Part shown: one piece after another, positions 1 through 64,000 of the stretch
Position numbering within the stretch: position 1 is the stretch's first letter
How the letters are laid out: every line of letters starts with the position of its first letter
Position numbers and translations under genes: made by a program
The notes under the pieces: generated by a model
The model's database searches: none
What the model was told of the DNA's origin: nothing
The model's input: only the letters and a program-made list of their open reading frames with translations
NCBI GenBank assembly: GCA_027618475.1
Contig: JAQCEJ010000004.1
Span: forward strand, 1 to 64,000
Direction of reading: 5' to 3'
Source of the DNA: Planctomycetota bacterium
GTDB taxonomy: Bacteria; Planctomycetota; Planctomycetia; Planctomycetales; Planctomycetaceae
Length of the DNA stretch: 64,000 nt

Positions 1-1033
1 CGTACCGTAAGGGACCGACGTACTTCTGGAACGATGATCGCGCAAGGGTGCCATCGCGGACTCGATGCCACCAGTGAAAGAGTTGGTCAGAGAGTTCCAA
101 GAGTGACTTGCCGATCTCGGCGCCGTCATTTTCCCGGTCGATCATGGCTTGAAAGTCGCGCCGCAGGTGCGCCCAGCATAACTGCCGACGCTTGATCCAG
201 GTGTACGCCGTCCAACGATCCGAGGTCAGTACACGGTTGTAGTTCTCGCCGAGCATTTCGCGGATGACTTTCGCGCCGCGTGTTCCGGCAATAGTAAATA
301 CCGTGGCGACTTGCGTCACTGCGACCCAGAGCCAAGCCTTGCTGCGATTCTCTCGCCAAGAGGTTTCATCCGCCCCCGCGTCTTGGCTGCGAACATACTC
401 GCGTAACTCTTCGACCGGCGCTTCGAGGCTCTCGCTGGTAGCCCGTTCGAGCTTGCAGACCATGCCCGTGGAGATGGTCAGTCCGAACAGATCGGCGGCC
501 AAGGATTGGATCGGCCGTTTACCGAGTCGATAGGCCCCCGCCAGCAGACTCAGGACGGCCTGCAAACGTGGTCCGAACGCGCCACGCGGCACACCCGGTG
601 GAAGTTGGCCGCAGGTCTTTGCTCCACATTCGTCGCAAATCAGCCGGTGCAGGCAATACTCGGTAACAACCGGCTCGATGGGCGGCAACTCGGCGACTTG
701 ATGCCGCAGCGGTTCAGGATCGTCGCCGAGCAACTCAGTGCCGCAACTGCGGCACGTTTCCGGCTTGATGTCGAACGACTCGTTGACCTTCTCTGGCGGC
801 ACCAAGTCGCGGCGGTGCGGCTTGTGACCCGGCTGCCCACCACGTTTCTTTCCGGTGGGACGTTTCGGCGGCGCACGCTTGACTGACGGTGGATCGGACG
901 AGGGCGGCTTCGACGAGTTAGAGGAATTCTGGTTCAGCCGCGCCTTGAGTTCGGCAACCTCGCGCTGGAGGTCCCGGATGATCTGATGGCAGAGGGCCAA
1001 GTCGTCAGGCAGTGGGGCGGCGTCCGTACTCAT
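1..1033 (-). CDS. IS66 family transposase (partial, C-terminus outside window)
   Basis: Manual translation from ATG at 1033: MSTDAAPLPDDLALCHQIIRDLQREVAELKARLNQNSSNSSKPPSSDPP...GKKRGGQPGH...CRSCGTEL...GADETSWRENRSKAWLWVAVT...SDRWTAYTWIKRRQLCWAHLRRDFQAM; open to position 1. Confidence 0.92.
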   Translation of the reverse strand, partial: MSTDAAPLPDDLALCHQIIRDLQREVAELKARLNQNSSNSSKPPSSDPPSVKRAPPKRPTGKKRGGQPGHKPHRRDLVPPEKVNESFDIKPETCRSCGTELLGDDPEPLRHQVAELPPIEPVVTEYCLHRLICDECGAKTCGQLPPGVPRGAFGPRLQAVLSLLAGAYRLGKRPIQSLAADLFGLTISTGMVCKLERATSESLEAPVEELREYVRSQDAGADETSWRENRSKAWLWVAVTQVATVFTIAGTRGAKVIREMLGENYNRVLTSDRWTAYTWIKRRQLCWAHLRRDFQAMIDRENDGAEIGKSLLELSDQLFHWWHRVRDGTLARSSFQKYVGPLRY

Positions 1034-1163
1034 GCCCCACAGCGGAACGAAAACCGGCAATCAGGGCAAGACCAGTTTGTGACCGGGAAAGCTCGAAAAC
1101 GTCGAAAATCAGCCGTTTGGCCTGCCCGCGATTTTTTGGCTTACATGGGGTGTGAACGGTTAC
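1..1163 (-). mobile_element. IS66-family insertion sequence (right part, truncated by window start)
   Basis: Minus strand begins GTAACCGTTCACACCCC (terminal-IR-like) at 1163, followed by an IS66-type transposase ORF running off the window edge. Confidence 0.85.
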
Positions 1164-2624
1164 CAATTCTATTCTGAGCCTCACCGTTTGGCCGGATAAA
1201 TCCCCTAAGTCCGAGCCTGCTTTCCACAACATCGCCTGCGACAGCGAATCGCCGTACAACTCGGGACTGTCGGCCAGTGCAAAACCTTCGATCGGTTCAC
1301 CGGCTTCATTCTGCACTTCGATGCGAATGCTCCCGGCGGCGGAGGTTGAATAGTTGAGCATCAGCTTGTTGCCGGTGAATGTGATCGGTTTCGTGATCAA
1401 CTCACCTCCCGAGAGGGGGGCAGTAACCGAGACGAAACCATCGACGCGAATCGTCTGCCGACGAATGTACGCCGTACGGTCTTGCAAGGTACTTTCGGTG
1501 ACATAGATCGAAATTTCGGGGGGAGCGTCGTCGATGGCAGAGGCGGTTTCGACGAGTCCCCAGTTTTGATAACAGTCACCGTAAAACCAGCTGTCGGTCT
1601 GACGCAGCCCGGGACGGATGAACGATTCGGGCCAGACGCGAAACGTGTGCGCATCGCGGCTGCTCATGAACATCCCATCGGTGATCGCCGTCCCCTCGCG
1701 CGGCGATTTCGCACCACGAAGTTCACGATACTCGGAGCGGGGAAGTCCCTTCGCCGCAGCGGTCCACCCCCGGTCGATATATCGCGTGGGAAAGCCGAGA
1801 AAAATATGGGGAGCCCGGTAATACGGAATGATGCCGTTCGTGTAAAGTTCGCTCACCCGGCCTGGTGTGTATTCGAGAAATGTCGGCTCGGTCCAGGTGA
1901 TAAAATCTTTCGATGTGCAGGTACGGATATCGCGGCCATCTTTGAAGTCGCGATGGTATTCGCGATACTCACCGCGCACGGCGTCCCAGAAAGCGAGATT
2001 CTGCGAATCGAAAGCACCGAGCGTAATCACCGGCTTGTCGGACATCAGCTCCCAGTGAATCGCGTCGGCCGATTTGAGGGTGTACATTCCCTTTCCGTTA
2101 TTCCCTTGCCCATAGCCGATCGCTTTGTATCGGGCATCCTCGGCTGCGTCGGGGTTGGGATCTTTGAACGGCGTGAAGTTATGCCGGCCGAGGCCGTCCC
2201 AGACGATGTTGTTATCCATTGAACCGTCGAATTCATAAAGTTCGAGATTCGGCTTCGACCAGTAGATCCCGTTTTCGCTTTCGGCATAGCAATAGACCTC
2301 GCGGTGCGGTTCGGTGTATCCCTCCAGAGTGTAATCGACATGCACACCCCGATAATACATGCGGTAAATGCCTTCGTCCTCGAATACCGTAATGTAGTTG
2401 ACGCCATTTCCTTCCCAGGGCAGATCGGTAGAAAAGGAAATCTCCTGCAATGTCGGATGATGCAACTGCTGCCGGGCCTCGCCGGTGAGCGATTCGATGA
2501 GAAATTCATCGGTGAAAAGTTCAAGCCGTGAACCGATAGAGATCGGCTCGTCGGCGAAACCTTCCATCGCGCCAACGCCACCGAACAGAACAAATAGAAG
2601 TGAGATCAAACGGAGAGCGGTCAT
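1164..2624 (-). pseudogene. Secreted glycosidase-like (five-bladed beta-propeller / GH43-GH32-like) protein, 3' end truncated by IS66
   Basis: ORF 1005..2624 with signal peptide and propeller-like motifs (YRMYYRG, YCYAESENGIYWSKP, ARYKAIGY). Native sequence ends at ...GQTVRLRIEL, after which the frame reads into IS66. Confidence 0.75.
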
Positions 2625-2770
2625 CGAGGCTGTTCCTTTCCGCTGCGAAGATGAATCAAGGCTGACAACGAGATACGACGCCGTCGATTAGATCACCTTC
2701 GACACATGCATTCAAGCAACCAGCCGGCAGGAAGAATAAAGGGAGCACATCCTGCGAAGAGCGCGCAAAA

Positions 2771-2805
2771 TGAGCCCTCGGATTAGCAATCAATCCAAGG
2801 GCTCA
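2771..2805 (-). terminator. Hairpin terminator downstream of tRNA-Ser
   Basis: TGAGCCCTCGGATT-agcaatc-AATCCAAGGGCTCA near-perfect stem. Confidence 0.6.
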
Positions 2806-2807
2806 TC

Positions 2808-2897
<90 letters not shown>

Positions 2898-3286
2898 AGT
2901 GCGTGGGAACATCGGGATTTCACGCCATAACTGCCTGAACACCCGCTTCCTCATGCCACGTCGCAGATGATTGCCGACGAGACATACAAGAAGTTTAGCT
3001 CACGATCATAAACTCAACAAGGGAAGCGTCAGGAACTTCGGGCAACCCCCGTTAAAACCGGCATAACGCGATCATATTGCTGAGATTTAACCGCTGGAAA
3101 CAGAGGGCGACGAGCGTTTTGCCCAGCTTCAGACAGATAGAGCCGGTCGGTCGCTTGCCGGTTCGTTTTTTTTTGCTAGACTGTGATTCTCGAAATCGAA
3201 CGCAGGCTGTTTTGCTGTCACGGGGAGAACCTCGGCGATGTCAAACGTGTCGAATTGTCGTTCGAGATGGGGACCAGAAAAAACGT

Positions 3287-3360
3287 GGCGGAGTAGCTCA
3301 GCTGGTTAGAGCAGCGGAATCATAATCCGCGTGTCGGGGGTTCGAATCCCTCCTCCGCTA
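3287..3360 (+). tRNA. tRNA-Met(CAT)
   Basis: GGCGGAGTAGCTCAGCTGGTTAGAGCAGCGGAATCATAATCCGCGTGTCGGGGGTTCGAATCCCTCCTCCGCTA; full cloverleaf, anticodon CAT. Confidence 0.93.
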
Positions 3361-3658
3361 CTTTCTTCAGCCAGCGACGCTGGCTGACTCTCAACGCCAA
3401 ACCCTTGTTCCGGCAAGGGTTTATTCTTTTCGACGTCCGCTTCTTCATCTATCTCCGCCGACTCTCCCTGTGACACTGGGTGACTGTTTGCGTCATCCGA
3501 CGCCAGAAGTTTGGCAAACATGTGTGCAAACTTTTCCATCTCCTCAGAACTGGCTGACTCGATCGACTTCAGTTGCGGTGGAGCCGGCAGGCCATTGCTC
3601 GATCGGCCAGATCCAGATGCGTGTAGGTGTTCATCGTCAGGTCGACGTTATTGTGAGC
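3306..3658 (-). pseudogene. Remnant of a tyrosine recombinase/integrase C-terminus with a frameshift, overlapping tRNA-Met
   Basis: Minus strand HNNVDLTMNTYTHLDLADRAMA, the integrase C-terminal signature, then a frame change to ...LPAPPQLKSIESASSEEMEKFAHMFAKLLAS..., ending inside the tRNA. Confidence 0.75.
3398..3430 (+). terminator. Rho-independent terminator after tRNA-Met
   Basis: CAAACCCTTG-ttccgg-CAAGGGTTTATTCTTTT. Confidence 0.65.
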
Positions 3659-4347
3659 AGAATTACCGGGCGAAAGTAACCGACGACCACCGGCACGCGG
3701 GCGAGCGTCGATTGCATCACGCGCACGGTCCAGTTGAGACCGAGTTGTTGCGAAAGGTGATTCACCACGACGAGAATATGTTCCGTCACCGGCGATGTGC
3801 CGATACGTTTCAGCCGGAGGAGCGTGTACCAACCGAACAGCGGGCGGAACGAGCAGATGATGACGCCCAGCGTCCAGCCGGCGACGATCCATTCGAGATA
3901 CGGCTCGAAGAAGTGATGAATCCGTTCGGTCCATGTGAGATCGTACGGTTTGACGTCGCGCGGGGAGGGGAACGGTTCGTTTCGCATCGCCGGCGGTTCA
4001 TCGATGGCGACGGGAATCGGTTGCGTTGAGGGAATGATTGGGTCGTGAGGCATGATTGGTTCGGCCGCAAGCGGAATCTCTTCCACGACGGTGGGAGCGA
4101 TCATCTCGGCTCGTTCGACGTTCGACGCTGTCGGTTGCATCGTCCACGTGACGATCGGCAGAATTACCGCGGCGGACATCACGAACATCAACACAACATA
4201 ACGAATCGAAGCGTTGCGACGCCGCATGAGACGCATCACGACGACGGCGACGAGCGCCACGAGTGTGAACTGCCAGAGCGAGTGGATAAGAATCCAGCCG
4301 AGGCGTTCGACGGCAGTTTCGGAGAGCGGAGCGAAGAGAGGGTTCAT
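3658..4347 (-). pseudogene. Truncated BlaR1/MecR1-like M56 peptidase
   Basis: MNPLFAPLSETAVERLGWILIHSLWQFTLVALVAVVVMRLMRRR...RVPVVVGYFRPVILL, stopping just before the expected HExxH region and running into integrase sequence. Confidence 0.8.
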
Positions 4348-4578
4348 ATGTCGTCGTCCGTTGTTCGTGGTCAGTTGTAAACCCTCTCCCGGCGGGAGAG
4401 GGTCGCCGCGAAGTGGCGGGGGGGGGGGGGGGGGGGAGATCTCGGCGTTCGAATGTGTGCAATCGCATCTCAATGCTCCCTGCGCCCCTCACCCGGATGT
4501 TGCGCATCCGACCTCTTCCACGGGGAGAGGTGTATGAGGAAAGTTCCCCCTTGCTTGCGATTCGGGCCAGATTCTGAC

Positions 4579-4971
4579 TCATCCCTCATTCTTCCCTTCC
4601 AATTCGTCGAGCAGTTTTCGGGCTTCGTCGATCTCGGATTTCGTCGCTTTGCTTTTCGAGAGGGCTTGGAGCACGAGGCTCATTGCTGAGCTGTCGTAGA
4701 CCTTTTCGATGAGTTCGTTGAGAATCGTTTTCGAGGCCCTGTCGCGGGTGATCGCCGCGCTGTAGATATGCGGCGTCGCCTGTTCGTCGCGTTTGACAAG
4801 TTTTTTGGTGAGCATCACCGAGAGCATCTTGACGGTGGTCGAGTAGTTGGTCCCTTTGGCTTCGTTGAGCCGGGTATGAACGTCTCGGACGGGGGAGGGG
4901 CCGAGATCCCACAAAATCCGTAGGATTTCGAGTTCGACGGCCGTCGGTTGAGCAGAGCCGAGTTCGCGCAT
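4579..4971 (-). CDS. BlaI/MecI/CopY family transcriptional regulator
   Basis: AVELEILRILWDLGPSPVRDVHTRLNEAKGTNYSTTVKMLSVMLTKKLVKRDEQ; RBS-like GGGGAGA before ATG at 4971. Confidence 0.88.
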   Translation of the reverse strand: MRELGSAQPTAVELEILRILWDLGPSPVRDVHTRLNEAKGTNYSTTVKMLSVMLTKKLVKRDEQATPHIYSAAITRDRASKTILNELIEKVYDSSAMSLVLQALSKSKATKSEIDEARKLLDELEGKNEG

Positions 4972-5037
4972 GGATGTCTCCCCGAGCAGAAATAGCGAAA
5001 CCTTTCGCTGAGTCAAGGCCGGTAATGGATAATTGAC

Positions 5038-5430
5038 AGTTGATAATAGACAATGGAAGAGGCTGCTATTGCTTCAGATTGAGCTTGGCCGATTTGATGA
5101 TGCTGGTGAGGAGTTTCAGAAGTTCGACGGCATCGGCGTGGATCGAGGCGAAGGACTTGGTGTCCAAATATTCGGTCGCTTTCAGCATTTGCAGCCAGTA
5201 TTCGGTTTCGTTGGCCTCTTACAGCGCGATGCCATTTTTGTGGACGAAGTCCGCACGGCTTTCAGCCTGTTCGGCTTCGCGGACCAGCGCACCAATCGCG
5301 GTTCCGGAACGAAGTAATTGCTTGGCGATAACGTATTCATTCTTTTCAGCATTCAAATGCTTATAGAGCTTCACCATGCGTACGGCAAACGCGAACGACT
5401 TTTCTTTAACAACATTGTCCATTATCAATT
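5038..5430. repeat. Inverted repeat pair bounding the four-helix-bundle mini-gene
   Basis: Plus 5038-5055 AGTTGATAATAGACAATG vs reverse complement of 5413-5430 AATTGATAATGGACAATG (16/18). Confidence 0.7.
5066..5428 (-). pseudogene. Four helix bundle protein (S23/IVS-encoded family), interrupted by in-frame TAA
   Basis: ORF 5219..5428 VVKEKSFAFAVRMVKLYKHL...YVIAKQLLRSGTAIGALVREAEQAESRADFVHKNGIAL*, continuing in frame as EANETEYWLQMLKATEYLDTKSFASIHADAVELLKLLTSIIKSAKLNLKQ. Confidence 0.8.
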
Positions 5431-6652
5431 AGGATTGCAACCGCCGTTGTCTCAGCTGGTCGACGACCACCGCCATCACGATGATCACGCCGAGGATAAT
5501 GTCTTGCAGCGGATTTTTGAGGCCGAGAATGACGCAACCGCTGCCGATGACGGCCATAATCGTCGCTCCGGTCAGAGTCCCGAGCACCGAACCACGGCCG
5601 CCGCTCAGGCTTCCTCCGCCGATAACGACAGCGGCGATGATCTGGAGTTCCATCCCTGTGCCCGACGTTGGATTGCCGCTTTTGAGCCGGCTGAACTGGT
5701 AAATCCCCGCGATGCCGACGAACAAACCGGCGAGCGTATAGACGGCGATTTTATTGCGGGTCACATTCACGCCGCATAATCGTGCCGTCGATTCGTTTGA
5801 CCCGAGAGCGAACACATACCGGCCGAAGACCGTATAACGAAGCACCAGCGAGAGGACGATCGAGAGAGCGATCACGAACCAGACACCTGTAGGAAATCCC
5901 CAGTACAACGATTCGCTGCGCAGGGTGAGCATTTCTTGAATCCACCCGGGAACTTGCTCGCCGACATTCGGGCGAACCGTCGTTTCGTTCGCCACGATTT
6001 TTGCGAGACCCAGATACAAGGTCATCGTTCCCAAAGTGACGATAAACGGGATCACTCGCAACGTACTGATGAGCAGACCGTTGAGAAAGCCGGTCGCACA
6101 CCCCGTCAGCAGAGCGGCAAAAATCGAGAGCGTGGCGTTCCAGATCTTGTACCGGGGTGCCAGCGATTTCAACCGGTCCTGTTCGGCTTGCAAATCGGCG
6201 ATGCGCTGTTCGATGGCCTCGACGTTGTTCTCTTCGGGTTTACGCCGGGCACGCGAAAGTTCGTTGTTCGCCTCGTTAAGGCGTTGTTGCACGCCGATTA
6301 CATTATCACCTTGTGTGATCAACACAGCCACATCGTTGAGCAGGCACCACGCGAGCACCGTCGCGCTGAGAGCGAGTGCCGTTCCTGCCGAGAGATCGAT
6401 ACCGCCGGAGATAATGATCAGTGTCATGCCGAGCGCGGCCACGGCAACGCTCGCCGTGTGCGTCGCAATGGTCGTCTGATTACGGGCATCGGTAAAGGTT
6501 GGCGTCTCGTTGACCATACGATCGGCCATCGCGAAAAAGAGATAAACGGCTCCCAGCGCGAGAAACGGGCCAAGCACGCCGCTCAGCCAACCTTTAAGAC
6601 CGCGTGATGTCGGCGACGCTGCGATCGTCGGCGTTTTTTCCTGTGTATTCAT
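5429..6652 (-). CDS. Sugar ABC transporter permease (RbsC-like) with coiled-coil insertion
   Basis: [73 protein letters not shown]; start MNTQEK overlaps the upstream ABC ATPase stop. Confidence 0.9.
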
Positions 6653-8163
6653 GGGGTTTTTCTCGTTTCGTCGGACTCCGACGCAATTGCCGCTTTTAGA
6701 ATTTCTTCTTCCGTCCAATCGGCCGTCGGTCGAACATCGCGAAGCCTGCCTCGCGACATCACGGCGACACGATCGCAAATCGCCAGCAGCTCGGGCATGT
6801 ACGAACTGACGAACAGCACGCTTTTGCCCGCCGCTGCCTGTTCGCCGATCAGTCGATAGATTTCGACTTTCGTACCGACATCAATGCCGCGTGTCGGCTC
6901 ATCGAGCAACAAAATATCGGCCTGCTGATGCAACACGCGGGCGATCGCCACTTTTTGTTGATTGCCCCCTGATAGATTCTGAACCGCCTGTTCTTGCGTC
7001 GCGGTTTTGATGCGCAGCGTGTCGATCCAATCGGCAACGGCCCGCCGACGGGAATGGAGCTTCAACCAGCCCCACTGCGAATACGGGTGCAATCGACTGT
7101 ACGTGAGATTGTCGGCGATCGAACGAGATTGAGCGAGCCCTTCCCCCTTGCGGTCTTCCGAGACGAAACCCATTCCCGATTGAATACGCGATTGGGGGGT
7201 CGCCAGCGGCGTCAATTCGGCGACCTTGACGATGCCGCTGCGGACCGTATCGAGAGCGAACAGGCTGCGCAGCAGTTCCGTTCGCCCGGCGCCGACCAGG
7301 CCGGCAATGCCGAGAATCTCACCCCGATGCAGGTCGAACGAGACATCGATCGGCGATTTATACCCCGTCAGACCTTTCGTCGTGAGCAACAGCGGGCCAA
7401 TGGTGTGTGGCACGCGCGGGAACAGTTCATTGACGCTCCGTCCGACCATCATCGAAATGAGCTGCCCGGAAGTCGTTTCTTTCAACTCGCCGTGACCGAC
7501 CGACGCCCCGTCGCGCAGAACGACGAAATCATCGCAGACGTTTTTAATCTCTTCGAGAAAATGACTGATGTAAATGATGCCGATCCCTTGCGACTTCAGC
7601 CGTTTGATGACGTCGAACAAATGCTCGACGTCACGCTGCGTGAGGGAACTTGTCGGTTCGTCGAAGACGATCAACCGGGCCTGCATCACAAGGGCTCGCG
7701 CGATTTCAACGAGCTGCTGAGCGGCGATCGACAATCGATGGACGGGAAGGTGCGGCTGGAGTTCAGGGTGTCCGAGCAATTCGAGCGCCTGCAACACGCG
7801 AGGCCGCTGTTGGTTGCGCTGCAACACTCCCCACCGGTGCGTTTCCTGTCCGAGCATGATGTTGTCTTCGACCGACAGGTCGGGAGCCAGGTTGAGTTCC
7901 TGATAAATCATCGCGACACCCGCCTGCCGGGCTTCGTGCGGTCCCGAAGGAGAATACGAGACTCCAGCCATCTGCATCGTGCCGACGTCAGGAGCGTGTG
8001 CCCCGCTGAGCACCTTCATCAGCGTGCTTTTACCGGCACCGTTCTCGCCGAGTAGCGCGAGTGCTCGTCCAGCGGCGACCTCCAGCGAAACCCCGGCAAG
8101 AGCCTGCGTCGAGCCGAATCGCTTCTGAATACCGGACATGCAGAGCAGGGGAGTGGAGGTCAT
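6649..8163 (-). CDS. Sugar ABC transporter ATP-binding protein (RbsA-like, two ABC domains)
   Basis: Walker [25 protein letters not shown] signature, 504 aa. Confidence 0.93.
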
Positions 8164-8308
8164 GACGAGGTGCAGTGGTCTTGAAAGAAGAGATTTACCC
8201 CGCAGTGTGATGAACCGTTAAAATTTTCGCAGGAGGCAAGTATTTCAAATGTCTCCACAGATTCTCGCGACGCAAGCATTTATCCGCAATCCATGTCGTA
8301 GATTTGAA

Positions 8309-8501
8309 ACACAGAGATCGCAGAGGAGACAGAGAACAAGAGTAAAACCAGATTTAGCGGTGTCAGTGAACGGATTGATCACACGAAGCATTATCCACGC
8401 TAAGGCATAATGATGAGTGCCGTGTTATTACAGCAGAGTGCACTGAGGAAAAGCCAAAGTCGAAAAATTACTGAGTGACTTTACCTCTGCGATCTCAGCG
8501 T
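8309..8501. repeat. Inverted repeat pair (ACACAGAGATCGCAGAGG ... CCTCTGCGATCTCAGCGT)
   Basis: 18-bp arms (8309-8326, 8484-8501), 16/18 complementary, in an intergenic region. Confidence 0.6.
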
Positions 8502-8550
8502 TTGTATAAAAAGCTGAGACCGAAACACGCCGCGGGTATACTCCCGAAAT

Positions 8551-9579
8551 CTACTCTTCGTATTGTTCGGGTTTGAGCAGCATTTGCATTTCGGGAGTAT
8601 TCATATTCTCAGGAGTCGCCACGTATTCGCCGGTGTCGATTCGCTTCTCGACGGTCTCGCCATGGAGTTTCTGTATCATTGTCTTGACCGAAAGATATCC
8701 CATTTTGACTGGGTCTTGCAGGACGATGGCGTTGACGTCGCCCGACGTCATGCCGTCGATTAACGGATTGTTCGGATCGAACGCCACGAAGTTGACTTTC
8801 CCCTTCAGTTCGAGCAGATCGAGTGCCCCGAGCACTCCGGTGGCGTTCGGTTCGCAGACGGCGAAAATACCGTTCACTTCGTCTTTATATTTTCCCAGCA
8901 CTTGCGTGGCCTTGGTGAGCGATTCTTCGGGAGTGGTACCGGCATATTCGTCGGCAGTCAGAAGATTCACCTGCGGGAACTCGTTGGCGAGCGTGTCGAG
9001 AAATCCCTGTTCGCGCTGCTCGGTGCTTTCGCTCCCCGCTTTGTAACGAAGCATAATCACATTCCCGCCCTCTTCGAGCAGGCGTCCCATTTCGCGTCCG
9101 GCGAGTTCGCCTCCTTTGTAGTTGTCGGTGGCGACGTAACTGATGATATGCGTCTCGTCGTCGAGTCCGCTGTCAAAGATCACGACAGGAATTCCCTGTT
9201 CGGTGGCGTCGACAACCGATTCGACCAGTGCTTGAGAATCGAGCGGCGCGAGACAGATACCGTCAACTTTGCTGGTGATGAAATTTTCAACAACGGTGAT
9301 CTGCCCGTTGGTATCACTTTCGAGCTGAGGACCGCTCCAGAGAATTTCGACATTTCCGAATTCTTTGGCGGCCTTTTCGGCACCGGCATGAACCGATTTC
9401 CAGAATTCGTGCGATGTTCCTTTGGGAATCACCGCAATGCGATATGTTTTGTTGATATCGTCTTTCACCGCGGAGGCCTTCGACGCGGAAGAACCGCCGT
9501 CAGTAGGAGAAGGTTCCGAAAATGACGAACCACAACCGACGAGCGCACAAAGAATAAGAACAACGGCCCAGCGTTTCAT
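8551..9579 (-). CDS. Sugar ABC transporter substrate-binding lipoprotein (Peripla_BP_4, RbsB-like)
   Basis: MKRWAVVLILCALVGCGSS lipobox; GTSHEFWKSVHAGAEKAAKEFG; TSKVDGICLAPLDSQAL. Confidence 0.9.
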   Translation of the reverse strand: MKRWAVVLILCALVGCGSSFSEPSPTDGGSSASKASAVKDDINKTYRIAVIPKGTSHEFWKSVHAGAEKAAKEFGNVEILWSGPQLESDTNGQITVVENFITSKVDGICLAPLDSQALVESVVDATEQGIPVVIFDSGLDDETHIISYVATDNYKGGELAGREMGRLLEEGGNVIMLRYKAGSESTEQREQGFLDTLANEFPQVNLLTADEYAGTTPEESLTKATQVLGKYKDEVNGIFAVCEPNATGVLGALDLLELKGKVNFVAFDPNNPLIDGMTSGDVNAIVLQDPVKMGYLSVKTMIQKLHGETVEKRIDTGEYVATPENMNTPEMQMLLKPEQYEE

Positions 9580-9794
9580 GGGGGATTTCCTTGAATCTCG
9601 AAACCGACGAAAGGAGCGGCCGACGACGAATGGAATCGTCTCAGCAACCCGATTCATCGTATCAAGCCTGCCGAAGAGAGTCGAGCGACAGGTCATCAGA
9701 CTGTCGTAGTCCGTGTACCGCCCAATGCGTTCAGCCTCTTATAGGCGAAGGTCCGTCGTCATCGAGGTCCGCTCGATGACAATCGGAGAGGGCG

Positions 9795-10967
9795 TCATTT
9801 GACGGTGTCGACCGGTCGAGTAAATTCGCCGTCACGGGTGGCCGTTTCGGCTTCGGACTGAATCTCGACATCGAGGGGAAGATCCTTCGGCGGAATTTGT
9901 GTCAACACCTTCTTCCCCGGTTTGTGCTGTGCGGCACTTTGCCGAACAAGATCGAGTGGCTTGACCCGATCGATCGACGATTGCTCCGGGTCGGAAATCG
10001 GTCGATACGGAGACCGGCGTGCGGGAGCGAATCGGCCGCGCGGGGCAGCGGGACCGGGTGTCGCCGACGGCGTCGCGTTGTCGTTGTTCGTGTTCTCATC
10101 GGCTGCACTCGATGCCTCGGTCGAGGTCGAGGGAGAACTCTTTAACGGATTTCCTTCGGGGGTGCGAATCGCGGCGCGGGTAAACGGCTTGCGTGACGAA
10201 GCAGCGGCCGACGCCGAGGGACCGTCGATCGGTAACGAATTGATCTCGGTGGAACGTTCGCGTGGCGGGATTTTCAATTTCATACCGACGCGCAGATCAT
10301 TGGGATTTTTCAGCAGGTCGCGGTTGGCTTCGTAGATATCTTCGAAGCGGCCGCTGCTGCCGAGTTGCTTTTGAGCGATTCCCGACAGTGTGTCGCCCGA
10401 TTGCACGACGTAGGTTTTGTGGTTTTCGGGAGCCGCCGCACGGGGAGCATCAGACGGAGCGGGATTTTTCGAAGCGGTTCCACTGTCATTGGGCAGGGGA
10501 ATTGGGGGGACGGTTTCCCAGGCATTATTGTGCTCAGGAACGTACTTCAATGTACGCGAATTCGAGGGACTCGAGAGCTTACTATTCGTCGTATCAGAGA
10601 CGAGAGGAATCGGATCAGGGGCGATCTTCTCGGGGTTCGAAATCCGGTTTCCGTTCTCGCCTGACGTGTTTCGCTTGAGAAAGTCGGGGACTTCCCATTG
10701 CGGGGCCTCGCGGCGCGAACGGGCCTCGCCCGACGCCAGATGCCGTCCGTCGACGGGGGTCGGACCGGAGACATCGTCCCGATCGGTTTCGATGCCGGAA
10801 AGGTAAGGTGTTACCTCCTTTTCGGAAATCTGTGCATCGACTTCGGCGGAGGATTCCAGCGTTGGAACGTCGGACTTGTCCATCGGCGGATGCCGGAAGA
10901 AGAACGCAGCGACGATTCCCAGTAGCAATAAACCGAGTGCAAAGCCGACTTTTTGATCGTTTGGCAT
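9795..10967 (-). CDS. LysM domain protein with N-terminal membrane anchor
   Basis: TYVVQSGDTLSGIAQKQLGSSGRFEDIYEANRDLLKNPNDLRVGMKLKIP; N-terminal hydrophobic segment. Confidence 0.88.
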   Translation of the reverse strand: MPNDQKVGFALGLLLLGIVAAFFFRHPPMDKSDVPTLESSAEVDAQISEKEVTPYLSGIETDRDDVSGPTPVDGRHLASGEARSRREAPQWEVPDFLKRNTSGENGNRISNPEKIAPDPIPLVSDTTNSKLSSPSNSRTLKYVPEHNNAWETVPPIPLPNDSGTASKNPAPSDAPRAAAPENHKTYVVQSGDTLSGIAQKQLGSSGRFEDIYEANRDLLKNPNDLRVGMKLKIPPRERSTEINSLPIDGPSASAAASSRKPFTRAAIRTPEGNPLKSSPSTSTEASSAADENTNNDNATPSATPGPAAPRGRFAPARRSPYRPISDPEQSSIDRVKPLDLVRQSAAQHKPGKKVLTQIPPKDLPLDVEIQSEAETATRDGEFTRPVDTVK

Positions 10968-11245
10968 GATAGTCCCTTTCCTGGCGACCGCGTTGCAAGG
11001 TGTCGTTGCGGTCTGCCTGCATTCAGGATCGGCAGGGACTTTGTAAAAACGATAAAAAAAATGGACTTGGGACCGATTTCGCTTAAGTCCGGCGAATCGG
11101 CTGACGATTGCGGGAACCGTGTCACAGTTGCCGCTCGGGGGCGTTAATCCAGGTCTGATCGTCGTGGCGCAGCGGGGTCAAAACCTGGGAAATTTCGAGG
11201 GGCTAACTCCTTGACATTCGCAAAAACGTAGTTCAAATTCTCCAC

Positions 11246-12931
11246 TCAATTCCGCCGTTCGTCGATCGCACCGGCGATAAGCAGGCCGATCAGCCGGACG
11301 TAGCCTTTTCCTAACGTCAGCCGCGACTGAACACCGTTGTCGATGCGCTGAACCCGAATCGCCAACCCGTCTCCGCCGTTGGTAAAGGCCTGACGCGTGG
11401 TCTGAGCGAGTTTGGGATCGGCTTGCGGAATAACCGACAACCAGTTGGCCAGGTCGATCGACAATTCGAGAATTCGCCCCTCGGCGTTCGGCGCCGACTG
11501 TCCCGCGGCGGTCACGCGATCGATCGATAATTTCAATTCGTCGATCGCCTTCGAACCGCCGAACGAATACCAGAGATCGCCGCCGACTTGTGCCACATAC
11601 AATACGGCTCCGGTGCCGTACAATAAGGTTGTCACGGTGTCGTACTTCTTCGGTATCAGACGATGAATTTCGATCCCCTGATGCGTATCGACGTTGACCT
11701 CGACAGAGGCGACTTCGCTGCCGGCGACGATCGCCGCGTAGGCTCGTTGCATGCACGTATCGAGATCGGTTGCTTTGGAGAAATGCATCGCGCCGACCAG
11801 AATGAATTGAGCGGGAGGATGACCGACGATTCGCACGACCGAATTGACGTGCCGATCAGCGACGGTCGACGTTAACAGCGTATGAACCGAATCGATGACG
11901 GACCACTCGACCGGATTCTTGTTCGCGGCGTCGCGTCCTTTGATATGTCCGACGTCGAGAGCGCTTTGTATCATTTTGGTCACGTGATCTCCCATGACCC
12001 ACGACGTCGAAAGCTGAAAGGGAGTTCCCTTCGATGAGAGGGAGTCGAAGCGGTCGCGCTGCGAACCCATCGTGTTCAGCGCGGTGGCGAGTCCGGTTTC
12101 AGGCCGTGCCGTCAGAACGACTTCAGACATGAAGCTGCGCGTTTCGGGATCAATCTTCAGGCCGGCGGTCAGGTTTTCTCCGTCGGTCGCCGTCAGTTCG
12201 AACCAGTCGAGGACTGCGTCGGCTCCGAATTTTCGCATTTCGAATTCGACGTCGCTTTCGCCGGGCTGTTTTTTCATTTTTTCGAGCGACGAGGCACGAA
12301 GGTAATCGATGACGACGGTACGCAACCCTTCAGGAACGTGACTGAAATGAACGGTGCTCCAGGCGTCGTAAGTCTCCGCCGAGGCTTTAAGCCAGCGGCT
12401 GGGACTGACGAAATTTCGATCGAGCGAATCGGGCTTCGTGCTGAAATAGGCGTAGTCGCCGACGACGCGGAGCAGCAATTGTTGTCCCTCGGGGAGAATC
12501 AGTTCGTAACGGTCGGCATGTTCGGTGGAGGTCTGAATGCGGATGAGTCCCGATTCGTAACTGGCGAGGACGGTCTCCCAGTCGGCGACGGGGGCAAAAC
12601 CGACGACGACCGGTTCGGGGGCAATACCGGGATTGAGCAGCACCATCGCCCCGATCGGCCGTTCGCGATCCCATCCTTTGAGATCGCCGATATTGGTGAC
12701 GAATCCGTTCAGCAAGTTAGCAAGTTCGGGGCGATCGGCCGACCCAAAAATCGTCTCGACCGCACCGCTGATGCGCGAATAGCCGGCGACGGCAAACGTC
12801 ACCAACGGCCGGTCGATTCCCTGAGGTTCGTCCTGGGCAAGAGTGACATTGTCGTGCCCCAGCCCGGATAGCCCCGCAACGGTGAAGAGACCGACTGCCA
12901 ACAGATTTCGAATCAAGCGGAAACGACTCAC
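11246..12931 (-). CDS. Hypothetical secreted protein
   Basis: 561-aa ORF with signal peptide; no family recognised. Confidence 0.75.
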   Translation of the reverse strand: MSRFRLIRNLLAVGLFTVAGLSGLGHDNVTLAQDEPQGIDRPLVTFAVAGYSRISGAVETIFGSADRPELANLLNGFVTNIGDLKGWDRERPIGAMVLLNPGIAPEPVVVGFAPVADWETVLASYESGLIRIQTSTEHADRYELILPEGQQLLLRVVGDYAYFSTKPDSLDRNFVSPSRWLKASAETYDAWSTVHFSHVPEGLRTVVIDYLRASSLEKMKKQPGESDVEFEMRKFGADAVLDWFELTATDGENLTAGLKIDPETRSFMSEVVLTARPETGLATALNTMGSQRDRFDSLSSKGTPFQLSTSWVMGDHVTKMIQSALDVGHIKGRDAANKNPVEWSVIDSVHTLLTSTVADRHVNSVVRIVGHPPAQFILVGAMHFSKATDLDTCMQRAYAAIVAGSEVASVEVNVDTHQGIEIHRLIPKKYDTVTTLLYGTGAVLYVAQVGGDLWYSFGGSKAIDELKLSIDRVTAAGQSAPNAEGRILELSIDLANWLSVIPQADPKLAQTTRQAFTNGGDGLAIRVQRIDNGVQSRLTLGKGYVRLIGLLIAGAIDERRN

Positions 12932-13080
12932 GTGTTTCTCCCCTTAACGGTGACTGAAAATGAATGCGAGGCCGCCACAATCGAGTTGCTGCATTGGGAC
13001 GAACTTCTCTTAATACTCGATGACGCCGTCGTCGGTTTCGACAAATCCGGTTTTAGAGAGGTTTGCCCACGGTCTGAATG

Positions 13081-13686
13081 TTAATCGCTGAATCCATTTT
13101 CGACCAGTACGACGGTTAACGACCGCGGGCCGTGTGCACCAATTACCAGCGATTGTTCGATATCCGCCGTTTTCGACGGACCCGATAAGAACATGCCGAA
13201 GCCGGGAGTGGCGAACGACAGTCGATCGTAGGCCCGATGCATGTTGTCGACCAGAGCGCAACGGTCGAGCACCACAACAATATGCTGTGCAATAACGTAC
13301 ACGACGCGGTGCTTAACGTTCTTCGCGTCGATCCAGATCGCCCCATTTTCTGCAACGCCGAATTCTCCCGGAAAGATCGCTACATCGACGTCTTCCAGTT
13401 CGTGCGGATCATCGACCGCATCAAGATCGACGTTCGCCTCACCGATGTCGGGGATCAACGAACAGGTTTTTGTCGCGTGTCGATGGACATCGAGGTCTCG
13501 GATCGCCTGATCGGCCTCGGCAAGCGTGTTAACCCTAAGACTCGATCCTCCGACCGATTTGAGTGCAGCGACGAATTGCTCGACACGATTGGCGTAGACG
13601 ATGCCGAATTCGCTCAGGTTGGGGAGAGGCTGGTCGGGAAATTTCTTTCGTCGAATTTTTTCGAGGATATCCTCGCGGCTCGACAT
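13081..13686 (-). CDS. lutC: LUD domain protein, lactate utilization protein C
   Basis: Adjacent to LutB and LutA homologues; LUD-type IDAKNVKHRVVYVIAQHIVVVLD..GHPRSLTVVLVENGFSD. Confidence 0.85.
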   Translation of the reverse strand: MSSREDILEKIRRKKFPDQPLPNLSEFGIVYANRVEQFVAALKSVGGSSLRVNTLAEADQAIRDLDVHRHATKTCSLIPDIGEANVDLDAVDDPHELEDVDVAIFPGEFGVAENGAIWIDAKNVKHRVVYVIAQHIVVVLDRCALVDNMHRAYDRLSFATPGFGMFLSGPSKTADIEQSLVIGAHGPRSLTVVLVENGFSD

Positions 13687-13689
13687 CGG

Positions 13690-15078
<1,389 letters not shown>

Positions 15079-15142
15079 TATGACTCAACTGTGGTTATTA
15101 GTTTTCAAACGGTTCGGCGAATCGGAGCTTCGAAGGCTGGTG

Positions 15143-15162
15143 TCCCCAGGCGGAGCCTGGGA
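15143..15162. repeat. Palindromic intergenic repeat TTCCCAGGCTCCGCCTGGGGA
   Basis: TCCCCAGGCGGAGCCTGGGAA, near-perfect dyad between lutA and lutB. Confidence 0.6.
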
Positions 15163-15176
15163 ACAAGGATCATACA

Positions 15177-15935
15177 CTAACTGAATAACGCTTTCCCGTC
15201 GTCGCCGGCGAGGATCTGGGCAACATGCAACACGCGCATCGGACTTTTTCTGCGACGCAACAAGCCATCGAGATGCATCAGACACGACATGTCGGCTCCC
15301 GTAAGTACCTCGGTCCCCGCTTGCTCGTGATCGGCGATGCGGTCGTCTCCCATCATGACCGAGACGGCCTCCTCGGCCACGGCAAACGTACCGCCGAACC
15401 CGCAGCATTCATCGGGACGCTGCAGCGCGGTGAATTCGATGCCGTCGATCAGACTCAACAGTTTTTCAACTTTACTGAAGGCCGGCTTCACGAGTTCGCT
15501 CGAACTTCCCAATCGTAACTCGCGCAGGCCGTGACAACTTTGATGGATCCCGACGCGATGCGGAAATTGTCCCGGCAGTTCTTTGAGATCGAGCACGTCG
15601 TGCAAAAATTCGCACAACTCGTAAGACCGTTCGCTGACGTACCGATAATCGGCAGAATTCTCGAAGAACTCGGCATAGTGATGCCGGACCATCGCGATGC
15701 AGCTTCCTGACGGCGAAACGACATAATCGTAAGGACGAAATATCTTGACGAACTGTTTCGCCAGTGGAGCGGTCTGGTCGACGCATCCAGTGTTTGCCAT
15801 CGGCTGTCCGCAACAGGTTTGCGCGGCGGGGAAGTCGACGTCGATGCCACAGTGCGTGAGCACCCGCCATGCGGCCCAGGCGACTTCGGGATACATCTGA
15901 TCGACGTAACAGGGAACAAACAAACCGACTTTCAT
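15177..15935 (-). CDS. lutA: (Fe-S)-binding protein LutA
   Basis: MKVGLFVPCYVDQMYPEVAWAAWRVL, CCGQPMANTG, CCGFGGTFAV (CCG domains). Confidence 0.93.
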   Translation of the reverse strand: MKVGLFVPCYVDQMYPEVAWAAWRVLTHCGIDVDFPAAQTCCGQPMANTGCVDQTAPLAKQFVKIFRPYDYVVSPSGSCIAMVRHHYAEFFENSADYRYVSERSYELCEFLHDVLDLKELPGQFPHRVGIHQSCHGLRELRLGSSSELVKPAFSKVEKLLSLIDGIEFTALQRPDECCGFGGTFAVAEEAVSVMMGDDRIADHEQAGTEVLTGADMSCLMHLDGLLRRRKSPMRVLHVAQILAGDDGKALFS

Positions 15936-15995
15936 GTTGCCTCGCTCAAAACCGAAAAAATGATCACGCGTTGCCGAGCGGCGACAATGCCGACG

Positions 15996-16265
15996 TTAGC
16001 GTTCATCGTCGTCCTCCTCGTCTTCATCATCGTCATCTGACATCTCTTCGTAATCTTCCAACTGTTCGCGTGAATTCCGGTAACCCTGAATGGCTTTGAC
16101 GAGACCGATCATTCCGCCGACCATTTCTCCTCCCGCGGCGGTGAGAAAACCGAAGCGTCCGCCGAGAACGCTGCCCACCAATCCCCCGTAGAGAATTCCG
16201 ACATAGACCCAAAAACTCGCTGCAATCAGTAAGAGCAATGTCCATGCAAATTGAACCAGCCCCAT
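15996..16265 (-). CDS. Small hypothetical membrane protein with acidic tail
   Basis: 89 aa, hydrophobic N-terminus, DDDDEDEEDDDER tail. Confidence 0.6.
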   Translation of the reverse strand: MGLVQFAWTLLLLIAASFWVYVGILYGGLVGSVLGGRFGFLTAAGGEMVGGMIGLVKAIQGYRNSREQLEDYEEMSDDDDEDEEDDDER

Positions 16266-16289
16266 CTTGATGGCATCGTGTTTGCGACT

Positions 16290-17009
16290 TCAAAAGTCGA
16301 GGCAGGCGTCGTGCACCAGTATCCAGACGAGTGCCCCGGCCCCGCCGTGAATCGCCGATTCCACTCCCCAGAATAACGCCGCGAGAACTGTTGATCGATT
16401 CATCGCCCATGCCCGCAGACCCAGAACGATGCCACAATGGGCGGCGATCTCGCCGGCCTGTTTCCAGGTCTGCGGCTCGCGCAACGAACGCTTGACCGTT
16501 TCATAAGAACTGTTCGGTTGGATGTCGGGCAATGGGATCGGTTCTGTACGGTCTAAGCCGTCGACCGTCGGCGCGGCGGAACCCGCCGTCGCACGGGGGG
16601 GACGTTCTTTGACTGGCAGTGGCGTCATCACCGGTCGCGTCCCACCGATCCCCGTCGATGTGGAGGACCGCTGTTCCGGAGTCGATTCGCGCGTCACCGG
16701 TTTTTCGATCGCCGCCGGTGCCGTCTTTACCGGTGCCGCGACCGCCGTTGGAGGTTGTGTCAGATCGCGAAACTTGACGGTCTTAACGACGCGCGGAAAC
16801 TCGGCTTTCTTTTTGAAGGGATTCTCGGACGGGGGCTCAACCGGAGGATGCGGCGGGGCGCTTTCACGAGAAGCGGAGGGTTCAACGGCCGATTCAACCG
16901 AATTGAGCAGATCAGATTTCAATTGTTCGTACGTACTGCGATCGATCCGCCCTTCCAGCAGGGCGTTCTGCAGGCGAATAAGCTGAGCAGAAACGTTCGA
17001 GTCCGACAT
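16290..17009 (-). CDS. Hypothetical protein with SHOCT-like N-terminus
   Basis: LIRLQNALLEGRIDRSTYEQLKSDLL, then a Pro-rich linker. Confidence 0.6.
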   Translation of the reverse strand: MSDSNVSAQLIRLQNALLEGRIDRSTYEQLKSDLLNSVESAVEPSASRESAPPHPPVEPPSENPFKKKAEFPRVVKTVKFRDLTQPPTAVAAPVKTAPAAIEKPVTRESTPEQRSSTSTGIGGTRPVMTPLPVKERPPRATAGSAAPTVDGLDRTEPIPLPDIQPNSSYETVKRSLREPQTWKQAGEIAAHCGIVLGLRAWAMNRSTVLAALFWGVESAIHGGAGALVWILVHDACLDF

Positions 17010-17193
17010 GAAACCCCTATAAGATGATTCGTATTGCCGCGCGCAATCTCAGTCGACGACCGTTCCCGATTATAGCGTATTCGTCGGCATTTTCCTCGAT
17101 CCACCGAGATTCTTTCGCCATGGCAGTCCGACGTGTATGATGGTGACGTTCTCGATGACGTAACGGCTTTCTTATTCTGACAGGTCGATTCGT

Positions 17194-18249
17194 ATGTATC
17201 CACTCTACACCGTCGCCGGTTCTGCGCGGGAACTCGGTCGTCAACACGGCGAGCAGGCCGCCGAAAAAATTTGTCGGTTTCTCGATTTTCTGGCGTCTTC
17301 TCTCAAGCGATCGTCGAGTCAAGTCGCGGAAACCGCGTTGAAGTTCGAATTGCTGTTTCAGCGGGATTGTCCGCATCTGCTCGACGAAATCCAGGGGTTG
17401 AGCGAAGGAGCTGGCATTTCGTTCGCCGAAGCGCTTGCCCTGCAATTACGCGGGGAACTCGGTCAACTCCCCGAGGGAGGCTGCACGTCGTTCGCCATCG
17501 GACCGACAGGGACGGCGAATCGAGAACTGATTATCGGTCAGAACAGCGATAACCCCCCTGAAATGCAAGAGTGTAGCTACATGCTCAAACTCCAACCCGC
17601 CGATTGCCCGGAAATCCTGATGTGGACGTTTGGAGGAATGATCGGCTATCACGGGCTCAATGCACAGGGGGTGGCGCATTTTGCGAATTCTCTCGGCGGA
17701 GGCCCGAAGTGGAAGTTCGCGCTGGCTCACTATCCTCTCAAACGGTTATTTCTCGAACAGACAACGCTCGACGACGTTATGCGCGTCATGAATTCGGTTC
17801 CCGTTTGTTCGAATGGCAATTACATGCTCTGCGGACACGGAGGAGAATTTGCCGACGTCGAATTGACGAGCGACGGTCCGCGGCGGCTCCCTTCACCCGC
17901 CGAAGGTTTTCTCGTGCACGCCAATCATTACCTTTGTACTGAATTCGCGTGTGACGAAAATTTCCGGCACAGTCTCCCCGATTCGTTTTCCCGGCAGTCG
18001 CGCTTGGAACAACTCATCCGCGACAAATGGGGAAGCATTACTGTCGAGGACGTGAAAACGTTTTTAAGCGATCACGATCATCACCCGCTCGGAATCTGCC
18101 GTCATCGTCACTCAGGGGAAGTGCATGCGATGCTCGGCCCCACCGGTTATACCGTGGCGTCGCTGATCGCAGAGCCGTCAGCGGGACGAATACACGTGAG
18201 CGCGGGAAATCCTTGCGAAGAACACTATGCGACATATCAGTTTGGCTGA
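17194..18249 (+). CDS. C45-family autoproteolytic acyltransferase/hydrolase (Ntn)
   Basis: ARELGRQHGEQAAEKI, EGGCTSFAIGPTG (nucleophile Cys), QNSDNPPEMQ. Confidence 0.85.
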   Translation: MYPLYTVAGSARELGRQHGEQAAEKICRFLDFLASSLKRSSSQVAETALKFELLFQRDCPHLLDEIQGLSEGAGISFAEALALQLRGELGQLPEGGCTSFAIGPTGTANRELIIGQNSDNPPEMQECSYMLKLQPADCPEILMWTFGGMIGYHGLNAQGVAHFANSLGGGPKWKFALAHYPLKRLFLEQTTLDDVMRVMNSVPVCSNGNYMLCGHGGEFADVELTSDGPRRLPSPAEGFLVHANHYLCTEFACDENFRHSLPDSFSRQSRLEQLIRDKWGSITVEDVKTFLSDHDHHPLGICRHRHSGEVHAMLGPTGYTVASLIAEPSAGRIHVSAGNPCEEHYATYQFG

Positions 18250-18302
18250 GCGGTGATGGGACGTCGTCTGTTTGCATCCACAACGAATTCGAGGAGAAAT
18301 CC

Positions 18303-20228
18303 ATGTTCGATCGATGGCGGTTATTCTACGGTTATCTTGTACCGATCGTGTTGTCGTCCTGTTTCTTTGTCGAGTTCCCGGCATCGGCCGACGAATTTGT
18401 AGATGCCCTCTCCAAACCTCTGCTGCAACCCGACGAAGCGAGACGGCAACACGCGAACTTCGTTCTCAAACGGATTCCGGAACTGAAACTCCCCGCAACC
18501 GCTGACGACTGGGCGCAGCGCGCGGCCGAACTGCGCACTCAGGTGTTACACGACGTCGTTTTTCGTGGCGTGCCCGAAGAGTGGTACACGGCGGAACCCG
18601 AAATCGTCTGGATGGATGAGATCGCCACGCCATATGGTTACTCGATCAAAAAACTCCGGTACGAGGCTCTTCCCGGATTCTGGATTCCCGCCGTGTTGTA
18701 TGTTCCCGACAACATCGAAGGCCAGGTGCCGGTCGTTCTCAACGTGAACGGACACACCGCCGACGGCAAGTCGACCGACTACAAACAACTCCGTTGCATC
18801 AATCTGGCGAAGCAGGGGATGATCGCTCTCAATCCCGAGTGGCTTTTCATGGGGCAATTACGCCAACCGGGATACGCTCACAACAATATTGCGTTTCTCG
18901 ATTTATGCGGCACAAGCGGGTTGAGCGTTTTCTATCTGGCGATGTCTCGCGGCATCGATGTGTTGCTGTCGCTCGAAAATGCTGACGAAGAGCGAATCGC
19001 AGTCACCGGATTGTCCGGCGGTGGCTGGCAGACGATCATTCTGAGTTCGCTCGACGAACGTGTGACGCTCAGTGTCCCCGTCGCCGGTTATAGCGCCCTC
19101 GCCGAACGGGTCGACCATCACGGCAGCGTCGGCGATCTTGAACAGAATCCCAGCGACCTGATTTCGATCGCCGATTACACGCATCTGACAGCGATGATGG
19201 TCCCTCGACCAACGCTTCAAATCTACAACGACAAAGACAACTGTTGCTTTGTCTCGTCACACGTCAAACCGAACACCTATGTGCCGATCGTCCCCTTCTT
19301 TGAGCAGGCGGGGGCGGGGGAATGTTTCGAATACTACGAGAACAGCGACCCGGGTACGCACAACTACGATCTGGATAACAGGCAGCAGTTGTACCGATTC
19401 TTGAACAAGCACTTTTTTGCCGACGACACCGATCGCAACCGGCAGGAAATCCCTTCCGAGAAGGAACTCAAAACGGCCGAGGAATTGTACGTTCCTGTTC
19501 CTGACGACAACGCGACGTTTTATTCTCTCGCCGCTCACTTTTCAGCCGATCTGCCCCATTTGCTCGACGCCACACGAGACGAACAGCGCGAATTTCTGAG
19601 AAAACTCCTGCGATTCAACGACCGGGATGCAACGCTAGAACCGCTTGGCGAGGTCGAAACTTTCGATACGCACACCGTCGAACGATTCAAAGTTCAGATC
19701 GGGGACGATTGGTCGATCTCGGTCGCCGTCATCGGCGGAGAGTCGATCGAGCGGACGGCACTGTTACTCGCCGATGCCGGGTTCAAGTCGCAGGCCGAGG
19801 CGATCGCCGCTCAGGTCGAGATGGGAACGCGGATCATCTGTTTCGACCCGGTCAACATCGGTGAGATGCAGCCACTGAGAATTCCATATCAGGGAGCGAT
19901 GTTACTTGCGACTGTCGGAGAACGTCCGCTTGGTGTTCAAGCCCAGCAGATTCAATGTGTGGCGGCGGCGGTCGGAAAACGGTACGGTACCAAAACGGTC
20001 GATGTCGTCTCGGTCGGACCACGCACGAGCCTCGCGGCGTTGTGTGCCGCCGCAATCGATGAAACGTCGTTGTTCGGTGCACTGAAGCCCACAGGACTCC
20101 CGTCGTCGTTAAAAGCGTTTCTGCAGCCCGACGCATCATATGACAAAACACCCGAAGTGTACTGTTTTGGTCTGCTTCAGCATTTCGACATCGAACAGCT
20201 TCAGTTGTTACGCGTAAAAGATCGGTAG
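18303..20228 (+). CDS. Secreted alpha/beta hydrolase (acetylxylan esterase-like)
   Basis: Signal peptide MFDRWRLFYGYLVPIVLSSCFF; AVTGLSGGGWQTIILSSLDERV nucleophile elbow. Confidence 0.82.
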   Translation: MFDRWRLFYGYLVPIVLSSCFFVEFPASADEFVDALSKPLLQPDEARRQHANFVLKRIPELKLPATADDWAQRAAELRTQVLHDVVFRGVPEEWYTAEPEIVWMDEIATPYGYSIKKLRYEALPGFWIPAVLYVPDNIEGQVPVVLNVNGHTADGKSTDYKQLRCINLAKQGMIALNPEWLFMGQLRQPGYAHNNIAFLDLCGTSGLSVFYLAMSRGIDVLLSLENADEERIAVTGLSGGGWQTIILSSLDERVTLSVPVAGYSALAERVDHHGSVGDLEQNPSDLISIADYTHLTAMMVPRPTLQIYNDKDNCCFVSSHVKPNTYVPIVPFFEQAGAGECFEYYENSDPGTHNYDLDNRQQLYRFLNKHFFADDTDRNRQEIPSEKELKTAEELYVPVPDDNATFYSLAAHFSADLPHLLDATRDEQREFLRKLLRFNDRDATLEPLGEVETFDTHTVERFKVQIGDDWSISVAVIGGESIERTALLLADAGFKSQAEAIAAQVEMGTRIICFDPVNIGEMQPLRIPYQGAMLLATVGERPLGVQAQQIQCVAAAVGKRYGTKTVDVVSVGPRTSLAALCAAAIDETSLFGALKPTGLPSSLKAFLQPDASYDKTPEVYCFGLLQHFDIEQLQLLRVKDR

Positions 20229-20244
20229 CAATCCCTGAAATAAC

Positions 20245-20290
20245 ACATGCCTCCGATCAACGAGTTGTCGATCGGAGGCATGTTCGTTTT
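20245..20290. terminator. Convergent-gene terminator hairpin
   Basis: ACATGCCTCCGATC...GATCGGAGGCATGT followed by TCGTTTT. Confidence 0.7.
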
Positions 20291-20316
20291 AGCGATCTGT
20301 GGCGTCGGTTTCTTAT

Positions 20317-21867
20317 TTACAGCAGAAAAATAACCGTCGTCAGCGCGAAGATCGGCAACAGAAAGATGCCGCTGTAGAGCATGTAACCGAAGAAGCTCGG
20401 CATGCGGACATTATTGGTTTCGGCAATCGCCTTGACCATAAAGTTCGGACCGTTGCCGATGTACGTCATGGCTCCCATGAAAACAGCCCCCAGGCTGATC
20501 GCCATAAGATAGCTCGTGAGCACGCCCGCCATTTTGAGTCCTTCGGCGGGAATCGTTTTTGCGGTTTCGAAGAAGACGACGTACGTGGGAGCGTTATCGA
20601 GAAAACTCGACAACGAACCGGTTCCCCAGAAAAACTTCCACGGTTGATCGAACCCGAGCGCCGGGCCGTGCACGTTCAGAATCTGCACCGGTGCCTGCAT
20701 GCAGATGAAGATGCCGGTGAACAGTGCAGCGACTTCGATGATCGCACCGTAACTGAACGAGTTCTGCGTACGGATTTTATTCGACGTACACCACAGCGAC
20801 AGCGCGGTGAGGCCGAGCATCAAGACTTCGCGAAGATAGAGCGGAGCATGCCAGTGCGTCCCCGGGAAGGGTTTCGACGGGTCGAGCAAGGCCACGCAGA
20901 AGATCACCCCAACCAGCCAGGCGAAGTTCATCGAACCGCGAATCGCGAACGGCTGCCGTTCGGCGGCGGTCATCGTGAAGGCATCAGCTTCCTCTTTTCG
21001 GGAGACGATCGAATCGTAGACGAAGTACAAAGCCACTAGCGTAATGTTGGTGAAGAGCCACATCGGCCACAGATTCAACGTCCACAGAAATTCGACGCCC
21101 CGAAGATATCCGAGAAACAACGGGGGATCGCCGATCGGCAGCAGACATCCGCCTGTGTTACAGACAACGAAGATGAAAAAGACAACGGTATGTGCGACGT
21201 GCGTGCGGCGTGCGTTAGCACGAAGCAGCGGGCGAATCAGCAGCATGGCAGCTCCGGTCGTCCCGATAAAACTTGCGAGCACCGCACCAATACCGATGAC
21301 CGAAGCGTTAAAGCGGGAATGACCGACGAACGACCCCTCGACGGCAACGCCGCCGCTGATGACATACAGGCTGAACAACAGCACGATAAACGGAATGTAT
21401 TCGACAAGAATCGCATTCTTGAGCACGGCCATCGCCGCCGGCCAACCAGTTGCCGACAGTTCGTGCGTACTATGATCGACGATCCCGTGTCCGTACGCCA
21501 AGCCGTAGTACAACAACGTGGCCCCTCCCAGACTGGCGGAGACGAGAAACCGATTGCGGTTGTGTTCCCACCAGTGGGCTGTCGAATGAATCAAAGGCAG
21601 TACAGCGATACATCCCAGCAGCAGTGCGAACGGAATGACGCTGTAAAGAGCGGGGGGAATGATCGTATGCGATTCTGATTCGTGTGCGGCGGCGTGGTTA
21701 TGCCCGTGCAACGCCTGTTCGATAGCAACGTGAGCCGTCGCAAGTGCGGGCGCCCCCGACTGCAACAACTGCCAGCCGGAGTAAGAGACGATCAGACAGA
21801 CAATCGAAGCGATAACGAACCGACGCGAGTCGGTCGATGCGGTTTGTGAGTGAAGAGTGTGTTCCAT
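20317..21867 (-). CDS. Sodium:proton antiporter / CitMHS-like ion transporter (NhaD-type)
   Basis: [80 protein letters not shown]. Confidence 0.88.
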
Positions 21868-21920
21868 AATTATACTTTAACGTTGAGTTGAAGGTGCTCT
21901 GTAAGTTCGAAGTTTGAAGT

Positions 21921-23885
21921 CTATTGCAGTTGCAATTCGGGGGTTCGGTCAGAGGAGCGATTGCTGTGCGGTGCTTCCGACAGGTAGTCCTGAATTAATT
22001 GTTGTGCGGTCGGTTGGTCGAGAAGATTCTGCTTGATCAGTGCCGATGCGACGACTTGGGGTGTTTCCTGCTGTAAGGCCAGCAGATAAACCACTTGTTC
22101 TTCGGTGAGAAGTTCGAGACGAATCGACGTGATGCCGAATCGATCGCCGTGAACCTCCTGATCGGACAACACCTGTTCGACGTCGGGAGGGGTAAGGTAT
22201 CCCTCTCGTATGGCAAGTTGCCCGATGTGAATGCTTTCCATCTTACAGCCGAGCAGTGCTTTCGAGACCGTCGGAATATCAAAGACGCCGCGTGATACCA
22301 GCCAGCGGCTGAATCGCGACTGATTGATTCCCCGGTACAGACGGCGTTCCTGTTCATCCAGCAGACAGCGTAAGCAGACACGGTTGCGGCCCGTCTGTTT
22401 TGCTTCGTACATCGCTTCGTCGGCAGCAGCGATCAGTCGTTCGCATAATCCACTCGGATCACGATTCGAAATCGTGAATGCGACACCGAAGCTGGCCGTC
22501 ACCGGGACGACCTCTTCACCGTATAAGATTTTTTCGGCCTCGATTTTCGCACGAATTCGTTCGGCCAGTTTTTCGAGTCCTTTTTCCGTCGGCTGACTGA
22601 CCAGAATAACGAATTCTTCTCCGCCGAAACGAGCAAGAATATCGGTCGTACGCAGATCGTCTCCCAACAGTTTGGCAACGCGCTGCAACACTTCGTCGCC
22701 GAATTGATGGCCGTAGGTATCGTTCAGCTTCTTGAAGCGATCGACATCGATGAAGATCAAACCGACGGGCATCGACGTTCGTCCCGAGAGATTGATTTCA
22801 CGGGCAATCGCCTGGTCGAAGTAATTGCGGTTGTAAACCTTCGTTAAAGGGTCGTGCATTACCTGTTTCTGCAGTTCCTCGTTACGCGAGGTCAATTCCT
22901 GCTTTTCGCGTTCGAAGGCTTCGTTCTTGGCGACAGCTTGCGTGCCGGCGACATGTTCGCGCATGGCGAGCATCGACAGTTGTTCGTTCGCTTGAGCCAT
23001 CAGTTCGGTCGGGTCGCCGAATTCGCTCATATCGACCGAAAACAGCTCGCCAGTCGTGTTGATGCGACTGCTTGCCTGTTCGAGAAAATCCTGCAACGCG
23101 TCTTCCGTCATGCCGTACAGTGCGTTCGAGTGTTCGCGAATCTGGCAAAGAGCGGTCCCTTTGCGGTTCGTACAGAAATAGTCGCCGATGGCAGCGGCCA
23201 GAGCCGAACCCCCGACCAGTTCGAAATGCGAATCGTTCTGCTGGGCCTGAATGTTTTCGAGCGTCCAGTGATGCGACGTCACAGCGGCGACGAGAGCATC
23301 GGGCATCTGCCAGTTTTTCATCAGCTGCACGCCGATGTCGACATGACTGACGCCCAGGTGTTCCTGTTCGATTTCGTGGAGAGGGCGCAAGTCGTTCCGC
23401 GCGAGATCAAGCACGGGAAGATACTCTTTCGGAATCGTTTTGAGCATCGCCAGCCGGCCAAGATCCATCAACAGACCGACGAGAAAGAATTCAGCTTCGA
23501 GCCCTTTGCGACTTTGTTTGCCTAACAGCTCGGCGACGGCGCCATGCACGACCGATTGTTTCCAGTATTCCTGATAATGAACAGCCAGCGGCCCCTGCGA
23601 CATAGATGCGTCGGAGAGTGCGAAACTCATCGCCAGCGACGTGATCATCGTTGTCCCCAACATCGGAACCGCCCGCTCGATCGACGTGACTTCCGACTTG
23701 AAGCCGAAGAACGACGAATTCGTCGCCTTTAGAATTTTTGCGGCGATGGCCGGATCGGTCTTGATAACGGCGACGATTTCGCGGATTTCCGTTTCCGGAT
23801 CTTTGATGAGGTCCAGCAATTTTACGGCAACAACAGGGAGAGTCGGCAATTGAGTCGACGACCATATTTTCTTAGGATCGATCAT
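21921..23885 (-). CDS. HDOD-GGDEF diguanylate cyclase with additional C-terminal domain
   Basis: HDOD: LPTLPVVAVKLLDLIKDPETEIREIVAVIKTDPAIAAKILKATNS; GGDEF: LIFIDVDRFKKLNDTYGHQFGDEVLQRVA...RFGGEEF. Confidence 0.9.
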   Translation of the reverse strand: MIDPKKIWSSTQLPTLPVVAVKLLDLIKDPETEIREIVAVIKTDPAIAAKILKATNSSFFGFKSEVTSIERAVPMLGTTMITSLAMSFALSDASMSQGPLAVHYQEYWKQSVVHGAVAELLGKQSRKGLEAEFFLVGLLMDLGRLAMLKTIPKEYLPVLDLARNDLRPLHEIEQEHLGVSHVDIGVQLMKNWQMPDALVAAVTSHHWTLENIQAQQNDSHFELVGGSALAAAIGDYFCTNRKGTALCQIREHSNALYGMTEDALQDFLEQASSRINTTGELFSVDMSEFGDPTELMAQANEQLSMLAMREHVAGTQAVAKNEAFEREKQELTSRNEELQKQVMHDPLTKVYNRNYFDQAIAREINLSGRTSMPVGLIFIDVDRFKKLNDTYGHQFGDEVLQRVAKLLGDDLRTTDILARFGGEEFVILVSQPTEKGLEKLAERIRAKIEAEKILYGEEVVPVTASFGVAFTISNRDPSGLCERLIAAADEAMYEAKQTGRNRVCLRCLLDEQERRLYRGINQSRFSRWLVSRGVFDIPTVSKALLGCKMESIHIGQLAIREGYLTPPDVEQVLSDQEVHGDRFGITSIRLELLTEEQVVYLLALQQETPQVVASALIKQNLLDQPTAQQLIQDYLSEAPHSNRSSDRTPELQLQ

Positions 23886-24095
23886 GATGAAATCGTTAGT
23901 TAGGGGTTTCACATTCACTCAAATTGGGATGAGAAGTCGCGTTGTCGTCCATTCTCAGAACCGATTCGACGATTAAGGTTGGCAAATCGTCGGGCAGCGG
24001 CGAGGGGGTGTCATCGAGGCTGGTTTTATCGCATGTTAATGAGTCGTGAGTTGTTATTTCGTTGCCTTCGACGCAGAACGTTCGATGACGGAATC

Positions 24096-24461
24096 TCACA
24101 CCGAAACACCGATCCATTTTTCGAGTTTTTCCCGCAATCCGTCGGGAGTAAACGGCTTGACCAGATAATCTGAAATACCGCTCTGAAGCGCGGTGACGAT
24201 GCGGACGCGCTCGGCTTCGGCTGTGATCATGATGACCGGAATGTCATTGTTGACCTGCCGGATTTCCTTCAGCAGCGACAACCCGTCCATGACCGGCATG
24301 TTCCAGTCGCTGAGCACGATGTCGAATGTTCCTGCGTTGAAACGGTCGAGCGCCTGACGACCATCTTCGGCTTCGGTAACGTCGTCGATACCGAGTTTGT
24401 TCAAACAGCGCCTATGTAGCGTTCTCATCGTTGCCGAGTCATCGGCGAGTAAGACTTTCAT
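24096..24461 (-). CDS. CheY-like response regulator
   Basis: MKVLLADDSATMRTLHRRCL...DIVLSDWNMPVMDGLSLLKEIR...VIMITAEAE...DYLVKPFTPDGLREKL. Confidence 0.93.
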   Translation of the reverse strand: MKVLLADDSATMRTLHRRCLNKLGIDDVTEAEDGRQALDRFNAGTFDIVLSDWNMPVMDGLSLLKEIRQVNNDIPVIMITAEAERVRIVTALQSGISDYLVKPFTPDGLREKLEKWIGVSV

Positions 24462-24926
24462 CGTTAATTCTCCTGTGAGTCGTCGAAACCGTTCCATTCG
24501 GTGAATGCACACGCGATGGCAAATGGTCCGATTTGGAGTCAAACAGAATGCAGAGGAGTTGCATATTCGAGGGTAAAAATTGTGTGATTGACACCGCTGA
24601 TGACATGGGGTTCCTTTTTGTCATCAACGTTACCGGCGGCGATCGATTCGAGACTTTCTCTTATTTTCCTGGCTCGAAACGTACGCCCACCTCACATGGA
24701 ACATAGGTCACGATCGAACGAGAAATGGGGCCGATGCCGAAATGCAACAGGCGAAAGCAGGATGAAGATACCGAATGTGTGAATCGTTCGGTTTATTCCG
24801 GCTCACGACGGCATCGGCGAAGCATCCCCTCGAACGGATGCCGATGGTCATAGGAGGACGACGAGCCGTAGAATCCTGCTGCCTGATTAGAGGCCGAATG
24901 ATCGCGTACCATACCGCAAACGACCG

Positions 24927-25628
24927 TTATTTTTCCGGTTCCACGATCTGGCGGAGATACACGGCGAGATCCATTTCGAGTTTGAGCAAGCGATGCCAGT
25001 TGGCCTGATCGAACGACAGTGTTCGCAACGTATCGGCGGGAGCCCCTTCGTCCGGGGAATTTTCTTCGACTCCCTCCAGAACCGAACGCAACTCATCGTG
25101 CAGATAAGCCAACACATCTGAGACGAGTGCCCGTTGCACCGGGAAGAGCGTCTGAGGAAGAATTGGTGGTCCCTGTGGAAAGAGCGGAAGGTCTTCGTCG
25201 TCGTACGAATTCTCCGCACGTGTCGCCTTCGGACGATCCAGATGTCCGAATTCCGTCCCCGCCGATTGGGCGACCTCTTCACCGGCGTCGTCGAGTTCGG
25301 CAGTCGACACATTCTCGTGCAGATGGGCGATCTCTTCCGGACTGCCGTAGACCAGCAGACAACGCCCGATCGAGAGTAAGTCTCCGATTTGCAGCACGCG
25401 CATCTGCACAGGATGACCGTTGACTCGGGTTCCGTTCGTGCTTTCCAGATCGGTGAGAATGATGCGTTCGCCGTCTTCCTGAATTTTGGCATGAAATCGG
25501 CTGATCCGTTCGTCGTTCAGGCGAATCGAATTTTCATCTTCGCGGCCGATTGTCACGGGAGTTTCGAGATCGGAGAAAACGCGTCCCCGCTCCATTCCCT
25601 CCAGAACCTGTAAGCTAATTGTAGCCAT
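24927..25628 (-). CDS. FHA domain-containing protein
   Basis: TIGREDENSIRLNDERISRFHAKIQ...LTDLESTNGTRVNG. Confidence 0.93.
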   Translation of the reverse strand: MATISLQVLEGMERGRVFSDLETPVTIGREDENSIRLNDERISRFHAKIQEDGERIILTDLESTNGTRVNGHPVQMRVLQIGDLLSIGRCLLVYGSPEEIAHLHENVSTAELDDAGEEVAQSAGTEFGHLDRPKATRAENSYDDEDLPLFPQGPPILPQTLFPVQRALVSDVLAYLHDELRSVLEGVEENSPDEGAPADTLRTLSFDQANWHRLLKLEMDLAVYLRQIVEPEK

Positions 25629-25957
25629 GTTTTGCGCTATTCATCCGCAGCAAGTCGCCTGCCCGCGCGGCGGTCATGTTGCAGTTTAAAACATTACATG
25701 CGTTCTCATGCCCCTCGGGATAACGAATTGTTGCAACTTGTACTGAAGGGACCGAAACCGAACCGTCGAGCGTGGGGTCAACAATTACCGCTGCCGGTTA
25801 CACCAGAATGCCAATTGAAGACCCTCCCTTGTAACAGTCTGCCATCGCTATCGTCAAGCAAAACCGAAAAGAGACGCGAATCCTCGTCGGGATTTAACAC
25901 TCAGCAGTGGTCTCAGTCAGAGACCGGAATCTGGTCTCGATCGTCGAACGCTATAAA

Positions 25958-26431
25958 TTACGAAGGACATAAACGAGACTGAATGTCCCGGTCGCAGTAG
26001 GTGTCTTCAATGGCCGACGACACGGTTTGAATCAGTTCTCGCCGTCCGACAGGTTTGGCTAAAACCGAGTAAACCTCGGCATCGCCCGCCTCGCGGCGCA
26101 AGCCTTCGGTTACATTGGCCGTAATCAGAATGCAGGGGGTTTGCTGATTGCGGGCTTTGACGATTTTGGCCGTATCCAGCCCGGTCATCACATGCATATT
26201 CATGTCGAGAATGCACAGGTGCACCTCGATATTCTGCAGCAACTCGACCGCCTGTTCTCCGCACTCGGCTTCGACCAGATCAAAGTAGGGACGAAACAAT
26301 TCCGAAAGAACGCCGCGAAACTGCGCGTCGTCGTCGACGATCATAAATCGATAAGAACGGTTAGTGCTTGCAACCACGTCATCTGCCTCAGTGCAACAAT
26401 TCGCCTTCCCGACGAAGGACTCGTTCTGCAT
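25958..26431 (-). CDS. Response regulator (receiver-only)
   Basis: RFMIVDDDAQFRGVLSELF...LCILDMNMHVMTGLDTAKIVK...CILITANV...VLAKPVGRRELIQTV. Confidence 0.88.
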   Translation of the reverse strand: MQNESFVGKANCCTEADDVVASTNRSYRFMIVDDDAQFRGVLSELFRPYFDLVEAECGEQAVELLQNIEVHLCILDMNMHVMTGLDTAKIVKARNQQTPCILITANVTEGLRREAGDAEVYSVLAKPVGRRELIQTVSSAIEDTYCDRDIQSRLCPS

Positions 26432-26575
26432 GGCCTTTAATCACGCGAATCATCATTCGACCAGACGACTCGGTGTGCTTACCAATTATAGACCTATTTC
26501 TGACGCACGGCGGAAAATCATGTCGCGGATATTGTAGTTATGACCGAAATGATGTCAAACCTAATCTACCGTTAT

Positions 26576-27604
26576 TCAGACATGCGGAGACGACACCTGC
26601 CGCGCCGATGTCTTCTGCACTCTGACGGTGGATGCCGGAACGGCATCCCCTTCGTCCGCTTGAACCAGCCGACCCGTTCGTTCGAGGAATTCGACAATAC
26701 GGCGATCGTATTCCACGGGATACTGTACGCGGGCGGTATTGTGCCGGGCACCGGGGACGATCCAGACATCGACCGCCGGTTCGCCTCCCGCAGCCTGACA
26801 GAGTTCCTGGATCACCGACGGCTTGACATACGTGTCGAGTTCGCCCGACAGCCAGAAGACGGGTTTCGACCGCAGCGCCGGGAGTTGACGTTCGAGATTC
26901 GTATAACGGCAATGATGTTGCCGCTGACTTATCCAGCGCATTACCGCCAGCGTCATCTCGACACGCCAGAAGGGAAACCAGGCTTTCACCCGGCGGCCAA
27001 GAGCATATTCGAGCCAGCGCGAGGCGTGCAGCGTCATCAACCGACGGGTGGAGTAGGCGCTCTCAACGATCACCCCCGAGACGTTTTCCGTTCGTGCCGC
27101 AGCACTCAGAACCGCTCCGGCTCCTTTACTGATGCCGAAGAGAAAAAACGGCAGTTCGTTCCATTCGGGTTGCGTGCGAATGAAATCGATCGCTCCATTG
27201 ACGTCGTCGACATCGTATTCGGTGAGCCATTTCGAGGCGTCGTAACCGTCGCGCTGTTCGCTGTCGCCATGTTGCGAAAAATCGAACGCGACGACGGAAA
27301 ACCCGGCCGACAACAAGCCTTCGCAGTAATGACGGGCGGTCCAGCGATTGCCGCCGAATTCGTGACAGAAGAGCACGAGCCCGCAAGGATGTTTGTGATG
27401 AGAATTGAAAAGGCTCCCTTTCAGCAGCACCCGACCGTCAGCCGAAGGAAAGAAAAAACTTTCCACAGCGGGATCTTCTTCTCCGATTCGTGCCGCGAAC
27501 GGAAGCGTACGATCAAAAATTGGCAGGCCGACTCGAAGTCCGTAAATATAAATAAACAGATCGACGAGAATCAGGATCGAAATGGATAGAATGATCCATA
27601 CCAC
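26576..27604 (-). CDS. Membrane-anchored alpha/beta hydrolase
   Basis: GLVLFCHEFGGNRWTARHYCEGLLSAGFSVVAFDFSQHGDS, FFLFGISKGAGAVLSAA. Confidence 0.85.
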   Translation of the reverse strand: MVWIILSISILILVDLFIYIYGLRVGLPIFDRTLPFAARIGEEDPAVESFFFPSADGRVLLKGSLFNSHHKHPCGLVLFCHEFGGNRWTARHYCEGLLSAGFSVVAFDFSQHGDSEQRDGYDASKWLTEYDVDDVNGAIDFIRTQPEWNELPFFLFGISKGAGAVLSAAARTENVSGVIVESAYSTRRLMTLHASRWLEYALGRRVKAWFPFWRVEMTLAVMRWISQRQHHCRYTNLERQLPALRSKPVFWLSGELDTYVKPSVIQELCQAAGGEPAVDVWIVPGARHNTARVQYPVEYDRRIVEFLERTGRLVQADEGDAVPASTVRVQKTSARQVSSPHV

Positions 27605-27907
27605 TTGAAATCCTTCGCTTTCCGCGATTCAAGGTTGCCATGTTTTCGGGGATCCGTCAAGCCCCGGTTAAACAGCGGATTTCCGCTAACAAACCGGCGA
27701 TTACGCGATCGCCTGGGGAAATAATCCGAAGGTCGGTCGACCGCTCGAATCGAGTTGCTGCCATTATCACATCAAAAGGTGTGCGTCAAACGCACCAAGA
27801 CCTCGTTTTGACTGCATATTTCATTCCGTTTCCTCGAATTCCTCTGCGTCCCAACCCCCACCCGGAAAAGACGACGCGAGATACATCGGTCCCCTTGGAC
27901 GAGACAC

Positions 27908-29191
27908 TTAGCCGTTGAATTCGGAAAAAAGAATCGAGATATTCTGTCCGCCGAATCCGAAACTGTTCGACAGGGCGTAGCGCACTTTGCTCTCGCGGGC
28001 CGTATTCGGCACGTAATCGAGATCGCAATTCGGATCGGGATTCTCGTAATTGATTGTCGGGGGCATCACGTCGTCGCCAATCGCGAGCAGACAGGCGATC
28101 GCCTCCACGCTTCCCGCTGCGGCGATCAGGTGTCCCATCATGCTTTTGATGCTCGAAACGGGAACCTTATACGCGTCGGCTCCCAGCGCTCCCTTGATCG
28201 CCGTCGTCTCGACTTTGTCGTTCACCATCGTGCTCGTCCCGTGCGCGTTGATGTAATTCACATCTTGCGGATTGATTCGGGCATCTCGCAGTGCCATATT
28301 GATACACGCCATTCCGCCGCGGCCTTCAGGGTGAATATCGGTAATACGATAGGCATCGGCGGTAGAGCCGTAACCGAGAACTTCGCCGTAAATATGTGCC
28401 CCTCGCTTCTTGGCCGATTCCAGGTCTTCCAGAATCAACATCCCGGCACCTTCGCCGAGCACGAACCCGTCGCGGTCACGATCGAACGGTCGCGAGGCTT
28501 CCTCGGGGTTGTCGTTATTCGTCGACAGCGCAGTCAACAAGTTGAAGCCGGTCACTCCGAACGGATGAATCATGCTGTGAGCCCCTCCGGTGAGCATCAC
28601 CGTGGCATCCCCGCGACGAATCAGTTCGGTCGCTTCGCCAATCGCTTGACTCGAAGCGGCACACGCCGTGAGACAGTTCAAATTCGGCCCCTGGGCATTG
28701 AACAGCGACGCCAGGTGACCGGCGGTCATGTTTGGTTCCTGTTCGAGCTCCGACTGGGGATCGAGTTCGACCAGCCCGCGTCGAGTAAAGACTTCCAGAT
28801 CGAGATCGGTCCCCTGTTGAGCCTTCGCAATTAACCCCATAAAGACGGGGAAATCCTGCTGACCTTCTCCCGCTCCCAGATAGACACCGAATTGAGTCGG
28901 GTCAACCTTGCTCTCGAGTATTCCCGAATTTTTCACAGCCTGAACGGCTGCCGCAATCGCAAACCTGATGTTGCGGCCCGATTTTTCGAATCGCTCGGGT
29001 TCGGAAATATAGTCAGAAAATTCGAAGTCCTTGACCTCCCCGGCGATTTTCGTCGGGAAATTCGAGGCATCAAAATGACTGATACGACCGATGCCGCTCT
29101 TGGACTCTTTGAGCGATTCCCACATCTCGTGGACTGTGCGTCCAACCGGTGTGATGCATCCCATTCCCGTAACTACGACCCGGCGTCTCAT
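27908..29191 (-). CDS. fabF: Beta-ketoacyl-ACP synthase II (FabF-like)
   Basis: VVVTGMGCITPVGRTVHEMWE, CLTACAASSQAIGEA, INAHGTSTMVNDKVETTAIK, SIKSMMGHLIAAAGSVEAIA. Confidence 0.93.
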   Translation of the reverse strand: MRRRVVVTGMGCITPVGRTVHEMWESLKESKSGIGRISHFDASNFPTKIAGEVKDFEFSDYISEPERFEKSGRNIRFAIAAAVQAVKNSGILESKVDPTQFGVYLGAGEGQQDFPVFMGLIAKAQQGTDLDLEVFTRRGLVELDPQSELEQEPNMTAGHLASLFNAQGPNLNCLTACAASSQAIGEATELIRRGDATVMLTGGAHSMIHPFGVTGFNLLTALSTNNDNPEEASRPFDRDRDGFVLGEGAGMLILEDLESAKKRGAHIYGEVLGYGSTADAYRITDIHPEGRGGMACINMALRDARINPQDVNYINAHGTSTMVNDKVETTAIKGALGADAYKVPVSSIKSMMGHLIAAAGSVEAIACLLAIGDDVMPPTINYENPDPNCDLDYVPNTARESKVRYALSNSFGFGGQNISILFSEFNG

Positions 29192-29268
29192 CGATAAGAC
29201 CTCTTTAGATACTGCCAGCTTTTTCCAAACCCTGAGGACGATAGATCGTACGCGAGATTTCGATCGCG

Positions 29269-29307
29269 TTTTCCGTCGCCGTCCGGGTCAAGAAACCAGT
29301 TCTAACG
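29269..29307 (+). repeat. Dispersed repeat, copy D (3' end only)
   Basis: TTCCGTCGCCgtcCGGGTcAaGAAACCAGTTCTAACG matches the 3' portion of copies A and C. Confidence 0.6.
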
Positions 29308-29650
29308 TGAATTCAAACTTTTCACAGGCGACGGAGCCATTCGTTGCTTCCCCCTGTCCGCCTGCATTGACGTACTTTCGGCTGTCGGCATCACCTGAGA
29401 TCCCTCGGTAATACCTTGGCCTGTCGATTATAGGTCAAATGAGAAAGGTTCCCAGCCTTCTCACGGAGCATCTTGCTCTGGAAACTCGTTGTCTGTCAAG
29501 GTCGACTCTTCTGCCCCAACAACCCATTCGCGATTTTTGTGTACAAATGAGACAACACGGTCGAAGGATTAGCATCCTTTTCGTCCAAGGATATCGAGCC
29601 TTTAGGGCATTCCCTCGCTGTTGTGCCGCCGTCCATCCGATCACGATGCG

Positions 29651-30139
29651 TCACGACGGCTCGGAAGGATAGCCCGCCTTACCGATCTTCATGACGTCGA
29701 GCAGATTCAGGGAAAACGAAAACTTACTCTGGTCGAATCCGTTCGCAGCAAAATTATTCGGTTCGAGGCAGAAAAAGACAATTTCCCCCTCGGCGACGAC
29801 ATTTTCTCCGACCATCGCCTTTGTCTGAACCGCTCCCCCCTCCGGTCGCACGTCCGTCAAATGGACGTGATAATGGATGGTGTCTCCCGGCGTCACCCAG
29901 CCGTGGAATTCCATTTTGGGAACTTTGGCCAGAACCACCGGTTTTTCGAAGCCGAGCGCTTCCCCGAGCAAAATTCCGCCGGTCTGGGCCATCCCCTCGA
30001 TCATCAGGCTTCCCGGCATGATGGGATATCCGGGAAAATGATCATGGAGATGCTCCTCGGCGAGCGAGACATTCTTGACGGCAACAGCGTGCGAACCGCT
30101 TTTGAATTCCGCAAATCGGTCGATCCAAAACCAACGCAT
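29651..30139 (-). CDS. 3-hydroxyacyl-ACP dehydratase (FabZ-like)
   Basis: HDHFPGYPIMPGSLMIEGMAQTGGILLGEALGFEKPVVLAKVPKMEFHGWVTPGDTIHYHV. Confidence 0.9.
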   Translation of the reverse strand: MRWFWIDRFAEFKSGSHAVAVKNVSLAEEHLHDHFPGYPIMPGSLMIEGMAQTGGILLGEALGFEKPVVLAKVPKMEFHGWVTPGDTIHYHVHLTDVRPEGGAVQTKAMVGENVVAEGEIVFFCLEPNNFAANGFDQSKFSFSLNLLDVMKIGKAGYPSEPS

Positions 30140-30324
30140 GTTCGTTCGCTCTCCGTTCGCGGGATTAAATATCGGTCGAGAGTAACGGGATGAATGCCGG
30201 AATAATCGACCGGCATCAAACGACGACGATCAGCGACCTCAATGCCGCATCATCCCAGAAATCATCCTGGATACGAACATCGTCGTTTACCCTCTGGCTG
30301 TCGTTACGTCGACCGTTCGACATA

Positions 30325-30723
30325 TTAGCCGGCGGTTTTATTGACGATAAACTTCACGATCATATCGACGGTGATCAAATCCTGAACGTTGCTGACCTGG
30401 GGATCCTTCGCAAAAACATCGATTTCGGCGGAGGCATGAGGCAACTTCTTGCGGATTTCGTCCAGTCCCGCCGGGGTTACGGTTCCCTCCTTCACGAAAC
30501 CGGTGTCCGGAGAAGCAAACGTCTCGGGATCGGGAAAGAGCTCGCCTCGTTCAATCTTGATGTTGAAGTTTTTTTCCAGCCGGAACACGATATCGAGGAA
30601 ATCGATCGACTCGGCTCCCAGATCGGCCATCAATTTGGCATTCGGCGAAACATCTTCGTCGTCCACGCTCAGGGCGTCCACCAGAATGTCTTTTACCTTA
30701 TCGTAGATCTCATCGTGCGTCAT
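30325..30723 (-). CDS. Acyl carrier protein with extended helix II-III region
   Basis: VKDILVDALSVDDEDVSPNAKLMADLGAESIDFLDIVFRLEKNFNIKI (DxGxxSID phosphopantetheine site). Confidence 0.9.
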   Translation of the reverse strand: MTHDEIYDKVKDILVDALSVDDEDVSPNAKLMADLGAESIDFLDIVFRLEKNFNIKIERGELFPDPETFASPDTGFVKEGTVTPAGLDEIRKKLPHASAEIDVFAKDPQVSNVQDLITVDMIVKFIVNKTAG

Positions 30724-30983
30724 CGAACTGATTCTCCTAGGCAGACTCGCCTGCATGCAGCGTTATCGTGCTGCGAAAGTTTCTCGCCGGACTTCTGGTT
30801 TAATTCTTGTCATTGGCTTGGCGAGTTCACCGCTGACTCGATTTTGGAATTTTGTCGTATCTCGTTTCGGAATTACTGCTTTTATCAGGGACAATCGTTG
30901 GCGGAAGGGTTGAAATGGGATTCAACAGGAATTCTTGCATTGACGTCGGACACCCCGAAATGACGGGAACTAAATCGACTCGT

Positions 30984-31754
30984 TTAGCCAACCATGCCTC
31001 CCAATGTCAACCCACCGTCGACAGTAAGGACTTGTCCGGTGATATACGAAGCCTCTTCGCCGGCAAGAAATGAGACGGCGTGGGCAATGTCGTCGGGTTT
31101 CCCGAGTCGCCTAACCGGTATCGCTTTTTTGATCTGATCGCCTGCCGCATTTCGCACCGCTTCGGTCATGTCGGTTTCGATAAATCCGGGGGCGACGGCG
31201 TTCACCGTGACGCCGCGCCGGGCAAGTTCCGCCGCCATGCATCGGGTAAAGCTTTCCACTCCCCCTTTACTTGCCGCGTAATTGGCCTGTCCGGGATTAC
31301 TGAAATGAGCGGCGACGCTCGACATATTGATGATGCGGCCGTAACGGGCCGACATCATCGGACGGGTCACCGCCTGACAGAAGTTGAATACGCTGTTCAA
31401 ATTGGTGTTGATGACTTCCTGCCATTGTTCGGCGGTCATCGTGGCGAGCAGTCCGTCGCGGATCACTCCGGCGTTATTCACCAGAATATCGACTTTCTCC
31501 CACTTTTCGAGCACCTGTTCGACCACGGCATCGCACTCGGCTTTCGAAGCGACATCGGCCTTGATCGCCAGGCTTTCTCGCTGATCCAACGACAGATCGT
31601 GTACCTGACGCTGGGCCAATTCTTCCTGAGAGCGATAGACAAAAGCGACCTTAGCCCCTTCTCTGGCCAAAGCCCAGACGATGGCCTTGCCGATGCCTCT
31701 CGTTCCCCCAGTCACAATTGCCACTCGTCCCGCCAATTTCATAGTCGTTTCCAA
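30984..31754 (-). CDS. 3-oxoacyl-ACP reductase (FabG-like SDR)
   Basis: GRVAIVTGGTRGIGKAIVWALA, LVNNAGVIRDGLLATMT, YAASKGGVESFTRCMAAELARRGVTVNAVAPGFIETDMT. Confidence 0.93.
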   Translation of the reverse strand: METTMKLAGRVAIVTGGTRGIGKAIVWALAREGAKVAFVYRSQEELAQRQVHDLSLDQRESLAIKADVASKAECDAVVEQVLEKWEKVDILVNNAGVIRDGLLATMTAEQWQEVINTNLNSVFNFCQAVTRPMMSARYGRIINMSSVAAHFSNPGQANYAASKGGVESFTRCMAAELARRGVTVNAVAPGFIETDMTEAVRNAAGDQIKKAIPVRRLGKPDDIAHAVSFLAGEEASYITGQVLTVDGGLTLGGMVG

Positions 31755-31866
31755 ATCCCTCGATAAAAAAATCGTCTCAGTTTCACTGTCGTATCGAACG
31801 GCTGCACGAACTTGTCCAGCACATGCTCTGGTCTTGATATATGTCGTGTTATTTCACTGACTTGAT

Positions 31867-32364
31867 TCAGGTTGTCGATGCCACCGTATCATTCATTTGT
31901 GATTTCAGTGAGGTAAACTGGTCTCGCAGCATCTGAATGGTTCGCTCGTCGCAGGTTGCCAGTTCGGAGTTCGTGTCGGCCAGATTGAATTGTTCCAGCT
32001 TCAAACGGGCGCTCACCGTCGAAACGCCATTCACCGTTCCGTTGCATTTGAATGTGCAATAGCGATCGCCCCACTCCATCACCTGTGCCACGATTTTCAG
32101 CGTATTGCCAGGAGTAACAAAACTGTTGAACTTCACGGCCCGCGATTGTTTCAGCATCACCGTGCTGAATCGAAAATCGGTCGTCGAACGCATCAGCCAC
32201 GCCGACGCTTGCGTCATCGCTTCCAACATCAACACACCCGGCATGATCGGAAAACCGGGAAAATGATCAGCAAGATATTCCTCAGCCGACGACAACTGCT
32301 TGATGGCAGTAATCGACTGACCATTTTCCAGTGCCAATATTCGATCGATGAGAGAGAAACGCAT
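31867..32364 (-). CDS. FabZ-like hotdog dehydratase (second copy)
   Basis: EEYLADHFPGFPIMPGVLMLEAMTQASAWLMRSTTDFRFSTVMLKQSRAVKFNSFVTPGNTLKI. Confidence 0.85.
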   Translation of the reverse strand: MRFSLIDRILALENGQSITAIKQLSSAEEYLADHFPGFPIMPGVLMLEAMTQASAWLMRSTTDFRFSTVMLKQSRAVKFNSFVTPGNTLKIVAQVMEWGDRYCTFKCNGTVNGVSTVSARLKLEQFNLADTNSELATCDERTIQMLRDQFTSLKSQMNDTVASTT

Positions 32365-32906
32365 TGAAGTCAAATCGCCATAAAACACGGACGGAAATTC
32401 AAAATCTCTTCGCAATCCAATTTGCGTAATCGAAACAGTATAGTGAAGAACTTTCGTGACCTCAACACTACCAACGACTTCGATTCTCGCGATGATTTGA
32501 GATTCTTGAAAGGATCGCCCCCGACAACAATGTGAACAATTAGACACAACATCAATATTTCGACGGGACGTTGAATTCACTCGTCTCACGGCGCAAGGCC
32601 AATCCGTGAGCTAAACTTGTCGAGATTCATTCATCAACGAGTAATACGAACGTAAGTCTTTCTTCGAATAACACATAGAGAGTTTGACGCTAAACAGTTC
32701 CCGCGACATTTGCCCCCGAACCCACACACGTAAACTCTCCGTAAATACCAGAGACAGGCGTCGTTAACGTCATGATCGACAGTAACGATTCGTCATACCC
32801 AAGATCGGTGTGATAGCCGGTGCAATCTAAATAATCCAAATTGTTTAAGTAAAAATCCTATTTTATCATATGAAGACTGCCGTTAATTCTGGAGTTCCTG
32901 CGTCCC

Positions 32907-33662
32907 ATGTCCACAGAACAAATGACGAATTCTATCGACGAGAGTTTCGAAATGATGGTTTCCACCCCCGCCGACACCGACTCTCATCATCTCGTCGGCT
33001 GGGATGCCACTGGTGACTGGGGAGTCGCGACCAGCGACCCCGCTCTTGGGGCATCACGCCGTCAGACCAAACCGACCGTCGCTTCGAATCGCAGCTGTCT
33101 TGAGCAACCATCGGGCATCGGATTTCTTCCTGAACCGGCATCCCACGTCGCCCCTCGTCGTACACTGGCAAACGCACTGAAGAGACTTCACTTCTCGTCT
33201 CCCGATCACCTGATCGTCGATCGCGAAACGGCCTCCCCAAACATCGATTCGCAAGTGGCGTTCGACGATAACAGCGTCGCAGATAAAAGACGTATCCCGC
33301 GTTCTCCCGGAGACGCACGGGTGACTGTCGCCATCGTTTCTCAACATCAGGAACGGTTGGAATCGGAGCAACACTGGAATTTTATTTCGACTCCCATTCG
33401 CGGGTCGGTCCTTTTCCTGAACGTCAACGGTGCTTCGTTTTCGCTCAATGCACCGGTCTCTCAGAATTCCGACGTCGTCTTGCAGATGACACATCCGACA
33501 TTTAGACAATCATGTACGATCTCGGCTCGCGTTTTGCGCAGCGAGCAGATCGGCACACTCTGGCACGCCGCGTGCGCTTTTCATCAACCGATTTCGCACG
33601 AACTGATGAACGCCTTCTGCCAATTGGTCCAGCCGAGGCTGACTGGCGATCATCCGTTCTGA
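32907..33662 (+). CDS. Hypothetical protein, C-terminal PilZ-like region
   Basis: IRGSVLFLNVNGASFSLNAPVSQNSDVVLQMTHPTFRQSCTISARVLRSEQIGTLWHAACAF resembles PilZ layout; weak. Confidence 0.5.
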   Translation: MSTEQMTNSIDESFEMMVSTPADTDSHHLVGWDATGDWGVATSDPALGASRRQTKPTVASNRSCLEQPSGIGFLPEPASHVAPRRTLANALKRLHFSSPDHLIVDRETASPNIDSQVAFDDNSVADKRRIPRSPGDARVTVAIVSQHQERLESEQHWNFISTPIRGSVLFLNVNGASFSLNAPVSQNSDVVLQMTHPTFRQSCTISARVLRSEQIGTLWHAACAFHQPISHELMNAFCQLVQPRLTGDHPF

Positions 33663-33669
33663 TTTCCCT

Positions 33670-33764
33670 ACAAGCAGAATCATAACCCTCTGAACGCGGA
33701 ATATTTCAGGACCATTTGGAGGTCTATTCGGTCACCAACCGGGGTTATGAAACCAGTTCTAACG
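33670..33764 (+). repeat. Dispersed ~95-bp repeat, copy A (full length)
   Basis: ACAAGCAGAATCATAACCCTC...GGTCACCAACCGGGGTTATGAAACCAGTTCTAACG, homologous to 63032..63122. Confidence 0.8.
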
Positions 33765-33907
33765 CGCAGCAACCATCACGACACTTCATGTTTTTGTGGC
33801 CATACCATCTGCGGAAACTTTGACGTGTTTGCCTCTACGCGAGTACATCCCACCCGGTACGATTGCATTGGGGTAAGGCGGCCACGTTATAATTCTTTGC
33901 CGAAACG

Positions 33908-34330
33908 ATGACTGACAGGCCCGATTTCATCGATGGCCGCTCAACGATCGCTGCAAAGGAAATTACGTTGTCTTCCTCGTTTTCTCACGCACCATTGCCA
34001 CTGTTTGTTTACGGCACCTTACGGCAGGGGCAATGCAATCATCATTATCTGCATGGAAAATATTCACGCCGACTGATCGCAAAACTCCCCGGCTTTCATC
34101 GTGTCCATCCGATCATGGTGATGAAACACCCGACAGCAAGCGTGGAGGGGGAGTTGTATTTCATTAAACCCGAATTGTACCGCAAGGTGATGGAAGCGTG
34201 CGATTTACTAGAAGAACTCCACCCCGGCCAGACCGTCGGCCCCGATTACCGCCGAATTTGTCTCCCCGTCGAAACCGCCGAGGGAATCGTTGACGCATGG
34301 GCATACGTGCATCGCGACACGGTCATGTAA
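33908..34330 (+). CDS. Gamma-glutamylcyclotransferase family protein (GGCT/AIG2-like)
   Basis: LPLFVYGTLRQGQCNHHYL...ASVEGELYFIKPELYRKVMEACDLLEEL. Confidence 0.88.
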   Translation: MTDRPDFIDGRSTIAAKEITLSSSFSHAPLPLFVYGTLRQGQCNHHYLHGKYSRRLIAKLPGFHRVHPIMVMKHPTASVEGELYFIKPELYRKVMEACDLLEELHPGQTVGPDYRRICLPVETAEGIVDAWAYVHRDTVM

Positions 34331-34372
34331 GCGGGAGTTTTCAAGGCGGCACCCTTGCCACTTTCGTGAACG

Positions 34373-35230
34373 TCAACCGAGATTCAAACCGTTAATGTCC
34401 CGCAAGACGTTCATATATTCACGAAGTGTGTATAAGCGTTTGCCCGAATCCAGGAACTCATCGACTTCGGCAGGCGTGGGAAAGGTGCTGTAATCGCCGG
34501 GCGAATTCGCAAAACCGTTCGGCATCGCTTCGATCGCGGTTCGCTTTCTTGCAATCCAGTTAGCGAGAACTTTCGAGCCCTCTCGCACCTGTTGGAGATA
34601 AAATCCCAACACCGAAATTCCCGGGGGAACGGTTCGGGTTTCCTGATGCACGATCGATCCTTCATCAAACTTGTCTTCCACCGCATGAATGGTAAGTCCC
34701 GACTGCGTGAGATCCCGTTCGATCGTCCTGAAAATAGGATCGGGACCGCGTAATTCCGGAAGACAACTCGGATGCACGTTCACACACGCCCATCGAGGGA
34801 TGCTGCGTACGTCTGGGCCGATCCATTGATTGAAGTAAAACGAGACCACATAGTCGGGACGTTTTTCGCGAATCAGGTTTACGATCTCGGGCGAGTTGAC
34901 ATCGTCGATAATCCGTATGAGTTTGCGGTTTTCCGCCATATTCTTCGGCTGGCCGAGCATGCGCAGTATTGTCCATGCCAGATGATTCGTCAGAAAACTG
35001 AACCACGTATAATGTAAACCGGTCCGTTTGAAGAAAGTGCAGACCGCTTGCATCTTCGATTTGCCCTTGTAGATTCGATTCGACAAGAGCACTCCGACGA
35101 CATCGAGATCGGGATGCCGTTCGAGCGAATTCATGATGATGACGCCATAAAGACTGGGGGTCGTCAACAGCAAAACGCGCGGCCGCGATGGGACAGGTTC
35201 GGAATCGGTCATCTTTTCTTGTGAAATCAT
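34373..35230 (-). CDS. Formyltransferase family protein
   Basis: VNVHPSCLPELRGPDPIFRTIERDLTQSGLTIHAVEDKFDEGSIVHQETRTVPPG. Confidence 0.85.
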   Translation of the reverse strand: MISQEKMTDSEPVPSRPRVLLLTTPSLYGVIIMNSLERHPDLDVVGVLLSNRIYKGKSKMQAVCTFFKRTGLHYTWFSFLTNHLAWTILRMLGQPKNMAENRKLIRIIDDVNSPEIVNLIREKRPDYVVSFYFNQWIGPDVRSIPRWACVNVHPSCLPELRGPDPIFRTIERDLTQSGLTIHAVEDKFDEGSIVHQETRTVPPGISVLGFYLQQVREGSKVLANWIARKRTAIEAMPNGFANSPGDYSTFPTPAEVDEFLDSGKRLYTLREYMNVLRDINGLNLG

Positions 35231-35485
35231 TGTCAGGGTCGGATATTTTTTTGTTGCTCGCAACCGAAACCGCGCTGAGGAAAGTGGCCGGTTGTTAGCA
35301 ACTTGGCGACGAAAAACCAGACCAGAATAATTTACCAGTAATCCATAATTAAATGCCAGCGAAAGTCAATCGCGGTGTTACCGCCTCATGAATCGCCGGC
35401 TACAAAGGCAAAAATGCAGAGATGTCGCCTCTTATTCTCAACCCGAATTTGCCTTGAATACCGCCTGTTGATCTGCAAGACTCTA

Positions 35486-35538
35486 CAGGCAGTTTCATCA
35501 CGCTCTGACGTCACCAACCGGGTTATGTAACCAGTTTT
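35486..35538 (+). repeat. Dispersed repeat, copy B (internally deleted)
   Basis: AGGCAGTTTCATCACGCTCTGACGTCACCAACCGGGTTATGTAACCAGTT retains both ends of the ~95-bp repeat. Confidence 0.65.
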
Positions 35539-35577
35539 CGACTTGTACTCATCAGCAAAATCGAAATCAGACACGTC

Positions 35578-36567
35578 ATGCGGTTCTCTGGTATCATCCC
35601 TTTTCTGCTCGTCATCACGGTTGCGTCTCCCGCGACGTGCGCCGATGCCATCAATGGACTGATCGCGGAATACTACAGCGACGCCTCTATCGGGAAACTG
35701 GTCACACGACAGCTCGACCCGAACATCGACTGGGTCTGGGATTACGGGCCGCCGCTTCCCGATATCCCGAAAGACGGGTTTTCTGTCCGCTGGACCGGTT
35801 GGATCAAAGCCCCCAAAGCGGGAAAGTAAAACCTGATTCTCGAAGGAGACGACGGCTCGCGACTGTTCATCGACGGCAAGCCCTTCATCGATGAATGGCG
35901 GGAAGGAGGCCGAACGTATCAGGCCATCGCCGATCTGACGGGGGAACCGCAAGAGATCGTGATCGAATACTTCGAAAAAGTACGCGGAGCACGACTGACG
36001 TTTTTCTGGCAACCTCTCGGCTTCCCTCATCCGTCGATTGTCCCCTCAGCCGTTCTGTTCCCCACCGAAAAACACGCGGCTGCGAAGGGAAAGCGAAAGC
36101 CGCTCCCCGACCACGGACTTGTCGCCGATTACTTCGACGTCGATTTCAAAAAGCCGATCGGTCGAAGTTTCATTCACCGCACCGAAACGCTCTGGGGAGA
36201 ATGGGCGGCGGAATCGTTTGCTCCCATCGATGCCGGAGTTCGCTACTCGGGTTATCTCGTGGCTCCGACGACCGGCCGTTACAAATTCGAAGCGTTCGCC
36301 GACGACGAGATGCGGGTCTGGATCAACGAGAATCCCGTACTGTTCGCGACACTCGCAACCAACAAAGGATTCGCCAGCGCCTATGTTGAACTCGAAGGGA
36401 AGACGGCCCATTCGCTACGGATGGAATACCTCGACGCCACGGCCAATGGACAGTTTTTGCTCCACTGGATCCCACCCGGATTTACCGATGCGATGAGCAT
36501 CCCTTGTAAAGCCTTATACCCGATAAAAAAAGCCGTCCCGAAAGAAATCAACTTCGCGGGAAAATAA
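35578..36567 (+). pseudogene. Secreted protein with two PA14-like domains, interrupted by an in-frame TAA
   Basis: 35578..35829 and 35959..36567 share one frame; across TAA at 35827-35829 the PA14 motif reads SGK*NLILEGDDGSRLFIDGKPFIDEW. Confidence 0.85.
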
Positions 36568-36588
36568 CGCATAGGGTGGCCGCTCGAC

Positions 36589-37673
36589 TCAACGTCGTGA
36601 CGGGAGTTCCTGCAGCAGGATGTCGAATTTCGGTTCCATCAGATCGGGTTTGGCTTCCGACCAGTCGACATCTTTCACTCGGCACATCAATTGAGGTTTG
36701 ACCCATTTCGCGGCCTGCGGCACCTTGATAATCGGTCGAAATGTATCGAGTTGTCGCATGCGGACGAGAAGTTTCTGGCGGATGTCGACCGGAATTTTCT
36801 CGGCGGGAATCGTGCCTATGAAAGTCAGTCGTCCCTTGACATGAGTCGCCAGCAGCAGCGTGTTGAAGTCGTTGTCGCTCATCGGGGTGTAACCGACGAT
36901 CAGACATTCGACTTCGACCCAGTTTCGGAGATCTTCGGCCGATTCATTTTCTCCGTCCCCTTCACCCTCTCCCGTGAAATCATTGATGGCATCTTCGAGA
37001 TTGTCGGCCCCCCCTCGGCCTCCCTGGCTTGTTCGACAATTTCCTGAACCAGATTGACCTGGGCGTGTGGAACGAAACCCCAGTCGTCGAAGATGGCGGA
37101 ATAACGGATACCACCGATAAGCGTCATAGCGGCAATGATGGCGGCTACCCCCCAGCTCATCAGCCAGACGGACCATGCTTTTTTTGGTAACACATTAAAC
37201 GTCGAAAACCAGATATAAATCGGTTTCATCATCCAGTCCATCACGCCGATCTTTTCGCCGTTGACAAACGACGCGAATAGAAACGCGGCGATCTGTGCGA
37301 TCGTGACGGCGACCAATCCGGTGCCGATTTGAGATAGCGACCACACCGCTCGAAAGTGAACGTCACCGGAATAATAAAATCCGACATAGGCACTCAGCCC
37401 GATCAGACCGACGATACCGGCGATTAATACGATGGCCCACGGTGCGATGCGGAATTGTGCGTTCTGTTCACAGTGTAAGGCCGGTTGTCCGATGGAGGAT
37501 GCAGTGGGTGAGATTTCGCCTTCGTATTTCGGGTGATAGCCGCATTGCAGACACCAGTCGGATTCACTCCAGTCGACATCGGTGCCACATCGAGGGCAGC
37601 TGGTCGCAGTGACGGTCTCGAGCGGAGCCTCTTCGTTGATAACGCACGAAGAGGAATCGGTATTCAGGCTCAT
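36589..37673 (-). pseudogene. Zinc-ribbon membrane protein split by a frameshift at a C7/G7 tract
   Basis: ORF 36900..37673 (CPRCGTDVDWSESDWCLQCGYHP + TM segments) continues in another frame as ORF 36589..37176 from GGADNLEDAINDFTGEGEGDGENESAEDLRNW. Confidence 0.7.
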
Positions 37674-37851
37674 TGTTGATCTCGTGATAAATCGGTGGGT
37701 TGAATGAAGCGGAGGCAGGCGGGTTTTGGTCTGTCATTTGTACGAATTTGATACGAAAGTATAGAACAAAAAATCGGAGGGGGGAGAAATGTGCGCTGTA
37801 AAAACGCCGTGTTTTCCAGCATTTTCTGGTAGAAACGGGAAGGGGTCAACG

Positions 37852-37894
37852 AAAAAATGGTGACGGGTTCCAGAGGGAACGCGTCACCATTTTA
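37852..37894. terminator. Strong bidirectional terminator hairpin
   Basis: AAAATGGTGACGGGTTCC-aga-GGGAACGCGTCACCATTTTA. Confidence 0.7.
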
Positions 37895-37936
37895 TAGAGG
37901 AACGATTTGAATTCGTTCGCAGTCGGGAAGATCAAA

Positions 37937-38084
37937 AAAGGGTTATGACTGCTGTATGCGAATTGGCAGTTTTTTCGAGGGAGTTCGTCGGGGAGAGCCC
38001 GGGAGGCTCTCCCCGATGGGGAACTCACAGTGTCAAGTTGCCAAGAATGATACGGGATACAAGTTCAAACAGTCATAACCCTTT
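37937..38084. repeat. 15-bp perfect inverted repeat pair enclosing a GC-rich palindrome (MITE-like)
   Basis: AAAGGGTTATGACTG (37937-37951) and CAGTCATAACCCTTT (38070-38084); internal CGGGGAGAGCC...GGCTCTCCCCG. Confidence 0.75.
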
Positions 38085-38111
38085 GTGTTAACATCGTCTA
38101 CTCGTCTGTGA

Positions 38112-39149
38112 TTAGCCGGCACAGCTGTTGCTGGTATCGCAGCAGTTGCGGCGGTTCTGTCGGCAGCAGCGAACGCGACGTTCACGGCAGCAACGAACCT
38201 TACGGCATCGTTCTTTGCAGCACTTCGGCTTGCAGCAATCGTTGCTGGGAGCCGGATCACAGCACTTCTTGGACTTGCAGCAATTGGCCTTGGGAGCACA
38301 GCACTTGGCCTTGGGCTGGCAGCAGGGCTTCTTGTCGCAGCACTTGCGGGCCGGTTTGCAGCAGTGAGCTTTGGGAGCACAGCAGCTGGCCTTGGGCGCA
38401 CAGCAGGGCTTCTTGTCGCAGCACTTGCGGGCCGGTTTGCAGCAGTGAGCTTTAGGAGCACAGCAGCTGGCCTTAGGCTGGCAGCAGGGCTTCTTGTCGC
38501 AGCACTTGCGAGCCGGTTTGCAGCAGTGAGCTTTAGGAGCACAGCAGCTGGCCTTGGGCGCACAGCAGGCCGGTTTGTGGCAGCACTTGCGAGCAGGCTT
38601 GCAGCAGTTCGCTTTGGGCGCACAGCACTTGGCCTTGGGTTCGCAGCACGGCTTCTTGTCGCAGCACTTGCGAGCCGGCTTGCAGCAGTTCGCCTTGGGC
38701 TCACAGCATTTGGCCTTAGGTTCGCAACACGGCTTTTTGTCGCAGCACTTGCGAGCAGGCTTGCAGCAGTTCGCTTTGGGCGCACAGCAGCTGGCTTTCG
38801 GTTCGCAGCAATTGCGACGTGACCGGCGGTTGCCTCGTTCACGACAGCAAGTCGCATTGGGCTCACAGCAGCTGGCTTTCGGCGCACAGCAAGTGGCCTT
38901 CGGTTCGCAGCAGTTGCGACGTGACCGGCGGTTGCCTCGTTCACGGCAGCAGGTCGGCTTCGGTTCGCAGCAGGTGCGAGCCGGTTTGCAACAGGTTGGT
39001 TTCGGTTGACAACAAGTGACCGGCTGACAACAGTCGGCTGGTGCACCGCAGTCGTTATTGGATTTTAACATGCTCAACAGGCCGGCGTCAGCGGAGTTAG
39101 CGCTGATACAACAGACCAGGAGAGCTGCTGATACAGTCAAGAACCTCAT
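38112..39149 (-). CDS. Secreted double-cysteine repeat protein (Cys/Pro/Lys-rich)
   Basis: Signal peptide MRFLTVSAALLVCCISANSADA, then ~42 CC pairs in CCxPKAxCCxPKAxCCKPARKCCDKKP periodicity; RBS AGGAG 9 nt before ATG at 39149. Confidence 0.85.
   Translation of the reverse strand: MRFLTVSAALLVCCISANSADAGLLSMLKSNNDCGAPADCCQPVTCCQPKPTCCKPARTCCEPKPTCCRERGNRRSRRNCCEPKATCCAPKASCCEPNATCCRERGNRRSRRNCCEPKASCCAPKANCCKPARKCCDKKPCCEPKAKCCEPKANCCKPARKCCDKKPCCEPKAKCCAPKANCCKPARKCCHKPACCAPKASCCAPKAHCCKPARKCCDKKPCCQPKASCCAPKAHCCKPARKCCDKKPCCAPKASCCAPKAHCCKPARKCCDKKPCCQPKAKCCAPKANCCKSKKCCDPAPSNDCCKPKCCKERCRKVRCCRERRVRCCRQNRRNCCDTSNSCAG
38283..38768 (-). repeat. Six tandem 81-bp repeats inside the Cys-rich CDS
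   Basis: Residues 131-292 form six 27-aa units starting CCKPARKCC; 6 x 81 = 486 bp. Confidence 0.9.
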
Positions 39150-39687
39150 TCTGGGCATCTCCTAAATTACTTGTGATTCGTGAAGCACGTGAGGAACTCC
39201 AGGTGTGGTGCGTGTCGAATACCCGTAGCCGACGCGCAGGAGTCCGTTTCTCACGGTGACAAAGTGAGTAACACTGGTCGTTTTTTCGTCATTCGAAGAC
39301 AGGACAGTCTAGATAAACTGCGAAAGTTATCTATTGCTGATTTAAGTCGGTACAATACACCGAGGAAAACGATTGTGACGGCACTTTATACGGTTCGTTC
39401 GTTTAGTTTCCATGCCGATTTTTCCTAATTTAGCGGTCCGTTCTAAAGAATCGTTCATGCGTAACATAATGCTAATTCGTGATATAGAACGTGTGCCCGA
39501 AACGTGTCATCGACTGAGTCCCGAACAACCATCGGTGTGGTCACCCCAAGGCATCCCCACTCACCTCAAACCGATATGGATTTCGACGCTGGCAGGAGTT
39601 TACCGTCGGGTTATACTGCGGAACCGGCTATCAAAGGAAAGTAGCCAACCCCAAGTCGACCGATCACATGAATAAAGGATCACGGCG

Positions 39688-40671
39688 GTGCCGTATCTGG
39701 GTTCTCTTCTGGTAATAGCAGGAATTCTCCTCCAGCTCGTGGCCGGCTGGAAGATGAAACCTCGTCTAAAACAGACCAGTTTGACCGGGACGTGGTGGAT
39801 CTGGCTTTTCGCCTGGACGTGCTGGGGCGTTTCATGGTTGTGCACATCTCCGCTGACGACGCTTTCAACAGGAACCGGCGACCAGCTGTGGTATGCGACG
39901 ACCGTAATCACTCTGGCCGTCCCGATCGCCGTACTAGGAGCCAGACGGCCGGGTCATGTCGTCTGGGTCATGTTCGTGTTAATTCCTTTGATACTCGTCC
40001 TTTGCTGGCCAGCATGGTTAGATCTTCCACGGACATCGAAAGGGAGCCGACTTTCGCTTGAAGAGCCAACGGTGTTAGGGGTCGGACTGGTCGCGGTGAT
40101 GGGCTTCGGTAATTACGTCGGCACGCGTTGGACACTTGCCGTCCTGTTGGCACTTGCATCGATCGTTGGCGTGATGCTGCCGATCTCCATTTGGGGAAAC
40201 GCCTTACAATCGCACTCCCAGGCGTTTCGCGTCGCGGCGACGCTGGCGAATTCGCTTGCGGCGGCTTTTGTTCTCGTCCGACTTCATACCATGGAAAGGG
40301 GGAGTATGAACGGCAAGTCGCAGAGTCATCTCGCCACGAATCGATCGGACGTCTACAATCCGACGGCCTTGGACCAACGCATTGAAGGCTTCAATCGACT
40401 CTGGTTTACCTTTCGCGATTTGTATGGTTTGGTCTGGGCTCGGCGATATCAGGAGCGGATCAATCATATTGCCGATCGGGAGAAATGGCCGATGCGTCTC
40501 GAATGGTTTGGTTGGGTCTCCGTTCGGGATCACGCTTCTGCATCGACGCAACGTCTGACGGAACGACCCGAGGTTATCACTCCAAACACAATCACCGAGA
40601 TGGAACAACAACAGCGCTGGCTGCTCACGCGATTCGTTCAGCCAGAGTGGATCGATCGGCAGCTGTCGTAA
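39688..40671 (+). CDS. Hypothetical membrane protein
   Basis: 327 aa with several TM segments. Confidence 0.7.
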   Translation: MPYLGSLLVIAGILLQLVAGWKMKPRLKQTSLTGTWWIWLFAWTCWGVSWLCTSPLTTLSTGTGDQLWYATTVITLAVPIAVLGARRPGHVVWVMFVLIPLILVLCWPAWLDLPRTSKGSRLSLEEPTVLGVGLVAVMGFGNYVGTRWTLAVLLALASIVGVMLPISIWGNALQSHSQAFRVAATLANSLAAAFVLVRLHTMERGSMNGKSQSHLATNRSDVYNPTALDQRIEGFNRLWFTFRDLYGLVWARRYQERINHIADREKWPMRLEWFGWVSVRDHASASTQRLTERPEVITPNTITEMEQQQRWLLTRFVQPEWIDRQLS

Positions 40672-40716
40672 GAAACCGGCTTCGCGACAGCATGAAATGA
40701 ATATCAGGATGATATC

Positions 40717-42036
40717 ATGAATCGTTTTCCCGCCGCTCTCGATACTCAAGTCTCAGTGGCATCCTCGATCGATCCATCACTACTCCCCGATCGAATCGTC
40801 AGTCTGATGGGGCTGCTCGAAACGACCTGTCAGCTCGCGGCATTGTGGGATGAGGACGAAATCCTCAAGCGTGTGACCAACGATGTCTGTGCGGCACTCA
40901 ATTGTGAACGGGCGACGCTTTTTTTGTACGATGCCGCATCTCAAGAATTGTACACCCGGGTTGTGACACAACTCGAACTCCGTGAAATCCGCTTGCCGTT
41001 AAGTCAAGGGGTTTCGGGATGGGTGGCGCGCGAGCGGAAAATTGCCAATATCGCCACTCCGCACGACGATACCCGCTGGAATCCCGATGTCGATCAAAAA
41101 ACAGGTTTTCGTACACGCAACATCCTCACCGCGCCGGTCATCTCGGCACACGATGGCCGGCTCTGCGGCGTGCTGCAACTGCTGAATAAGCCGGGCGGAC
41201 CGTTTGATGTCTTCGACGAACAGATCATACAGGCCTATGCACTGCATGCCGCGAATGCGCTCGAACGAGCCGCCTTGTGGAAACAGGCACACAAGACACA
41301 GGAATTACAATTATCGCTGGAGATGGGTCGCAGAATTCAGCACGGCTTCTTGCCGCATGAATTACCGCACATTACCGACTATGAAATTGCCTCGTGGTGG
41401 GAGCCGGCCGAGGCGGTCGGAGGAGATTACTTCGACCTGATGTGGCTGAACGAAGGAAGGCTGCGCGGCGCAATCGCCGATGTCAGCGGACATGGCGTCG
41501 GGGCGAGTTTGATCATGGCCTCCGCCCGGGCCATGTGGCGTGTGCTGGCCAAAACCGATGTCTCTCCCGATCAAACGCTCAATTGGCTTGCCGATGCCAT
41601 AGCGGACGATCTCCAAGATGGGCGGTTCATCACGATGTTGATGGCGGAACTCGATGTTCGACGCCATCGTCTGACATACGCTAACGCCGGCCACGGTCCT
41701 GCCTTGATTTTCCAGGCAGCAGAACGAAAATGTGTGAGGCTGGTGTCGACGGGACTTCCGCTCGGCTTCCCCGGCGAAAAACCGTGTGAACCGGGCTCCG
41801 TTTACGATTTAGCCCCCGGCGATATGGTGCTGCTGGCGACCGATGGACTGGTCGAACGAAGAAACAGCGCCGGTGAATATTACGGAGCCGATCGATTGAC
41901 CGACGTTCTGCATCACGCTCATACTCGTTCGGCTTCGAAAATCGTCGAAGCGATCAAGCAGTCGCATGCCGACTTTAGCGGCGAACTTCCCGCCGATGAT
42001 GACATCACGCTCTTGATCCTCCGTCGGACGACGTAA
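40717..42036 (+). CDS. GAF domain + SpoIIE/RsbU-type PP2C phosphatase
   Basis: GAF region plus MGRRIQHGFLPHELPHITDYEIASWWEPAEAVGGDYFDLMWL...GAIADVSGHGVGASLIMASARAMWR. Confidence 0.92.
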   Translation: MNRFPAALDTQVSVASSIDPSLLPDRIVSLMGLLETTCQLAALWDEDEILKRVTNDVCAALNCERATLFLYDAASQELYTRVVTQLELREIRLPLSQGVSGWVARERKIANIATPHDDTRWNPDVDQKTGFRTRNILTAPVISAHDGRLCGVLQLLNKPGGPFDVFDEQIIQAYALHAANALERAALWKQAHKTQELQLSLEMGRRIQHGFLPHELPHITDYEIASWWEPAEAVGGDYFDLMWLNEGRLRGAIADVSGHGVGASLIMASARAMWRVLAKTDVSPDQTLNWLADAIADDLQDGRFITMLMAELDVRRHRLTYANAGHGPALIFQAAERKCVRLVSTGLPLGFPGEKPCEPGSVYDLAPGDMVLLATDGLVERRNSAGEYYGADRLTDVLHHAHTRSASKIVEAIKQSHADFSGELPADDDITLLILRRTT

Positions 42037-42137
42037 TGACGACTTCCCTGCAGGGTGAAGTCGAACCGGTTGTGATTGCGCGTGCGGAGGACTACAATAG
42101 GAGCGTAAACGACTCGCTTCTAAGGAGCCGGAGCGCG

Positions 42138-42539
42138 ATGCCGGAAATCATGATCATCGAGCGGCAATCTCGATGGACGCCTGAGCTGCAGAGGCAGGTT
42201 CAGGCGTTACCAAACGCGAAAGTGTTCGGTGCCGGGGAGGCATTTTCGGTGAACCCATGCAGAACATGGGCGGGGTTGCGTCCCGACCAGATCGCTGCCG
42301 GCACGGTTATCGTTGTGGACTTGAATTTTGGTGTGGCAGAGTGCCTGCATTTTCTGGGGAGAATGTTTCCGCATCTCGAAGATTGCAGGGTGGTCATCAT
42401 CGGTTCGCCGTCGACGCATTCCTTAGAATGGACATTCTACGAGATGGGAGTTACGGTCTATCTCGCCGAATGCCATCACGGCGAACAATTGATGAACATC
42501 TGCCGGCGACTCATGTCCGCATCGAAAAGAACATCCTGA
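42138..42539 (+). CDS. Hypothetical receiver-like protein
   Basis: MPEIMIIERQSRWTPELQRQV...; RBS AAGGAG upstream; longer ORF from 42036 overlaps upstream stop (TAATG). Confidence 0.6.
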   Translation: MPEIMIIERQSRWTPELQRQVQALPNAKVFGAGEAFSVNPCRTWAGLRPDQIAAGTVIVVDLNFGVAECLHFLGRMFPHLEDCRVVIIGSPSTHSLEWTFYEMGVTVYLAECHHGEQLMNICRRLMSASKRTS

Positions 42540-42667
42540 ATCAGGTTTGACTGCCCCTACAAATCTGGTTCAATCGTCCCGATTGCCGTTAAATACGCCG
42601 TTTTCTGGGTAATGGAACGGTATGAAACAGAGAAATCCGCGAAAAAAAGAGAGCAAGAGCATCGTCC

Positions 42668-43750
42668 ATGAATTCCGGCCCCGTATCAGAGACTGAGATT
42701 ATACAACTGGTTGGTCAGATCACCGATCCCGAGATTCACCGAACTCTCGGAGAACTAAAAATGGTCAAATCGGCGAAACTGACCGCCGATGGATCGTCCC
42801 TCGTTGAGATCGAATTGCCGACACCGGCTTATCCGAGGCGCGAACGAATCACAACGGCCATCACAGAGGCATTGCAGAATCGCTATCCTCAAATTGGTCA
42901 TGTTTCGGTCACGTACTCGCATGTCGTTAAAGGACTGGATACCGGCGGTGCCATCGGTTTGAAAGCCAAAAACGTCATCGCCGTCGGCAGTGGCAAGGGA
43001 GGAGTCGGAAAAAGCACGGTCGCTGCCTGCCTGGCATTCGGCCTGCAAAATTGCGGCGCCCGCGTCGGGCTGATGGATGCCGACGTCTATGGCCCGAGCA
43101 TTCCTCACCTGCTCGGTATCACGGGCAAACCGAGTATCATGGAGGAAACCGGCCCGGGGGGCGAAACCATCAATCGCATCGTGCCGATGGTCTCCGACGG
43201 CGTCAAATGCATTTCTATGGGCTTCTTTATGGAACCCGAAAAAGCCGTCGTCTGGCGTGGTCCCTTATTGCACCGGGCGATTACTCAATTCTTAAAAGAT
43301 ACCGATTGGGGCGAACTCGATTACCTGATAATCGATCTCCCTCCAGGAACAGGCGATGTATCGCTGACGCTGTCACAGCTTCTCGGCCTCGCCGGTGCGG
43401 TTGTCGTCTGTTCGCCGCAACAGGTCGCACTGTTGGATGCCGTTAAGGCAATCAGTATGTATCGACAGGTAAAAATTCCGGTGCTGGGGATGGTGGAGAA
43501 TATGTCGGGCGAGATATTCGGCCGTGGCGGAACACGAAACAAAGCCGAGGAGATGGGTGTTCCGTTTCTCGGCGAAATTCCGATGGAGGCGCAGATTCGT
43601 ATTCAGGGAGATGCCGGGAAGATTTCGGAACTCTTCAAGCACGACAACCCAGCCCGCCCCTTTTTGCAGGCGATGTGCGAACAAACCGCGATGCAGATTG
43701 CCCGCCAGCTCTTACAGACACCGCGCATGCCGACGCTGGAGATCTTGTAA
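42668..43750 (+). CDS. Mrp/NBP35 family Fe-S cluster carrier ATPase
   Basis: VIAVGSGKGGVGKSTVAACLAFGLQ, MDADVYGPSIPHLLG, DYLIIDLPPGTGDVSLTLSQ. Confidence 0.95.
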   Translation: MNSGPVSETEIIQLVGQITDPEIHRTLGELKMVKSAKLTADGSSLVEIELPTPAYPRRERITTAITEALQNRYPQIGHVSVTYSHVVKGLDTGGAIGLKAKNVIAVGSGKGGVGKSTVAACLAFGLQNCGARVGLMDADVYGPSIPHLLGITGKPSIMEETGPGGETINRIVPMVSDGVKCISMGFFMEPEKAVVWRGPLLHRAITQFLKDTDWGELDYLIIDLPPGTGDVSLTLSQLLGLAGAVVVCSPQQVALLDAVKAISMYRQVKIPVLGMVENMSGEIFGRGGTRNKAEEMGVPFLGEIPMEAQIRIQGDAGKISELFKHDNPARPFLQAMCEQTAMQIARQLLQTPRMPTLEIL

Positions 43751-44060
43751 GACATTTATACATAACAGCTTAAGAACCGGACGCATCGAACGTAGATCGC
43801 TTGGAATCTCATTCACTTCTCCGTAAAATAGAGAAACGGTTCTATTTCGCTGAGTCGAATGGCAGAAATTGTAACGACAAACGGCGATTATCGAGGCCAA
43901 TGGCAAGTACCTATTGAATTCCCGCTATTAAAATATAAGTCACAGCGTAAAATGTCATAAAGAGTGATACAATAATTGAAACGCCTCATCGATCAGGTTA
44001 TTTATCCCTGCAACCAGAAGTAAAACCTCATTCACGTACGATGGCGGCGAAGAGCATCCC

Positions 44061-44540
44061 TTGTGGATTACGGAGTTTGCGACGGTGTCTACTCAACTTG
44101 ATGATCTGTACAACGATCATATCTTGGATCATTTCGAATGCCCTTACCATAAAGGGGCGATCGATCATCCCAGTTGCTCGCGGACCGAAAAAAATCCGCT
44201 GTGCGGCGATGTCGTCACGTTGCAGCTTCAGATCAATCCTGAAGGTAAAGTCGAAAACGCATACTTCGACGGCAAGGGATGTGCCATCAGCCAGGCCGCG
44301 GCGTCGATCCTTTGTGAACATGTCGAAGGAAAATCGGTCGACGAGCTCGAAAAGTTCCAGGCGCGCGACATGCTCGATCTGCTGAAGGTTCCGCTCACGG
44401 CCAGCCGGCAGAAATGTGGACTTCTCGGTTTCCGACTGTTGAAGACATTGATCTACGAACAGCACCCCGAAGAGAACGAACATTCCGTTTCTCCCTCGGA
44501 CACGCTTAACACACCCGTTAGCAACACCGACAACGAATAA
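44061..44540 (+). CDS. sufU: SufU-like Fe-S scaffold protein
   Basis: LDDLYNDHILDHFECPYHKGAID...NPLCGDVVTLQL...GKGCAISQAAASIL...SRQKCGLLGFRLL. Confidence 0.9.
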   Translation: MWITEFATVSTQLDDLYNDHILDHFECPYHKGAIDHPSCSRTEKNPLCGDVVTLQLQINPEGKVENAYFDGKGCAISQAAASILCEHVEGKSVDELEKFQARDMLDLLKVPLTASRQKCGLLGFRLLKTLIYEQHPEENEHSVSPSDTLNTPVSNTDNE

Positions 44541-44585
44541 GCGTTGCCGATTCGCCCTACGCAGCGTATCCCAAGAATTACTTCG

Positions 44586-45836
44586 ATGACCGCGACACTT
44601 CGACCTACCTGGACCGCGGAAACCATCCGCCGCGATTTTCCGATATTGGAGAAGAGGCTTCCTAACGGTCAGCCCTTGGTCTATCTCGACAACGCTGCGA
44701 CGTCGCAAAAACCGCAGGTCGTTATTAATGCCGTTCGCGACTGCTACGAGACCTACTACTCCAACGTGCATCGCGGCGTCCATCAACTCGGCGACCGCGT
44801 GACCGAAGAACTCGAAGGATCGCGCGCGAAAATCCAGAAGTTCGTCGGTGCCAACGAGCCGGAAGAAATCATCTTTACGTCCGGCACCACGATGTCTATC
44901 AATCTTGTTGCCAATGGCTGGGGACGCCGGTTTCTAAGTGAAGGAGACGAGGTTCTCGTCACCGAGATGGAGCATCATGCGAATCTCGTCCCCTGGCAGC
45001 AAATTGTACGCGAAAAAAATGCCCGACTGCGCTACATCCCGATCACGGCCGAAGGCCGTCTCGACAAGGAACAACTCGAATCGCTTATCGGACCGCGAAC
45101 GAAAATGATCGCGGTGACAACGATGTCAAACGTATTGGGTACCATCAACGACATTCATGCACTCTCCGAGGCTGCGTCGTCGTGCGGAGCCCGCTTGCTT
45201 GTCGATGCCGCACAGAGCGTCGCTCATATGCCTACGAATGTTCTTTCCCCACGCGTGGATTTTCTGGCGTTCTCGGGACATAAAATTTATGGTCCTTCGG
45301 GCATTGGCGTGCTCTACGGCCGGCGGGAACTGCTGGAAGCGATGGACCCGTTCTTATGCGGCGGGAATATGATTTCTGAAGTCCATCGCGACGAATCGAC
45401 ATGGGGCGAACTCCCTGCGAAATTCGAAGCAGGAACATTACCGATTGCTCCTGCGATCGGCCTGGGGACGGCCATCGATTACGTGCAACAACTCGGCTGG
45501 CAGGAAATTCATGACGTAGAAACGACCCTCACTCGACGAGCGTGGGATGTGTTGACCGAGATTCCTGGCCTTCACATCGTCGGCCCACCGGCTGACGAAC
45601 GGGGGAGTATCATCAGCTTTACCGTCGATCGACTTCACCCGCACGATCTGGCGACGCTGGTCGATCAGAAGGGGGTTGCCATCCGCGCCGGACATCATTG
45701 TACGATGCCGTTGCACGACGTTCTGCAGATGATCGCCACCGCCCGTGCGAGCTTCGCCGTTTACAACACCCTCGAAGAAGTCGACATTCTTGCCGACGCC
45801 ATCCGTCATGCACGCAAGGTGATGCGGCTGTCGTGA
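44586..45836 (+). CDS. sufS: Cysteine desulfurase SufS
   Basis: RRDFPILEKRLPNGQPLVYLDNAATSQKPQ, SGHKIYGPSGIGVLYG, VAIRAGHHCTMPLHD. Confidence 0.95.
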   Translation: MTATLRPTWTAETIRRDFPILEKRLPNGQPLVYLDNAATSQKPQVVINAVRDCYETYYSNVHRGVHQLGDRVTEELEGSRAKIQKFVGANEPEEIIFTSGTTMSINLVANGWGRRFLSEGDEVLVTEMEHHANLVPWQQIVREKNARLRYIPITAEGRLDKEQLESLIGPRTKMIAVTTMSNVLGTINDIHALSEAASSCGARLLVDAAQSVAHMPTNVLSPRVDFLAFSGHKIYGPSGIGVLYGRRELLEAMDPFLCGGNMISEVHRDESTWGELPAKFEAGTLPIAPAIGLGTAIDYVQQLGWQEIHDVETTLTRRAWDVLTEIPGLHIVGPPADERGSIISFTVDRLHPHDLATLVDQKGVAIRAGHHCTMPLHDVLQMIATARASFAVYNTLEEVDILADAIRHARKVMRLS

Positions 45837-46065
45837 CGTCGCATGTGAAGAAAATACGATTCACGCCGGTCGCACCCAAATCAAGCCTTCGCGTCACCAC
45901 AAGTCGTCGAAATTCCCATTTTTTACCACTGCTGCAAGGAACCAGAAGCGTTCATTATTGTCTATAATCAATCGAGAGAAGCTCCGATTCTGTTTATACC
46001 TGCCATCAGAGACGTTTCTCTCATAATATCAAGCGGTACAGATACATAACGCGATCGAGTATGCC

Positions 46066-47406
46066 ATGTCACAAACATCGGATGTCCCCTGTCATTTCAC
46101 TCCCCCTCCGGTTCTCTCAAAATTCAGTCAACGGCGGACCTGGGCTTCGGATCAGCCGATCAGTTTTCTGATGCAGCAGGGGGTCGAGAATCCCCAATGT
46201 ATTTCGCTCGCTGCCGGTCTGGTCGATCCGGTGACACTTCCTGTGGATACCGTACAATCGGCCGTTGCCGAACTGCTGAGAACCGAATCCGCCGCGCGAG
46301 AATGCTTGCAATACGGTACGACACAGGGGAGCGAACGCCTTCGTCGGCAGATCGTTCAACTGATCGCACAGATGGAACAACGTCCGGATCTCGCATGTGA
46401 TGATGTACTCGACAATTTGATTCTGACGACCGGATCGCAGCAACTGCTGTCGCTCGTCTGCGAAGTGCTGTTCGACCCGGGTGATATCTGCCTCGTCGCC
46501 GCGCCGACCTATTTCGTGTTTCTCGGCACACTTGCCGGCGTTGGTGCAAGAGCAATTTCGATCGACTCTGACGAACAAGGGATGAAGATCGACTCACTCG
46601 AAGAAGAACTGTCTCGCATCGAACAAGCCGGTGAGCTCTCTCGCGTCAAACTGATTTATACCGTCGATTATTACGACAATCCTGCCGGGACGACGCTATC
46701 TCTCGAACGGCGTCAGGCATTACTCGACGTCGCCCGCCGTTGGTCACGCGATCATCGACTTCTGATACTCGAAGATGCCGCCTATCGCGAACTCCGATAC
46801 GACGGTCCCGAGTTGCCGAGCATCTGGAGTCTTGACGAAACACGCGAGTATGTCATTCTCGCTCAAACGTTTTCGAAAAGCTTTTCTCCCGGTATACGAG
46901 TCGGCCATGGTCTGGTCCCGCGCGAACTGGTCAGTCCGATTTGCGATCGTAAGGGAAACGAAGATTTCGGGTCGCCGCATTTTACGCAGCAGTTGCTGGC
47001 AACGGTGATTGAAAGCGGCCGTTACCGCGATCACGTCGCCCGATTATGTCAACGCTATCGGGTCAAATGCGATGCCATGCTCGCCGCTGCGAAGAAATAC
47101 TTTTCGGACATCCCGCAAACGGCCTGGATCGAGCCCGACGGGGGATTGTATGTCTGGCTGACTGCTCCGCCGCAGATCGACACCAGTTTTTCCGGCCCGC
47201 TGTTTTCTCGCGCGGTTGAAGAAGGGATGATGTACGTCCCCGGCGATTTCTGCTTTACCGGCCCCTATGCCTCCCGGCCGCGGCAATACATGCGGCTGAG
47301 TTTCGGCGTGCAGGATGAAGCCGGAATCGACGAAGGGATGCGACGGTTATCGGTTGCGATGCGCTCGTGCATTTCTTCCTCTCCCTCCGGGAGAGGGCAC
47401 GGGTGA
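46066..47406 (+). CDS. PLP-dependent aminotransferase (2-aminoadipate aminotransferase-like)
   Basis: QYGTTQGSERLRRQIVQLI, LAQTFSKSFSPGIRVGHGLVP. Confidence 0.88.
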   Translation: MSQTSDVPCHFTPPPVLSKFSQRRTWASDQPISFLMQQGVENPQCISLAAGLVDPVTLPVDTVQSAVAELLRTESAARECLQYGTTQGSERLRRQIVQLIAQMEQRPDLACDDVLDNLILTTGSQQLLSLVCEVLFDPGDICLVAAPTYFVFLGTLAGVGARAISIDSDEQGMKIDSLEEELSRIEQAGELSRVKLIYTVDYYDNPAGTTLSLERRQALLDVARRWSRDHRLLILEDAAYRELRYDGPELPSIWSLDETREYVILAQTFSKSFSPGIRVGHGLVPRELVSPICDRKGNEDFGSPHFTQQLLATVIESGRYRDHVARLCQRYRVKCDAMLAAAKKYFSDIPQTAWIEPDGGLYVWLTAPPQIDTSFSGPLFSRAVEEGMMYVPGDFCFTGPYASRPRQYMRLSFGVQDEAGIDEGMRRLSVAMRSCISSSPSGRGHG

Positions 47407-47441
47407 GGCCACCTTCTCCCAAAGGAAGCAGAAAAAATCGG

Positions 47442-48674
47442 TCAGGCGGCGTCCTGGTTTTCGTTGATCGAGCGGAGTTCTTCACGCCACTGTTGACGGA
47501 TGCGGTTTCGTTCCTTCTTGCTCAGACCTTTGAGCATCCCCTTATCGATGGGAGCCTCTTCGGGATGATGACGGCGTTTTTTCCGGCCACGTGAAGGTCG
47601 CGAAGGAGCATCATCTTCATCAAACCCGTCGTCGATACGGGAGTCGTGCGTTCCGACTCGCTGATTCTTTTCGATTTGCGTCGACGAATCGGGAAGAGTT
47701 TCCGGAATCGTCCTGTCCGTTTCGAGTATCAGGTTTTCTGCCGATGAAGTCTTTCGTCGAAACGGCCACAACAGACCGGCGAGACGTGAGATGAGTCCGG
47801 GAGAACGTGAAGTCGACATCCTTTTTTCCTTCTGTTCTGGGGGGTCGGCTGAGACATAAATCACATAGCGGGCATGAAACCACAAACTCAGGAACAACGA
47901 CCACGGTGCCCCGAGTGCGGTTCCAACCATCAAACTCGCCAGCAGCGACGGCGATTGGTCGAGTTGTGGATAACGAAAATGAACGATGGCAATCGAGACA
48001 CACATCAGTCCTGCGCTAAATAAAAACAAGGCTAGACTCTCGCGACAGCGTTTCAGTTCGTGCCAGAGGAGCACGGCGAGCAATGTCCAACCTCCGACGA
48101 CCAACGAATACCATGTCCAGGGGGAACTGAAATCGAACGTCCACGGTCCCAGCGGAAAACGTGTATTGGCCAGCGCATGAGCCGCGTTGCAACCGATGAG
48201 CAGGCCGAGAATGCCACATGTCGCCGCGACGATGCCCCAGCATTGGTACTTGCCACCGAAGTCATAGATGCTCTGCTTGCGTGCCCAACGGATCATGAGA
48301 GCCAGTTGAGTCGTGCCGAAGAGAATCAGCGACTGCAGCAGCCGAGGCAATGTTCCTTCATCCGCCGAGAAAAGATGCTTTCCGGCGATAATCCCGGGAA
48401 AATCGGCGTGGATCACACGTCCGGCCAGATCAGCCAGTCCAAGAATCAGCAACACGCCGCAGAAACCAGCGAGCCCGATCTTCCAATGTTGCCGAGGAAC
48501 GAATGAAGCGACTGAGAGTGCGGGAGGTGTGAATTCGGCAGGAGACGGTTTCGACGTGAATTCGGTCAGCAGGTCGTAATCGACCTTGACCGACGGAAGC
48601 GGTTCGGTCCCACCGGCAAGCCTTCGCCTGCGTCGACCATCAACACTTTTCGCTCCAGCGAAGCCGCCACTCAT
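47442..48674 (-). CDS. Hypothetical multi-TM membrane protein
   Basis: 410 aa with several hydrophobic segments and a charged C-terminus. Confidence 0.7.
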   Translation of the reverse strand: MSGGFAGAKSVDGRRRRRLAGGTEPLPSVKVDYDLLTEFTSKPSPAEFTPPALSVASFVPRQHWKIGLAGFCGVLLILGLADLAGRVIHADFPGIIAGKHLFSADEGTLPRLLQSLILFGTTQLALMIRWARKQSIYDFGGKYQCWGIVAATCGILGLLIGCNAAHALANTRFPLGPWTFDFSSPWTWYSLVVGGWTLLAVLLWHELKRCRESLALFLFSAGLMCVSIAIVHFRYPQLDQSPSLLASLMVGTALGAPWSLFLSLWFHARYVIYVSADPPEQKEKRMSTSRSPGLISRLAGLLWPFRRKTSSAENLILETDRTIPETLPDSSTQIEKNQRVGTHDSRIDDGFDEDDAPSRPSRGRKKRRHHPEEAPIDKGMLKGLSKKERNRIRQQWREELRSINENQDAA

Positions 48675-48907
48675 AGCCTATCAGCATCCGTACAAGCATG
48701 GAAACAGAGAATAGGTTCCGTCGACTCTCCATAGTCGTATGAAATTCATCGGCTGGCGAGAGGTGGTTCATTTCATCTGCCTCCGGTTTTCAAAATCATA
48801 TCCATCGACTCCCCCCTTTAGATTTCCTGGTTTCTCCATCCCTTCAGTAAGTGGTATCCCTTGTGCGATGTATGACGATTGCAACCATCACATAGTTTCC
48901 CAAAAAC

Positions 48908-49108
48908 TGCCATATTGGCCTGGCAAAAAAGCGCCATTTTGGCGGCATTGACGATTCGTTCTCAATCAAGAAGCATGCCATAATGGCACCACCCTCGCTT
49001 TAACCCCAATAAGGACTCGACAACAAGCATCAACGACACATCACGCCTCAAACATATATTATATATATATTTATGAAAAACATAAATCGCACAAGTGCCA
49101 ATATGGCA
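48908..49108 (+). promoter_or_regulatory. Four TGCCA-N3-TGGCA-type dyad sites upstream of hsp20 genes
   Basis: TGCCATATTGGCC (48908-48920), CGCCATTTTGGCG (48932-48944), TGCCATAATGGCA (48976-48988), TGCCAATATGGCA (49096-49108). Confidence 0.75.
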
Positions 49109-49134
49109 TAAACGAAATCACCTATTTTTTGATC

Positions 49135-49150
49135 TGGCATTCTCTTTGCT
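49135..49150 (+). promoter_or_regulatory. Putative sigma54 (-24/-12) promoter
   Basis: TGGCATTCTCTTTGCT matches TGGCA-N6-TTGCW with the required GG-to-GC spacing, ~90 bp upstream of the first Hsp20. Confidence 0.75.
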
Positions 49151-49237
49151 AAGAGTTACGACGTCAACAAAATTGAAGTGGTGATGGCGTTGCCCGTCGA
49201 TCCATCGAAACCTCTTTTCAAAATAAGGAGCAAAGAC

Positions 49238-49675
49238 ATGACACGCATCGCTCGAGTTTGGAATCCTTGGCAGGAGATCTCCAGAATGCAACAAGAGATG
49301 GGAGACCTCTTCGGTTTACCGCAGGTAAAGGCGTTCCACAACGCGGTCTCCGTACCAGTCGTCAATGTGTTTCAGGGAGAGAAAGGGGCCATCGTTTCGG
49401 CTGAACTCCCCGGTGTGAATGTCGACGAACTCGACCTTACCGTGCTGGGCGAAACCTTGACGCTCAAAGGAACCGTTGTGAATGAACCGACGGACGAAAA
49501 CGTGAACTGTCAGCGTCGCGAACGACATTTGCGTCCATTCGAACGGACGGTAACGTTGCCTTTCGAGGTCGATCCCGAATCCGCCGGGGCGGTTTATGAA
49601 AACGGGATACTCACCGTCACCGTCAGTCGGCCGGTGCATCATCAACCGAAGAAGATCCAGCTCAAGACGAATTAA
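49238..49675 (+). CDS. Hsp20/alpha-crystallin family small heat shock protein
   Basis: NPWQEISRMQQEMGDLF...VSAELPGVNVDELDLTVLGETLTLKGT...RERHLRPFERTVTLPFEVD...YENGILTVTVSRP; RBS AAGGAG. Confidence 0.93.
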   Translation: MTRIARVWNPWQEISRMQQEMGDLFGLPQVKAFHNAVSVPVVNVFQGEKGAIVSAELPGVNVDELDLTVLGETLTLKGTVVNEPTDENVNCQRRERHLRPFERTVTLPFEVDPESAGAVYENGILTVTVSRPVHHQPKKIQLKTN

Positions 49676-49732
49676 ACGACAGCCGGAATGTATTAAGAGA
49701 CATCCAGCAGCCAGATACGAAAGGAATTCAAC

Positions 49733-50110
49733 ATGACAACGACAATTTCCACACCTGTTGCGAACCAGACGACCGCCAAAGAGACTGTTCCGCCGAAGGT
49801 CGATATTTTCGAATCCCCCACCGAGATTGTGCTATATGCCGAGATGCCGGGAGTCGACGAATCATCAGTCGACATTTCTCTCGAAGACCACGTGCTGTCC
49901 ATCAAAGGCGAGACGCAAGAACCGCACTACGAAGGTTATACTCCATGCCGTATCGAAACGTCGTATCCGAATTATGAACGACGCTTCAAGATACACGAAC
50001 TGATCGAGATCGAACGAATCGAAGCGTCGCTGAAAGACGGCGTGCTCAAAGTGCAATTGCCAAAAACAAAACCTCTGCTTCCGAAAAAGATCGTCGTGCA
50101 GAAGCGGTAA
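49733..50110 (+). CDS. Hsp20/alpha-crystallin family small heat shock protein
   Basis: VDIFESPTEIVLYAEMPGVDESSVDISLEDHVLSIKGE...LKDGVLKVQLPKTK. Confidence 0.93.
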   Translation: MTTTISTPVANQTTAKETVPPKVDIFESPTEIVLYAEMPGVDESSVDISLEDHVLSIKGETQEPHYEGYTPCRIETSYPNYERRFKIHELIEIERIEASLKDGVLKVQLPKTKPLLPKKIVVQKR

Positions 50111-50150
50111 TTTCGGAAAACAGCCGATTACGTCGGCACATAATATCGAG

Positions 50151-50187
50151 AGGGGAGCGATCACTACTGTGGTCGCTCCCCTTTTTA
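50151..50187 (+). terminator. Rho-independent terminator of the hsp20 operon
   Basis: AGGGGAGCGA...TCGCTCCCCTTTTTAT. Confidence 0.8.
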
Positions 50188-50243
50188 TATCGCGAACAAT
50201 GGGCGACGATTGAACCGCAATCAATCGGGTTCTTGAGTCACTT

Positions 50244-50663
50244 CTATAGAGGTTTTGCCGGTGAGCCGGGAAGAAAAGCATGTTTCGGACAGGCATCGGG
50301 TGAAAATGGCATTGGTCCCATCGCTGCGTGAGGGTTTACCAACCGTCGGCAGGGGAAGCAATGGTCCAGATGCTGTTGCACTTTTAGCGTTTCTTCGGCG
50401 GAGAGCGTTCCGGCTTTGAATTCGTCAAGCAATTCTGAAATCTCGCCGCAATGACGCGAGGTCCACGTGGATTGGCGTTCGGGTGACATAGTTCGATAGC
50501 TATAGACGGCTGCCGATGTAGTCACCGCCAGCAAAGCGACAATGGATGCGACTCGCCCTGCCAAGCGCAATGTCAGCTGGCGTTTTTCCATCAGCGCATA
50601 ACGCTGCAGGTACCCTATCGGGCAGGGGCTCCATTGATCGTTGCTATTGAAAGGTGGCGTCAT
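50244..50663 (-). CDS. Small membrane protein with zf-HC2-like motif
   Basis: TSRHCGEISELLDEFKAGTLSAEETLKVQQHLDHCFPCRRLV. Confidence 0.65.
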   Translation of the reverse strand: MTPPFNSNDQWSPCPIGYLQRYALMEKRQLTLRLAGRVASIVALLAVTTSAAVYSYRTMSPERQSTWTSRHCGEISELLDEFKAGTLSAEETLKVQQHLDHCFPCRRLVNPHAAMGPMPFSPDACPKHAFLPGSPAKPL

Positions 50664-50812
50664 AATTTCGCGGCGCGAATCTGTTTCACTCGCTGTTTCA
50701 CACGTACTTCAACATGTAGGTTCGTGAGCCGTTTTCGTATTTATTGTCATATCCCGTCTGCGGGGGATCTGTGCGATTCATTACAGTTCTGAAAAACTAT
50801 ATGCTTCTCTCC

Positions 50813-51583
50813 TCAGTCGGGTTTCAAACTCAAAGCAGGGGAAATACGTTTAGGCGACATCTCGATATGCGGTCCGTCTGCTGAGGGGAGACGGACCGGT
50901 GCGTGAATTTCTTCAGACAGTATTTGCGGATTACGAATGACGATGCATTGCCGGCTGATCTGCAACGTGCCTTCGGATTGTAATGTTCCCAGCAATGTCG
51001 TCACTGTTTCGCGCGTCGAGCCGATGATATTTGCCAGATCCTGATGAGACAATTTGATACCGATGACGATTCCTTCAGGGCATTTCTTGCCATATTGCTC
51101 GGTCAACTCGAGCAACAGATGAACCAACCGATGTCTGTTCGAACGGAACAATAGCAATTTCAACCGACGTTCGATGCGCCTTCGGCGGAGTCCAAACAGC
51201 TTCGACACGCCGAGCGCCAGGTCAGCCGATTGAGCCATCATGCGTTCAAGTTCGTCGGCGGGAATGAAAATAATCGTACTGGGAAGTAGAGTCACGGCCG
51301 ATTCTTCCCGCGTCGTATCGCCGATAAGCGCCAATTCTCCGAACAATTCCCCCGGTTCAATATAAGCAAGAATCGCTTCTTTTCCCTTTTCGGTGAGATG
51401 GCTGAGTTTGACCCGGCCTTGAGTCAGTAGCAGGGCACCGTCGGCGGGATCGGTCGGCAGGTAAACCGACGTCTGCTTGGGAAACGTGCGCAGACGAGAA
51501 CAGCGCTCGAGTCTCAAGATCTGTTCTCTCGAGAGCCGCTCGAACAGCCGGCAGTTTTTGATATACCAATGCGTTTCCGACAT
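50813..51583 (-). CDS. Crp/Fnr family transcriptional regulator
   Basis: cNMP-binding fold GELFGELALIGDTTREESAVTL and HTH LSHQDLANIIGSTRETVTTLLGTLQSEG. Confidence 0.92.
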   Translation of the reverse strand: MSETHWYIKNCRLFERLSREQILRLERCSRLRTFPKQTSVYLPTDPADGALLLTQGRVKLSHLTEKGKEAILAYIEPGELFGELALIGDTTREESAVTLLPSTIIFIPADELERMMAQSADLALGVSKLFGLRRRRIERRLKLLLFRSNRHRLVHLLLELTEQYGKKCPEGIVIGIKLSHQDLANIIGSTRETVTTLLGTLQSEGTLQISRQCIVIRNPQILSEEIHAPVRLPSADGPHIEMSPKRISPALSLKPD

Positions 51584-51704
51584 TTCGTTTTCCGAATGCC
51601 CAATCGTGACCGAATCTGTACCTACCAGTCTACCGAGAATTCAGGCGGAGAAAAGGGAGTCCGTCACAAATTCACGGTTCGATTGATCGTTCACATCGCC
51701 TCGA

Positions 51705-52119
51705 TCAACCATCAGGAGAATTCCACACCGGGTCAGCCAGCAGGTCACGCGCGATGTCAGCACATTCGTATTCATCCCGTTCGGCATCGAAACTCACATT
51801 CGACGGGGCATCGTCGGAATTCTGCAGTAAATGTTCGGCCTGCTCGAACGAGCAAAACTTTTGTAACACCCGCAAATACGGTTGGAAGTCGTCGTCGATC
51901 ATCGCTTCGCTCAAATTCGAATATTCGGATAACAGATGGCTTGGCTGGTGTCGGGTCACGTACTGATGGCAGTTCTCGGCGATGTCGGGATATCCCGCCT
52001 TCAATGCCGAGACTCCGGTCAATACAAGAAACTTGTCGCACGGCAGCAATTGCGATTTATGCCGGCTGATAAGGGCCAAGCGAAGATACATCAGCATTTC
52101 GCGTGCATCGTTCGCCATC
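51705..52119 (-). CDS. Hypothetical protein
   Basis: MANDAREMLMYLRLALISRHKSQLLPCDKFLVL...; no family recognised. Confidence 0.6.
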
Positions 52120-52143
52120 GTGACTGTCCTGAATTCGTGGCCG

Positions 52144-52938
52144 TTAGAAGGGAATGCGCAGGCCGTCGTATGAAAGTTCAACTCCGGCCGGCAGACGAGC
52201 GTTGGTCTCTTCGTAATCGAGTGAATGCGAAACGTGCGTGAAATAGGTTTGACGAGGTTTCACCCGTTCGGCGACTTCAATCGCTTGTGAAAGACTCAGA
52301 TGCGTAGGATGCGGCTTCTCACGGAGAGCATCGATCACCAGGACATCTAAACCATCGAGCAACGGCCAACTTTCGTCGGGGATGTCACTGACGTCGGTGC
52401 AGAAAGCAACGTCATTTATTCGAAAACCAAGAATCGGCAGTTTACCATGCATCAGACGAATCGGCTGCACCCTCTGGCCAAGTACATCAAACGGTTCGGT
52501 TCCAATCGGCTCGAAGATGAGCTGAGGGATCGCACCGGGATGATCGTTCGGATAAGGCTGGGCAAATGCGTAAGCAAATGTTGCGCGAATATGCTTTTCG
52601 ACATTGGCTTCGCAATACAGTGGAATCGCCCGTTTCAAATACTGACCGCAAATCCTCAGGTCGTCGAGACCGAAGATGTGGTCGGCATGACTGTGCGTAT
52701 AAAGGACGGCCTCAACCAGACGTATCCGTTCGCGTACAAGCTGCAAACGGAGCTCGGGAGACGTATCGATCAGAAACGTGCCGCCGGAAGTTTGAATGGC
52801 CACACTGGTTCTCATCCGGTGATTTCGGGGATTTTTCGACTGACAAACAGCGCAGTCGCATCCGATGACCGGCACGCCGACGCTGGTTCCCGTACCCAAC
52901 AAAATGATGGACCGTTCAGACGGATGTACCGAAGTCAT
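52144..52938 (-). CDS. MBL-fold metallo-hydrolase (PhnP-like)
   Basis: GTGTSVGVPVIGCDCAVCQS, LYTHSHADHIFGLDDLR, KPRQTYFTHVSHSLDYEE. Confidence 0.9.
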   Translation of the reverse strand: MTSVHPSERSIILLGTGTSVGVPVIGCDCAVCQSKNPRNHRMRTSVAIQTSGGTFLIDTSPELRLQLVRERIRLVEAVLYTHSHADHIFGLDDLRICGQYLKRAIPLYCEANVEKHIRATFAYAFAQPYPNDHPGAIPQLIFEPIGTEPFDVLGQRVQPIRLMHGKLPILGFRINDVAFCTDVSDIPDESWPLLDGLDVLVIDALREKPHPTHLSLSQAIEVAERVKPRQTYFTHVSHSLDYEETNARLPAGVELSYDGLRIPF

Positions 52939-53160
52939 TAAACCGAAATGTTCCTCTTTCGCGTGGTAATTATTTCATTCCACTGTACTCCCCCCATTGC
53001 CCGGTAGGGAAGAGATGTCGGCGACTGTTTCGTCCCAGCACGAAATTTCTTTGTCCCTTCATTTCACCATCTGTAATCCATTTCACGGAACAGAAGTGGC
53101 GTTTTACTGATAATTTGTCTCCAATTGATAAATAAGTTTGGGAAAGTTCGAGTTTTCATG

Positions 53161-53232
53161 CCGGCGAGGCGCGTAGCTGGTGTCTGTTTAACAGACATCA
53201 GATGAGCGCCTGCGTGTCCTCGCCGGTTTTAT
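53161..53232 (+). ncRNA. Compact structured element (possible small RNA or attenuator)
   Basis: CCGGCGAGG...CCTCGCCGG outer stem, GGCGC/GCGCC inner stem, TGTCTG-TTTAA-CAGACA hairpin, then TTTTATTATTT. Confidence 0.5.
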
Positions 53233-53403
53233 TATTTCGCCGATGTCCCTCCTTTTCATGAGAGATGTCGATGTCCGCGTCTTTCAAGCCAGTCGAGCCC
53301 CTTTCGTTCGCGGCAACACTTTCTTAGAATCTCTCTATGCTGAGGGTAAGGATTAAGCTCCTCGTTACCCAAAATCCTGGCGACGAACATCAAGAGAGAA
53401 CGC

Positions 53404-54252
53404 GTGGTCTTTTCATCAGATCAGTTCGACGCTCGCATCAAGCGAATCGTGTTGCAGAAACTGCAGTCGCTTCACGCCGCTGGAGTGCGTCATCTGCCGC
53501 GCGTCCATTTGTATGTTGCCGAGCAAGCATCGGCGTGTTCAACGACCGACGTCGAGACCAAAATTCTTCAAACGAATGCCACGCGGAAAGTCGAAACCGA
53601 TATGGCCAAACGCACCGCGACAAAATCAACTCCGGAACCGATCGTACCGGCAAACATGCCGACGTCAGAGACATCTTCGATTCTCCCCGAGCGTCAGCAG
53701 CAACTGCAGATTCTGGCCGAGAGTGTCAGTGGTTGCCGTCGCTGCGGCGAACTGGCCGAGATGAGAACGCAAACGGTGTTCGGCGTGGGAAATCCACACG
53801 CCAGGATTATGTTTATCGGCGAAGCTCCTGGTGCCGACGAAGACAAGCAAGGTGAACCGTTCGTCGGCAGGGCAGGGCAGCTGCTCGACAAGATCATCGA
53901 GGCGTGCCAACTGAAACGGGAAGAGATTTATATCGCCAATATCCTGAAGTGTCGCCCGCCGGGCAATCGCGCACCGCTTCCCGAAGAAGCCGGGAATTGC
54001 CGCGAATTTCTCGATGCACAGATCGAGATCATTCAGCCCGAATACATCATCTGCTGGGGGACGACGGCGGCACAGAACCTTCTAGGGACGACCGAATCAA
54101 TCGGGAAACTCCGAAAGCGGTTCTTTACGCACGGCACAGCCAGAGTGCTCTGCACGTATCATCCGTCGTATCTGTTACGCAATCCCCCCGCCAAAAAAGA
54201 TGTCTGGGACGACATGAAGTTCTTTTTCAACGAACTGGGAGTCACCCTCTAA
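53404..54252 (+). CDS. Uracil-DNA glycosylase, family 4-like
   Basis: [27 protein letters not shown]...[28 protein letters not shown]...[12 protein letters not shown]. Confidence 0.92.
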
Positions 54253-54764
54253 CGCGACAGTGCATCTGACGAAAACACCGACGGTCGTTTTTGCAGAAAG
54301 CGGGGAGATCGAATCGGAGTCGGTTCGGTTGAGTGCTCGCCCGCAGTCGTCTTCACCTGCATCGGTGCCGTTTTCTGTTCCATCGCGCACTTCACAAGAA
54401 TCCAGCGCAACAGATCCCGGCGATGAATTTGTCCGATGACCTTACGGTCGCGAACCACAGCAATTACTCGGCAGCGCTGCTCGCGAAACAGCGGCAACAC
54501 GGCGTCGAGATCTTCATCTGCCGTGCAACAGGGAATCTGACAGCTCACATAATCGGCGACGGTGCGATCCGGGGCCGCCTCCATATACAGGGCCTTCAGA
54601 ATTTCGTAGTCGGGGATAACACCAACCAGCCGGCCGACATCATCGGTTGCATACAATTCACCGACGCATTCATGGGTCAATAGTTCGGCAGCAGCTTGAA
54701 TTGTCGAATCGAGCGAAATGCAAACAGCTTCGTGCGTCATCAAGTCGCGGACGAGTACGGTCAT
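54249..54764 (-). CDS. CBS domain-containing protein
   Basis: [46 protein letters not shown]...[37 protein letters not shown]. Confidence 0.88.
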
Positions 54765-55506
54765 GGCAGAACCTCGCGTGACGTATATTCGTGGAGAGGA
54801 GTTCGAGTTCTAGGCCGGAAAATGGCGGTGAGCCACCAGCCATCAACGACGACGTCACAACTCTATGTTGCCTTTTGGCGACATGCTGTCAAATCGCTTC
54901 ATTTTGCATGGTCTCGTCGGGAAATCCGGGTACAATTTATCGGATATGCGGATTAACAGCTCTTCGAAAAATGGTGGCACTGCCGGCATACCCACCATTG
55001 CGATTGTCAGGTATCGAGAAAACAGCGGTAGATAAGTCATCGGTGGCACACGTTTAGTCATCGATCATTAGAATCTTCTTGACCGACGTGCTTTATCGTT
55101 CTTATGATGGAATAATGTTTTTGTGCTATTTTTCCCGTTGATTTTGGAGAACGTATCCCCTCTTTCCCTTTCGGTCGTATCGGTTATGGCAGGAGGGGGG
55201 ATTATTGGTCTGATCGATCGGGATTCGAAGTTCCCCCCGAAGCGTTAGAATCCGAATCGGACGCGGGAAGGTATGAAACGAGCGGTAGTTGTGTCGATAA
55301 CAGATACCGGCATCACAGGCGTCGGCAAACAGCATGTCGTTATGGACCAAAAACGACATCGAATCGGTGCGGAGATCAATAGAACGAGTTTCATCACTCT
55401 AACGTAAACCGACGAAGGGTCAGATGCGGCCGCATCCGGTTTTCCGTCCGGAATGACATGAAACACGTGCAGGTGACGGTCGAAAATCGACCTGTAAGGA
55501 AAAAAA

Positions 55507-56418
55507 ATGCACACTCTCGGAAAAGTGTTGGCGTTCCTGGTTGTCGTGGGAGCGGGGATCGGTGCGGCCATCGCATCGCGAACTGTTGTCATTCGCTCCG
55601 GATACATGAAAAAGATCGACGAACAGAACGAACGCCTCGTTAAGAACGCCGCACAACTCGAAGAATTGCAGACCAAGGAACAGAATCTTCGTTCCGATCT
55701 GGCCCGACTCAATCTGGGCTGGGATCGCGTCTGGGATGGCGTTGGAACCCAGATTCAGAACGATGCCAGCATCGTGATCTCGATGGGAACGAATGTGGGA
55801 CTGACGATTCCCGCCGATCAGAACCTGCCGGTGCCGGTGCTCCATGCCTTTCAACCGGGTTCCAACGGCGAATATGTGTACGTCGGCATGTTTGCCGCAT
55901 CGGATGTTCGCGAAAATCAATCGTTGCTGGTGCCGACATTCGTACCGCGTCTCTCGGAAGTGAGTACCTGGCAGAACGGCAACTGGAGATTTCGTTCACT
56001 GATCCCCGCCGGGTATACCGAAAGGTTCCTCAATCTTGCGGGGCGACTGAATACTTACGATCAACTGAAAGAAGCGAAGACCGCCAACCTCGAAGCTCAA
56101 ACACAACTCAAGCTGGTCGCCGAACAACATCTGAAAAACCGACTGAACGAATTGAATGGTAATCCTGACTTTCAGAACGCCGAGGGAAAACTTCCTCCCG
56201 AAGATGTCAAAGGCTACGTGGCGACGATTACCGATGTGGAAGAGCAGCGAAACCAGGCATGGGAAGTGGTTGATGAACTCCGACGGCGGTTGTTCCACGC
56301 TCATTCGAATATGGTCGAGTTGATCAAAGCCAATCGTGAACTCGCCGGGAAACTTCCCGCTACTCCCGCCGCCGAAACGTCTGGCGAAGTCGAAGTTCCC
56401 GAAACGGCAGCGAAATAG
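55507..56418 (+). CDS. Hypothetical membrane-anchored coiled-coil protein
   Basis: N-terminal TM MHTLGKVLAFLVVVGAGIGAAIAS; coiled-coil segments. Confidence 0.75.
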   Translation: MHTLGKVLAFLVVVGAGIGAAIASRTVVIRSGYMKKIDEQNERLVKNAAQLEELQTKEQNLRSDLARLNLGWDRVWDGVGTQIQNDASIVISMGTNVGLTIPADQNLPVPVLHAFQPGSNGEYVYVGMFAASDVRENQSLLVPTFVPRLSEVSTWQNGNWRFRSLIPAGYTERFLNLAGRLNTYDQLKEAKTANLEAQTQLKLVAEQHLKNRLNELNGNPDFQNAEGKLPPEDVKGYVATITDVEEQRNQAWEVVDELRRRLFHAHSNMVELIKANRELAGKLPATPAAETSGEVEVPETAAK

Positions 56419-56666
56419 CGGTTACGCGTCACGGACGGATACGGCGACCGGTCAGACAGAATCCGCGACCGCGAACGTTTATTTCGATCGCTTGTTAATA
56501 TGCGACGGTGCCCTGACCGATGCGGCGGATATGCGCGCAAATCGCTCTTTGTCACACATTCTCGACGTTGATTTGCTATAGGATATCACCTGCCGATGCG
56601 ATATCCTGCGGCGATTGACGACACAATGTTTTGACGAACGCCGTTCGTTCCGGATAATGGTCTGCT

Positions 56667-57503
56667 ATGGGAATTTACAACCGGGATTACGTGCGCGACG
56701 AACCAACGTCTCCACGTAGGACTCATTTGGCCAATCAGACGGTGATCACAACGCTGGTCATCATCAATGTGGCCGTCTTCGTCTTGCAGAATGCTTCTCC
56801 TCAAGTCACCGACATGCTGTCGTTGTCGGTCAACAATCTGCGCGATTTTCAAATCTGGCGACTGCTGACGTATGGCTTCTGCCATAGCATGGAACTGAAC
56901 CATCTGGTTTTCAACATGATCGGCTTGTGGCTATTCGGCCGTGTCGTCGAGCCGATCTACGGTCACCGCGAATTTTTGTGGTTCTACCTGACCAGCATCG
57001 TTATTTCCGGCTTGTGCCATGTGATGTTTCAACTGGGGCAGGGGTTGTCGAATCCGGTGATTGGCGCCTCGGGAGGCGTGTACGCCGTCACGATTCTGGC
57101 GGCCATCCATTTTCCGAGGATGACGATCCTGTTCATGATGATCTTTCCGCTGGAACTCCGCTGGCTGGCAGTGTTGTACATCGGCATGGATTTGTACGGT
57201 ATGATGCACGGTGGATCGAATGTCGCGAATGCGGCACATCTGGGCGGAGCGGCATTCGCCGCGCTGTATCACTATAACGGCTGGCGGTTGACGGGGCTGA
57301 TGGCCTTCCGAGGTTTCAAATTACATCTGCCGAAACGCCGGCCGAAAGTTCAGATCTATCACCCCGAATCGAACGAGCAAGATATCGACATGAAAGTCGA
57401 TGCCCTACTGCAGAAAATTCATCGCGAAGGGGAAGCAAGCCTGACCGACGACGAACGACAAATCCTAAAAAACGCGAGCCGACAGTACAAAGAACGTCGC
57501 TGA
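56667..57503 (+). CDS. Rhomboid family intramembrane serine protease
   Basis: GFCHSMELNHLVFNMIGLWLFGRVVEPIYG...VIGASGGVYAVTI...NAAHLGGAAFAALYHY. Confidence 0.93.
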   Translation: MGIYNRDYVRDEPTSPRRTHLANQTVITTLVIINVAVFVLQNASPQVTDMLSLSVNNLRDFQIWRLLTYGFCHSMELNHLVFNMIGLWLFGRVVEPIYGHREFLWFYLTSIVISGLCHVMFQLGQGLSNPVIGASGGVYAVTILAAIHFPRMTILFMMIFPLELRWLAVLYIGMDLYGMMHGGSNVANAAHLGGAAFAALYHYNGWRLTGLMAFRGFKLHLPKRRPKVQIYHPESNEQDIDMKVDALLQKIHREGEASLTDDERQILKNASRQYKERR

Positions 57504-57509
57504 TCGGTG

Positions 57510-58964
57510 TTACAACACCTCAACAATCGGGTGCCCTTCATCCAGCAGTGGGTGCGGCCGGTTTTCGATATCGGTGACGTACATCTCGGGATCGAGTCCC
57601 AACGCGGCATAAATTGTCGCAGCCAGATCGGCCGGTGTGTAACTTCGCGAAACGGGATAGGCGGCCTGAGCATCGGTCGCACCGATGACCTGTCCCACTT
57701 TCGTCCCCGCTCCCGTGAAGAACACCGATCCCGCCGGACCCCAGTGATCGCGCCCCCCCTCAGAATTGATTTTCGGCGTCCGTCCGAATTCGGTCAGAAA
57801 AACAACCAGCGTGGTGTCGAGCAAGCCTCGTTCTTTCAGATCGGAAATGAGGGCGGCAAAGGCTTTGTCCATGCCGGCGAGGTGATATCCCCGCTTACAC
57901 ATTTCAGAGATATGCGGCTGCTTCTGCACTGGGACGGCGTGATTATCCCACAGATTGCCGTACTGCAAATCGTAACCGTAGTCGACCATAACATAACGTG
58001 CTCCGGCCTCGACCAGACGGCGTGCGAGCAGACAACGACCTCCCAGTTTTGTACGGCCGTAACGATCGCGCAGGGCGTCGGATTCTTTGGTCACGTCAAA
58101 CGCTTCGCGAATCTGCTGACCGGCAAGCAATGTAAACGCACTTTCGTATTGGCCCTCGAGAGTCTGGAAATTCGGCAGTTTTTCCAATCCTCGCAATTCG
58201 GTTTCAAGCCGTTCACGCAGCCGAGCCCGTCGATCGATTCTCGCAGAGGTCATCTCTTCGAGGTATCGCAATTCCTGCGGATTGAGGTTTTCTTCAAACA
58301 GCGGTGAAGGATTTTCTTCTTTGTCGCCCACCGTGAAATCGGGTTGTTCAGGACGACCGCCGACGCTGAACGGAGCGTATTGATTTCCGAGCCAGCCGCC
58401 AACGAATAAATTCGTAGGGGGCGGACCGGGAAAAGTGATGCCCGGAACCGCGATGTAGCCGGGCAACCCATTTCGTGAACCGTAAAGATGGGATACGATC
58501 GACCCGATATTCGGGTGCTTGAACAATTCTGCGGCGGTGACGCGACGGCCACAGAGCGTGAAAACCTGACTTAAAAAGTGGTCGTTGCTGTCGTGAGAGA
58601 AGCTGCGGATAACGGCGAGATCTGCGGCGATCTTTGCCAGTTCGGGCATCGCTTCGGTGAAATGGACTCCCGGAAGCTGCGTATCGATCGTATCGAGCGT
58701 GCCGCGAATTTGTTCGGGAGCCTCGGGCTTGGGATCGAACGAATCGATATGCGTGACCCCCCCTCCCATCCACAAGTAAATCACCGATTCTGCGCGTGAC
58801 TTCGACGTACCAGTCGATTCACCGGCAAGCAGGTTCGCCGGCAATGCCGTCGCGGCGATGCTCAACGAACCAACGCGCAATAAGTCGCGACGGTCGAGAA
58901 GGCCGAGCGGTGATCCCGATGGACTCAGAGTCGAGGAGTTTTGACTAGCGAAAAGTTCGGTCAT
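57510..58964 (-). CDS. DUF1501 domain-containing protein
   Basis: Tat-like LDRRDLLRVGSLSIAATALPANLLAG; YLWMGGGVTHIDSFDPKPEAPEQIRG; VVFLTEFGRTPKIN..GRDHWGPAGSVFFTGAG. Confidence 0.93.
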   Translation of the reverse strand: MTELFASQNSSTLSPSGSPLGLLDRRDLLRVGSLSIAATALPANLLAGESTGTSKSRAESVIYLWMGGGVTHIDSFDPKPEAPEQIRGTLDTIDTQLPGVHFTEAMPELAKIAADLAVIRSFSHDSNDHFLSQVFTLCGRRVTAAELFKHPNIGSIVSHLYGSRNGLPGYIAVPGITFPGPPPTNLFVGGWLGNQYAPFSVGGRPEQPDFTVGDKEENPSPLFEENLNPQELRYLEEMTSARIDRRARLRERLETELRGLEKLPNFQTLEGQYESAFTLLAGQQIREAFDVTKESDALRDRYGRTKLGGRCLLARRLVEAGARYVMVDYGYDLQYGNLWDNHAVPVQKQPHISEMCKRGYHLAGMDKAFAALISDLKERGLLDTTLVVFLTEFGRTPKINSEGGRDHWGPAGSVFFTGAGTKVGQVIGATDAQAAYPVSRSYTPADLAATIYAALGLDPEMYVTDIENRPHPLLDEGHPIVEVL

Positions 58965-59223
58965 ATCGAATGCCCTGCAACAGTATCAGTAGCCATAATT
59001 ATTGTTCGTCCCGGTAACATACACCTTCATTGTCATCGTAACATCCTCAAGGGTGAGACCACCTGAAAAACGCGTGAATCAGGAGTTTTCTATCGATCGA
59101 GATCGACAAAAACGGCGCAGGCGTTCCCATTGGACATTATGACGTATCAACTGGCGATGATGCAAGGCGATTCGAGTAAGTCCTCGGAAGGGAAAGCCCT
59201 GAAAACGGACGAGGGTGTCAACC

Positions 59224-60477
59224 CTAATTTCCCTTAACCGCACTCAGATGCAGCACACCGCGAAACCCGACGTCCTGCGGTCGACTCGCCGTTTCGGTCG
59301 GCCAGCGTTGCCAGAGTACCCAGTCCGGGCCGTTGCCGCGAACGACGTGATGATTCGAGGGATTCGATCGACGTGGGCCCGACCAGTTACGCCGCACCTT
59401 CGGCACGGCCTTCGCGAGATCGCTGTAGGCATCAGCCGTGTAATGATCGAGACACCACTCGCGGACATTCCCTGCCATGTCGAAGAGTCCGTAATAACTG
59501 ACATCGTGCTGAAACGATCCGACAGGATCGATCTGTGAAATGTCGCGATTGCGCGTCCAGATCGCGCGGCCGGTTCCCCAGGGATGCGGAAAGCCATTCG
59601 GGCCACGGGCCGCTTTTTCCCACTCCGCCTCTGTCGGCAGATCCTTTCCCACCCAGCGCACATAACCACGCGCTTCGCCCCAGTTGAGTCCGCGAATCGG
59701 GTCGTCCCCTTTGCCGCTGATGTTATAGGGCTGAGGCGTCGGACCACTCTTTGTACCGCGGATATCATTGATATAACTCTGAAACTGGGCAACGGTCACT
59801 TCGTAAATGTCGATGTAATACGAATCGAGATCGACGATGTTTTCGGGTTGTGCGTCAGACGGCCCCCGATCGTCACCGAGTTGAAACGTTCCTTCCGAGA
59901 CGAGGGCCATCAGGCTCTGATCTTTCTCGCACCAGATGCGATGGTACTCCCCTTTAGAATTCACACCAAATTTCGGCAGGGGAACAAACCCATCGGGAAG
60001 CTTTACCGTGCCCCGTCCGTTCGTTGAGGATACGTCCCCTTCGCTTTCGACAACAAACGACGAGGCGCCTTGTCGATCGAGCGGAACGGCGGTGACCAGC
60101 GCCAAGTCTTCCGGAGCATAGTCGGGTGCCTCACCGGCTACCAGATAATTGGGAAGATCGTTGGAAACGCGAAAAAAATCATTGCGATCGGTCGTAGCGT
60201 TGATGAAATCTTCCCGGGCTTTAGCTTCGCTGGCCTTTCGATTTTGTTCCGCCTGTTGCGGGCTGATTCCCGATGAAAAACCCGTTACCGGCGCCGCGTG
60301 ATTCGCAATGGCGATTGGCTGAGGCGGCGGAACGTTTGATGCCGGAGCCTGAGGCGACTCGGCGTCACTCCCGCATCCGGCAACGGCGGAGGCAACGACC
60401 AACACCACTGCGGTGTACGACCGCCATCTGACGGACAAGACGTCAATATTTCGTCGGGATGAACTTCTCATGGTCAT
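59224..60477 (-). CDS. Formylglycine-generating enzyme (FGE-sulfatase) family lipoprotein
   Basis: FQLGDDRGPSDAQPENIVDLDSYYIDIYEVTVAQFQSYI...LPTEAEWEKAARG...YGLFDMAGNVREWCLDHY. Confidence 0.93.
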   Translation of the reverse strand: MTMRSSSRRNIDVLSVRWRSYTAVVLVVASAVAGCGSDAESPQAPASNVPPPQPIAIANHAAPVTGFSSGISPQQAEQNRKASEAKAREDFINATTDRNDFFRVSNDLPNYLVAGEAPDYAPEDLALVTAVPLDRQGASSFVVESEGDVSSTNGRGTVKLPDGFVPLPKFGVNSKGEYHRIWCEKDQSLMALVSEGTFQLGDDRGPSDAQPENIVDLDSYYIDIYEVTVAQFQSYINDIRGTKSGPTPQPYNISGKGDDPIRGLNWGEARGYVRWVGKDLPTEAEWEKAARGPNGFPHPWGTGRAIWTRNRDISQIDPVGSFQHDVSYYGLFDMAGNVREWCLDHYTADAYSDLAKAVPKVRRNWSGPRRSNPSNHHVVRGNGPDWVLWQRWPTETASRPQDVGFRGVLHLSAVKGN

Positions 60478-60604
60478 GCATACGATTTTCAGAGGGGTGA
60501 ATCAGGTCGGAGTAGAAAAACTCAACGCCTCACATCTATTGTCGAATACAGTCCCGCGTCTGACAAGCCTGATCCCGCCGTGTCTCGAGAAAAGATGAAT
60601 TCGA

Positions 60605-61942
60605 TCAGACAACCGAATCGATCAACTCCGTCAGTTTCTCGGCGAATCCGGGCCTGTTTCGCAATTCCTTTGCCGCATCGGGTGCGGCATAAATGCGAAC
60701 GCGTTTGACCGAATCGTCGAACTGGGTACTCGCTAACGCCGCAATCACCGGAGACGCCTGGTAGAGCGATCGATAGATTCCCTCTTTGGGATAATAGATA
60801 TCGATTTGAATCTCCACTTCTTTTTGCTGCGGTGGCGCATCGATAATCAGATCGGTCGGCACGATGTTCGTGTTCCATTCGCCGTTAATCGCATGGGCCA
60901 GGCGGACGGAGACATCGACGAGTTGTCTATATGGCTTTTGTGCCAGAGAATGATACAACTCGGTCGCATCGTGACTGCTGTACTCCGCCAGCCGTTTGTA
61001 CAACATGCGGCGTGGTCCGAAGATTCCTGCGAGCAGCGGCTCGACCGACGTCCCGGCAGCCTGTGTTCGCAACGCCGCAATCGTATCGGCTTCGGTGAGT
61101 TGAAAGAAATCGCGGCAATTGAACTGCTGATGCAATTCGTAAAACGCGCGGGCGAACATGCTGGTCGCCGATCGAACGGCATGATGCCAATACACTTCGC
61201 TGAACATCACATACCGCGCGAACACCATCAACTCGGCGGCGGTTTTCCCCTTATATCCAATCGCAAGACCGTCGCCGGTCTGATTGACTATCAACGATTG
61301 AATCAAGCGGTTCTTGTCGAAATTGTTACCGTACGGCACACCGGCATGCAGACTGTCGCGACCGAGATAATCGAGTTTATCGATATCGATCGGTCCCGAG
61401 AGAATCGACCGCAATAAATGCAATTGCGGAGCATCGGTCTTGGGGACAAGCAGATCGAGCACTTCGTCGGGTGTGACCTTCCATCGCTCGATCAACACCT
61501 GTGCGAGTTCCCGTTGAGGAGAAAGAAACTCCGACGCGAATTCTTCGTGCGGCGGAAGTCCGTCGAGATTCATATCTTCGATCGGATGACAAAACGGCCA
61601 ATGACCAAGATCGTGCAGTAACGCGGCGCAGATCAAGACCTCAGCATGATGTGGATCGACAAGCTGGCAAAACGTCGCATCGCGGCTTAAGTGCCACAAA
61701 TAGCGAAGTGCATTGTGATAGACGCCGAGTGCGTGTTCGAATCGTGTGTGCGTCGCACCAGGATAAACCTTCGAGACGAGCCCGAGTTGTGAGATGTGCT
61801 GCAACCGCTGAAACTCCGCCGTATCGACCAGAGCCCGCACGCGGGGAGGGAAGGGGACATCCTGCTGATACGGAATGCGCACCAGCTCGCCGCCACTTTC
61901 GAGCTGGGCCAATTCCGGAATGTCGCGTAACGCATTCGTCAC
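60605..61942 (-). CDS. HD domain phosphohydrolase (dGTPase-like)
   Basis: RLQHISQLGLVSKVYPGATHTRFEHALGVYHNALRYL...LICAALLHDLGHWPFCHPIE; GTG start overlaps upstream TGA. Confidence 0.9.
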   Translation of the reverse strand: MTNALRDIPELAQLESGGELVRIPYQQDVPFPPRVRALVDTAEFQRLQHISQLGLVSKVYPGATHTRFEHALGVYHNALRYLWHLSRDATFCQLVDPHHAEVLICAALLHDLGHWPFCHPIEDMNLDGLPPHEEFASEFLSPQRELAQVLIERWKVTPDEVLDLLVPKTDAPQLHLLRSILSGPIDIDKLDYLGRDSLHAGVPYGNNFDKNRLIQSLIVNQTGDGLAIGYKGKTAAELMVFARYVMFSEVYWHHAVRSATSMFARAFYELHQQFNCRDFFQLTEADTIAALRTQAAGTSVEPLLAGIFGPRRMLYKRLAEYSSHDATELYHSLAQKPYRQLVDVSVRLAHAINGEWNTNIVPTDLIIDAPPQQKEVEIQIDIYYPKEGIYRSLYQASPVIAALASTQFDDSVKRVRIYAAPDAAKELRNRPGFAEKLTELIDSVV

Positions 61943-62637
61943 CGCTGCTCCTCCGGTTTTGCGACCGCAACCGCCGGATTCGCGAAATGCGCCGACGGAA
62001 CGGACTGTTGACGGGGTGCGAACAATTTCTCGACGACATCGGCAATCGTTTTGTTGTCACCCGTCGCGCCAACCGCCTGCAACGTCTCCCATAACTCCCC
62101 TCCAAGCTGCACCGTGTGCTGCATCTGCGGAGGGATATTTGGAGTAAAGTCCACCGTTGTCCGACGGGTCATTTGCTCGGCGAGTTTTTCGGGAATAGCT
62201 ACGATCGTATCGACCGTTTTGAAGTCGACCATACCGACCAGAAGCGGATTGATACGACTTGCGATCAAGCTGCGGGCATCGTCGCAAAAGGCGATCAGCG
62301 CTTTACCCAACGTCCACGCCATCGCCGCCTCGGCAACCGCTCCTTCATCGGGAACGCGACCGTTCAAGTTCCAAACCATGGCGTCACAGGTGATCGCGAG
62401 TTGATAGACATCCAGCGCAAAAATCGACGCGTGCAGAAATTGCCCTGCCGTCGGGCGGTCCCAACCCCGGGCGGCAAGTTCATCGAGAATCAGCCGAAAT
62501 TCCATTCCGTCGCGATGCGGCAAATAGACGGCGAAACCATTCTGCACCAATGTATCGGCGATGGCCGTCATCTCTTGCCGTTCGGCTGAGTTGAACAACG
62601 GCCCACCGCAATAAATTGTCCCACGAACACGGGGCAT
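61939..62637 (-). CDS. Nucleoside 2-deoxyribosyltransferase family protein
   Basis: GTIYCGGPLFNSAERQEM...DVYQLAITCDAMVWNLNGRVPDEGAVAEAAMAWTLGKALIAFCDDAR. Confidence 0.85.
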   Translation of the reverse strand: MPRVRGTIYCGGPLFNSAERQEMTAIADTLVQNGFAVYLPHRDGMEFRLILDELAARGWDRPTAGQFLHASIFALDVYQLAITCDAMVWNLNGRVPDEGAVAEAAMAWTLGKALIAFCDDARSLIASRINPLLVGMVDFKTVDTIVAIPEKLAEQMTRRTTVDFTPNIPPQMQHTVQLGGELWETLQAVGATGDNKTIADVVEKLFAPRQQSVPSAHFANPAVAVAKPEEQR

Positions 62638-63031
62638 CAAGAATCCTTTTTCTCGACCAAATCGATCGGCAGGCGACACAATAAGATATGTCGAATTGTA
62701 GCAAATGATGAGCGATCGAAGCTACGAATGGACGATCACCGGCCATCTGCGCGTAAAGACGCAGAAGAGGGGCTTTCCGACTTTGGTCGTGCGACCTAAG
62801 ATAAGAAAGTAAAGAACGGCAACATTGACATCGAAAACCACCGTTTCACGATTCTCAACACAGGATGTGTGAAAATGTCAACTCCCATACGGATCTCGGT
62901 TTAATGTCTCTTGACGCAATAGCCGTACATCGGTTATCCCACCCTTTGAAACACTATCACAACCGGCAGTGAGCGTCGAAAGTCTGTCTTCAGATACGGA
63001 AAAACGCCGCTGCCAAGCAGTAATGTTCACG

Positions 63032-63122
63032 ACAAGCAGTTTCATAACCCTCCGGACGGCGGATCATTCCGGGCAATTTGGACGAGTATTCCGTCGCCAA
63101 ACGGGTTATGAAACCAGTTCTA
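63032..63122 (+). repeat. Dispersed ~95-bp repeat, copy C (upstream of clpP)
   Basis: ACAAGCAGTTTCATAACCCTCCGGACGGCGGATCATTCCGGGCAATTTGGACGAGTATTCCGTCGCCAAACGGGTTATGAAACCAGTTCTA. Confidence 0.8.
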
Positions 63123-63161
63123 TGTGCATCCAGGATTTCCCCGCTCGGGAGAGGTAAATTC

Positions 63162-63797
63162 ATGTTTGAAACGTCATTTATGTCGGGTATGACCCCGGTC
63201 AGTCAGCGACGCGATTACGCACGACAGCGACAAATGGGGATCGGCGACCTGTTGCTCGAAAATCGTATCGTCTTTCTCGACGGTGTGATTACCGACGGCT
63301 CGGCGAATATGATTGTCATGAAACTGCTGTATTTGCAGTCCGAAAATCGACATCAGGACATTCATCTGTACGTGAACTCTCCCGGTGGATCGGTCACGGC
63401 GACCATGGCGATTTACGATACGATGCAGTTCCTCGACTGCAAAGTGGCGACTTACTGTGTCGGCCTCGCCGCCAGCGGCGGAGCGATTCTGGTCGCCGGA
63501 GGAACGAAAGGAAAACGATACATCCTGCCACACGCCAAGATGATGATCCACCAGCCGTACGGCGAAGTCGGCGGTCAGGTTTCGGACATCGAAATTCAGG
63601 CCCGTGACATTCTCGACACCCGAGAATCGCTCAATGAAATTCTCGCCAAACATACCGGCCAGCCCATCGAAGTCATCGCAAAAGATACAGAACGTGACCG
63701 CTATTTAACGGCACCGCAGTCGAAAGAATACGGCCTCGTCGACGAAGTGCTGATCAAGTCGAAACCCGAAGAAAACGTCGGCACATCGACGACCTGA
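63162..63797 (+). CDS. clpP: ATP-dependent Clp protease proteolytic subunit
   Basis: LYVNSPGGSVTATMAIYDTMQ, GLAASGGAILVAGG, MMIHQPYGEVGGQVSDIEI, TERDRYLTAPQSKEYGLVDEV. Confidence 0.95.
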   Translation: MFETSFMSGMTPVSQRRDYARQRQMGIGDLLLENRIVFLDGVITDGSANMIVMKLLYLQSENRHQDIHLYVNSPGGSVTATMAIYDTMQFLDCKVATYCVGLAASGGAILVAGGTKGKRYILPHAKMMIHQPYGEVGGQVSDIEIQARDILDTRESLNEILAKHTGQPIEVIAKDTERDRYLTAPQSKEYGLVDEVLIKSKPEENVGTSTT

Positions 63798-63957
63798 CTG
63801 TTGAATTCCGACTCAGAATCCTGCGATCAAAGCACCATGTCGCGACGTTCGCAGATCGACACGACAGAGAGACAGGCGGTTTGAATTCGACATCGGATAT
63901 TGTCATTCGTCACTGGCGCCGGCTTATTGGAACCACTCGAAAGAATTGAACACACCT

Positions 63958-64000
63958 ATGACAGTCCTCGTTCCCTATGTTATCGAAAAAAACGGCCGCG
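63958..64000 (+). CDS. Second ClpP subunit (partial, runs off window)
   Basis: MTVLVPYVIEKNGR matches the ClpP N-terminal pattern, immediately downstream of clpP. Confidence 0.6.
   Translation, partial: MTVLVPYVIEKNGR

Follow-up and report, generated by a model that had tools for sequence, protein, structure and literature searches.

The question raised by the locus described here is what a planctomycete does with a secreted protein built of repeated cysteine pairs, and whether such a chain could belong to the cell envelope. Disagreement over what the SDS-resistant wall of planctomycetes is made of goes back to 1984. In the original prediction, made from the letters of the DNA, the gene was set against the background of a 'proteinaceous', cysteine-rich envelope; this background is dated in so far as peptidoglycan is present in planctomycetes (PMC4432640), and holds in so far as the cysteine-rich YTV proteins are present in wall preparations (PMC8567305). 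YTV proteins are restricted to Planctomycetia (PMC8567305, PMC10632474), and one YTV gene of Planctopirus limnophila is essential (PMC10632474). The gene, its locus and its relatives were studied here starting from a 64,000-nt stretch of contig JAQCEJ010000004.1 of a Planctomycetota bacterium (the window, whose numbering is used throughout).

The minus-strand ORF at 38112-39158 encodes a product of 348 amino acids with 89 cysteines and 43 CC pairs, of which 42 are in the mature chain and one lies inside the signal peptide. Cysteine accounts for 87 of the 323 mature residues (27%), beside 16% lysine and 12% proline; histidine and methionine are scarce, aromatic and hydrophobic residues almost absent, and with a net charge of +60 this copy is very basic. 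Translation probably begins at M4 (39149), 9 nt downstream of the listed start at 39158, which gives a gene of 345 codons at 38112-39149 (minus strand), because an AGGAG ribosome-binding site (39159-39163, minus strand) lies 9 nt 5′ of M4 as in the relatives described below, the first ATG of the listed ORF directly abuts AGGAG, and MRFLTVSAALLVCC aligns with the MKWxTLTAAL beginning of the family. A GGAG motif is found at the M4-type distance in nearly all of 30 relatives, and such strong ribosome-binding sites suggest that these genes may be well expressed. The predicted Sec signal peptide MRFLTVSAALLVCCISANSADA (39084-39149, minus strand) starts with MRFLTVSAALLVCC, ends in ADA and would be cleaved at this A-x-A site before GLL; it matches the MKWtTLTAAL signal of 29 relatives, which ends in ADA before GLF, and carries no lipobox.

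Behind the signal peptide two copies of CCRERGNRRSRRNCCEPKA (38895-38951 and 38793-38849, minus strand) precede an array of six units, each of exactly 27 amino acids or 81 bp, with the pattern CCKPARKCCDKKPCCxPKAxCCAPKAx (38283-38768, minus strand; residues 131-292) and CC pairs spaced 7-7-7-6. Tandem Repeats Finder (TRF) delimits the 81-bp array at 38274-38810 with 6.6 copies and a score of 717. The chain ends in a basic CC-rich tail, CCKPKCCKERCRKVRCCRERRVRCC...CCDTSNSCAG (38115-38237, minus strand), that is similar to the basic module seen in relatives (for example CPKVRCCKVRCC). The original prediction had described the same architecture: its ORF position, about 42 CC pairs, about 27% cysteine in the mature chain, six 27-residue units with their spacing and location, duplicated second module, basic tail and secretion signal were all recovered. 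No Pfam family, NCBIfam model or PDB sequence was matched by the window protein, and an AlphaFold model from the single sequence (pLDDT 53, pTM 0.29) was too poor to seed a fold search.

The six units are 78-93% identical and differ mostly at silent sites (pooled pN 0.071 versus pS 0.482, pN/pS ~0.15), so their protein sequence is, as judged from codon differences, under strong purifying selection. This ratio, together with the reversed-pattern control given below, rejects a chance origin of the CC pattern. No exact repeat exceeds 53 bp and the units have diverged this far, so the array is old and resolvable with ordinary reads. This short limit on exact repeats makes collapse or inflation of the array in the assembly unlikely, and an array collapse was set aside; a fast recent expansion of the array between strains is unsupported, the units being too diverged.

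The gene is divergently oriented to a conserved neighbour, fam5 (39688-40671, plus strand), whose place is conserved by synteny and which encodes 327 amino acids with several membrane-like segments by hydropathy; it is followed by fam6 (40717-42036, plus strand), a GAF plus SpoIIE (RsbU-type) phosphatase by Pfam with synteny at 7 loci. The stretch 39688-42539 (plus strand) may form a signalling cassette adjoining the CC gene; beside fam5 and fam6 it holds an ORF of 167 aa that has no Pfam match. On the other side, at 35578-36567 (plus strand), PA14 domains, the first of them truncated, are spread over two ORFs, as if a PA14 gene had been broken or had suffered a frameshift.

When 170 genomes of the host's taxonomic family were searched at the protein level, 48 gave matches. 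The neighbourhood was used to define the family because low complexity blurs protein-search scores: fam5 is encoded in 127/170 of these genomes, and for each genus the region upstream of it was read in one genome or two. In at least 26 genera of the family, a Schlesneria MAG among them, fam5 has as its divergent neighbour a secreted, Cys-rich protein whose signal peptide is of the type seen in the window protein, and the arrangement of CC gene, fam5 and phosphatase recurs in other genera. About a dozen genera have no CC gene at the fam5 locus, and in genus g53 the relative adjoins a different gene. The 30 relatives compared (26 from the fam5 locus, one from genus g46 and three from g53) keep the signal peptide, the cysteine content (15-34%) and a proline at CC+2, found after 69% of their 378 CC pairs, the CC-x-P hallmark. 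They vary in length (120-348 aa, the window copy being the longest), net charge (-31 to +60) and repeat type; most carry the basic module. The charge range indicates that charge is not the conserved function. Mature cysteine counts are even in 16/30 relatives, i.e. without an even bias, so no fixed set of internal disulfides is indicated. One positional relative (L294) has mostly single cysteines in CAKPSAPK repeats instead of CC pairs, and Cys density thus varies at one locus. Sequence comparison thereby shows a family of predicted secreted CC-x-P repeat proteins, with basic modules between the repeats, at a conserved locus; the window gene is a member of this undescribed family and not a lone oddity.

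The homologues across Planctomycetes that the original prediction had called for were found across Planctomycetia. A strict CCxP heptad pattern gave many matches in 26/170 genomes of the family versus one match of the reversed control. Among 392 genomes across the phylum the pattern occurred in 14, all but one in class Planctomycetia; the matches within the class were from the window's own family and family f2, and in the sole match outside, the first spacer is interrupted by an in-frame stop. In a scan of species genomes, exported CC-rich ORFs among the matches listed (80 loci) were nearly all from Planctomycetota (Rhodopirellula baltica, Stieleria, Fuerstiella, Schlesneria and MAGs), with one exception in Caulobacteraceae, and most matches listed from outside planctomycetes were short or unconvincing as exported genes. 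By these scans CC-x-P heptads are essentially confined to class Planctomycetia.

A promoter-like element, ACGAAA-N13-14-TACTCA, lies at about -140 (39265-39289, minus strand). Its consensus, NCGAAA-N12-16-aCCCA, was present in 21/30 leaders at -170 to -110 versus a shuffled mean of 0.9, a descriptive figure as the pattern was defined after viewing the same leaders; it has a single strict match within the 64-kb window. The host genome also encodes a CC paralog with CCREPRERCC octad repeats (contig C40, L002:1399-1827, plus strand), and this gene has the element too, as TCGAAA...CCCCA at -94. YTV leaders have the element in 0/22 cases, which leaves co-regulation with YTV genes unsupported. Between the promoter-like element and the ribosome-binding site a hairpin formed by GTGAGaaacGGACTCC pairing with GGAGTTCCTCAC (39189-39254, minus strand) is possible and moderately supported by the alignment of leaders: 77.5% of cells were paired versus 34-53% when slid, with weak covariation; RNAalifold gave no consensus for the leader and Rfam no match.

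The window protein and the YTV proteins are alike in being exported, Cys-rich, repetitive and confined to Planctomycetia. They differ in that no YTV domain (PF07639) is found in the window protein above the Pfam gathering score, in its near lack of aromatic or hydrophobic residues, and in the promoter-like element, which is missing from YTV genes. YTV is encoded in 164/170 genomes of the family; in the host it was matched at three loci, and the two ORFs read there hold 40 and 78 cysteines. CC-x-P heptads form the C-terminal ends of two YTV proteins (L020 and L022); such tails are rare, none being found at the other YTV loci inspected. Other planctomycete proteins with CC repeats were also encountered. 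One exported family (L005 and L029, assigned to HEAT_2 by Pfam, and L008 alike) has CCKPTIxRPC near the N terminus; it shares export and many CC pairs with the window protein, but has a different signal peptide and an extra HEAT domain. Genus g10 (possibly Gimesia) has small, acidic, exported proteins with CC repeats (L015, L018, L019, L021, L024 and L026), which carry the signal peptide MFTKVITATLLSVGLG; those compared (L015, L018 and L024) again resemble the window protein in export and CC pairs and differ in signal peptide and acidic spacing.

In the host genome, rated 100% complete, no DsbA, DsbB or VKOR was recognisable at E 0.01, and positive controls matched; VKOR is patchy in the family (37/101). 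The host nevertheless encodes very Cys-rich exported proteins. The cysteines of the window protein could be oxidised spontaneously in air or by an unknown enzyme, or the thiols could stay reduced and bind metal.

We lean, with little more than even confidence, towards a thiol polymer of low complexity that is exported and serves to build or stiffen the cell envelope. Sec export would deliver a chain without a stable fold, its proline-spaced cysteine pairs would become oxidised after export, and the oxidised pairs would tie the chain to its neighbours and to Cys-rich wall proteins, YTV among them, in an insoluble network. If only Cys density, proline and export were constrained, repeat number and charge would be free to drift, and the missing even bias (16/30) is more readily reconciled with links between chains than with fixed pairs inside one. 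An envelope role, in which the location, expression, oxidation and partners of the protein are all inferred, is plausible and stands on firmer ground than the original prediction could know. It is favoured by the signal peptide and locus conserved in at least 26 genera, the shared CC-x-P core, the purifying selection on the units, the CC-x-P ends of two YTV proteins, the Cys-rich YTV proteins of the host (up to 78 Cys) and the confinement of CC-x-P genes, like YTV, to Planctomycetia. Against it count the lack of recognisable DsbA, DsbB and VKOR in the host with VKOR patchy in the family, the rarity of CC-x-P tails on YTV, the absence of the promoter-like element from YTV genes (0/22), the gene missing at the locus in some genera and the mostly single cysteines of L294.

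Because those oxidases were not recognisable, a secreted metal-binding or thiol-buffering polymer is the main rival and a real one, if unlikely. In the periplasm or at the surface, its reduced cysteine pairs would chelate copper, zinc and other soft metals or absorb oxidants, in keeping with the very high thiol density and the mature Cys count without even bias; CC pairs are also found in metallothioneins. The bacterial metallothioneins known to us are cytoplasmic, however, and the window protein is exported, has few His and Met residues and matches no metallothionein profile in Pfam or NCBIfam. Nor do its conserved neighbours include metal-resistance or transport genes, and the spread of the gene across many genera and the CC-x-P tails on wall proteins likewise count against it.

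A surface, adhesion or appendage protein (holdfast, fibre or biofilm) would also depend on disulfides, but as extracellular material and not as a component of the wall. The window protein is secreted and repetitive, and its family varies in both length and charge, a common trait of surface proteins; Pfam and NCBIfam gave no known adhesion domain, and we consider such a role distinctly improbable. Still harder to sustain is a basic protein that binds polyanions, protamine-like or LPS-binding, with the charge of +60 as its key property: the window copy is very basic and most relatives have a basic module, but positional relatives reach -31, an exported protein would not meet DNA, and a protamine-like function was set aside on this range of charge. 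That a selfish tandem repeat creates a spurious ORF, as low complexity, 81-bp repeats and overlapping ORFs in other frames might suggest, is refuted at the sequence level by pN/pS of ~0.15 and by the signal peptide, ribosome-binding site and locus conserved across genera, and deserves almost no credence.

If the envelope role is accepted, a broader proposal can be made, tentatively and as one that may well fail: that the envelope of Planctomycetia consists partly of an unrecognised family of fast-drifting CC-x-P polymers, the bacterial equivalent of the high-sulfur proteins in hair, cross-linked without known Dsb or VKOR enzymes and having their own conserved promoter and leader element. A second family of Cys-rich exported proteins can now be named beside YTV, one in which locus and export are kept while sequence, length and charge drift. 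As the locus is conserved, the wall question becomes testable by deletion and proteomics. Should the chains be oxidised, the missing DsbA, DsbB and VKOR pose the question of how.

Among known systems, Chlamydia possesses DsbA and DsbB, unlike the host genome, in which the Pfam search found neither. We know of no CC-x-P repeats in chlamydial OmcA or OmcB. These two are Cys-rich envelope proteins of the PVC superphylum that form a disulfide-linked network (PMC6752827); the window protein shares the superphylum affiliation, and a network working in a like manner is proposed for it. The high-sulfur keratin-associated proteins are eukaryotic and intracellular in hair cells, and the likeness is claimed as one of design, not of homology. 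KAP1-2 contains 22-23% Cys and CCQP repeats and is cross-linked by disulfides (PMC8143586). With repeated CC-x-P and more than 20% Cys (27%), the window protein resembles it in the CC-x-P core (QTSCCQPT in KAP1-2), the variable repeat number and, as proposed, the cross-linking matrix (PMC8143586), and its network might work in the planctomycete envelope as keratin-associated proteins do in hair.
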